Positions 1 to 37,204 of a stretch of DNA of 37,204 nucleotides are shown piece by piece. Where the stretch lies: the IMG/VR virus record IMGVR_UViG_3300042466_000302, positions 1-37,204 of that record; one strand, written 5' to 3'. Numbering within the stretch: the stretch's first letter is position 1; each line of letters opens with the position of its first letter. The notes below the pieces were generated by a model. It worked only from the letters and a program-made list of their open reading frames with translations, was not told the DNA's origin and ran no database searches. Source of the DNA: a virus. Both the position numbers and the translations under genes were made by a program.

Positions 1-86
1 CAGCAACAGCGTGAGCAGCCTCAAGTCGTGCAACGAATGTTTCAGGTCGCAATGTACCCTTGAAGAAACGCAACTCAATCGTGTTG
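1..86. repeat. Overlap copy 1 of the circular genome
   Basis: These 86 bases are identical to 37119-37204. An amidoligase reading frame continues across the join in the same phase, so the match is best read as the assembly overlap of a circular or circularly permuted genome. The true unit length is then 37,118 bp. It is too short to be taken as a biological terminal repeat without read data. Confidence 0.95.
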
Positions 87-1028
87 CGGTTCTGCAGATT
101 CAGTGCAACATAACGGTCATTGTTGCGGACATGAGAGCCAAGGCTAAGACCCTTGGTGTACTCAAGCATGCGTGTGAGTTCATACTCAGACCAGTCAGCA
201 TAGGTGGAGTGACTGCGACCAGCAATCTTTTTCCACTGCTCACTGTTGCGATAGAACATTGACATGAAGCGGTACATCGTGGTTGGGTTCTTGCCAAAGA
301 AGTCCTTGTTGATATGAACATGCAATCCACAAGTACGAGTGTTAGCAGAACGCATACCAAGTTGTGACAACTCTTTGAGTCGTTGCCATGGGAACTTCTC
401 TGTAATGAACTCACGAGACAATGGGTGAGAGACCATCTCGAAACCATTGGACAATGAGCCGTCATGCTTGAGGTAGCACCACTCGCCGTACAAATTGTTG
501 GCAAGTTCAGCACCATCGCTGGCGTCGCAATCAACTGCTTCCATCTCCAACTCAAAACCAGTCACGGTCTTGAAAGGATTAGATACGCCAGTCAAGTCAG
601 TAACACCTGAGCGAACGAAGTGGAAGATTGGTGCAGGACGGAACGAGTAATCGTTAATCAAGCGTGAACCCATCTCGTCACAACTCTCGCAACTGTCGTT
701 GGTGTTGTAGTAGCGGTCGTGTTCGTAGCAGTGTTCGTAGTTGTCTTCGCAACTGCCACACACATGAACGCCGTTCCAGTCGTCAACGCATACACCCTCG
801 TTGTCGCCATTGTATGCGGTGCCACAGTCGTTGCATGTGTACATGCAGTCGTGACATGATTCGCACAAGTTGATTGTGACCTCGTGACGACGCAAGTGGT
901 AACGCTGATATGTTACCTCGTGCATCTCGTCTTCGGGATATGCATCACAGCACCACGAACATTCGACCTCTTGCGGTTCTTCATCTTCGGGCTCGTCGTT
1001 GACTGGGTTTTCATTGATGTTTGTCATT
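1..1028 (-). CDS. Amidoligase, N-terminal part (gene crosses the circular join)
   Basis: This is the first part of a roughly 385-residue protein completed at 37118-36988. Residues 23-118 are rich in paired cysteines (CSWCC, CESC, CNDC, CGSC, CESC) and look like zinc ribbons. From residue 157 the protein matches the putative amidoligase family (PF12224, glutamine-synthetase fold): GFELEME near 157, HDGSL near 188, then GLHVHI near 234. That family is predicted to use ATP to form amide or isopeptide bonds. A good Shine-Dalgarno (AAAGGAG) precedes ATG 1028, but that ATG hits a stop after five codons. Removing one T from the run at 1020-1023 restores a 386-codon frame exactly. Without a frame change, the first in-frame ATG is at 925 and would cut off the first cysteine group. 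The operon continues into a class II glutamine amidotransferase. The substrate is unknown. Confidence 0.8.
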
Positions 1029-1064
1029 ACTGACTCCTTTTGTTTTGTTGTTGGTTTATTGGTA

Positions 1065-1085
1065 ACTCCCCAAGCATGGGGAGTT
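1065..1085 (-). repeat. Hairpin family member H1
   Basis: The arms AACTCCC and GGGAGTT pair around the loop CAAGCAT. It overlaps the stop codon of the 73-residue gene and lies between that gene and the amidoligase. No T-tract follows on the leftward strand, so it is not a classical intrinsic terminator. It is one of five related hairpins, all in the leftward unit. Confidence 0.8.
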
Positions 1086-1306
1086 TATGAACGGTGATTG
1101 CCGTTCACATCTACGAGTGACAGGTCAAGGACGGGTGTCAATAACCATGTCATGCCGACATTGTTCTCACGCTCAAACATAGGCAAGTCTACTTCGTCTA
1201 CGAATGTGCGGTGATTGGTGTTCGTGTTGATTGCTTGCCAATACAGCAACGCACCAGCGTTGCGTGCTTTGGTTGCTACACGGTCGATGTTGTTGTCAGG
1301 CTTCAT
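1085..1306 (-). CDS. Small protein of unknown function, 73 aa
   Basis: I do not recognise this protein. It has 73 residues, mixed charge, and neither a membrane segment nor cysteines. The ATG directly follows the stop of the upstream 70-residue gene (TAAATG), with GGAG seven bases before it, so the two are translationally coupled. Hairpin H1 overlaps its stop codon. It is the last small gene before the amidoligase. A role in host takeover or in modulating the amidoligase pathway would fit the position but is only a guess. Confidence 0.65.
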   Translation of the reverse strand: MKPDNNIDRVATKARNAGALLYWQAINTNTNHRTFVDEVDLPMFERENNVGMTWLLTPVLDLSLVDVNGNHRS

Positions 1307-1519
1307 TTAGTTCTCCTCAAAGAAATCGTTGTCGGTGTCAAAGGTATAGAGTTCATCATCAGTAATGAACTGGCGGAAAGTAACAGCATTGTCATAACGA
1401 TGGCAACGCTCAATGTCGAGACGGTCGATGGCGTTCTCAAGCCACCATGTCACACGCTTACGCATCCGATACTTCATCGGAACAACGAAACGCAAATACA
1501 ATTCAGTGCGCTTATCCAT
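1307..1519 (-). CDS. Small basic/acidic protein of unknown function, 70 aa
   Basis: I do not recognise this protein. The N-terminal half is basic (MDKRTELYLR, then KYRMRKR near residue 17). The C-terminus is strongly acidic (TDNDFFEEN), which gives a clear charge split. The start codon overlaps the upstream stop as TAATG, typical of a tightly coupled operon. The coding evidence is the chain of exact overlaps with both neighbours and the absence of a competing frame. Confidence 0.65.
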   Translation of the reverse strand: MDKRTELYLRFVVPMKYRMRKRVTWWLENAIDRLDIERCHRYDNAVTFRQFITDDELYTFDTDNDFFEEN

Positions 1520-1797
1520 TATTTGTTTCCTTTCGTGAACTCGCTACGAATGCCTTGTGTGAAATTGCTGGCACACATTGCTTCGTAAATGGTTTCTTGG
1601 AATTGCCAAATGATGTTGTACACATCAATGTTTGACAAGTCCTCAAATGGTTTCCATACCAAAGCGTTGCGAGTACCCTCGGCAAAGATTTCCTCCACAA
1701 CAATCTCAGGCGGTGTCATCGTGTCATACTCAGACAACACAAGTTTCATAGCACTGGCTAACGCAATGCGTTCGTTGTAATCAAGTGAGTACGGCAT
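1519..1797 (-). CDS. Small acidic protein of unknown function, 92 aa
   Basis: I do not recognise this protein. It is acidic and probably helical, with hydrophobic residues spaced as in a small globular fold (for example ERIALASAMKLVLSEYD near residue 9). It has no membrane segment. Both ends overlap neighbours by the TAATG arrangement, so genes 2042 to 1085 form one coupled operon. No domain could be assigned. Confidence 0.7.
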   Translation of the reverse strand: MPYSLDYNERIALASAMKLVLSEYDTMTPPEIVVEEIFAEGTRNALVWKPFEDLSNIDVYNIIWQFQETIYEAMCASNFTQGIRSEFTKGNK

Positions 1798-2042
1798 TAC
1801 TTTGCCTCCTTAGAAACACGACGCTCAACAACATGAGAAGAGTCATACTTAGGAACACGCACAGCCTCCCAATGAAGATACGACTCGTACTCATCTGTGC
1901 CCGCTTCTTCCAACTCAGCCCAATCAAGGAGAATTGATTCAATGTTGTCGGTATCACGAGCAATGACACGATTGAACTCCGCAAGGAAGTTCTGAGTGTC
2001 AGTGTACGGAACACCGTTGATGGATAATGATGTAGTAGGCAT
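1797..2042 (-). CDS. Small acidic protein of unknown function, 81 aa
   Basis: I do not recognise this protein. An AAGGTAGG-type ribosome site lies a few bases before ATG 2042, making it the first gene of the coupled four-gene block 2042-1085. Its leader carries hairpin H2 (2097-2116) and a second small hairpin, ACTCAA/TTGAGT (2062-2081). The protein is acidic in the middle (LDWAELEEAGTDEYESY, from about residue 40) and basic at the end. Confidence 0.7.
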   Translation of the reverse strand: MPTTSLSINGVPYTDTQNFLAEFNRVIARDTDNIESILLDWAELEEAGTDEYESYLHWEAVRVPKYDSSHVVERRVSKEAK

Positions 2043-2061
2043 GGTACCTACCTTTCTGTGA

Positions 2062-2118
2062 ACTCAACATTTCTATTGAGTAGCAAGGGCACCAACAACT
2101 CCCCAAGCATGGGGAGAT
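2062..2118 (-). repeat. Structured leader with hairpin family member H2
   Basis: H2 has arms CTCCCC (2099-2104) and GGGGAG (2111-2116) around the loop AAGCAT. Together with the flanking AA and AT its 22 bases are identical to H3. A second hairpin, ACTCAA (2062-2067) with TTGAGT (2076-2081), lies between H2 and the start codon at 2042. Neither is followed by a T-tract on the leftward strand. Confidence 0.75.
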
Positions 2119-2148
2119 GCTGATGCACTTGTACCCGACAGGAACTAT

Positions 2149-2322
2149 CTAGGCGATACGGTCAGCCTTGATTCCGGTGCGTGATGATGCACGAGCGAAC
2201 TCGTACTCAGCAAGTTCAGCAAGAAACTCCTGCTCATCAGCAAGGTTGTCTGCCCACTTTCCTGCACTAGCGAAACCAAACATTTCGATTTCAAGTTGCT
2301 CAAGCATTTCTGAAGTAGTCAT
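2149..2322 (-). CDS. Small acidic protein of unknown function, 57 aa
   Basis: This 57-residue protein begins MTTSEMLEQLEIEM and ends GIKADRIA. It starts five bases after the stop of the upstream gene, with AGGTGAAG serving as ribosome site. It is acidic and predicted helical, with a run of Glu, Leu and Ala residues in the middle (EQEFLAELAEYEFARAS). I do not recognise it. Size and charge resemble small phage inhibitors of host enzymes, but that is only an analogy. Confidence 0.65.
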   Translation of the reverse strand: MTTSEMLEQLEIEMFGFASAGKWADNLADEQEFLAELAEYEFARASSRTGIKADRIA

Positions 2323-2324
2323 GA

Positions 2325-2498
2325 TTACTTCACCTCGCTAACAACAAGAGCAAGCAAAGCGTCAATGGAATCAGTCATGCGGTCAGCATTTTCGTAACCA
2401 ACTTCTTCCTCGTAATCACGCCAAGTTTGCAACTCCTCAACCATGTCAAGTATTTGCAGAAGGACATCATTCCATGTCTTGTGTATTTCAGTAGCCAT
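2325..2498 (-). CDS. Small acidic helical protein of unknown function, 57 aa
   Basis: I do not recognise this protein. The open frame extends upstream to 2558, but the start is placed at ATG 2498 because AAAGGAG lies five bases before it. The upstream stretch is also occupied by RNA hairpins. The 57-residue product is acidic and helical (DVLLQILDMVEELQTWRDYEEEV, from about residue 11, described here in part), with no cysteines or membrane segment. Confidence 0.65.
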   Translation of the reverse strand: MATEIHKTWNDVLLQILDMVEELQTWRDYEEEVGYENADRMTDSIDALLALVVSEVK

Positions 2499-2530
2499 AG
2501 CCACTCCTTTGTTTACTGATGACTCATCAG

Positions 2531-2600
2531 CACGAGCACTCACTCGTGTACGCCTCACGGCGTTTCGTCATGTCAGGACAACTCCCCAAGCATGGGGAGA
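2531..2600 (-). repeat. Three-hairpin leader including family member H3
   Basis: Three hairpins follow one another between the 158-residue gene and the ATG at 2498. H3 is CTCCCC/GGGGAG with loop AAGCAT (2582-2599). Next is CGCC/GGCG with loop TCAC (2551-2562), then CACGAG/CTCGTG with loop CACTCA (2531-2548). This is a compact structured leader or intercistronic region. It could act as an RNA processing or stability element or as a protein binding site. Confidence 0.65.
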
Positions 2601-3077
2601 TTACTTGAGACCAAGCGCCTTGATGATTTCATCACGAACAGCAGGCGAATACTTAGCGAGACGCTTACGAGCCTCACTAGCAGTAATCGTGATAGCAACA
2701 GCAGGCGCAGGCTTGCTATCGCTCTTCGCACGCTGACCAGCAGGCGCCCAAGCAATGAAAGCGCCGATAGTGACATACTCGTAACGAGTGTCCTTGAGGA
2801 ACGCCTGCTTCGCACTCTCGTACGAACCGTACTTACGAACGGCACGAGTGATAGCGCCAAGCGTGTTCTCAAATGACTTGAGTTTGTAATCAGTAATGCG
2901 CTTCGGGTCTGCCTCGTAGAACTTGTGATACCTGGCAGGTGACTCACCACGAGAAACCATGTCCTCGTGACGCAAACACCATTCCTCGTAGAACGCCTCG
3001 TTGCCTTTCTTGTTGAGCAAGTCTGCCTTGCGTGATGTATTCCATGCGGTAAGTCCGCTTGCCTTGTTAGTAGCCAA
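2601..3077 (-). CDS. Protein of unknown function, 158 aa
   Basis: I do not recognise this protein. The start is TTG at 3077 with AGAAGGA six bases upstream. No in-frame ATG is better placed. The N-terminal two thirds is charged and rich in aromatic residues (AFYEEW, YHKFYEADPKRITDY). A Pro/Ala-rich linker near residues 120-128 precedes a short basic C-terminal helix (ASEARKRLAKYSPAVRDEII). That tail resembles a small nucleic-acid or protein-binding helix. It is the first gene after the noncoding region 3119-3369 and so may be strongly expressed early. Confidence 0.7.
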   Translation of the reverse strand: MATNKASGLTAWNTSRKADLLNKKGNEAFYEEWCLRHEDMVSRGESPARYHKFYEADPKRITDYKLKSFENTLGAITRAVRKYGSYESAKQAFLKDTRYEYVTIGAFIAWAPAGQRAKSDSKPAPAVAITITASEARKRLAKYSPAVRDEIIKALGLK

Positions 3078-3096
3078 TGTATTTCCTTCTGTTAGA

Positions 3097-3118
3097 AACT
3101 CCCCACGGTTGGGGAGTT
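3097..3118 (-). repeat. Hairpin family member H4
   Basis: Perfect eight-base arms, AACTCCCC (3097-3104) and GGGGAGTT (3111-3118), enclose the loop ACGGTT. It lies in the leader of the 158-residue gene, 19 bases before the start codon. The arms are identical to those of H5 inside the Rpf-like gene, while the loops differ. Confidence 0.8.
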
Positions 3119-3369
3119 GTTGGATTGGCGAGATAGGAACCAGCGCAACCAGCGATGATTCGCCAGCAGGCTCGTTGCCCTCTCACCTATGAAAGTGTCG
3201 GACTTATCCTGCCCCGCCCTCATGTGTTTGTTGGGTCATATGAGCACGCACACGCACGCAGGCAGGGGGGTGGGGGCATGGGTGGGGGCGCCGGTCCGAT
3301 GATAAGGGACTCATGAGACGCAGGGCGAGAGCGTTTAGTTTTGGATACCCTCTAGACGAAGGGTTTATT
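3119..3369. other. Noncoding region with G-quadruplex motif; possible early promoter or origin
   Basis: No convincing gene is seen in these 251 bases, the longest noncoding stretch outside the divergent region. At 3265-3288 the plus strand carries four G-runs of 6, 5, 3 and 5, separated by T, CAT and T, a textbook G-quadruplex motif. Just left of it is an alternating purine-pyrimidine CACGCACACGCACGCA tract (about 3248-3260). AACCAGCG occurs twice near 3137-3153. The base-composition asymmetry of the plus strand also changes near here. A promoter for the leftward genes or a replication origin would fit; neither is proven. Confidence 0.5.
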
Positions 3370-3669
3370 TCACCATTTTACTTTGTTGGCCCAGTATGCT
3401 GCGGACATGGGTCCTTTTGCGATGTTGCTGGAATGCCTTGCCTGAAAGGATTTGCGGCGATTTGCATAGGCTGTGGATTCGCCTTTTTTCTTGGGGGAGC
3501 CTGAGACTCCTTGTTGTCCGAAGCGGATGGTCTTTACTTGACTGCCGGATTTCGCTACTACGATGTGTGACTTCTTAGGGTGGTCGGGTGTGCGCTTGGG
3601 TTTGTTGTATCCGCTAACACCTGCACGTGCTAGACGTGAGTCACGCTTGGGGGTAGGTTTGGCTGGCAT
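3370..3669 (-). CDS. Small basic protein of a conserved phage type, 99 aa
   Basis: The 99-residue protein is very basic, with Lys, Arg and Ser throughout. Its C-terminal motif (SFQARHSSNIAKG, then MSAAYWANKVKW) is similar to small basic proteins I know from many environmental phages. There, an Arg-Arg-x-Ser-(F/Y)-x-Ala-Arg-His segment is followed by Ala-Gly-Tyr-Trp or a similar tail. The function is not established. The charge suggests nucleic-acid binding. AGAGG lies six bases before ATG 3669, and its start lies inside the end of the upstream 100-residue gene. Confidence 0.75.
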   Translation of the reverse strand: MPAKPTPKRDSRLARAGVSGYNKPKRTPDHPKKSHIVVAKSGSQVKTIRFGQQGVSGSPKKKGESTAYANRRKSFQARHSSNIAKGPMSAAYWANKVKW

Positions 3670-3943
3670 TGATTACCTCTATTGATAGTATCCACCCGTA
3701 GGGGATGTGGTTGATATCTCCGACAGTCTTTGGGGAGTCCCCTTCATATCGGAATACGGTTCCTGCTGTAGTCAGGTAGTTCTCTTGGCAGTCGGCCCAA
3801 TAACGTCCGATGGTGACAGCTACAGCATCTTCGGGTTCATATTCATCTACTTCATGCCATCCGGAATGTGGTGCGTAAGCATCACGCCAGGTCACTCGAA
3901 TCTCCGCCCAGGGCTGTATATGCTTTAACTGTTCGGGACTCAT
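3641..3943 (-). CDS. Protein of unknown function, 100 aa; first gene of the leftward unit
   Basis: I do not recognise this protein. It is rich in Trp and Tyr (PWAEIRVTWRDAY near residue 11, IPYGWILSIEV near residue 81) and looks like a small all-beta globular domain. GAGGAG lies just before ATG 3943. It is the first gene left of the divergent control region, so it should be among the earliest expressed. It overlaps the following 99-residue gene by 29 bases. Confidence 0.7.
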   Translation of the reverse strand: MSPEQLKHIQPWAEIRVTWRDAYAPHSGWHEVDEYEPEDAVAVTIGRYWADCQENYLTTAGTVFRYEGDSPKTVGDINHIPYGWILSIEVINASQTYPQA

Positions 3944-4134
3944 ATCTCCTCATTTCATGAACGGGGCTACGCTTATGCTCGCCCCGATGTATTTGCTAAA
4001 CCTGGTCAAGAACCGTCTTTAGGACGGTTTTCTTGCTACCCCCCCTATAGTCCCCCCCAAACGTTACCTGGGAATCATTCTCACTATTGCAGTCCATCAG
4101 ACTGCCCATAGGTGACGAAGTTGCCTATATGGGT
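3944..4134. promoter_or_regulatory. Divergent control region between early and late units
   Basis: This is the only divergent intergenic region of the genome. It holds a hairpin CGGGGC (3962-3967)/GCCCCG (3981-3986). A second hairpin is AACCGTC (4011-4017)/GACGGTT (4023-4029), followed by TTTCTT on the plus strand, like an intrinsic terminator or attenuator. Two runs of seven C (4039-4045 and 4052-4058) flank TATAGT, one base away from a consensus minus-10 hexamer. I see no good minus-35 partner. The last 22 bases belong to the repeated start element described separately. Confidence 0.65.
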
Positions 4135-4137
4135 ATG
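4113..4137 (+). promoter_or_regulatory. Repeated late start element, copy 1 (before small terminase)
   Basis: GACGA is followed after six bases by CTATATGGGT and then ATG 4135. The arrangement matches copies at 6245, 11237 and 19607: ACGA, a spacer, (C)ATATAG or a near match, 1-4 bases, ATG. No Shine-Dalgarno is present. It could be a late promoter giving a leaderless or nearly leaderless transcript, or an unusual translation signal. Confidence 0.5.
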
Positions 4138-4563
4138 AAAGAAGAATTAGTTCTTACACAGCCACAGACAGAGTATTTAGACTGGCTTTGCACTGCTCCT
4201 AGTGAGCGTACCCCTCCGTCTAAGAACAAGATGGCAGAGCATCTTGGTGTTGATGTCAAGACTCTTCGCCGTTGGGAGAAGAAGCCTAATTTTCTAAAGC
4301 AGTGGAAAGACAAGGTTGATGATATCCAAGGGTCCCCCGAGCGTACACAGGCTGTGTTGGATATGCTGTTCAACAAGGCCACTCAGGATAATGATGTGAA
4401 GTCTGCACAATTGTACTTGCAAGCTACGAACCGTATGGCTCCGCCTACGGTGGAAGTTAAGTCTGACCGTAAACTTGCCGAGCTTTCCAACGATGAGTTG
4501 GATGCTTTGATTGCTTCTGTTGCTTCTAGGGAGAAGGAGACCCGTACTCTTAAGGTTGTCTAA
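4135..4563 (+). CDS. Terminase small subunit
   Basis: This is probably the DNA-recognition subunit of the packaging motor. Near residues 24-58 there is a helix-turn-helix: SKNKMAEHLGVDVKTLRRWE followed by FLKQW. This is the pattern of phage small terminases of the phBC6A51-like helix-turn-helix group. The rest is a helical segment suited to ring assembly, with an acidic and basic tail. It lies directly before the large terminase. Three starts are possible: TTG 4087, ATG 4129 and ATG 4135. I prefer 4135 because the upstream element then aligns with three other genes. The assignment rests on the helix-turn-helix and position, as small terminases diverge strongly. Confidence 0.75.
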   Translation: MKEELVLTQPQTEYLDWLCTAPSERTPPSKNKMAEHLGVDVKTLRRWEKKPNFLKQWKDKVDDIQGSPERTQAVLDMLFNKATQDNDVKSAQLYLQATNRMAPPTVEVKSDRKLAELSNDELDALIASVASREKETRTLKVV

Positions 4564-4682
4564 TGGACATTATAGAGTGTAAGCGTTGTGGGGAGGATTA
4601 CCCTGATGGATGGGCTGAGTGTCCTTTCTGTGCTGCTGAACGTAAAAACAATGGGCGTCATGCCGAGGATGAATGGAATTAA
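4563..4682 (+). CDS. Zinc-ribbon microprotein, 39 aa
   Basis: This 39-residue product has two CxxC knuckles: CKRCGEDYP near residue 6 and CPFC near residue 20. Together they are a complete zinc-ribbon pattern in the smallest possible space. The ATG overlaps the terminase small subunit stop (TAATG), and its end overlaps the large terminase start by ten bases. This packing supports real translation. Its role is unknown; a structural or packaging accessory is possible. Confidence 0.75.
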   Translation: MDIIECKRCGEDYPDGWAECPFCAAERKNNGRHAEDEWN

Positions 4683-6247
4683 CTGAACTTATTAACGAGC
4701 GTGAATGGCGCTTATGTAAAGGACCTGACGATGCGAGTGATTCGGACCTTGCGGATGCTTTTGAGTATTTCTGCTCTAACTATTGGTTTATTCGCCACCC
4801 TGAACGTGGGCGTATTTTATTTCCTATGCGTGATGCGCAGACGGAAACTGCGTACGCTTGGATATCAAACCGCAACAGTATCGTTCTCAAAGCCCGTCAG
4901 ATTGGATTCTCAACCCTAGCTTCTGCGTTTGCTTTTTGGGAGGTTTTCTTTTGGGCTGACCGTTTTGAGGTTATGCTTAGCCGTACCGAGCGTGAAGCTG
5001 CCAAGCTTTTGCAGAAGTCTAAGTATGGGTTTAAGATGTTGCCTGATTGGATGAAAGCTAGGGGACCTGGGTTGGTTTCCGACAATCAATTGAAGATGGT
5101 GTTTAGTAATGAATCTGCTCTTGAGTCTCTTCCTAGTGGCAATGACCCTGCTCGTGGTGAATCCGTGTATCGTGTCTTTATTGATGAGATGGCCTTCCTT
5201 CCGAACTCGGAGGAAGCGTGGGCTTCTATTGAGCCGATTGCCGATGTGGGTGGTCGTATTGTGTGTCTATCCACCGCTAAAGGTGAGGGGAATATATTTC
5301 ATAAGCTTTGGGTCGGGTCACAGACTGGGACAAATGATTTCAAAGGTATTTTCTTTCCTTGGTCAGCCGGTGACCGTGATGCCTCATGGTACGAAGTTAA
5401 AAAGGCGCAGCTTCCTGACTGGCAGCTTGCCCAGGAATACCCGTCAGACCCTGATGAGGCGTTTGTTAGGTCCGGCCGTCCTGTGTTTGATATTGATGTT
5501 ATTCGTGCTATTGAACCTATAGACCCCATCAAGGGTACTTTGCTTGCTTTGGACTATTATGACTTTAAGGCTGATGGTGGTCCTCTTAGTGTGTGGGCAG
5601 AACCTGAACCTGACCAGGTTTACTGTATTGGGGCTGACGTCGCTGAAGGTTTACTGCATGGTGACTATAGCGTAGCTCAGGTTATCAATGCTGAAACTCT
5701 TGAGGTTGTTGCTAGGTGGCGTGGTCATGTTGACCCTGACTTGTTTGGTTCTGATGTCCTGTATGATTTGGGCGATTGGTATAACCATGCTTTAATTGGT
5801 GTTGAGAACAACAACCATGGGTTGACAACGCTTAAGGCGTTGCAACGTTCGGGTTATAGAAACATATACAGACAGCGTAGATTGGCTAATCGTGCTCCTC
5901 AGGCTACTGAGATTCTTGGTTGGCGTACTACGGCTGCTTCTAAGCCGTTGGCTATTGACGAACTTGGCAAAGCTATCCGTGATGGTGAGTTAGGTATCTT
6001 TGACGAGCACACTCTTGCTGAATTGCGAACGTTTGTTCGTGACGAAAACGGGAAGATGCATGGTTCTCCTCATGACGACCTTGTTATGGCTATTGCTATT
6101 GCTAACCAAATGCTTAAACATGTGTGGCTTCCTGAGTATCGCCCTGATTTGGCTCCACCTAAGTTCTCTTTTGACTGGTTTGCTAACCAAATTGAACCTG
6201 AAAAGAAAGAAAAGTTCGTTTTGGGTTCGTTTAACTCTCGTAAGTAA
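4673..6247 (+). CDS. Terminase large subunit
   Basis: This is the ATPase and nuclease of the DNA-packaging motor. The N-terminal ATPase shows a Walker-A-like LKARQIGFST (72-81), Walker B with catalytic Glu (VFIDE, 168-172) and the coupling motif LSTAKGEGN (199-207). The C-terminal RNase-H-like nuclease shows Asp322 (GADVAEG), Glu378 (GVENN) and HDD at 467-469, the usual acidic set. At 524 residues it is a normal length. The atypical Walker A is common in terminases. The start overlaps the zinc-ribbon gene. The stop is followed directly by repeated start element copy 2. Confidence 0.95.
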   Translation: MELTELINEREWRLCKGPDDASDSDLADAFEYFCSNYWFIRHPERGRILFPMRDAQTETAYAWISNRNSIVLKARQIGFSTLASAFAFWEVFFWADRFEVMLSRTEREAAKLLQKSKYGFKMLPDWMKARGPGLVSDNQLKMVFSNESALESLPSGNDPARGESVYRVFIDEMAFLPNSEEAWASIEPIADVGGRIVCLSTAKGEGNIFHKLWVGSQTGTNDFKGIFFPWSAGDRDASWYEVKKAQLPDWQLAQEYPSDPDEAFVRSGRPVFDIDVIRAIEPIDPIKGTLLALDYYDFKADGGPLSVWAEPEPDQVYCIGADVAEGLLHGDYSVAQVINAETLEVVARWRGHVDPDLFGSDVLYDLGDWYNHALIGVENNNHGLTTLKALQRSGYRNIYRQRRLANRAPQATEILGWRTTAASKPLAIDELGKAIRDGELGIFDEHTLAELRTFVRDENGKMHGSPHDDLVMAIAIANQMLKHVWLPEYRPDLAPPKFSFDWFANQIEPEKKEKFVLGSFNSRK

Positions 6248-6267
6248 CGATTTTCATATAGGTTATG
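6245..6267 (+). promoter_or_regulatory. Repeated late start element, copy 2
   Basis: The terminase stop begins the string TAACGA, followed by TTTT, CATATAG, GTT and ATG 6265. The same arrangement, including the stop codon, recurs at 11237 and 19607. The gene that follows has no Shine-Dalgarno. Confidence 0.55.
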
Positions 6268-6492
6268 GCCGAATTTAAATGTGAGCGATGTGAATCTATG
6301 TGGATTGAGGATAGTTTGCCTCGCCGTGGTGAGATTTGCTTTGCTTGTCATCTAAAATCTATCCGTATTGGATTTACCCACGGCAAATCAGAGTTTAGCG
6401 GTCCTACCATTGGTGAGCGTCAGCGTCAAACCATTGAGGCTGCAGCTAAAGAAGGTCGTACCATTGAACCTGCCGGAAGTCGTTGGGTATAA
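6265..6492 (+). CDS. Zinc-ribbon protein, 75 aa
   Basis: This is a small protein with two CxxC pairs (CERC near residue 6, CFAC near residue 25), the layout of a zinc ribbon, followed by a basic and polar tail. The function is unknown. It follows the large terminase behind repeated start element copy 2 and has no ribosome site of the usual type. It is the second of four very small cysteine-knuckle proteins in this genome. A structural or regulatory role is possible. Confidence 0.7.
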   Translation: MAEFKCERCESMWIEDSLPRRGEICFACHLKSIRIGFTHGKSEFSGPTIGERQRQTIEAAAKEGRTIEPAGSRWV

Positions 6493-6495
6493 CTC

Positions 6496-6702
6496 GTGGA
6501 AGCTTGGCTGGTGCCTATTGTCGTTGCTGTCTTGACAGGACCGGTGGTGGTTATTCTTCAAAAGCTTCGCAGCGAAAACACCAGCCAGCATGCAGAGTCT
6601 CGTGGTTTGCTTGAGCATCTTGTTATCAAAATTGATAACATCGATGACAAGCTTGACGAACACATTTCAGACCCAACCCCTCATACCCGAAAGGAAATCT
6701 AA
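6496..6702 (+). CDS. Small membrane protein, holin candidate, 68 aa
   Basis: The start is GTG 6496. Residues 4-22 form one hydrophobic segment (WLVPIVVAVLTGPVVVIL). The rest is a polar, partly coiled-coil tail (HLVIKIDNIDDKLDEHI). The architecture resembles the single-pass holin-like proteins of actinophages, but the gene lies between terminase and portal rather than beside the endolysin. It could also be a small head-associated membrane protein. It is coupled to the next gene by TAATG. Confidence 0.6.
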   Translation: MEAWLVPIVVAVLTGPVVVILQKLRSENTSQHAESRGLLEHLVIKIDNIDDKLDEHISDPTPHTRKEI

Positions 6703-6860
6703 TGACAAAGTTTACTAGTGGAAACGTTCGTGCGCTTGTGCGCTCCTTGACTGTTCTCGTGACAGCTTTCGGCCTTAATCTCAGTGGAGAACAAGTCGCT
6801 GCTATTCAGCTTGTAGTTGAGTCGCTCTTACGTCTTGTGTATGTTAAGAAAGAAGCCTAA
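6702..6860 (+). CDS. Small amphipathic protein, 52 aa
   Basis: The 52-residue product reads MTKFTSGNVRALVRSLT, then a moderately hydrophobic stretch (VLVTAFGLNL, 18-27), then an amphipathic helix (AAIQLVVESLLRLVY, 33-47). Both ends overlap the neighbours as TAATG, which strongly supports translation. I do not recognise it. With the preceding membrane protein it could form a holin and antiholin pair, but that is inferred from size and hydrophobicity alone. Confidence 0.7.
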   Translation: MTKFTSGNVRALVRSLTVLVTAFGLNLSGEQVAAIQLVVESLLRLVYVKKEA

Positions 6861-8758
6861 TGGCCCGTCCAACACACCGTAGCACTCTAGCTAACTACCG
6901 AGGGAAGATTGATAATTCCCGCAAGTGGCGCAAAGAAGAAAAGTACGATAAACTTTGGCGTCGAATGATTGACCTGTATAGGGGCAAGCATTTTGACCAG
7001 GTATCGTCTGAAGACCAAATGCTGGTTAACGCTGCATTTTCTACCATTAACGTTATCGCACCGAGCGTCGCAGTAAACCACCCCAAAATTACTGTCGGCG
7101 CTCGTAAACCTGAAGATGGCGATAAAGCCATCATTACCGAAGCTATCATTAACTATTGGTGGCGTCACTTTGATTGTCAGAAACAACTGCGTCGAGCAGT
7201 TGATGACTATCTGATTATTGGGCACGGCTGGCTTAAGGTTGGATATAAGTTTGTTGAAGAAGAACGCAAAAAGCCTGCTTTGCCGGCGATGCAGCAGCCA
7301 CAGTCTGATGCTCCATCACCTGGTGAAGAATCGCCCGACATGGAAGATGCATCTTCTGATTTGGATTCAACGGCTGAAGAAGCTCCAATGGAAACAGAAA
7401 TTGTTATTACAGAGGACCGCCCATTTGTTGAGCGTGTTTCTCCGTTTGACGTTTTCGTAGACCCTGATGCAACCTCTATTGAGGATGCAAAGTGGATTGC
7501 ACAGCGTGTACGCCGTGGACTGTTGGAAGTTCGCAATGACCAGCGCTATAACCGCCAAGCACGTAATGATGCACAAGCCAGCCAATACAACAAGTGGTCA
7601 GCACATGAGGACCGTCCTCGTGCAACAAAAGAAGACAAAGATGCATATGTTGATGTGTGGGAGTTTTACGACATGAAGCGTGGAACAATGTCGGTGTTCT
7701 GCAATGGTTCAGATGGTTTCCTTGTAAATCCGGTTCCAATGCCATACGCATTTGGACATCCATTTGTCATGCTGCGTAACTATGACGTTCCTGAGCACTT
7801 CTATCCTATGGGTGAACTTGAAGCTATTGAACCTCTTCAGTACGAGCTTAATGCTACACGTACACAGATGATGAACCACCGTAAGCGTTTCTCACGCAAG
7901 TGGCTATACAAGGAAAACGCATTCGACACACCAGGACGTGACGCTCTTGAATCCGATGAGGACAACGTAATGGTGCCCGTCATCAGCGATGAACCTTTGC
8001 AGTCAGTTGTGCAAGCTATGCCAGCTATTGTCAACCCTCCCGACATGTATAATTTAACTAATCAGATTATGGGTGACATGGACCGTGTTTCGGGTGTTGC
8101 AGAGTTCATGCGTGGCGGTTCGTCTGAAATCAGCCGTACCGCTACAGAATCTGCGATGATGCAGGATGCTATGAACGCACGCACATCGGATAAGCTTGCT
8201 GAGGTTGAACGTGCTATTGCATCTTCTGCCAAGCGTCTTATTGGATTGGCTCAGCAGTTTATGACCGGTGAGCATGTTGCTCGTGTTGTTGGTTCTTCTG
8301 CTATGCCTATTTGGGTTAACTTTGACCGTGATTATATTCTTGGCGAGTTTGACTTTGAAGTTGAAGCTGGTTCTACACAACCAGTGAACGAGTCGTTCCG
8401 TCGTCAAATGGCATTGCAGATGGTTGACGCTATGGCTCCTTTTGTTGGTGCTGGTGTTGTTGACATGTCTGCTTTGGCTCGACACGTATTGCAGTTCGGC
8501 TTTGGTGTTAAAACACCTGAAGCTTTCCTTGCACAACCACAACAGCCTGGTGCTGTTGGTCCTGATGGTCAACCTATGCAGGGTCCACCGCCCGAGCAAG
8601 GTCCACCACAAATGGAAGGTCTTCCAGCGGGGCTTGACCCTGCTGCGATGATGGAGGGCGCACCACCGCAGGGTGGTATGCCACAACCTACTGGTATTCC
8701 ACCGCAGGTTCTTGCTATGTTGCAGAACCAAGGCGCTGGCTTGCCTAATACAATGTAA
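6860..8758 (+). CDS. Portal protein
   Basis: This is the dodecameric ring at the capsid vertex through which DNA passes and onto which the tail builds. The 632-residue length, the position between terminase and scaffold, and the sequence fit podovirus portals: MIDLYRGKHFDQ near 37, INVIAPSVAVNHPKI near 63, WLKVGYKFVEEE near 125. An insert at about 135-185 is rich in Pro, Ser, Asp and Glu. The last 90 residues are Pro/Gly/Gln-rich (repeats of QGPP and PPQ), as in barrel or tail extensions of large portals. The start overlaps the preceding stop. Confidence 0.9.
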   Translation: MARPTHRSTLANYRGKIDNSRKWRKEEKYDKLWRRMIDLYRGKHFDQVSSEDQMLVNAAFSTINVIAPSVAVNHPKITVGARKPEDGDKAIITEAIINYWWRHFDCQKQLRRAVDDYLIIGHGWLKVGYKFVEEERKKPALPAMQQPQSDAPSPGEESPDMEDASSDLDSTAEEAPMETEIVITEDRPFVERVSPFDVFVDPDATSIEDAKWIAQRVRRGLLEVRNDQRYNRQARNDAQASQYNKWSAHEDRPRATKEDKDAYVDVWEFYDMKRGTMSVFCNGSDGFLVNPVPMPYAFGHPFVMLRNYDVPEHFYPMGELEAIEPLQYELNATRTQMMNHRKRFSRKWLYKENAFDTPGRDALESDEDNVMVPVISDEPLQSVVQAMPAIVNPPDMYNLTNQIMGDMDRVSGVAEFMRGGSSEISRTATESAMMQDAMNARTSDKLAEVERAIASSAKRLIGLAQQFMTGEHVARVVGSSAMPIWVNFDRDYILGEFDFEVEAGSTQPVNESFRRQMALQMVDAMAPFVGAGVVDMSALARHVLQFGFGVKTPEAFLAQPQQPGAVGPDGQPMQGPPPEQGPPQMEGLPAGLDPAAMMEGAPPQGGMPQPTGIPPQVLAMLQNQGAGLPNTM

Positions 8759-8805
8759 CGAATTCACCTACTATTTAGAGCAACCTTCTTGGACTCTGGA
8801 GACAC

Positions 8806-9591
8806 ATGGAAATTGAAAATTTTGAATCTGAAGCCGTAGACCCCATTGAATATGATGGACAAGTTGATGGTGGAGAAGAAACTACTACTGAAGAGTATAC
8901 TCCTGAGTATCTCGACTATGATAACTTTGCCGACAAATATGTTAAGGTGACGTTAGATGGTGAGGAACTTGAAGTACCACTTAAAGAAGCAGTTTCCGGA
9001 TATCAGCGTCAAGCGGATTATACTCGCAAGACGCAGCAACTAGCAGAAGAACGTAAGAACGTACAATTTGCTCAGGCAATCCAACAAGCGTTGGACAATG
9101 ACCCTGCAGCTACAGTTGAACTTCTTAAGAACCATTACGGTTTAACTCAACAAGAATCCTTTGAAGAGGATGATTTGTGGGCAGACCCTATGGAAAAGCA
9201 GTATAAGCAGCTTGAAAAGCGTTTGGCTTCCTTTGAGGAGCAACAGGCGATGAACGAGCTTGAACGTACTATTAACGGACTTCAGCAAAAGTATGGAGAT
9301 GACTTTGATGCAAATGAGGTTGTTTCATCAGCCCTTGCTCAGGGCACTAGCAATTTAGAGGCGGTGTACAAGCAGATGGCTTTTGATAGACTTTTTAGCA
9401 GAGAGCAGGCACAACGAGAGTTGCAGTCACGCAAGACTCAGCAGGAACAAAAAATTGTTCAGGCTAAGCGGTCTAGTGGGATTGTTGCTGGCGGTGCATC
9501 GGCTCAGGGTTCTTCTACAGACTCAGCACCTATCACTTCACTAAGGGATGCTTTCTCTGCTGCTAAACAGCAGTTAGGTATCTCGAACTAA
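8806..9591 (+). CDS. Capsid scaffolding protein
   Basis: This is an internal assembly protein, probably lost or cleaved on maturation. It is strongly acidic at the N-terminus and contains the scaffold signature VKVTLDGEELEVPLKEAV followed by GYQRQADYTRKTQQLAEE (about residues 46-82). Long coiled-coil segments then run to about residue 220. The C-terminus is basic and flexible, the usual coat-binding end. CTGGAG lies six bases before ATG 8806. It sits between portal and coat genes. The 46 bases upstream contain no gene. Confidence 0.85.
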   Translation: MEIENFESEAVDPIEYDGQVDGGEETTTEEYTPEYLDYDNFADKYVKVTLDGEELEVPLKEAVSGYQRQADYTRKTQQLAEERKNVQFAQAIQQALDNDPAATVELLKNHYGLTQQESFEEDDLWADPMEKQYKQLEKRLASFEEQQAMNELERTINGLQQKYGDDFDANEVVSSALAQGTSNLEAVYKQMAFDRLFSREQAQRELQSRKTQQEQKIVQAKRSSGIVAGGASAQGSSTDSAPITSLRDAFSAAKQQLGISN

Positions 9592-9609
9592 TTATCATAA
9601 GGAGTTAAA

Positions 9610-10566
9610 ATGCCGAACGCAAATTTTGACGCACTACTTTCAACTACGCTTGCCAACTACCGTGACAAGCTTACAGACAACGTGTTCACCGCACGTCCAC
9701 TTACATACTGGCTTTCAGACAAGGGTCGCATCCGCACCGAGTCCGGCGGTACCAAGATTGTTGAGCAATTGATTTATGGTCAGAACGACACTGTTAAGTC
9801 GTACTCAGGCTATGAGACACTTGCTTTGACACCTCAGGAAGGTATCACAGCTGCAGAATACGATTGGAAGCAGTATGGTGCTTCAATCGCTATCAGCGGT
9901 ATCGAAGAAGCTAAGAACAACGGCGAGCATGCTATCATTGACTTGCTTGAAGCTAAGATTATGCAGGCTGAAGAGTCACTGCGTGAAGGCTTTAACCAAA
10001 TGTTCTTCGGCAACGGTACAGGCAACTCAGGCAAGAACTGGAACGGCCTTGGCAACCTTATTGAGCGTGGCAACACGGTCGGTGGTATTGACTCGTCGGT
10101 TGTTACAGCTCCTGGAGTTGTTGGCAACGAGTTTTGGAACTCATACGAGGAAAACACCGCAGGTGCTTTGACCTTGCTGCAGATGGCAACCGCATACAAC
10201 AGCGTGTCTGTTGGTAACGACCATCCTGACCTTATCCTTACAACGCAAACATTGTTTGAAAAGTACGAGTCGCTGCTTCAACCACAGCTTCGCTACACCG
10301 ACACCAAGACTGCAGAAGCTGGTTTCCAGAACCTGTTGTTCAAGGGTGCTCCAATCATGTATGATGTGCACGCTCCTGCCGGAACGATGTTCTTCATCAA
10401 CTCCAAGTACCTCAAGCTTGTTGGTCACTCCGACAAGTGGTTTGCACAGACCGATTTTGTACGCCCTGAAAACCAGGACGCACGTTTCGCTCTTATCATG
10501 TGCTACGGTAACCTTGTTTGTTCAAACCGTGCAAAGCAGGGTAAGCTTACCGCAAAGACTGCGTAA
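9610..10566 (+). CDS. Major capsid protein (HK97-fold)
   Basis: This 318-residue coat protein follows the scaffold behind a strong ribosome site (AAGGAG). The sequence shows features usual in HK97-fold coat proteins of podoviruses: an N-terminal arm region (LLSTTLANYRDKLTDNVF), a loop around GGTKIVEQLIYG, a long spine helix (IDLLEAKIMQAEESLREGFNQMFF near 117-140, quoted in part), and a Gly/Asn-rich FGNGTGNSG stretch. The codons are more C-rich than in neighbouring genes, as often seen in the most highly expressed phage gene. A strong hairpin follows the stop. Confidence 0.88.
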   Translation: MPNANFDALLSTTLANYRDKLTDNVFTARPLTYWLSDKGRIRTESGGTKIVEQLIYGQNDTVKSYSGYETLALTPQEGITAAEYDWKQYGASIAISGIEEAKNNGEHAIIDLLEAKIMQAEESLREGFNQMFFGNGTGNSGKNWNGLGNLIERGNTVGGIDSSVVTAPGVVGNEFWNSYEENTAGALTLLQMATAYNSVSVGNDHPDLILTTQTLFEKYESLLQPQLRYTDTKTAEAGFQNLLFKGAPIMYDVHAPAGTMFFINSKYLKLVGHSDKWFAQTDFVRPENQDARFALIMCYGNLVCSNRAKQGKLTAKTA

Positions 10567-10582
10567 GTTAAACATATTGTTT

Positions 10583-10600
10583 GGGGGGCGCAAGCCCCCC
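10583..10600 (+). terminator. Strong hairpin after the capsid gene
   Basis: GGGGGGC (10583-10589) pairs with GCCCCCC (10594-10600) around a GCAA tetraloop of the stable GNRA type. The sequence after it is TCACTCTATTC, so the T-tract is weak. It may be a partial terminator or a 3' end protector that raises capsid mRNA relative to downstream genes. Confidence 0.75.
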
Positions 10601-10636
10601 TCACTCTATTCACTTAATAATTAAGGAGTAAATCAA

Positions 10637-11239
10637 ATGGCAGCTAAAAAAGCACCAATGCGTAAGACAATGGCAAAGCCAGCAACACGCAAAACAGCAC
10701 CAAAGAACACCTCGTCTGCAGTGCGTAAAGCAAATGCAGCTAAGAAGGCACGTCCAACTTCGGCTGCTGCATTCCGCAAAGCGGAAGAAGCAAGCAAGAA
10801 GAAGCAGAGTCAGCGAACACGAGTTTCTTCTGCTAACGCTGCAGAAAATCGTGCCAACAAAAATCGATACATGTCTCAAAAGACACTTGAAAATGCATCA
10901 CGCACGGGAGAATACTGGGAAGCCTACGATGGTCCTGTTCGTGGAGGAAAAAAGACTGCAATGGATGCACGCAAGAAAGACTCTAAGTTTGGAAGATTGG
11001 TAGGACCAACAACTGCAGAGGCTGGACAAATCAGCAAAAACCGCAGGCGTGAAAATCAATATACACAATCAGTGTTTGAAGATGCTCGTGGTGACCAGTG
11101 GGTAATTGAACGAAGTAAGACAAATCGCAGATTTCTTCCTGACACAAACAGGAAACCATCTATTATGCCATACAGAGTAAAGCCTACGAGTGCTGCTGCA
11201 TTCCGCAAAGCAGAATCAGCAAAGAAGAAAAAGAAGTAA
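10637..11239 (+). CDS. Histone-like basic virion protein candidate, 200 aa
   Basis: The first 60 residues are Ala/Lys/Arg-rich, like a histone H1 tail. The centre is polar with several aromatics (TGEYWEAYDGPVRGG near 94). The end is again Lys-rich. The motif PTSAAAFRKAE occurs twice, at residues 40-50 and 183-193, each followed by a Lys cluster, so both ends carry the same basic module. AAGGAG precedes ATG 10637. Position after the coat gene suggests a virion component that binds DNA or caps the capsid. I recognise no named family. Confidence 0.65.
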   Translation: MAAKKAPMRKTMAKPATRKTAPKNTSSAVRKANAAKKARPTSAAAFRKAEEASKKKQSQRTRVSSANAAENRANKNRYMSQKTLENASRTGEYWEAYDGPVRGGKKTAMDARKKDSKFGRLVGPTTAEAGQISKNRRRENQYTQSVFEDARGDQWVIERSKTNRRFLPDTNRKPSIMPYRVKPTSAAAFRKAESAKKKKK

Positions 11240-11260
11240 CGAATCTCCATATAGGGTATG
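11237..11260 (+). promoter_or_regulatory. Repeated late start element, copy 3
   Basis: The stop codon TAA begins TAACGA, then ATCTC, CATATAG, GGT and ATG 11258. It aligns with copies at 6245 and 19607, including the AAG codon before the stop. No Shine-Dalgarno is seen other than the GGG within the element. Confidence 0.55.
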
Positions 11261-11473
11261 AGTAAACAACTTGCACACACCCTATATGGTGAACCAGTTA
11301 AAGGTATCCGACCTGCGGGGGAAGCCCCGGGGAGTCGCCTGGCACCAGCGGGTGCGCCCTATGTTGGGCGCAACCGTTGTGTTGCTAACGAGGATACATG
11401 TGAGGGCCCTAAAGCTAAGGGCACAGAGTATTGCGCAGGTCACCTGCGTTCAATGGCTAAGAAAGAAGTTTAA
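11258..11473 (+). CDS. Small protein with Cys/His cluster, 71 aa
   Basis: The N-terminal half is Pro/Gly/Ala-rich. The C-terminal half has CVANEDTC and then YCAGH (residues about 42-62), a possible C-C-C-H zinc site, and ends in a basic helix. I do not recognise it. It lies between the basic protein and the adaptor behind repeated start element copy 3 and is coupled to the adaptor by a TAATG overlap. It may be a head-completion or small regulatory protein. Confidence 0.65.
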   Translation: MSKQLAHTLYGEPVKGIRPAGEAPGSRLAPAGAPYVGRNRCVANEDTCEGPKAKGTEYCAGHLRSMAKKEV

Positions 11474-12171
11474 TGGCTACTACGGCTGAGCTTACACGAT
11501 TTGTATGGGATGTTATGGACCTCGACGAGGCCGACCTTCCTGCTGCCCTTATTCGGCAGTTCATGCGTGACGGCTTTGACCGTATTGTTAATTTGGAGCG
11601 TCGTTGGCCTTTTTATGAATCAAGTTATTCCCTATCTACTACCCCTAGTCAGCGGGATTATCCTATTAGTTCTATTGGTACTGGAGACTTACGAGAAGTA
11701 GTTTCCATTCTTGACAATAGTTCAGCAGGAAACCGCTTGGCTATTACTTCTATTGATGACGCCGAAGCTTTGTGGCATGGCTCTTTTGATGTGCCTACTC
11801 GTCCTTTGTTTTATACAGAGTGGGGCGAGACCATCAAGCTTTATCCAAAGCCTGATGCTGTGTATCCTTTGTCTGTTCGTGGTTATCGTAAGCCTAGTTA
11901 TTTGTGGGCTACAGACACAACTCGTGAACCTGATTTAGATTATCGTTTTCATACGGCTCTTGCTTACTATGCTATCTCCCAGGCTTATAAGCGCCAGGAA
12001 GATTCCGAGATGACGCAACAATATAAGCAGTCTTTTGATGAGGCTGTACAAATTGCCAAGATGGAGATTATGCGTCCTCCTTCTCATCGTCCTATGATTA
12101 TGTCACGTGGTTATGTTCGTCCGTCGTCTAAGTATTGGCTTGAATCTATGGGTCGTACCCTGGGACAGTAA
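11473..12171 (+). CDS. Head-tail adaptor (T7 gp11-like tail tubular protein A)
   Basis: This is the ring that binds the portal and starts the short tail. The 232-residue length and content fit the adaptor family: an N-terminal helical part (LPAALIRQFMRDGFDRIVNLERRWPF near 23-48, quoted in part), a beta-rich middle (SLSTTPSQRDYPI), then RPLFYTEWGETIKLYPKPD and an aromatic helical end (HTALAYYAISQAYKRQED). It overlaps the upstream gene and abuts the nozzle gene as TAATG. The N-terminal helices plus YPKP-type loops are typical of gp11/P22-gp4-like adaptors. Confidence 0.8.
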   Translation: MATTAELTRFVWDVMDLDEADLPAALIRQFMRDGFDRIVNLERRWPFYESSYSLSTTPSQRDYPISSIGTGDLREVVSILDNSSAGNRLAITSIDDAEALWHGSFDVPTRPLFYTEWGETIKLYPKPDAVYPLSVRGYRKPSYLWATDTTREPDLDYRFHTALAYYAISQAYKRQEDSEMTQQYKQSFDEAVQIAKMEIMRPPSHRPMIMSRGYVRPSSKYWLESMGRTLGQ

Positions 12172-13787
12172 TGGCTCAGTTGCGTAGTATTCGCCAGGAC
12201 GATTTTACTGGTGGTTTGAATCTTAGAGCTGACCAGTTTCAGCTGGGTCCTAACGAGTCTCCTAAGATGTTGAACGTCGAGATTGACCCTCGTGGTGGTG
12301 TGTTCTCTCGTGGCGCTATGCGACGTGTAAACACTAGTCCTGTCGCTGCGTATTGGCGTCCTGAGCGTTTGTTCAACTTTGAAGGTGCTAGTAACTTTTT
12401 GTTGCTGTCTACTGGACAGACAACAGCTGGTGGCACGACCACTAATGGTGATGTTTTTTATAGTAGCTGGGGCGACTTCTCTAGCATGGCTTTAACTGTT
12501 ACTGCACCTCATGGTGCTAACTTTTCTCCTTGGGGTTCAAGGGTATTTATTACTACTGGTAGGGATTCACAGTCTGCTAGTTGGAATGGAACTACGAAGA
12601 CAATGTTGACGGCTAGCGGTCCTGTTTGGCAAAGCAACTATACAACTCCTACAATTACTCCTGAGTATTTCCCACAGGCGGAACATACCGTTACGCATGC
12701 AGGTAAAGTTTTTGTTGCGAACACAAAAGAGAATGGTGTTTCACGTCCAAACGTTATTCGTTGGTCTCATCCTAATAATCCGACGAACTGGGCTGAGTTA
12801 GACTTTATTGAGATTAACGATGGTGGAGATGAGATTACAGGCTTAGCAACGTTTGGTGGTCACCTTGTAGTGTTCAAGCACTCTGCTGTGTTCGCTATTT
12901 TTGGTTATGATTCTGACACATTTCAGGTTGTTGAGGTGTCACGCAATGTTGGCTCGCCAACAAGCCATGCATTCTGTACAACTGAACGTGGTATTTATTT
13001 TTTTTCTTATCCTGATGGTTTGATGTTGTACAACGGCGAACGTATTGTTGATTTGTTTGAACCTATTCGCCCAGCTATTATTAATAGACAGATTAATCCT
13101 GCTGTTCGTTTCAAAATTTTTGTTTCTAACATTAATCGTCGTATTTGGGTTTCTGTTCCTTATTCGGAAACTGGTTCCGCAACTGAACCTTCTGTTTCTT
13201 TCGTGTATGACCCTACTGTTTCCGAACGTGGAGCATGGTTGATGTTTTCTTCGTTCGATGGTTTTGGTCATCGTGGTGGTTGCACGTTCCAGCTTGACAC
13301 TGGAGATTCTCGTGGTGTTGTTCTTCACCCAACAAAGCCTTATGTTTTGTGGGTAGACCAATACAATAATTCATACGATAATGTCGAGGGTGTTGATAAT
13401 CAGTTTACTAGCAAATACAGAACACGTTGGATTGATGCTGGTTCTTATGGTCAAAAGAAAATGTGGCGTCGTCCTGATGTTGTTGTCAAGCAGCAAAGTA
13501 CAGACACTGAACTACAAGTTAAAGCTTACGCTAATTATGAAGAAGCTGAAGATAGCGAAATTAAAGAGTATTCTATTACTATCCCTGGTGCTTCGTCGGG
13601 TATGATTTGGGGAACCAGTCTTTGGGGCGCTAAATGGGGCGCTGCTTCTGCTGGTTCCCAAATTATTACTGGTCGCAGTATTGGTTTGGCTAACAGTATC
13701 CAGTTAGAGTTTGATGGTCCGGTTGGTAAAGCTTGGGGCATCAATAGTTATTCATTGAAATATAATCCACGAAAGGTAAAAGCATAA
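12171..13787 (+). CDS. Tail nozzle (T7 gp12-like tail tubular protein B)
   Basis: This 538-residue protein is predicted to form the tail nozzle or stopper below the adaptor. Its start (RQDDFTGGLNLRADQFQLGP, then NESPKMLNVEIDPRGGVF) is the typical opening of podovirus nozzle proteins, which fold as beta-propeller platforms. Repeated short beta segments with Trp and Gly follow (WSHPNNPTNWAELDFI near 200; GLATFGGHLVVFK near 224). It overlaps the adaptor stop and the next fibre start by TAATG, consistent with coordinated tail assembly. Confidence 0.82.
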   Translation: MAQLRSIRQDDFTGGLNLRADQFQLGPNESPKMLNVEIDPRGGVFSRGAMRRVNTSPVAAYWRPERLFNFEGASNFLLLSTGQTTAGGTTTNGDVFYSSWGDFSSMALTVTAPHGANFSPWGSRVFITTGRDSQSASWNGTTKTMLTASGPVWQSNYTTPTITPEYFPQAEHTVTHAGKVFVANTKENGVSRPNVIRWSHPNNPTNWAELDFIEINDGGDEITGLATFGGHLVVFKHSAVFAIFGYDSDTFQVVEVSRNVGSPTSHAFCTTERGIYFFSYPDGLMLYNGERIVDLFEPIRPAIINRQINPAVRFKIFVSNINRRIWVSVPYSETGSATEPSVSFVYDPTVSERGAWLMFSSFDGFGHRGGCTFQLDTGDSRGVVLHPTKPYVLWVDQYNNSYDNVEGVDNQFTSKYRTRWIDAGSYGQKKMWRRPDVVVKQQSTDTELQVKAYANYEEAEDSEIKEYSITIPGASSGMIWGTSLWGAKWGAASAGSQIITGRSIGLANSIQLEFDGPVGKAWGINSYSLKYNPRKVKA

Positions 13788-14713
13788 TGGCTGATTTAGG
13801 TATTCCGTATGTATTTTCTAATGGTTCGCCGTCTAACGCAAACCATGTTAACGACAACTTCACTGAGGTTAAGAACTACATTAATAACAGTGTTGTTCGC
13901 TCTGATGGTTCAGTAAAGGCTGGCACAGGTTCTATTGCTGATGTTGCTGTGACTACTGCAAAGATTGCTGATGATGCAGTTACTGCAGCAAAGATTGCTG
14001 AAAACGCTGTTGGTACTAGCGAGATTGCTAATGATGCTGTTACTGCTGATAAGGTTGCTGACGGGGCTACTTTGCCCGTTAATATTACTGGTAGTGCTGC
14101 TACTGCTGGAAGTGCCAATACAGCAATTACAGCTGCTGGTCTTTCTGACGCTGGTGGACAGATTTATTGGACTGGATATTTAAATCAGTGGCAAACTCCA
14201 AGCAACTTCCAGTGCTCTAGCATGACTGCCTATGGTACTTTATATGTTGGCGGAACAGCAACGTTTAGTAACCCAATTGTTGCAGAATCAGTTGGCCCAT
14301 CTTCCTCAACGGAAGGTGTCGTCCGTATTTCAACTGGAGAGTTAAAGAGAAACAGTGCTTCAGCGGTTTCTTTCCGTGACCACAAAGAAGACATTGTTTC
14401 AATTGAAAACGGTTTAGAACAGTTGTCTCTTCTTCAGCCAAGAAACTTTAGATTCAAAGAAGAAGTTCTTATTCCAAACGAACCGTACGACGAATTTAAC
14501 AGGCGCACACAGCTTCAGTATGGTTTTGTTATGGAAGAAGTTCAGGATTCAATTCCTGACCTTGTTATGCATAAATCTCCTGATGGTGTCGAGTACGCCC
14601 CAGGATATTGGAAAGAGTCGGGAGTTATCGCTCTTGCTGTAAAAGCAATTCAAGAACTATCTCAAAAGGTTGATTCTCTTGAGGCAAGGATTGTAGAGTT
14701 AGAGTCTAAGTAA
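13787..14713 (+). CDS. Tail fibre/spike with S74 intramolecular chaperone domain
   Basis: The N-terminus (IPYVFSNGSPSNANHVNDNF) is of a tail-binding type. Residues about 47-95 form a degenerate repeat around TAKIADDAVTAAKIAENAV, a pattern seen in trimeric fibre stalks. From about 190 to the end is a Peptidase_S74 domain: FRDHKEDIVSIENGLEQL, PRNFRFK, and a terminal heptad coiled coil. This domain folds the trimer and often cuts itself off. Whether the cleaving Ser and Asp residues are intact cannot be judged here. It likely contacts the host surface. Confidence 0.85.
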   Translation: MADLGIPYVFSNGSPSNANHVNDNFTEVKNYINNSVVRSDGSVKAGTGSIADVAVTTAKIADDAVTAAKIAENAVGTSEIANDAVTADKVADGATLPVNITGSAATAGSANTAITAAGLSDAGGQIYWTGYLNQWQTPSNFQCSSMTAYGTLYVGGTATFSNPIVAESVGPSSSTEGVVRISTGELKRNSASAVSFRDHKEDIVSIENGLEQLSLLQPRNFRFKEEVLIPNEPYDEFNRRTQLQYGFVMEEVQDSIPDLVMHKSPDGVEYAPGYWKESGVIALAVKAIQELSQKVDSLEARIVELESK

Positions 14714-15092
14714 TGACTGAGACGCCACGTAACAACCCTCCAGAGCAAATTTGGACTGCACCCCTGATGGAAACATTACGGGGGGCAGATGCACGTACGT
14801 TACAGCATATCTTTACTTCACTTAAAGAATACCTCAAAGGTATTGACGCAACCATTTCTAGCAACTACTATAACCTAGCTATTGGTTCGGTATCGCAGGG
14901 TGTTGCTTCAGCGAGCATCACTGGTTCGTTTCCTAATCAGACTTTGAACCTTAGTTTACCTCAAGGAGCCACGGGACCTACTGGTCCCGCTGGCCCTCAG
15001 GGTCCTGGTGGGTTTTCTACTTTAAATCTTGATGGTGGACAACCTGATTCTGTGTATGGTGGTTTACCTTTGATTGATTCGGGGAATATCTA

Positions 15093-15093
<1 letters not shown>
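14713..15093 (+). CDS. Short collagen-containing fibre-associated protein, 126 aa
   Basis: The N-terminal half is helical ([20 protein letters not shown]). A beta-rich segment follows, then a short collagen-type stretch, [16 protein letters not shown] (about residues 85-100), and a Gly/Asp tail. It overlaps both neighbours by TAATG and lies between two fibre genes, so it is probably an adaptor or connector of the fibre complex. No enzymatic motif is visible. Confidence 0.75.
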
Positions 15094-17027
<1,934 letters not shown>

Positions 17028-17028
17028 C

Positions 17029-17391
17029 ATGCAAATTTTACTTAGCGGATATCCATACATGGATTACAATACAGGACTTGAAGTTGCTGCTGACACAACT
17101 GAAAAGAAGTTTCAAGCGATGCGTTTTCTTCGTGACATTCTACTGAAAGAATGTGATTGGGTTGTGATGCCTGATTCTGTGTTGCCTGATGACGTCAAAG
17201 CTGAGTGGATTGCTTGGCGTCAGTGGATGCGTGACATTACTACTCATCGTCCTGAGGTTACGGGTGATTTTGTTGAGGTTCCTGACCCACCTATTATTGG
17301 CCGTCCTAAGAGCTGGGTTAATGTTGACCCCGCTTTTGTGTCTGCAATGATTGAACGCATGTCTCATGCAGGTGACGAAACAGAGGTTTAA
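17029..17391 (+). CDS. Tail-fibre assembly chaperone-like protein, 120 aa
   Basis: The central segment RFLRDILLKECDWVVMPDSVL, then DDVKAEWIAWRQWMRDI (residues about 32-72, quoted in part), follows the pattern R-x-x-L-L-x-x-C-D-W ... L-P-D ... W-x-x-(W/Y)-R-x-x-(L/M)-R-D-I. This pattern is common in phage tail and fibre assembly proteins. Such proteins bind the fibre during folding or attachment. Position right after the receptor-binding fibre supports this. It may stay in the virion or act only in assembly. Confidence 0.7.
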   Translation: MQILLSGYPYMDYNTGLEVAADTTEKKFQAMRFLRDILLKECDWVVMPDSVLPDDVKAEWIAWRQWMRDITTHRPEVTGDFVEVPDPPIIGRPKSWVNVDPAFVSAMIERMSHAGDETEV

Positions 17392-17392
17392 T

Positions 17393-17830
17393 ATGGCAGA
17401 TTTCGACTATATGGGGTACAATCAAAAGAAGCGTGCAGCTGGTTCGGGGTACGCCTCGAAGCAGGCTGCTAATACGTATGCCAAGTTTCTGTCTCAGCAA
17501 CGTGGTGCCCGTAAGAAGTTTGACCTTCAACAGGGCTATGAGAAGCAAGCACCGAAGGTGGTTGGTTCGTTTACTAAGCGTGGTTTGGCTGGCCCTGGCG
17601 TTCAGTCCGGTATTTATCAGAAGGGTTTAACTGATTTTGCTCAGCAGAACTTTCGGGATTTAGCCGACATCAATGATGAGCAGGACCAAGAGATGCAGCG
17701 TTTAGAGTTTGAGGGCAAGCAGAACACTGCGGAGTATGACCAGCAGATTGCAGAGTTAGAAGCACAGAAGCAGGCTAGCATTGCTAGCGCTGCTGCAACG
17801 TTATCGGCGTTTAAGCCGTTTTTAAATTAG
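17393..17830 (+). CDS. Internal virion protein candidate, 145 aa
   Basis: The open frame begins at 17351, but ATG 17393, just after the upstream stop, is preferred because the longer form would overlap the fibre chaperone. The protein is basic at the N-terminus (MGYNQKKRAAGSGYASKQAA), then GAGPG-like in the centre (RGLAGPGVQSGIY). From about residue 85 it is a long coiled coil rich in Gln and Glu (DEQDQEMQRLEFEGKQ). Position before the giant protein and its helical character fit an ejected internal protein, but no family is recognised. Confidence 0.65.
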   Translation: MADFDYMGYNQKKRAAGSGYASKQAANTYAKFLSQQRGARKKFDLQQGYEKQAPKVVGSFTKRGLAGPGVQSGIYQKGLTDFAQQNFRDLADINDEQDQEMQRLEFEGKQNTAEYDQQIAELEAQKQASIASAAATLSAFKPFLN

Positions 17831-17839
17831 GAGATTAAA

Positions 17840-18553
17840 ATGGCTAAGGTTTGGACATACGATTCAAAAAAGAAAAAATGGGTTCAGGTGGATTATGCCC
17901 CATTTACGGACGACGAACGAAGTAGGTACGGTTTTTCCGGTGATACTACGGACTCACGCACCGCTAGTGCGATTTATAATGAACGTCGAGCAACAGGAAA
18001 GTTTGGCGCTCCTACTGAAGATGAAATTAACCAAGCAGAAGGTGACGCTTATAATTCTGATTCCAGAGTTGGGGGCAGGGGCGGCAAAGGCGGAGACCCT
18101 TATGCACGACTTATGTCAACACTTCGTAATTTAGGAAACTCTGCAGCTGGAAACATTAATACTTCTATGGATGCTTTGACACAGACACTTCAGGCTCAGG
18201 CTAATCCGTTTGCCGACTTTAAAGCGCAGCAGACACAAACAACGCCCGAGCTGTCTCAGCTTCTTCAATCCCAGGGTGTTTCTCAAGACCCGCTGCAACA
18301 GTTTGCTGCAAGTATTAATGCACAGAATCAGGGGCAGGCTGCTGCTTTTCAAAATCAAGCTAACGTAATGCGGGACATTTACGGAGCTAATCAGGCTGGT
18401 TCTATCAGTGACGTTGCTCAGCAACGTTCTGATTTAATGGCTCAACTACAGGGAAATTTGTTTGGTACTGGCGCTAGGTTGATGGGCAAACAGTCTCCTG
18501 ACCGTAATGCTGTTTTGCAAATGATTCTTCAGTCTATGAAAGCAGGTAAATAA
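17840..18553 (+). CDS. Internal virion protein candidate, 237 aa
   Basis: TAGGAG lies nine bases before ATG 17840. The N-terminus (VWTYDSKKKKWVQVDYAPFT) is basic and aromatic. Residues 75-85 are Gly/Arg-rich (RVGGRGGKGGD). The rest is Gln- and Ala-rich helix (QTLQAQANPF, AQQRSDLMAQLQGNLFGTGARL). This composition is frequent in podovirus ejection proteins that line the capsid interior. It overlaps nothing and is followed directly by the next internal protein gene. The function is inferred from location and composition. Confidence 0.65.
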   Translation: MAKVWTYDSKKKKWVQVDYAPFTDDERSRYGFSGDTTDSRTASAIYNERRATGKFGAPTEDEINQAEGDAYNSDSRVGGRGGKGGDPYARLMSTLRNLGNSAAGNINTSMDALTQTLQAQANPFADFKAQQTQTTPELSQLLQSQGVSQDPLQQFAASINAQNQGQAAAFQNQANVMRDIYGANQAGSISDVAQQRSDLMAQLQGNLFGTGARLMGKQSPDRNAVLQMILQSMKAGK

Positions 18554-19609
18554 ATGGACCCACAAGCTATTCAGATGTTAATGCAGTACATGGCTGCTGC
18601 TAAGGGCGGAAACAAAAACGTTAGCTCTATCTCCAACAATCTCAGCGACCCTGTGTTGCTTGCGTTGGCTGGTGTACTTGACCCTTATTATGGTGCTGGT
18701 GACAGTAGCACTACGTATGGTCAGTTTGCAAACGACCCTAGCACCCCTGCTGCTGTCAGGGCTGTTATGGATTATGTTGACCAGGGGATGAATCAGTATC
18801 AAATTGAGGCTCAAATCAACAATCTTGATGATGATGTAATCAAGGATTCCGGTTACACCGATGATATGCTTATTTCTATTGGTCGTGACATGGTTAAGGA
18901 AGGCGGTAAGAAAGGTTCCAACGTGTTTACCAAGGCCGGTCTTCGCAATCCCAATGACGTCTACACGGAAGCAGACGTTCCTTTGAATGAAAATGTTTCA
19001 AAGATGCTCAAACAACAGGGCGAGCGAAGAACTAAAGTTGACAAAAATTTAACCAAGGCAAGTGATTCTGCCAATAAGGCAAAAAAGAAGTTAGGACCAT
19101 TGTATGGAAAAGATTTCACAACTCCTGAGCTTCTTGCTTATTTGAAGAATGACCCTGAGGCTTCTAAGCTTTTAAAGGGAAAGAATATTGATTGGGATAA
19201 AGTTGACCCTAATACGGGTCAAATTTATAGTGGTCCTTTATCGGGAACAGCTCAAGATACTTCTTGGCAGCAGTTTACTCCTTGGGGTGCTTTATATAAT
19301 GTTGTTGACAAGGGCGTTACAGAAGTTGGAAGAACTGCGGAGATTATCGGTAAAGAAAACATTATGGGTGGAAAAGCTAAATATATTAGCGATGTTGTTG
19401 GTTACAAAAAGCCAGTAGACCCGTATGATTTGTACGAATACGAACAGGCCCAGTTGGATGTGAAGGCTAGTAAAATTGCTCAAGAACGTTTTGACAGGCT
19501 TGAGCAGGCAACTCGCCGTGGCGCTCTTAAGCGTGTTGCCGAGAAGGGTCAGACCCCTTTTACCGACCAAACCTCCACGTTGCTAAAGTTCATCGCTGGA
19601 ACTAAGTAA
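18554..19609 (+). CDS. Internal virion protein candidate, 351 aa
   Basis: I do not recognise a domain. The N-terminus is helical (QAIQMLMQYMAAAKGGNKN). The middle holds acidic segments (QYQIEAQINNLDDDVIKDSG) and a Lys-rich helix near 155-175 (KVDKNLTKASDSANKAKKKL). The C-terminus is charged and helical (KIAQERFDRLEQATRRGALK). The ATG follows one base after the previous stop. It lies directly upstream of the giant protein, separated by repeated start element copy 4. It is probably part of the ejection apparatus. Confidence 0.65.
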   Translation: MDPQAIQMLMQYMAAAKGGNKNVSSISNNLSDPVLLALAGVLDPYYGAGDSSTTYGQFANDPSTPAAVRAVMDYVDQGMNQYQIEAQINNLDDDVIKDSGYTDDMLISIGRDMVKEGGKKGSNVFTKAGLRNPNDVYTEADVPLNENVSKMLKQQGERRTKVDKNLTKASDSANKAKKKLGPLYGKDFTTPELLAYLKNDPEASKLLKGKNIDWDKVDPNTGQIYSGPLSGTAQDTSWQQFTPWGALYNVVDKGVTEVGRTAEIIGKENIMGGKAKYISDVVGYKKPVDPYDLYEYEQAQLDVKASKIAQERFDRLEQATRRGALKRVAEKGQTPFTDQTSTLLKFIAGTK

Positions 19610-19629
19610 CGATTTAAACATATAGTATG
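19607..19629 (+). promoter_or_regulatory. Repeated late start element, copy 4 (before the giant gene)
   Basis: The stop TAA begins TAACGA, then TTTAAA, CATATAG, T and ATG 19627. It has the same order as copies 2 and 3. The distance from ACGA to ATG stays at 14-16 bases in all four copies even though the CATATAG part shifts. No ribosome site is present before the largest gene of the genome. Confidence 0.55.
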
Positions 19630-22600
19630 GCTAATCCGTATACAGACATACGGGCTATCACTGCCCGTCTTGGGCAGGTTCAGCCCCGTGGAATGTCCAC
19701 CTCTGGTGGGCTGAATCCGACTACCCCTACTAAGTCTGACGAAGCAATTAAGCTTGGCCGAGCAGCTAATAAGTTTGCTATTCAGAACCCACAGTTGCGT
19801 GCACAGATTGAGTCTATTGCCAGTGGTTCCCGCAATGAACAGCCTAGTGGTTTTGTGGGTACTGTTCTTGGAAACCCTGTTGCGAAGACAGCGTTGAGAG
19901 GTCTTGAGGCTTTTACTATTCCTGGTCGTGCTGTTGTTTCTGTTGCTCGTGAACTTACTGACGCTGTTGACGGAAATGACCAAACAAAGGCCAGCTTTGG
20001 TGACTTTGGTAGGCAGGTCAAAGATTCGCAGTTTGGTTTCGGTAAAGCATTCAAGATTGATACTGGAAACATTTGGCTGGATAGGGCTATTGGTTTTGTT
20101 GGTGACGTTGCTCTTGACCCATTGACGTATGCAACTTTCGGTGCGTCTGCCGGTATTAGGGGTGTTGCTGGTTCTGCTAAGGCTGGAAACTACGCCAACA
20201 AGATGACCCTTGCTGCTAAGGTTTTGGAGAATACTGGCGACGCTGCGCTTGCTGCTAACGTCGCCCGTCGTGGTCGTGTTGCTTTGCGCAACAACCCCGA
20301 AGTTCTTGAGAGGGTTGGTGCCAACAAGTTTGGTGTTTACTTCTTTGGTAAGCGTGTCAAGGTTGGTAAAGACGGTATGGGTTGGCGTGTTCCCCTTAGT
20401 GGAACCATCGGTGAGATTGGTGAAGCTGCTCTTTCTCGTGCTCGTCTTGGTTTAACTAACACACGTCTTGGTAAGTATCTTCAGAAGATGACTATGCCTA
20501 AGGATTTCTTGGAGATGCGTCTTGGTGTTGCTCGTGGAACTTTAAATCCTGAAGATGCAGCTGATGCTTTGAAGTTGTTTCAAATTGTTCCCAAGCAACG
20601 TTTGGCTCGTGCTACCGCACAGCAAACTCTTGAACAGCAGTTGATGGGTATTCTCAAGTCTGAGGAAACAAACCTTGAGGCTTACCGCAAGTCTGTGTAT
20701 AAGTTTATTGAGGACCCTACTCGCTTGGCTGCTGCCAGCGAAGCCGAGAAGCGTGCATACACTGTATGGAAAGCTTTCTTGGATGAGCAGTTTGAGAGGG
20801 TTTCTACTTCATGGAAGAATGTTGACGAGGCTGCAGAGATTGGCAGGACAGAGAATTATTTCCCTAGAGTTCGCAGTGATGAAGCTCAGAAGTATATGGA
20901 CTCTGACGCCAATTTCGCTTCTGATGTTCGTGATATTTACATGGATGACCCTTTTGCTTTGCCTGGTGCTTTTACTCCTCGTTCTTTACGTCCGGGTAAA
21001 AAGTGGTTTGGTTATATCTTGCAAGAAACAGATATGACTACGGAGAGGTTGAATCAAATTGCTCGTACTCATGGTGGTATTGATTTTGATTTCTTTGAGA
21101 CGGATGTTGTTGACGTTATGCGCAAATACATCTCGGACACTGCTGACGAACTTGGTATCATTCAGCGTAATGCTGATTTAAAGGATACTGGATTCTTTAG
21201 GCGTATCGAGGAACAGCGCATCCGGGAACTTGAAATTGACGAGGATGATGTTGCTTCTGCTCGTGCTTTCTTGGATGAGCAGAACAACATGATGGTTGGT
21301 GTTGAGCAGGATTTCCGCAAGGCTGTTACTGACCTTGTTGATAATGTTCGTGCTGAACAGGCTCGTGTTTCCCAGGGTCTTGCTACTGGTGAGCGTTTGG
21401 CTCAGGACATGAGTAGGTACTTGTATGACATGATGGATGATGTTGCTCGCAAGTCTGACTTTATTGCTGGGTTGCGTCAACGTCTTGTTCAGTTGTGGGG
21501 TCAAGAGACTGACATTCCTTTGTATGCTCTTAGCGATGATTTCCCTGTTATGTTGCGTCCTGTTCTTGGACAGTTTGACCAAATGGTTAACGACTTGAAT
21601 GATTTTAATGTAATCATTAGCGATTTGCATGCACAGTCCATGAAGACTGGTTATGATGCTTACGCTGCTGAGGAAGCGTTGCGTCAGATTGAAGAGGGTG
21701 CTAACGCTGCTCATGCTGCTATGAAGGATGCACAGGAGTCGATTCGTTCGGCTATGGAGCTTTCTAACGTTATTGAGGGTGCTTGGGATTCTGTTGTTGC
21801 GGGTCGTTCGCCTCGTGTTGGTGGTACGGCTGCTCAGAAGGTTATTAAAGATATTGTTGATATTCTTGCTTTGCGTAAGTCTTCTACTGGTCAGAAGGCA
21901 CAGGTTGCTAGAGCCAAGGCTGTTGGTGTTAGTGGTGCTTTAAAGACTTTCTTGAGTGACGCTTTAGACCCTAGCAAGGTGAATAGTCCTGTTGCTGATT
22001 TTTATAAATCTTTTTGGGATGAAATTGCTGGTGCTGGACAATCAGGTATTGCACCAACCAGCGTTTCACGAATGACTGAAGATAGATTTTTTGAAATCAT
22101 CTTAAGTGCTGCTTCTCCTGACACAAGCATTGCTGATTTGCGTGCTGCTGCTGCATACGCTATTGGTCGTGACATTCGTCTTCATCAAGCGACAAAGGTT
22201 GAGGACCTTCCAAGATTTGTGCGTCGTTTCCATGAGGACCTTAAGAACATGCTCAAGGAAGCGGAGTTTGATGAGGCTGCACGTATTGCACGTGGAAAGT
22301 CAAGCAAGAATCTGCAGACTCAATTAGATAATCTTAAGAACCGTTGGGGCGCCGACTATGAGGCTGCTGTTACGATGAAGAACGACCTGGATGAGTTGGA
22401 TGGTGTTGCTCGTTTTGTTGATGATGGTTTCTCTGCACAGTTTGGCGAGGGTTGGGCTGATGTCGAGTTTACTGATGCTTTGATTCCTGCTTTGGAGCAG
22501 GGAATCTCTGACGGTGCTTCTAAAGCTTCACGTCTTCCTTGGTTGTATGAGTATATTGATAATGCGGATACAGTCCTTGGTAAGCAGACTGGTGATGTTG

Positions 22601-25600
22601 TTACTTTGGGCGAGGTTATGGAGCATGTTAAGAGACGTGCCGACCTTCTCCGCAAGTCATACTATGAGGACACTGTAGAGATTGAAGACGTAATTAGTGC
22701 GAACCTTTTGTCGGGACAGGGCAGCCGTGGTGCTACTCGGACTACTCGTGATGCTTTTGTTTCCAACTATGAGTCTAAGGTTCGTCAGGCTCGTAAGGTG
22801 GCTGACGCAGAGGCTCGTGTTCCACAGTATAGTCGTGGTGTTAAAGAGAAGCTTCGTACTGCCGATACTGCTCGTGCTAATCTTTCTGAAAGTCTTGTTC
22901 ATTACCAGGCTGTTTCTGATGCTGTTCAGAAGTTTGAGGCTATCTCTGGTGTGTTAGCCCCTCATGGTCTTGTGCCCACCGAGGACATGTGGCGTGGCAT
23001 TATGCGCACTGTTGCTGACCAGTATGGTTCTCAGTATTCCGACAAGGTTCGTCGTATTATTGCCGGAGAAGAAAAGTTTATGGAACTGTATGCTGACTTT
23101 GCGAAGAAGCTTCAAGAGATGAAGCGTCTTCCAGCGGAAGAGCAGATTCCTGTTTCTAGGTTGTTTAAAGAAGTTCTTGATGGTTTTATGTCGGGTGAAG
23201 ACGCTGAGCTTATGCGTGAGTTGCTTGGGCCTACTATGAGTCGTATGGTTGACAAGGCTGACATGCGTCTTGACATTAAGACTTTAGAGTCTGCGGTTCG
23301 TACGGCAGGCACAGAGGCGGAGAAGCAGGCTGCTAAGGTTCGTCTTGATGATTATATTCGTAATTATGTTATTCCTTGGGCTAAGGATGTTGACCCTACT
23401 ATTCGTGCTGACAAGAAACCGGCTGTTGACCTTCTTAAGGAACTGACAAGAAATGAAGAGATTTCTACTAGGGCTGTGAGCAAGGCCACTCTTCGTAAAT
23501 TCCGCACTCCTTTGAGCCGTGATGCTTCCGAGGAGGACATTTATCGTTGGCTTAACTCTATGATGAAGACGGTTGACCCTGCTACTGGCGAGACTGTTTC
23601 TCCTGGTGCTATTGCTAGGATGCGTGATTCGTATCAGGGTACCGAGATTTTCTTCCGTCGTATGAAAGACGGATACATTGATGTGGAGTCTTTCTTTGCT
23701 ACTCTTGATGGTTCTGCTGATACTCCTTCGGGTTATGCTGTTCAGATGATTGAGCTTGCCAATAGGCTTGATGGTGCTACTGTTCTTTCTGAAGAGAATC
23801 CTTTTATTCGTGGTTCCATGTTGGAAGCTGTTGGACCTAACTATCGAAAAGCATACAAAGATGGTGCCAAGGTGGTTAGCCGTGCAGAGGCGGAAGCAGC
23901 GGAGGCTGCCGAGCTGGCTGGTGTGGCACGAGAAATTGCTGACGCATATTCTAATCCCAACTTAACTGTCGACCAGCTGAAGGAGCTTGGTTTCACTAAG
24001 GCTATGATGGCCGAGCGTGAAGAGGTTTTGGCTGTGGAGCGTTTTGATGCTTCTATTGAATACGCTAACGCACTTAAAGACCAAGAGATGGTTTCTTTCT
24101 TGGATTCTGTTGCTGGTGTTAACTTCGCACAGTTTGATGAGGGTATTGTTGTTGGGACTAATCGTGTAGAAAAGTTTGCTGATGATTTTATTTCTGAAAC
24201 GGCTGGTAGTGTTGAAGCTGAAGTTAGTGTTCTTCAGCGTAAGCTTGAAGAGGTAGCTAGGTTTGAGGCTCAGAGTCGTGCCAAGGTTCTTGAACCGTAC
24301 ACGGTACAACGTGATGGTAAAACAACATGGAAGAGCGCAGAGCATAAGCGTGCTGCGCAAATGAAGCTTGACCAGTGGGCAAGCATGGAACAGGGCAAGT
24401 TCAGAAGTGAAACTGCAAGACTTCAGGGCCTGATTGACACTGCAGAACAACGTGTAACTGCATCTACCCGTGAGTCTATAGGTTTTGATGTTGTTCCTGT
24501 ATTCGCTAAAATGCCTGATGGTTCTGTTATTAAGTTTACACAGGCAGAGTGGGATTCTCTTTATATCCCACCATACAGCCAGGCTGGTCTTGCAGAAACT
24601 GGGCGTACTACCCGTGCCTTGATTAAGGAACGAAAGGATGTTCAGGAACTTTTAAACAGGGCTGTTGATAATTCGGCCAGCACTTGGGACCCTGCGAAGA
24701 AGGCGTATATACGCCGACTTCAAAAGCGCATTGAAATTCTTGATGTAAAAATTAAAGCTTCAGAGCTTGAGATTGAACGCAACATGAAGGTTGTTCGCAA
24801 CTCTGCCCTTGAGAAAGTTCGTATTCTTGTTAAGCAGTTGCAAGAATCAACACCACAAGATGGTGGTGTTCACTGGATGAACCAATGGCAGGACGTTGCG
24901 GACCAACTTGGTGCAAGAACACGTGAATCTGGAAACGTTATTATTGACGAAGACTGGACCAAGGTTCTTCCTTACAGTGTTATTCCTGATGCTGGTGGAC
25001 AGGTTAAACGTGCCTACGCAAACACAACACTGTCTTACTACTTTAATGTTTTAAAGCGTAGTGATGACTCTATGACTGCTGTCCCTCAGGCTTGGGGTAT
25101 TGTAGAGAATGGCATGCAGAAGCGTCGCAACTCTCTTCAGGCCATGTGGCGTAGCAACAAGTCTCATGCCGTATTGGAACAACGTGAAGAACTTGTTCGT
25201 GCTGCTGCTTTGACAGCATATGATGACTTTGAAAAGTATGCCCGTATGTCTGCTAAGGCTTCTGCAGAGGCACGCAAAGCTGCTGACCGTACTCGTGTCG
25301 CTGTCGACGATGTTCAGGAGTCCTTCCGTAAAGCTGTTATTGAGATGCGTAATGCAGAACTTCAGGCAGCTAAGGCTGCTGGCGCTACGTTTGATACCAA
25401 GACTCCGTTTTGGTCCACGAATACAGAGGTTAACTATACTCTTAATGGTAAGGTCTATAGTGTTCCTTCTGTTGCTGACATGTTAGCTGACCCTGCTAAG
25501 TATGCGAAGAAAGCAAGGCAACGTGGTGACTTGTTCTTTGACTTAAAGAAACCTGGTAATGTCGTAATATTTAATGAGGCTAACGAGGCTACCCGTGCGT

Positions 25601-27624
25601 CTATTGCTTTGTTTGGTATGCAGAATGTTTTGATGCGGGAGTCTGCTGATTTGTTTGAAGCTGGTGTTGTTAATCCTTCTTTTGCTAGAAGCAACGAAGT
25701 ATACAACTTGATGGTTCAGTGGTCCGAGGATGCTAAGACTTTGGCTGACAACATTAACTCTGTTCGTCAGGCTGTTGCTGCTGAAAGAGCAAACATTCAG
25801 GAAGACATCAGAAGAATGGCTGGCGACGTGTATACATATGATACCGGCGTTCCAAAGAAAGCACCTAAGCCGATTAGGGGACCACTTAGTGATGACCAGG
25901 TTCAGAAGCTTCTTGATGCGCCAACTAAGTCTGTTGAAACAATTAAGCTTGATGTGTTTGAGTTTGCTGCTGAACTTCGTGCTACACTCGACGACTTTGA
26001 CCCATCGGTTGAACTTAGTGTTGACGGCATGATGCAAATGGAAACTTTGATTTCCAATTTGCGTAAGCGTGCAAACATTATGGAACGTGTTGTTCAGGGA
26101 ATGCCAAGTGGGGCTGATACAGCGGCGTTGAATGCTTCTAAGAAGCCTGCTACTCGTGCTAGGTGGATGCAGGTTCATCTTGATTGGATTAATGGTAATC
26201 GTTCTGCTTTGCGTGCCCTTGCTCAGGCTGACCTTGCTGACCCGGGCGAGGCTCGTATTTGGAATGCTTTCTTGAGTGCGTTTGCTGCTGAGGGTAGGTT
26301 TACTTTGCAGGAGGGCCGTGTTGCTGCTGCTCGTTCTGCTTTGGACACCGCACAGGCTGGCACGTATGTCGAGAAGGTGTTGGACCCTGCTTCTAAGAAG
26401 TTCCGTGATGCAGCGAATGAAATTCTCGAAACACAGGGACGCACTATTGCGGATGACTTCAACATGCCTAGCTATTCTGTTAGCGCACCGTTGAATGAGA
26501 TTATGAACAACCTTGCCCGCATTAATGATGGTGCTATTCTTCGTGAACTTGGTGGTTTCATGAGTTCATATACTGGTTTCTTCAAGGCTTACGCTACTCT
26601 TAGCCCCGGGTTCCATGTGCGCAACTCCATCAGCAACAGCTTCCAGTTGTTTGCTGCTGGAGCTGAAGTGAAAAACATGAAGGCTGGTTTGAAGTTGTGG
26701 CGTTCTCTTGGTGAACATGTGAGAGATGGTGGAACTTTGGAAAGCTGGCTTGCTAGCGGTGCTGTGCCTGCGGGTATGGAAACGCAAGCACGTATCGCTG
26801 GAGAGGTTGCATTGGCTTTGGGTGGCGGTAAGACTGATGATGCTTTTGCCGAGTTTGTTGGTATGGGTAAGAACGTGCTTACAGATAACCCTGCTACTCG
26901 TGCTTCACGTAGCTTTGGTCAGCGTGTTGAGGGTTCTGCTCGTTTCATGTTGGCGTTTGACTCCGCTGTCAAGGGAGATACTTTCAATGAAGCATTTAAC
27001 CGTACTAGCCGTTTCTTGGTTGACTACAACAACCCAACGTTGTTGGATGAATCGGTTCGCAATATCCTTCCGTTTTGGACTTGGATGAGCCGTAACCTGC
27101 CGGTGCAGATTACAACACAGTGGACTAATCCTAAGCCGTATGTTGTGTATCAGCGTTTTGTAAACAACTTTAGCACCGAAGAGGACGAGCAGTTGCCTCC
27201 GTACTTGAGGGACAAGAATCCTATTCAGATTGGCAAGGGTACGTTCCTTGCTCCTGACCTTCCGTTCATGGCTGCACAAGAAACAATCAATCTTGCCAAT
27301 AACCCACGCAAGGCTTTGTCGATGGTTAACCCTGGCTTGCGTGTTCCTTTGGAACTTGCTGGTGGTAGGACTTTCTTTACTGGTCGTGAGTTTGGTAGCG
27401 AACCTGGCCAGCAAAGCGCTATGAGTTACTCGGCGCAGAACTTGTTGCCGATGCTTGGACAGATTGACCGCATCACAGACATGAGTGCTGGTTCGGACCA
27501 ACTTGGTTTGGCAAGATATCTTGGTGTACCTATCAGAGGTATGACCGAAGAGAAGCGCAACAACGAACTACAAAGACGATTGATTGAACTTCAACAACTA
27601 CAAAGAAGGACTGAGGGGTCTTAA
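19627..27624 (+). CDS. Giant internal virion / polyvalent-type protein, 2665 aa
   Basis: This one gene takes about one fifth of the genome. The N-terminal 150 residues include WLDRAIGFVGDVALDPLTYA near 150, a segment I associate with giant phage virion proteins. RTENYFPRVRSDEAQKYMD occurs near 412. Most of the protein is long charged helix. The C-terminal 350 residues hold FKAYATLSPGFHVRNSISNS and, near 2480, ILPFWTWMSRNLPVQI, a motif shared by large polyvalent and internal proteins of podoviruses. It may be injected, like T7 gp16, or carry enzymatic domains too diverged to name. I found no lytic transglycosylase, polymerase or protease motif. The reading frame is intact throughout. Confidence 0.8.
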   Translation: MANPYTDIRAITARLGQVQPRGMSTSGGLNPTTPTKSDEAIKLGRAANKFAIQNPQLRAQIESIASGSRNEQPSGFVGTVLGNPVAKTALRGLEAFTIPGRAVVSVARELTDAVDGNDQTKASFGDFGRQVKDSQFGFGKAFKIDTGNIWLDRAIGFVGDVALDPLTYATFGASAGIRGVAGSAKAGNYANKMTLAAKVLENTGDAALAANVARRGRVALRNNPEVLERVGANKFGVYFFGKRVKVGKDGMGWRVPLSGTIGEIGEAALSRARLGLTNTRLGKYLQKMTMPKDFLEMRLGVARGTLNPEDAADALKLFQIVPKQRLARATAQQTLEQQLMGILKSEETNLEAYRKSVYKFIEDPTRLAAASEAEKRAYTVWKAFLDEQFERVSTSWKNVDEAAEIGRTENYFPRVRSDEAQKYMDSDANFASDVRDIYMDDPFALPGAFTPRSLRPGKKWFGYILQETDMTTERLNQIARTHGGIDFDFFETDVVDVMRKYISDTADELGIIQRNADLKDTGFFRRIEEQRIRELEIDEDDVASARAFLDEQNNMMVGVEQDFRKAVTDLVDNVRAEQARVSQGLATGERLAQDMSRYLYDMMDDVARKSDFIAGLRQRLVQLWGQETDIPLYALSDDFPVMLRPVLGQFDQMVNDLNDFNVIISDLHAQSMKTGYDAYAAEEALRQIEEGANAAHAAMKDAQESIRSAMELSNVIEGAWDSVVAGRSPRVGGTAAQKVIKDIVDILALRKSSTGQKAQVARAKAVGVSGALKTFLSDALDPSKVNSPVADFYKSFWDEIAGAGQSGIAPTSVSRMTEDRFFEIILSAASPDTSIADLRAAAAYAIGRDIRLHQATKVEDLPRFVRRFHEDLKNMLKEAEFDEAARIARGKSSKNLQTQLDNLKNRWGADYEAAVTMKNDLDELDGVARFVDDGFSAQFGEGWADVEFTDALIPALEQGISDGASKASRLPWLYEYIDNADTVLGKQTGDVVTLGEVMEHVKRRADLLRKSYYEDTVEIEDVISANLLSGQGSRGATRTTRDAFVSNYESKVRQARKVADAEARVPQYSRGVKEKLRTADTARANLSESLVHYQAVSDAVQKFEAISGVLAPHGLVPTEDMWRGIMRTVADQYGSQYSDKVRRIIAGEEKFMELYADFAKKLQEMKRLPAEEQIPVSRLFKEVLDGFMSGEDAELMRELLGPTMSRMVDKADMRLDIKTLESAVRTAGTEAEKQAAKVRLDDYIRNYVIPWAKDVDPTIRADKKPAVDLLKELTRNEEISTRAVSKATLRKFRTPLSRDASEEDIYRWLNSMMKTVDPATGETVSPGAIARMRDSYQGTEIFFRRMKDGYIDVESFFATLDGSADTPSGYAVQMIELANRLDGATVLSEENPFIRGSMLEAVGPNYRKAYKDGAKVVSRAEAEAAEAAELAGVAREIADAYSNPNLTVDQLKELGFTKAMMAEREEVLAVERFDASIEYANALKDQEMVSFLDSVAGVNFAQFDEGIVVGTNRVEKFADDFISETAGSVEAEVSVLQRKLEEVARFEAQSRAKVLEPYTVQRDGKTTWKSAEHKRAAQMKLDQWASMEQGKFRSETARLQGLIDTAEQRVTASTRESIGFDVVPVFAKMPDGSVIKFTQAEWDSLYIPPYSQAGLAETGRTTRALIKERKDVQELLNRAVDNSASTWDPAKKAYIRRLQKRIEILDVKIKASELEIERNMKVVRNSALEKVRILVKQLQESTPQDGGVHWMNQWQDVADQLGARTRESGNVIIDEDWTKVLPYSVIPDAGGQVKRAYANTTLSYYFNVLKRSDDSMTAVPQAWGIVENGMQKRRNSLQAMWRSNKSHAVLEQREELVRAAALTAYDDFEKYARMSAKASAEARKAADRTRVAVDDVQESFRKAVIEMRNAELQAAKAAGATFDTKTPFWSTNTEVNYTLNGKVYSVPSVADMLADPAKYAKKARQRGDLFFDLKKPGNVVIFNEANEATRASIALFGMQNVLMRESADLFEAGVVNPSFARSNEVYNLMVQWSEDAKTLADNINSVRQAVAAERANIQEDIRRMAGDVYTYDTGVPKKAPKPIRGPLSDDQVQKLLDAPTKSVETIKLDVFEFAAELRATLDDFDPSVELSVDGMMQMETLISNLRKRANIMERVVQGMPSGADTAALNASKKPATRARWMQVHLDWINGNRSALRALAQADLADPGEARIWNAFLSAFAAEGRFTLQEGRVAAARSALDTAQAGTYVEKVLDPASKKFRDAANEILETQGRTIADDFNMPSYSVSAPLNEIMNNLARINDGAILRELGGFMSSYTGFFKAYATLSPGFHVRNSISNSFQLFAAGAEVKNMKAGLKLWRSLGEHVRDGGTLESWLASGAVPAGMETQARIAGEVALALGGGKTDDAFAEFVGMGKNVLTDNPATRASRSFGQRVEGSARFMLAFDSAVKGDTFNEAFNRTSRFLVDYNNPTLLDESVRNILPFWTWMSRNLPVQITTQWTNPKPYVVYQRFVNNFSTEEDEQLPPYLRDKNPIQIGKGTFLAPDLPFMAAQETINLANNPRKALSMVNPGLRVPLELAGGRTFFTGREFGSEPGQQSAMSYSAQNLLPMLGQIDRITDMSAGSDQLGLARYLGVPIRGMTEEKRNNELQRRLIELQQLQRRTEGS

Positions 27625-28145
27625 TGGCTAAGTTAACATATCCAACAAAACGACTGATTGTGCCTGAGGCGCTTGGTCGCATCCCAAGTGGGAAGCTCCC
27701 CGCTGGTTTGATGGGCAAGTGCAAGGCTGGTGGATGGCTGTACCGTCCGGCTGCTAAGTCATTTAACGAGATGTATAAGCACGCCTTGTCGTGTGGCATC
27801 AAGCTTAAATCTATCGGTTCTTATCGTTCGTATGAGAAGCAGTATGATTTGTTTATCAGCAGATACAGCCTGAAGGATACTGGTCGTGTTCCACAGGTGA
27901 CCCGTAAGTTTGATGGTCGTATTTGGTACCTGAAGAAGGGTATGTCGCCGGCAGCGACTCCTGGTGCTTCTAATCATGGTTATGGTTTAGCGATTGACCT
28001 TGACGTGACGAACCCTAAGGTGTACGCATGGCTGGACATGCACGCTCCGACGTATGGTTTTTATTTGCAAGGCAAACCGACGTTGCCGAATGGTAAGAAG
28101 AACCCTGAGTTTGAGGCTTGGCATTGGCAAAAAGTTGATGCCTAG
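27624..28145 (+). CDS. M15-family peptidase endolysin (VanY/D-Ala-D-Ala carboxypeptidase type)
   Basis: This is a predicted zinc peptidase cutting the peptide stems of peptidoglycan for lysis. It shows the M15 signature: SYRSYEKQYDLF near 66-77, SNHGYGLAIDLD (His118, Asp125) and EAWHW (Glu164, His167), which supply the zinc ligands and catalytic acid. At 173 residues it is a single catalytic domain without a signal peptide or visible wall-binding module, so a holin would be needed. It is the last gene of the late unit, coupled to the giant gene by TAATG and followed by the bidirectional terminator. Confidence 0.9.
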   Translation: MAKLTYPTKRLIVPEALGRIPSGKLPAGLMGKCKAGGWLYRPAAKSFNEMYKHALSCGIKLKSIGSYRSYEKQYDLFISRYSLKDTGRVPQVTRKFDGRIWYLKKGMSPAATPGASNHGYGLAIDLDVTNPKVYAWLDMHAPTYGFYLQGKPTLPNGKKNPEFEAWHWQKVDA

Positions 28146-28157
28146 AAACGCAGAAAG

Positions 28158-28183
28158 GCCACCCCGAAGGGTGGCTTTTCTTA
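28158..28183. terminator. Bidirectional intrinsic terminator between convergent units
   Basis: GCCACCC (28158-28164) pairs with GGGTGGC (28169-28175) around CGAA, followed by TTTTCTTATTCTT on the plus strand. On the minus strand the loop is a stable TTCG and the stem is followed by CTTTCTG. It lies between the endolysin stop (28145) and the stop of the last leftward gene (28181), so it can end both transcripts. Confidence 0.92.
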
Positions 28184-28459
28184 TTCTTCCCAAATATTTA
28201 TCTTGTCGTTTTTTAATGCTGCTTCCATAGTTCCTAGAAGGCTCATTAATACTCCGATTCCTACGAGCCATGAGTCTCGGTCTGCTAGTCGCATCCCGTA
28301 GCCTGCACGTACTGCGTCTATCATGTCTTCTTGTGACATCATGACGCTCATCTCGTAGAAGGTTCCATGCTGTTCTACAATACGTTTGGCTTTGGATTCA
28401 ATATCCGCTACGTCTTCGGGTGGTAGAAAGTTTTTAATCCAATCGTCTTTGTCGCTCAT
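28181..28459 (-). CDS. Protein of unknown function, 92 aa; last leftward gene
   Basis: I do not recognise this protein. It is acidic at the start (MSDKDDWIKNFLPPEDVADI). A hydrophobic stretch near residues 65-80 (WLVGIGVLMSLLGTMEAAL) could be a membrane segment or a buried helix. The stop lies six bases beyond the terminator stem. Its position across from the endolysin makes a lysis helper such as a holin conceivable, but the single hydrophobic stretch is weak evidence. It overlaps the upstream 59-residue gene by 26 bases. Confidence 0.65.
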   Translation of the reverse strand: MSDKDDWIKNFLPPEDVADIESKAKRIVEQHGTFYEMSVMMSQEDMIDAVRAGYGMRLADRDSWLVGIGVLMSLLGTMEAALKNDKINIWEE

Positions 28460-28613
28460 TAGCTATCACAATCCAATCTTGCGGTAATCCGTTAACTAGA
28501 AGACCCTGACCCAACTCTACGTGTTGCAGTCCGTAGTGTTGAGCCAGGACTTCGTACAGTTCTTGGACGCTTATCGGTAGGTGAAAGGCGACCGTGAACT
28601 GAGTCCGTATCAT
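28434..28613 (-). CDS. Small protein of unknown function, 59 aa
   Basis: The 59-residue product begins MIRTQFTVAFHLPISVQEL and ends IANERQRRLD. Its ATG overlaps the upstream stop as ATGA, the usual sign of coupling, and its tail overlaps the next gene by 26 bases. It has a beta-strand opening followed by a helix, then a DWIVIAN strand, like a small alpha-beta domain. No family is recognised. Confidence 0.6.
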   Translation of the reverse strand: MIRTQFTVAFHLPISVQELYEVLAQHYGLQHVELGQGLLVNGLPQDWIVIANERQRRLD

Positions 28614-28795
28614 TCCGTACCTTCGGACTCCTTACGCATTGCCTCTTCAATAGTTGTGGCTGCTGCAACAATCTGTTCTACAGATGTTGGTCCGAACTTA
28701 TCTTCAAGGAATGCAATCAAAGCAAAGATGTTTGATACGACCCAGTATTGGTCGATTGATTGTTCGGTGTTATTCGTGGGTTCCGGTGTTTCCAT
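28610..28795 (-). CDS. Small acidic protein of unknown function, 61 aa
   Basis: TAGGAG stands six bases before ATG 28795, inside the end of the upstream sigma4-DUF1599 gene. The protein has an acidic N-terminus (METPEPTNNTEQSIDQYW), a hydrophobic helix (VVSNIFALIAFLEDKFG, 19-35) and an acidic tail. The middle helix is too charged at its end to be called a membrane anchor. No family is recognised. Confidence 0.6.
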   Translation of the reverse strand: METPEPTNNTEQSIDQYWVVSNIFALIAFLEDKFGPTSVEQIVAAATTIEEAMRKESEGTE

Positions 28796-29594
28796 CGTAG
28801 TCTCCTAATTCAAGATTGAAAGTATCGTCTAGTATCATTAGAGCAATCACGCAGTATCCAACGATATCCATAAGTGTATCATTCGTTGACTCGTGGAATG
28901 CTTTTGCATTTTTATTTTTTAAGTTTTCTAGGCGTTCAATTTTATCGCTGAGTCGAACGATTACTCCGTACATTCCGAAGCGGTTAATGTTGCCGTGGCC
29001 GTAGTCGTGTTGCTTACGGCACAGGGTGGCTACCATTTCGCCTGTGTCCCAAATCTCCATCATGCGCATCTCGTTGATTGCTGAGATGGCGATGTCGGTG
29101 AAGGTTTCCTGCTTGACCATTATCTCACGCTCGGTTCTGTACACCGCCTCCAGGGCGGTGATATAGGAGCGCATACGTTCAACGTCGATGCGTTCTGTGT
29201 TGTCTACACCTGCCATGTACATCACCCATTGCATGGCTGATTGTTCCCATGTGTCTGCTAGTCGGATTGCTTTACGGATTGTTGTGTCTGTTGACATTGC
29301 TACCTTTAGTTTTTCGAACGCCTGATTGCGCAGACGCCATACGTGTGTTTTGGTCATGTTTAATTCGTCGGCAATCTTCTGTAAAGATTTGCCTTCGCTT
29401 ATACATGCGTTGATTATCCACAGGTCTCGTGGTTCTAGGTCGTCAACTATTGATGCTACGGCTTCCCGTAGCACCAGTAGTTCCTCGTTTGAAGTTGGTG
29501 GTTCTTCAAATGGTTTGGTTTGCATCAGCGCTTCCATATCCGTATCGGGACTGCGGTCGGCTGTTGTTCTTGCGGGTCTAAACTCATTCATCAT
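28770..29594 (-). CDS. Fusion of sigma-region-4-like HTH and DUF1599 (nucleotide-modification-associated) domain
   Basis: Residues about 50-98 read as a sigma-70 region-4 helix-turn-helix: LEPRDLWIINACISEGKSL, then QKIADELNMTKTHVWRLRNQ and AFEKLK. No region 2 is present, so it is not a complete sigma factor. Residues 185-257 fit DUF1599, also called nucleotide-modification-associated domain 1: CRKQHDYGHGNINRFGMYG, VRLSDKIERLENL, and NDTLMDIVGYCVIALMIL. This fold is all-helical. The combination suggests a DNA-bound regulator that senses or handles nucleotides. It could drive phage promoters such as the repeated start elements, but that is inference. The start overlaps the upstream nuclease gene by 11 bases. 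Confidence 0.75.
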   Translation of the reverse strand: MMNEFRPARTTADRSPDTDMEALMQTKPFEEPPTSNEELLVLREAVASIVDDLEPRDLWIINACISEGKSLQKIADELNMTKTHVWRLRNQAFEKLKVAMSTDTTIRKAIRLADTWEQSAMQWVMYMAGVDNTERIDVERMRSYITALEAVYRTEREIMVKQETFTDIAISAINEMRMMEIWDTGEMVATLCRKQHDYGHGNINRFGMYGVIVRLSDKIERLENLKNKNAKAFHESTNDTLMDIVGYCVIALMILDDTFNLELGDYDGNTGTHE

Positions 29595-30045
29595 ATAGTT
29601 CGCTATACATCATGCTCATCACTTGGTCGGGTTCTATAATCCATCCTCGTGCTGGGTTGTTTGAGCGTCGTGCAAAGTCCATCATCTTCAGATTCTTTTT
29701 GTTTTTGCGGATGTACTTCTTGAGTCGCTTTACTGATACGACAATGAATGCACCTCCCGTACCATCGAGAGTGTATACATATACCCACCATTTTGCTTTA
29801 GTTACATTTATTCCGGAGGGGTTCCAAACTTGGTTTCCTTCTTCGTCTGTTTTGCGGAAAGGGTTTTGTTCAACCTCGACTGCCATCCGACCATTCCTGT
29901 AGCGGTCTGTTTTGACTTCAAACGCTCCGTCGCTGAGCGAGTCAAGAAACGATTGTACGAGTTTTTCTCCTTGTTGGCCATATGCTAAATCCTTTTGAAA
30001 GTTAAATTTGCTTGCTGGGATATCCCAGTCTGAGTTCTTTGTCAT
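29584..30045 (-). CDS. PD-(D/E)XK-type nuclease candidate, 153 aa
   Basis: The segment YGQQGEKLVQSFLDSL (22-37), AFEVKTDRYRNGRMAVEVEQ (41-60) and GINVTKAKWWVYVYT (78-92) follows the layout of small PD-(D/E)XK endonucleases. These have a conserved Glu in helix 1, a (D/E)-x-K strand and a following strand. EVK at 43-45 would be the catalytic E-x-K. A C-terminal basic helix (KRLKKYIRKNKKNLK) could bind DNA. It overlaps RusA by ATGA and sits in the replication and recombination operon. Roles in recombination, DNA repair or host DNA breakdown are possible. Confidence 0.7.
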   Translation of the reverse strand: MTKNSDWDIPASKFNFQKDLAYGQQGEKLVQSFLDSLSDGAFEVKTDRYRNGRMAVEVEQNPFRKTDEEGNQVWNPSGINVTKAKWWVYVYTLDGTGGAFIVVSVKRLKKYIRKNKKNLKMMDFARRSNNPARGWIIEPDQVMSMMYSELYDE

Positions 30046-30383
30046 CGTTTGGTTACCTGTAGTTTGTATACAAGCTTGTCGTCTGTGTATGCCACACCGT
30101 TAAGCCCGTCTAGGATTGACTTCGCATAGTTGTCAATGTCGCCCCGTAGTGGGCTAGGCTCAAGTGTATCATACTCTGTGACGGTCACCGTAAACTTGTC
30201 CTTGTATAGGCTGATGGACAGGGCGACTGGTTTCTCTGCGCAGAAACCGTCGTACGCCTCGTTTACCAGTCTTTCAAACTCCAGGGTTTGGATGGGTGTA
30301 AACACCCGTCCTCGCCTGCCAAGTCTTGGTCGTTGTTTTACTTTCGGTTTGAACCTAAAGGTTTGGGTGTGTTTCCTATTCAT
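30042..30383 (-). CDS. rusA: RusA-family Holliday junction resolvase
   Basis: RusA cuts four-way DNA junctions made in recombination and clears branches before packaging. The 113-residue length is typical. The basic entry KQRPRLGRRGRVFTP (16-30) and the core RGDIDNYAKSILDGLNGVAY (80-99) followed by TDDK carry the essential acidic residues Asp82, Asp84, Asp92 and Asp101/102, and the conserved Lys88. It overlaps the primase end by eight bases and the next nuclease start by four. Confidence 0.9.
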   Translation of the reverse strand: MNRKHTQTFRFKPKVKQRPRLGRRGRVFTPIQTLEFERLVNEAYDGFCAEKPVALSISLYKDKFTVTVTEYDTLEPSPLRGDIDNYAKSILDGLNGVAYTDDKLVYKLQVTKR

Positions 30384-31308
30384 TAGGTTGTGCTCCGTAA
30401 ATAATGTTGTATGACCGTTCGATGATTTTGATTAGTTCTTGTTCACCGTCTGAGCGGAGATAGAACTTACCCCAACGTCCGTCTGCTGACCTAAGAATTG
30501 CAAGAGCTTCTCCAGCAGTGATTTCGTTGTCTCTGAGTTTACATGCAAGTCTAAAGAGAGTCGAAGAACGGTCTGTTCCTTCAAGTGGTCCGTCTCTCCA
30601 GATGACGTAGGGGACGGCACCAGCTTTCCTGAGTAGGGTGCGGACGTCTCCGTTGGTTTCTTCTTGTACGGCGTGGACTCTTTGTGGGGCTCGGTATAGT
30701 TCGGCAATTCCTTCGAGGTGCGATATGGTCGTTCTGTGTTGCAATGCTTCGGACAGGAAACTGTGCAACCCCATTGGCTTGTCCTCTTCGTCCAGTATGA
30801 CTCGTTCATCTAATCTTCCTTCGTATGCGTTTGGGTAAGGCAGGCGTACGTAGTTGCCGTATCCAGTTCCGGCGGACTCCTGCTTTGGGTTTACTTCTTT
30901 TGCTGGATAGTTGATTGCTTGGTGGGCTGCTAGGAATGCTCTGCGCATTGTCGCAGCTGGCACGAGGCTGTCTGCGAATACCCAAATGTGATATCCTTTG
31001 CGTGTCTTTTCAACCCATGCTTTGATATCTTTGACGGCGAATGCCATCTGCAGATTACGTGCAGCGTCTAGGTCGTCGACGTCGATGTCTGTGCATCCCC
31101 ACACACAAAACCAACTGGCTTTGTATGGCACCAGTGGGTAGACACCGATGAGTTCATCACCTTGCAGGTGACCCATGAACGTGTCGGGTGTCAGTGGTTT
31201 GCGAACACAGCCACCGCCCCATGCTCCGTATACGTCTGCACGTCCACGGAAGAGTGTGGTAAATGTGTCAACTAAATATGGGGTTATCCCAACTCGGGCT
31301 GTTGCCAT
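30376..31308 (-). CDS. Archaeo-eukaryotic-type DNA primase (prim-pol superfamily)
   Basis: This is a predicted primase for starting DNA synthesis. The catalytic motifs are in order: CTDIDVDDL (Asp74, Asp76), GYHIWVF (His107) and GNYVRLPYP (151-159). They correspond to the D-x-D, x-x-H and R-L-P motifs of the AEP superfamily. The C-terminal part (residues 230-300) is helical and may be a PriCT-like primase tail. At 310 residues no helicase domain is fused; the DnaB-like helicase is the adjacent gene, overlapping by 25 bases. Prim-pol proteins can also polymerise, which matters because no other DNA polymerase is seen. Confidence 0.82.
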   Translation of the reverse strand: MATARVGITPYLVDTFTTLFRGRADVYGAWGGGCVRKPLTPDTFMGHLQGDELIGVYPLVPYKASWFCVWGCTDIDVDDLDAARNLQMAFAVKDIKAWVEKTRKGYHIWVFADSLVPAATMRRAFLAAHQAINYPAKEVNPKQESAGTGYGNYVRLPYPNAYEGRLDERVILDEEDKPMGLHSFLSEALQHRTTISHLEGIAELYRAPQRVHAVQEETNGDVRTLLRKAGAVPYVIWRDGPLEGTDRSSTLFRLACKLRDNEITAGEALAILRSADGRWGKFYLRSDGEQELIKIIERSYNIIYGAQPNE

Positions 31309-32339
31309 TCTGCCCTCCGCAGATACTGGTCGGGCAGTTCACCATGCTTCAATTCCCATAGGCGACCTGTCTTGATGTCTAACTCAAAGTCTACGTCGTC
31401 TACTAGTGTACCGCCTGGTCGCTTGTTCTTGAGCAGGCTTAGTGTGACTGTGTATTCGTGGATGCGCTGGTCGTAGATGAGGGACTCCATGCGTTCTTGT
31501 GCTTTCTCGCTGTGGTTGCGGTCAAGCTTTTCTCGCAGGTCGTTTATCTCTGCCATGATTTCGTACTTCTTGCGTCGTACACCGATAATGGATGTGGCTT
31601 GTTGTTCACCGCCGTAGGCACCTGAGGACATTGTTAGTTTGCGTCCTTCGGCACCGCTTGAGCGTGAGGTCTGATGCAACACGAGCATTGGGATGTCGTG
31701 TCGCCTGCCGAAGCCTTTGAGGTAGCCAGCCTTCTCAGGCACCATCTCTCCTGCTTCTACCAGTTCAAGATAGTCAACCACCATCAGGTCAGGTTTGGCT
31801 CCCCACACGTCGCACACCTCGCCGTAGGCTCGCTCCATATCAGCGGGCACAAGTGGCTGGTCAAATACGGCTAGGTTCGGGAAGTCTTCTTCTGCTGTTT
31901 GACGCAACAGGTCGATGGCTTCTTTGTCGTCTTCGGCTACTCGTTGTTCAAGAATGCGGGCATCAATATTGTGGTGCATACAAACCAACTTGGTAAGTAC
32001 CAGCGTCTTAGGTTCATCAGGGATGAACAACGCTACTTTCTTGTCACGGTTATTACGAAGTGTGTGCAACAGCACCAGTGTTTTACCACCGTGGCTGTAG
32101 CCAAGCATCATGGCTAGTTCGCCGGGGGCAATGCCACGCATCTCGTTGTCCAATGGTTCGATACCTAGATAGACTCGTTCCTCGGGTGATTGTGCCCAGC
32201 GCACGAATGAGTGGGCTGCTTCTGTGAGTGGCACATAGTGTTTGTATTCACGAGACAAAGACGAAATGGGAGCCAGCGCATTAGCACTGGCCCCCACGTT
32301 GTCCCATCCCGCTTTTATGTCATCAAGCGAGAGTCTCAA
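31284..32339 (-). CDS. DnaB-like replicative helicase (RecA-fold ATPase)
   Basis: This 351-residue RecA-like motor is predicted to unwind DNA at the fork. Walker A is GYSHGGKT (80-87), Walker B is LMVVDYLEL (185-193) with Asp189, and a sensor motif reads MLVLHQTSR (218-226). ERVYLGIEPLDNEMRGIAPGE (55-75, quoted in part) before Walker A is typical of the DnaB/gp4 C-terminal domain. The N-terminal domain of full DnaB is absent, as in other phage versions. The start is TTG 32339, with AAGGGAG upstream. It lies beside the primase. Confidence 0.88.
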   Translation of the reverse strand: MRLSLDDIKAGWDNVGASANALAPISSLSREYKHYVPLTEAAHSFVRWAQSPEERVYLGIEPLDNEMRGIAPGELAMMLGYSHGGKTLVLLHTLRNNRDKKVALFIPDEPKTLVLTKLVCMHHNIDARILEQRVAEDDKEAIDLLRQTAEEDFPNLAVFDQPLVPADMERAYGEVCDVWGAKPDLMVVDYLELVEAGEMVPEKAGYLKGFGRRHDIPMLVLHQTSRSSGAEGRKLTMSSGAYGGEQQATSIIGVRRKKYEIMAEINDLREKLDRNHSEKAQERMESLIYDQRIHEYTVTLSLLKNKRPGGTLVDDVDFELDIKTGRLWELKHGELPDQYLRRAEWQQPELG

Positions 32340-32340
32340 A

Positions 32341-32730
32341 TCAGGCTCCCTTTGGTGGCCAGTAAGCCTTTTCCTTGTCGTTTACGGCTTTGAACCATGG
32401 ACGCTTTGGATTGGCTGCGAGGTCTGCACGATTGTCGTACACTTCGGTTACACCGTCACGCTGACAAGCAGACACAAGCCACGATGGGATTGGACCTTGC
32501 TGGTCGTTCTTGATGCGGACTGTGAAGTCCTGACCTGTTGCTTGTGGGAATGCTGTTGTAATCAACTGCTCATCTGATGGCGCTGGTGCACCCTTATAGA
32601 TTGCGTTCATCAACAGTTCGGTTACTGCATCGAAGTTGTCAGCGAACTGTGCAACACTTGCGTTGTTCGTTGTCAGTTCGGATGCAATCTTTGCAGCGAC
32701 CTGCGTGATGATTGATTTGTCCTTATCCAT
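32341..32730 (-). CDS. Replication-module protein of unknown function, 129 aa
   Basis: The frame is open from 32763, but ATG 32730 is preferred because GGAGG lies six bases upstream. The protein starts with helices (SIITQVAAKIASELTTNNAS). A beta-rich half follows (GQDFTVRIKNDQQG, near residue 66), ending in KRPWFKAVNDKEKAYWPPKG. Position between nuclease and helicase would suit an ssDNA-binding or helicase-loading factor, but the sequence gives no direct proof. It overlaps the upstream nuclease by eight bases. Confidence 0.7.
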   Translation of the reverse strand: MDKDKSIITQVAAKIASELTTNNASVAQFADNFDAVTELLMNAIYKGAPAPSDEQLITTAFPQATGQDFTVRIKNDQQGPIPSWLVSACQRDGVTEVYDNRADLAANPKRPWFKAVNDKEKAYWPPKGA

Positions 32731-33580
32731 TGTTAACCTCCAAAAGGTTGTTGTCGATATCACTTAGATGAGCGCCTTTACAGATTGACCAGTAAGGGCA
32801 CCACTTCTCTGAACATAATCCGTGTTGGTCGTTTGCCGTCCACGGCTGTTCAAGGCCAAGTGATAAACATGATTGCAGTACAGATTGTACCTGATGTTTG
32901 AACCAGTCAACGTGCTGTTCGGTACGAATGACTGGAACGATTTGTCCCACGCTCTTTGATGTGCGTGTGACTACGCCATAGTTGAAGCGTACTGGGTACG
33001 CTGGTGACCAGCCGTTCTCCACACAAGCGTAGGCGTACGCTGAGGCTTGGATGGATTGGCGTTGCTTCTCACCTTGTGAGTATTTACGTCCTGCTGTTTT
33101 CCAGTCCCAAATCACACCGTTAGGGTCGATGTAGTCAATGGTGCCACCAAGCCATACAGCTGGCTGTGCATCAAAGGGGAGGCTGGTGTCTTCGGGTAGT
33201 TGGTACAGTTTGACGCCGAACTTCTGCTCACACATACCACCCTTGGTAACAGATGGTGCGATGTCGCTGTGGAAGGTGTTCATCAACGTGGTCACGTATT
33301 CCTTCATGTGAGGAACTCCGTTGGTTGAGTTGATGCGGAACGGTTCTTCCACCACGAGACGCTCTAGTTCGTCACTGGCTGTTTTGTATGAGCCGGTGGC
33401 GTCGTCGTGCGTCAGATAGTGCTCTATGCCTGCGTGTACGGCTGTGCCGATGTGTGTGGCATCACTGCCCATTCGCCACTCGGGGAGTGTTACGGCAAGC
33501 CGTGAACGCTCGGGGCAAATCATAATGTCATTCAGCCAGGATTGGCGTACCCATACTTTTCCGTCGTCGGCTACTCTCAT
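32723..33580 (-). CDS. Cas4/RecB-like exonuclease with iron-sulfur cysteines
   Basis: This is a PD-(D/E)XK nuclease. The motif order is GTAVH (45-49), GTIDYID (Asp149), IWDWKTAG (Asp159, Lys161) and QASAYAYA (178-185), as in RecB, AddB and Cas4 nucleases. Cys22 at the N-terminus plus Cys256, Cys261 and Cys267 at the C-terminus give the four-cysteine staple that holds a 4Fe-4S cluster in Cas4/AddB. It probably resects DNA ends for recombination-dependent replication. It is not evidence of a phage CRISPR system, as no Cas1, Cas2 or array is present. The start overlaps the upstream gene by ATGA. Confidence 0.88.
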   Translation of the reverse strand: MRVADDGKVWVRQSWLNDIMICPERSRLAVTLPEWRMGSDATHIGTAVHAGIEHYLTHDDATGSYKTASDELERLVVEEPFRINSTNGVPHMKEYVTTLMNTFHSDIAPSVTKGGMCEQKFGVKLYQLPEDTSLPFDAQPAVWLGGTIDYIDPNGVIWDWKTAGRKYSQGEKQRQSIQASAYAYACVENGWSPAYPVRFNYGVVTRTSKSVGQIVPVIRTEQHVDWFKHQVQSVLQSCLSLGLEQPWTANDQHGLCSEKWCPYWSICKGAHLSDIDNNLLEVNNG

Positions 33581-34011
33581 AGTTCGCCTCGTCTTTCTAA
33601 TCGTTGTCGGAGTTTCGTCACATAAGACTTGTGGATGGTGACACCAAAGATGTCAATCAGTTCTTGTCGTAGTGGCGTTGGTTGTTTGCCGTCTCTGATA
33701 CCTTCCACTAAATAGTGGTAGGCATCGTCGGGCATGGTTCGTTTGTATCGTGTGGCGTACGATGGGTTAGCGTGCACAGGCGGGTCTTCTAGTTCCTGTC
33801 TGTACTTGTGGATGGCTTGCCATGCTACGTCTGCTAGTTCAAACCAGTTCAGTAGTGTGCCGTTCCATTTACCGAAGTACGCAATGGCTTCGCCGTTGTG
33901 CATCTCGTGTGGTATGGCAAGTTTTGTTGTGGTCGGCTTTGTAATGATGACATCACATAAGCATTCGACGGGGTGTTCGGGTACTCCGCATCCCTCGGGG
34001 CTGGCTGTCAT
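33577..34011 (-). CDS. DNA-binding protein candidate, 144 aa
   Basis: AAGGAG lies four bases before ATG 34011. The N-terminus has Cys8, Cys17 and Cys19. The middle is aromatic (AIAYFGKWNGTLLNWFELADVAWQ, near 42-65, quoted in part). The last 35 residues (LRQELIDIFGVTIHKSYVTKLRQRL) look like a helix-turn-helix. A regulator or origin-binding role would fit its place as first gene of the replication module, just downstream of a structured noncoding region. No named family is recognised. Confidence 0.65.
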   Translation of the reverse strand: MTASPEGCGVPEHPVECLCDVIITKPTTTKLAIPHEMHNGEAIAYFGKWNGTLLNWFELADVAWQAIHKYRQELEDPPVHANPSYATRYKRTMPDDAYHYLVEGIRDGKQPTPLRQELIDIFGVTIHKSYVTKLRQRLERRGEL

Positions 34012-34150
34012 GTTCTCCTTGTCATGTATCTGCTTACTAGTTCAGGTGCGCACGCCCTGTTGGGCGGTGCGCTTCTTGGTCTGGTGACCCCACCCCCTGT
34101 TGTCCCCCTCCCCTGCGGTCGTAAGACTAACAGGGTGGGTTGGGAACCTG
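34012..34150. promoter_or_regulatory. Structured intergenic region before the replication module
   Basis: This 139-base gap holds no gene. A hairpin GCGCAC/GTGCGC plus GCCC/GGGC with one bulged G and a TGTT loop lies at 34048-34072. At 34088-34113 the plus strand has C-runs of 4, 5, 5 and 4, so the leftward RNA carries a G-quadruplex motif. CCTGTT or its complement AACAGG occurs three times (near 34056, 34096 and 34130). It may hold the promoter for the replication genes or the replication origin. Confidence 0.5.
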
Positions 34151-34279
34151 TCAACGCTTGACCATTTTGTAGGTCTTGCCGTTGTGCCCATAACAGGTTG
34201 GTGGCTCTTTCAGTTCTAGGTCGGTCTCAAAGGCGTTACCGCATTTGGGGCAGACCCAACGGTTCTTGGCTTTAGCCAT
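34151..34279 (-). CDS. Zinc-ribbon microprotein, 42 aa
   Basis: The 42-residue product begins [17 protein letters not shown] and has CPKC near residue 10, then Cys and His in PPTCYGHNG near residue 26. This is a zinc-ribbon pattern with a C-x-x-H second knuckle. The start overlaps the end of the upstream 62-residue gene. The function is unknown. It is the last gene before the structured intergenic region. Confidence 0.7.
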   Translation of the reverse strand: MAKAKNRWVCPKCGNAFETDLELKEPPTCYGHNGKTYKMVKR

Positions 34280-34460
34280 TGGCTACCAGCCTCTCGTGGG
34301 CTGTGGCGACCTTGTACGCTTCAATGGTGTACCACAGGGCGTCCATGGCGTCGTAGATTGTTTCTGACTCTTCCATGTTGTCTCCCCAGCGGTCTAGTGC
34401 GTCACCCAACAGGTTGCTGACAACGAGTGATGCTTTAATGATTTCTTCTGTGTGGTTCAT
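34272..34460 (-). CDS. Small acidic protein of unknown function, 62 aa
   Basis: The frame is open further upstream, but ATG 34460 with GGAGA before it and an ATGA overlap with the Rpf-like gene stop is the natural start. The protein is helical and acidic ([20 protein letters not shown]). Its coupling to the Rpf-like gene raises the possibility that it controls or helps that protein, for example as an inhibitor inside the cell. No family is recognised. Confidence 0.65.
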
Positions 34461-35020
34461 TTGTTTCTCCAAGCCGACCAAGGGTTCGGCACCGTAGGTT
34501 TTAAGTGTTTGTTGTTTTTGATACATCCCCAGCCGAGGAATCCGACCGGCTGTTGGAATACACCATCTTGTCTTAGGAAGCCGTGCAAAGCAGCACGGTT
34601 GGCTACTATGATTTGTTCTTCCCGTGTAGCACCTTGTGGTCGTCCTGCGAACTGTCTGCCACCGAACGCCCTCCAAGTGGGTACGTAGATACCAAGTCCG
34701 CCACCCCACATGCCAAGGTCTTGCCAATTTCCTCCAGTCTCACACTGAGCAACAGCATCCCAATATGAATCCTTTGGAGTTCGTAGCGTAGCGAGCCATT
34801 CCATCGGCCACGCATTTGGCTCGGTCTGCGGTCGTACTGTGGTACTGGTAGTGCTTGTCGTTGTTGCAATGGCAAGTATGTCAGTAGATGTTTCGGCATT
34901 TGGTTCCTGTGTTGTTGTGGAACTCCCCACGCTTGGGGAGTTTGGTTGACTGGTTTGGTTTAGGTGTACACTGATTACAGCGAGAGATGACAGAAGTATT
35001 CTAAGCATCCGGCATCTCAC
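34457..35020 (-). CDS. Exported Rpf-like transglycosylase
   Basis: Residues 1-20 form a short signal peptide or anchor (basic start, then [13 protein letters not shown]). Residues 21-65 are a Ser/Thr/Pro linker, as in secreted wall proteins. Residues 86-167 match the resuscitation-promoting-factor transglycosylase domain: [13 protein letters not shown] with catalytic Glu94, [26 protein letters not shown] and a late GWGC. Cys93 and Cys166 could form the domain's disulfide. Rpf enzymes cut peptidoglycan glycan strands and are typical of Actinobacteria, including in waking dormant cells. GTG 35020 and ATG 35008 are both possible starts. Hairpin H5 lies inside the linker codons. Confidence 0.85.
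34921..34942 (-). repeat. Hairpin family member H5, inside the Rpf-like gene
   Basis: AACTCCCC (34921-34928) and GGGGAGTT (34935-34942) enclose ACGCTT. The arms equal those of H4. Here the sequence is translated as part of the Ser/Thr linker (NSPSVGS), the only member inside a coding region, so its sequence is free to vary at little cost to the protein. Confidence 0.8.
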
Positions 35021-35219
35021 TTAATGCTCTAGACATAGAGTGTCCAAACTTGTTGTTGGCTGACATAAGAATCATGAGTTCCTCCTGAACGTCGGTGTGG
35101 TATTTGGTTGATGTAAGTCTATCAAGTTTCTTTGATAGTTGGTCACAGCCGATGCTGAGCGACTTCATGACGGCACGAAGTTCGTCAAAGGATAGTTCTG
35201 TGTAGATTTGTGGTGTCAT
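35001..35219 (-). CDS. Small helical protein of unknown function, 72 aa
   Basis: The ATG at 35219 follows AAGG at a normal distance. The protein is acidic-basic mixed and almost entirely helical ([37 protein letters not shown]), probably a small helical bundle or coiled coil. The stop overlaps the start of the Rpf-like gene, so the two are co-translated. No family is recognised. Confidence 0.65.
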
Positions 35220-35238
35220 TGTAATACCTTACTTTGTG

Positions 35239-35258
35239 TTGACTGGGGTTGACTGGGG
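35239..35258. repeat. Tandem duplication of a 10-base unit
   Basis: TTGACTGGGG is present twice in direct succession, in the 41-base gap just beyond the stop of the 262-residue gene on the leftward strand. It is a perfect repeat and may be an operator or a replication slippage product. Confidence 0.8.
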
Positions 35259-35260
35259 AA

Positions 35261-36049
35261 TTAGAACGGTTCTACCCGTGTGTTGACGTGGGTGATAGGC
35301 AGACCGTCCTCAAACAACCCGTCCATCATGGTGATAGCAGACTGGCGAACAGCATTAGCGAAGTCGTCGTTACGGGCGCTGTCCATGTTTGTGCGTGCCT
35401 CGTCAATCACACGGCGCATGGTTGCGTGTGGCAACATCGGAAGCATCACATGACCGTTATCACGCCCGTCAGTATCGAGATGACGACAGGTGTCGTACAG
35501 GCTGTTGTTGCTTCTGACTGCACGCCATGAGTTAGCCCAGTTAGACAGAGCCTCAGTCATTGACTCAAGGCGACCAGTAAGCCACACATTAGGACGACGA
35601 CGATGCTCACTAGCAATAGCAGTCTTGTATTGGTTGATACCGCTGTATGTAAGTTTGTAGTCACTCACTGTGCTTTGAATTGTCAGTTCGGGCTTGTTGT
35701 AGACGCTGTTGCGCAGTTCCTCAGACATGAAGTGAGCCATTCGTTCTGCAGCGTTGTTTGCAGCCCACTCATCATTGGTGAGCATGTCGTAGCGCACATG
35801 AAGAATAATCATTGCTTCATGCTTGACTGTTGGTACTGGTGTTGGTGTTGTTTCTACGGTCATTGGTGTCTCCTGTTGTATTGGGTTGATTTGTATTTCG
35901 GGGATGTCGTACCAGTTCGGGTTGCGTTCACGCATTGCGCTAGCACGAGCCATCAGGGTACGGGTGTAGTCGGTTGCTGTGTTGATGACGATGGGCAAAC
36001 CATCGGCGTCATACTGAAGCGGTGCTACATGTGGTCTTGTGTGTGGCAT
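35261..36049 (-). CDS. Protein of unknown function in the amidoligase cassette, 262 aa
   Basis: I do not recognise this protein. Its ATG overlaps the amidotransferase stop (TAATG), so it is co-translated with it. Residues 55-75 are a Thr/Pro linker (TPMTVETTPTPVPTVK). The following part is alpha-beta (AMIILHVRYDMLTNDEW, TIQSTVSDYKLTYSGI), and the C-terminal 100 residues are helical and charged. It has no cysteine cluster or membrane segment. As the third gene of the cassette it is a candidate partner, carrier or target of the amide-forming enzymes. A ring or virion role cannot be excluded. Confidence 0.7.
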   Translation of the reverse strand: MPHTRPHVAPLQYDADGLPIVINTATDYTRTLMARASAMRERNPNWYDIPEIQINPIQQETPMTVETTPTPVPTVKHEAMIILHVRYDMLTNDEWAANNAAERMAHFMSEELRNSVYNKPELTIQSTVSDYKLTYSGINQYKTAIASEHRRRPNVWLTGRLESMTEALSNWANSWRAVRSNNSLYDTCRHLDTDGRDNGHVMLPMLPHATMRRVIDEARTNMDSARNDDFANAVRQSAITMMDGLFEDGLPITHVNTRVEPF

Positions 36050-36984
36050 TAGAAGAAGTCAATCACACCGTCATAGTTACCACGCTGTAAAGCAGCAGGA
36101 ACAAGACGGTCGTTCTCAAACTCGTCAATGACATTGGACTGTGGTTCGTAGCAAGTGCACAGCAGACGCTCTGACTCGCAGAACCAGCACGCATCGCATT
36201 GCGGACACAAGTCGGCAAGGTCGATGTTCATGTCGTCGTAATACTCCTGATAGTCACAGTGCGCACATGTCCACAACTCGCCCCACACTTCGTTGCCGTC
36301 AGCGTCTACATAAGAGCAGTCAATGACCTTGTTGGGTGAGTCGTAATAGTCACGAGGCACATAAATCTCGGCGTCAGTCTTCTTGGTCCAACCGCTGGTG
36401 TACATACCTGAACCGCTGTATGAATAGCGAGCGTAGGTGTAACTGTTGTTTGACCACCAAACACCATCGGTGTCGTAGTGACCGTCCTTCTCGTTGATGA
36501 TAGTGAAGTCATTCTGCACATCAGGGTTAGCGGACAGGAACACCAACTTAGAACCAGTCGCAAACTTGGACATCTTCTTGCGCATCTTCTTGCTGTTGAG
36601 AATAGATGAACCACCCATCTGTGGAATCATCTCCTCAGCGAAGATACGAGTGTCGGACTTGCCGTTCTTGGCGTCGATAGGAAGCATGCCGTTGTGTGCC
36701 ATGACAGTTTGTGTGTCACGACCAACTTGGAATGGATGACAGTTATCAACCGAGGTGCCACCGTGCGTTGTGATGCGAGAGTGGAACAACGCTGGGCCAC
36801 TATGCTTTGCACGCACAGCCATGAACTCGTCAAGGATTTGGTCGAAGTTAAGACCACTGTTGTGAACGATGGAAGTACCAGCGTGAACAGCGTAACCGAA
36901 ACCATCCGGATTGTTGTATGCACCATTCGTCAAGTCGTCGATGGTTGGTGTTGTGTATTCAGGAATAAAAGTCAGCAAGCACAT
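36049..36984 (-). CDS. Class II glutamine amidotransferase with zinc-ribbon tail
   Basis: The N-terminal domain fits an Ntn-type glutaminase that frees ammonia from glutamine. Cys2 becomes the catalytic N-terminal cysteine after Met removal. NPDGFGYAV (25-33), SRITTHGG (69-76), NCHPF (81-85) and AHNGML (96-101) are the class II motifs in order. The C-terminal 75 residues carry paired cysteines (CAHC 240-243, CPQC and CWFC 260-269, CTC 276-278), a zinc-ribbon pattern shared in style with the amidoligase N-terminus. The start lies three bases after the amidoligase stop. No synthetase domain is fused; the amidoligase next door is the obvious partner. Confidence 0.85.
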   Translation of the reverse strand: MCLLTFIPEYTTPTIDDLTNGAYNNPDGFGYAVHAGTSIVHNSGLNFDQILDEFMAVRAKHSGPALFHSRITTHGGTSVDNCHPFQVGRDTQTVMAHNGMLPIDAKNGKSDTRIFAEEMIPQMGGSSILNSKKMRKKMSKFATGSKLVFLSANPDVQNDFTIINEKDGHYDTDGVWWSNNSYTYARYSYSGSGMYTSGWTKKTDAEIYVPRDYYDSPNKVIDCSYVDADGNEVWGELWTCAHCDYQEYYDDMNIDLADLCPQCDACWFCESERLLCTCYEPQSNVIDEFENDRLVPAALQRGNYDGVIDFF

Positions 36985-36987
36985 TGC

Positions 36988-37204
36988 TCAGACCCCCTTT
37001 GCGTCAGCGTATGTATTGAAGTTTGTGTATGTTTTTTGTTGGATAGTCCATTCACGGAACCTATCCCAGTCGTGGGCTGCTTTGATAGAGACAGAGTTGC
37101 GAGTGGCGTATGCATACTCAGCAACAGCGTGAGCAGCCTCAAGTCGTGCAACGAATGTTTCAGGTCGCAATGTACCCTTGAAGAAACGCAACTCAATCGT
37201 GTTG
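36988..37204 (-). CDS. Amidoligase, C-terminal part (continues at position 1028-1)
   Basis: This part encodes the last 67 residues after the join plus the 29 codons repeated in the overlap. The segment ELRFFKGTL, just at the join, is the C-terminal signature of the amidoligase family (T-I-E-x-R-x-F-x-G-T-L), followed by a helical end closing YADAKGV. The stop TGA (36990-36988) is three bases from the amidotransferase ATG. The frame agrees with the part at the left end of the window, which supports a closed circular genome. Confidence 0.85.
   Translation of the reverse strand, partial: NTIELRFFKGTLRPETFVARLEAAHAVAEYAYATRNSVSIKAAHDWDRFREWTIQQKTYTNFNTYADAKGV
37119..37204. repeat. Overlap copy 2 of the circular genome
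   Basis: It is identical to positions 1-86. It should be trimmed before any count of genes or genome length. Confidence 0.95.

Follow-up and report, generated by a model that had tools for sequence, protein, structure and literature searches.

The window analysed here is the whole stretch of 37,204 nucleotides of the IMG/VR virus record IMGVR_UViG_3300042466_000302, and the locus of interest carries genes for an amidoligase, a class II glutaminase and a third protein, followed by two further genes of a conserved block (Table 1). An exact 86-bp repeat is located at both ends of the window (positions 1-86 are identical to 37119-37204), which indicates that the contig is circular with a unit of 37,118 bp and that the first gene, encoding the amidoligase, is split by the cut. 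When rejoined, this gene runs from 1027 to 1 and then from 37118 to 36988 and encodes 385 amino acids; the original prediction of a gene spanning the junction was correct in this respect, while its start at 1028 has to be moved to the ATG at 1027.

Table 1. Features of the amidoligase–glutaminase locus and of the contig ends in the window.
Feature	Position	Strand	Remarks
86-bp end repeat, left copy	1..86	.	Indicates that the contig is circular or terminally redundant; right copy at 37119-37204
Amidoligase, N-terminal 342 codons	1..1027	-	ATG at 1027; Cys-rich ribbons at about residues 23-116; predicted GS-fold domain from about residue 150
Rpf-like transglycosylase	34457..35020	-	PF06737; best NCBIfam match RpfC, below the RpfC cut-off; end of the conserved block
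72-aa protein	35001..35219	-	Next gene of the conserved block; conserved in the block
Third ORF, 262 codons	35261..36049	-	Overlaps the glutaminase stop codon (TAATG); clade-restricted
Third protein, probable main form	35261..35863	-	Internal start at Met63, where shorter relatives begin
AGGAG Shine-Dalgarno sequence of the internal start	35870..35874	-	Present in 9/9 sequences examined
Class II (Ntn) glutamine amidotransferase, 311 aa	36049..36984	-	Cys2, Arg70, His83, Asn98-Gly99, Asp111; C-terminal Cys ribbon C240-C278
Amidoligase, C-terminal part and stop codon	36988..37118	-	Continues across the circular junction

SU10-like proteins of the portal, capsid and adaptor are encoded in the remainder of the genome, together with a terminase, a DnaB-like helicase, an AEP-type primase, RusA, a PD-(D/E)XK nuclease, a VanY peptidase and collagen-like tail proteins, and this gene content (portal, capsid, terminase and tail proteins, among others) identifies the source as a tailed phage. 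No close DNA relative was found in the phage collection using the first 20 kb of the window as the query. The Rpf-like gene, together with WhiB-like neighbours recognized by eye in related phages, points to an actinobacterial host. Three further features of the genome were observed. An ORF at 19627-27624 (+) of 2,665 amino acids occupies more than a fifth of the genome and probably encodes an internal virion or ejected protein. The VanY-like peptidase, placed by inspection at 27624-28145 (+), is located far from the Rpf-like transglycosylase and on the opposite strand. Finally, a protein assigned by inspection to an ORF at 28770-29594 (-) combines, as judged by eye, an N-terminus like sigma-70 region 4 with a C-terminal DUF1599 'nucleotide modification associated' domain.

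In a profile search, the amidoligase matched PF12224 (Amidoligase_2) with 33.3 bits against a curated cut-off of 22, and the same family was matched by 20 of 21 relatives. It also matched phrog_16683 (2e-37) and, strongly, phrog_22302. A comparison with the PDB by sequence profile was discarded, having returned only chance-level matches with zinc fingers and cytochromes. The fold was examined using an AlphaFold model of the ligase of a relative (L002; 97% identical), which was built on 67 sequences and had a mean pLDDT of 88.5. The best Foldseek matches of this model were YbdK, glutamine synthetase, gamma-glutamylmethylamide synthetase and Dop, and every match at E<1e-3 was either a carboxylate-amine ligase of the glutamine-synthetase (GS) fold or Dop. 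Among viral models, it was placed with a Marvin-type protein and with phage amidoligases annotated by name. The TM-scores against solved structures lay in a modest range (0.3-0.4), which is to be anticipated when the fold relationship is remote and the protein carries an additional Cys-rich domain. As modelled through this relative, the window amidoligase has a glutamine-synthetase-like fold, and the amidoligase fold claimed originally is borne out by both the PF12224 match and the Foldseek matches.

The putative active site of the amidoligase is conserved in the relatives compared. In 83 viral sequences, E159, E161, K187, D189, S191, E197, H236, H238, R271, N310, E318 and R320 are present at 99-100%, so that the putative metal- and ATP-binding elements (ExE, D-G-S, H-x-H and ExR) are kept. 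Across 182 distinct relatives, nearly all of the putative catalytic positions are conserved at 98-100%, with the exception of G190, which is found in 99% of the viral sequences and in 68% overall. Approximately 90-97% of relatives retain the N-terminal CxxC ribbons, and the dN/dS of the gene is 0.06-0.25.

The glutaminase scored 22.5 bits against PF13230 (GATase_4), the cut-off of which is 23; 21 of 22 relatives matched this family at E<=0.01 (best 1e-9), and the protein itself matched phrog_25883 at 1e-35. Its profile aligns with the structures of GlmS (1xff) and PurF. C2, R70, H83, N98 and G99 are invariant in the 83 viral sequences and D111 is present in 96% of them. Overall, R70, N98 and G99 are kept at 99-100% and D111 at 96-98%, and the whole class II pattern is present at 96-100% in 183 distinct relatives. 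Cys2 was found in 183 of 183 distinct sequences, a count that leans to this result since starts were picked at a start codon plus Cys near the start of the profile; the residue is also apparent, independently of the picked starts, in other analyses. The full set of class II motifs that had been described for this protein is thus confirmed by the conserved residues and by the alignment with GlmS and PurF. In both enzymes, therefore, the putative residues of the active site are kept at 96-100% in the viral sequences rather than lost in most relatives, and the ligase is matched to the GS/amidoligase fold. The C-terminal ribbon C240-C278 is conserved in approximately 93-96% of relatives, and the dN/dS of the gene is 0.08-0.12. 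The Cys-rich regions noted earlier on both enzymes are accordingly real and conserved; these ribbons probably serve in docking or substrate recognition and, to judge from the spacing of the Cys residues, bind zinc.

The stop codon of the amidoligase is followed, after three bases, by the start of the glutaminase (TGA GCA ATG), and the stop codon of the glutaminase shares one base with the start of the third ORF (TAATG); the tight coupling described in the original prediction was found as such on checking the sequence. Judged by the dN/dS values of the three genes, the observation is more than chance. The partnership of the ligase and glutaminase was constant across the viral loci surveyed and nearly all of the bacterial ones. 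A glutaminase scan gave 27 viral loci, with the ligase directly upstream in each of them. An independent ligase scan gave at least 569 confirmed viral matches, and the glutaminase adjoined the ligase in 80 of 80 loci among the best 80 of these matches, a set biased to close relatives.

When 84,980 bacterial and archaeal genomes were searched with the glutaminase profile, 61 loci were retrieved, almost all of them in Actinomycetota and mostly in Nocardia. The ligase–glutaminase pair was present at 60 bacterial loci, with a typical gene overlap of 13 bases and with two tandem pairs in 41 of the 60. A few loci among L115-L172 (Nocardia and other Actinomycetota) carry a further lone copy of the ligase. 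An apparent ligase–glutaminase fusion at 7449-8408 of L174 (Amycolatopsis), in which one ORF matches both profiles, is probably a decayed or frameshifted pair. The neighbours of the bacterial pairs include Prim-Pol, DprA, DUF4192 and DUF2786 and, by eye, ParB-like and SSB-like genes, which suggests that these loci are mobile elements. The pair is also carried on plasmids of M. intracellulare and M. abscessus. Members occur outside Actinomycetota as well, for example in OM43 phages and Rhodobacteraceae; the main hosts of the pair appear to be actinobacterial. The possibility that the pair is a known anti-phage defence system was rejected, because neither enzyme, nor the third protein, nor the 72-aa protein matched any PADLOC-DB model at E<=0.01.

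The third ORF had no match in profile searches of the family, PHROG and PADLOC-DB collections, and its fold model was weak (mean pLDDT 53.6). Its dN/dS is 0.18-0.41 and it evolves faster than both enzymes. Translation probably starts mainly at the internal Met63: five of five long versions retain the AGGAG–ATG at codon 63 (35863), and the short versions begin at this site, which implies that the 62-residue leader is an addition. The main product may accordingly comprise approximately 200 amino acids. The leader is itself conserved (65-76% identity, compared with 44% for the rest), and two protein forms from the one ORF, the shorter starting at 35863 (-), are possible. The nearest phages carry close homologues in the corresponding position, and weaker positional homologues occur in L006, L043, L045 and L046, some recognized by position and weak similarity only. 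It had been proposed that this gene encodes a target or carrier for the enzymes, with a survey of its co-occurrence as a check; the survey confined the family to the closest phage clade, and nearly all relatives carry the pair without it, so that this role was rejected. From its distribution, the third protein is best regarded as an accessory of this phage clade and not as a core partner.

The ammonia that class II glutaminases release is used by a partner enzyme, and ligases of the GS fold activate carboxylates with ATP. The present analysis leans towards the view that the ligase and glutaminase form a two-part, glutamine-dependent amide synthetase. The glutaminase, with an N-terminal Cys after removal of Met, would hydrolyze glutamine and pass ammonia to the amidoligase, which would use ATP and Mg to activate an acidic substrate by turning its carboxyl group into an acyl phosphate; reaction of this acyl phosphate with ammonia would then yield a primary carboxamide on the substrate. 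We infer both activities, the transfer of ammonia and the zinc. The original prediction was a new amide or isopeptide modification. The amide is favoured, since the glutaminase retains its glutamine-binding residues and the donor is therefore most likely to be ammonia and the product a primary amide, whereas an isopeptide between two larger molecules would need no glutaminase.

The substrate of this putative synthetase, and the benefit that it would bring, are guesses. Proposals in the literature for other phages comprise a change of the cell wall against superinfection, secondary metabolites and nitrogen metabolism; a wall modification has been proposed for phiEco32, as cited in PMC10580990. 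For the window pair, the actinobacterial cell envelope provides the leading but tentative candidate, namely its stem peptide or some other acidic group, and a change of the envelope during infection could render competing mobile elements or their lysins less effective. The envelope is preferred because several kinds of mobile elements carry the pair and because a wall enzyme, the Rpf-like transglycosylase, is encoded in the same block; this enzyme is not conserved beyond the present clade, however, and the link to the envelope is correspondingly weak.

Two other readings are unlikely, but deserve consideration. The ligase may amidate a protein of the host or the virion, at carboxyls of side chains or of the C-terminus, in analogy to the action of PafA and Dop on Pup. 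The fold matches of the ligase include both Dop and PafA, a macromolecule as docking partner is suggested by the Cys ribbons conserved on both enzymes, and the main hosts appear to be actinobacterial; on the other hand, the neighbourhoods link no target protein to the pair, the third gene is clade-restricted and members are also found outside Actinomycetota, in OM43 phages and Rhodobacteraceae for example. Similarly improbable is a pair of auxiliary metabolic genes acting on a small molecule, by amidation or conjugation, to feed nitrogen or make a secondary metabolite, since the recurrent neighbours in related phages include, on inspection, no ATP-grasp, glutathione-synthase or cyclotransferase partner, and large conserved Cys ribbons would be odd in such a role. 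A broader idea, which we consider quite doubtful, is that the Cys-ribbon synthetase is a shared weapon of actinobacterial phages, plasmids and Nocardia elements that amidates one host target, for example the stem peptide of the cell wall or the glutamate at the C-terminus of Pup, thereby excluding rivals or disarming the host; in the latter case, amidation of Pup would reverse the action of Dop and shut down pupylation. Modification of a nucleic acid or nucleotide, with the ribbons binding DNA or RNA, is very unlikely: the Cys ribbons on both proteins, their weak similarity to zinc-ribbon RNA-binding proteins (E>=0.27 in a profile search, not significant) and the DUF1599 domain elsewhere in the genome would be consistent with it, but no base-modification pathway (thymidylate-type hydroxymethylase, QueC or FolE) is present among the families listed for the other ORFs of the window and there is no conserved nucleic-acid gene next to the pair. 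DNA hypermodification was rejected for want of a supporting pathway among those families.

Whichever substrate is used, relatives of the ligase occur in hundreds of phage contigs, with the active sites of both partners intact in those examined, and a pair that is left untouched in this manner must pay. The analysis defines a Cys-ribbon subfamily that is common to phages, plasmids and element-like loci of Actinomycetota, and provides predicted function names for phrog_16683, phrog_22302 and phrog_25883, which are listed as unknown. This definition, the naming of the PHROGs and the tandem pairs in Nocardia elements are what is new here; no description of the subfamily as such or of the tandem pairs was found within the open literature searched.

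The predicted fold of the ligase is shared with YbdK, glutamine synthetase and Dop–PafA at sequence identities of 8-14%. To our knowledge, none of these enzymes pairs with a separate class II glutaminase. MurT–GatD, which amidates peptidoglycan (PMC3267633), works alike in principle, in that a glutaminase and an ATP-dependent ligase produce a carboxamide. There is no family relation to the window pair, however: the folds differ on both sides, being those of a Mur ligase and a class I-like GATase. The two-enzyme phage cassette is not new, being already present in several phages, including Marvin, OM43 phages and LUZ24-like phages. LUZ24-like phages, such as UFV-P2 (ORF23/25/28; PMC3890496), encode a PF12224 ligase and a class II glutaminase as in the window, but with an HNH endonuclease between the genes and with an ATP-grasp enzyme and a second COOH-NH2 ligase nearby; no ATP-grasp or gamma-glutamylcyclotransferase-like partner of this type is among the families listed for the window or, by inspection, among the recurrent neighbours of its relatives. 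The OM43 phages MEP401/402 (PMC10580990) carry an adjacent PF12224 amidoligase and class II glutaminase, as in the window; their ligase is 20% identical to the L002 protein, their glutaminase is without the C-terminal Cys ribbon and their host is a methylotroph. The closest counterpart is gp105–gp106 of Marvin, a cultured phage of this type that infects Mycobacterium smegmatis mc2 155, and 19 mycobacteriophage records of the Marvin type were found. The two proteins, both annotated in the deposit as 'glutamine amidotransferase domain protein', have the same gene order, belong to the same two families (phrog_22302/16683 and phrog_25883) with full active sites and share 40% identity with the window over the glutaminase domain. 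Marvin differs in the length of its ligase (453 aa, compared with 385 aa in the window) and in that no third protein of the window kind was found after the pair. With both families encoded by adjacent genes on the same strand, the window pair is a Marvin-type cassette and a member of this already known family.
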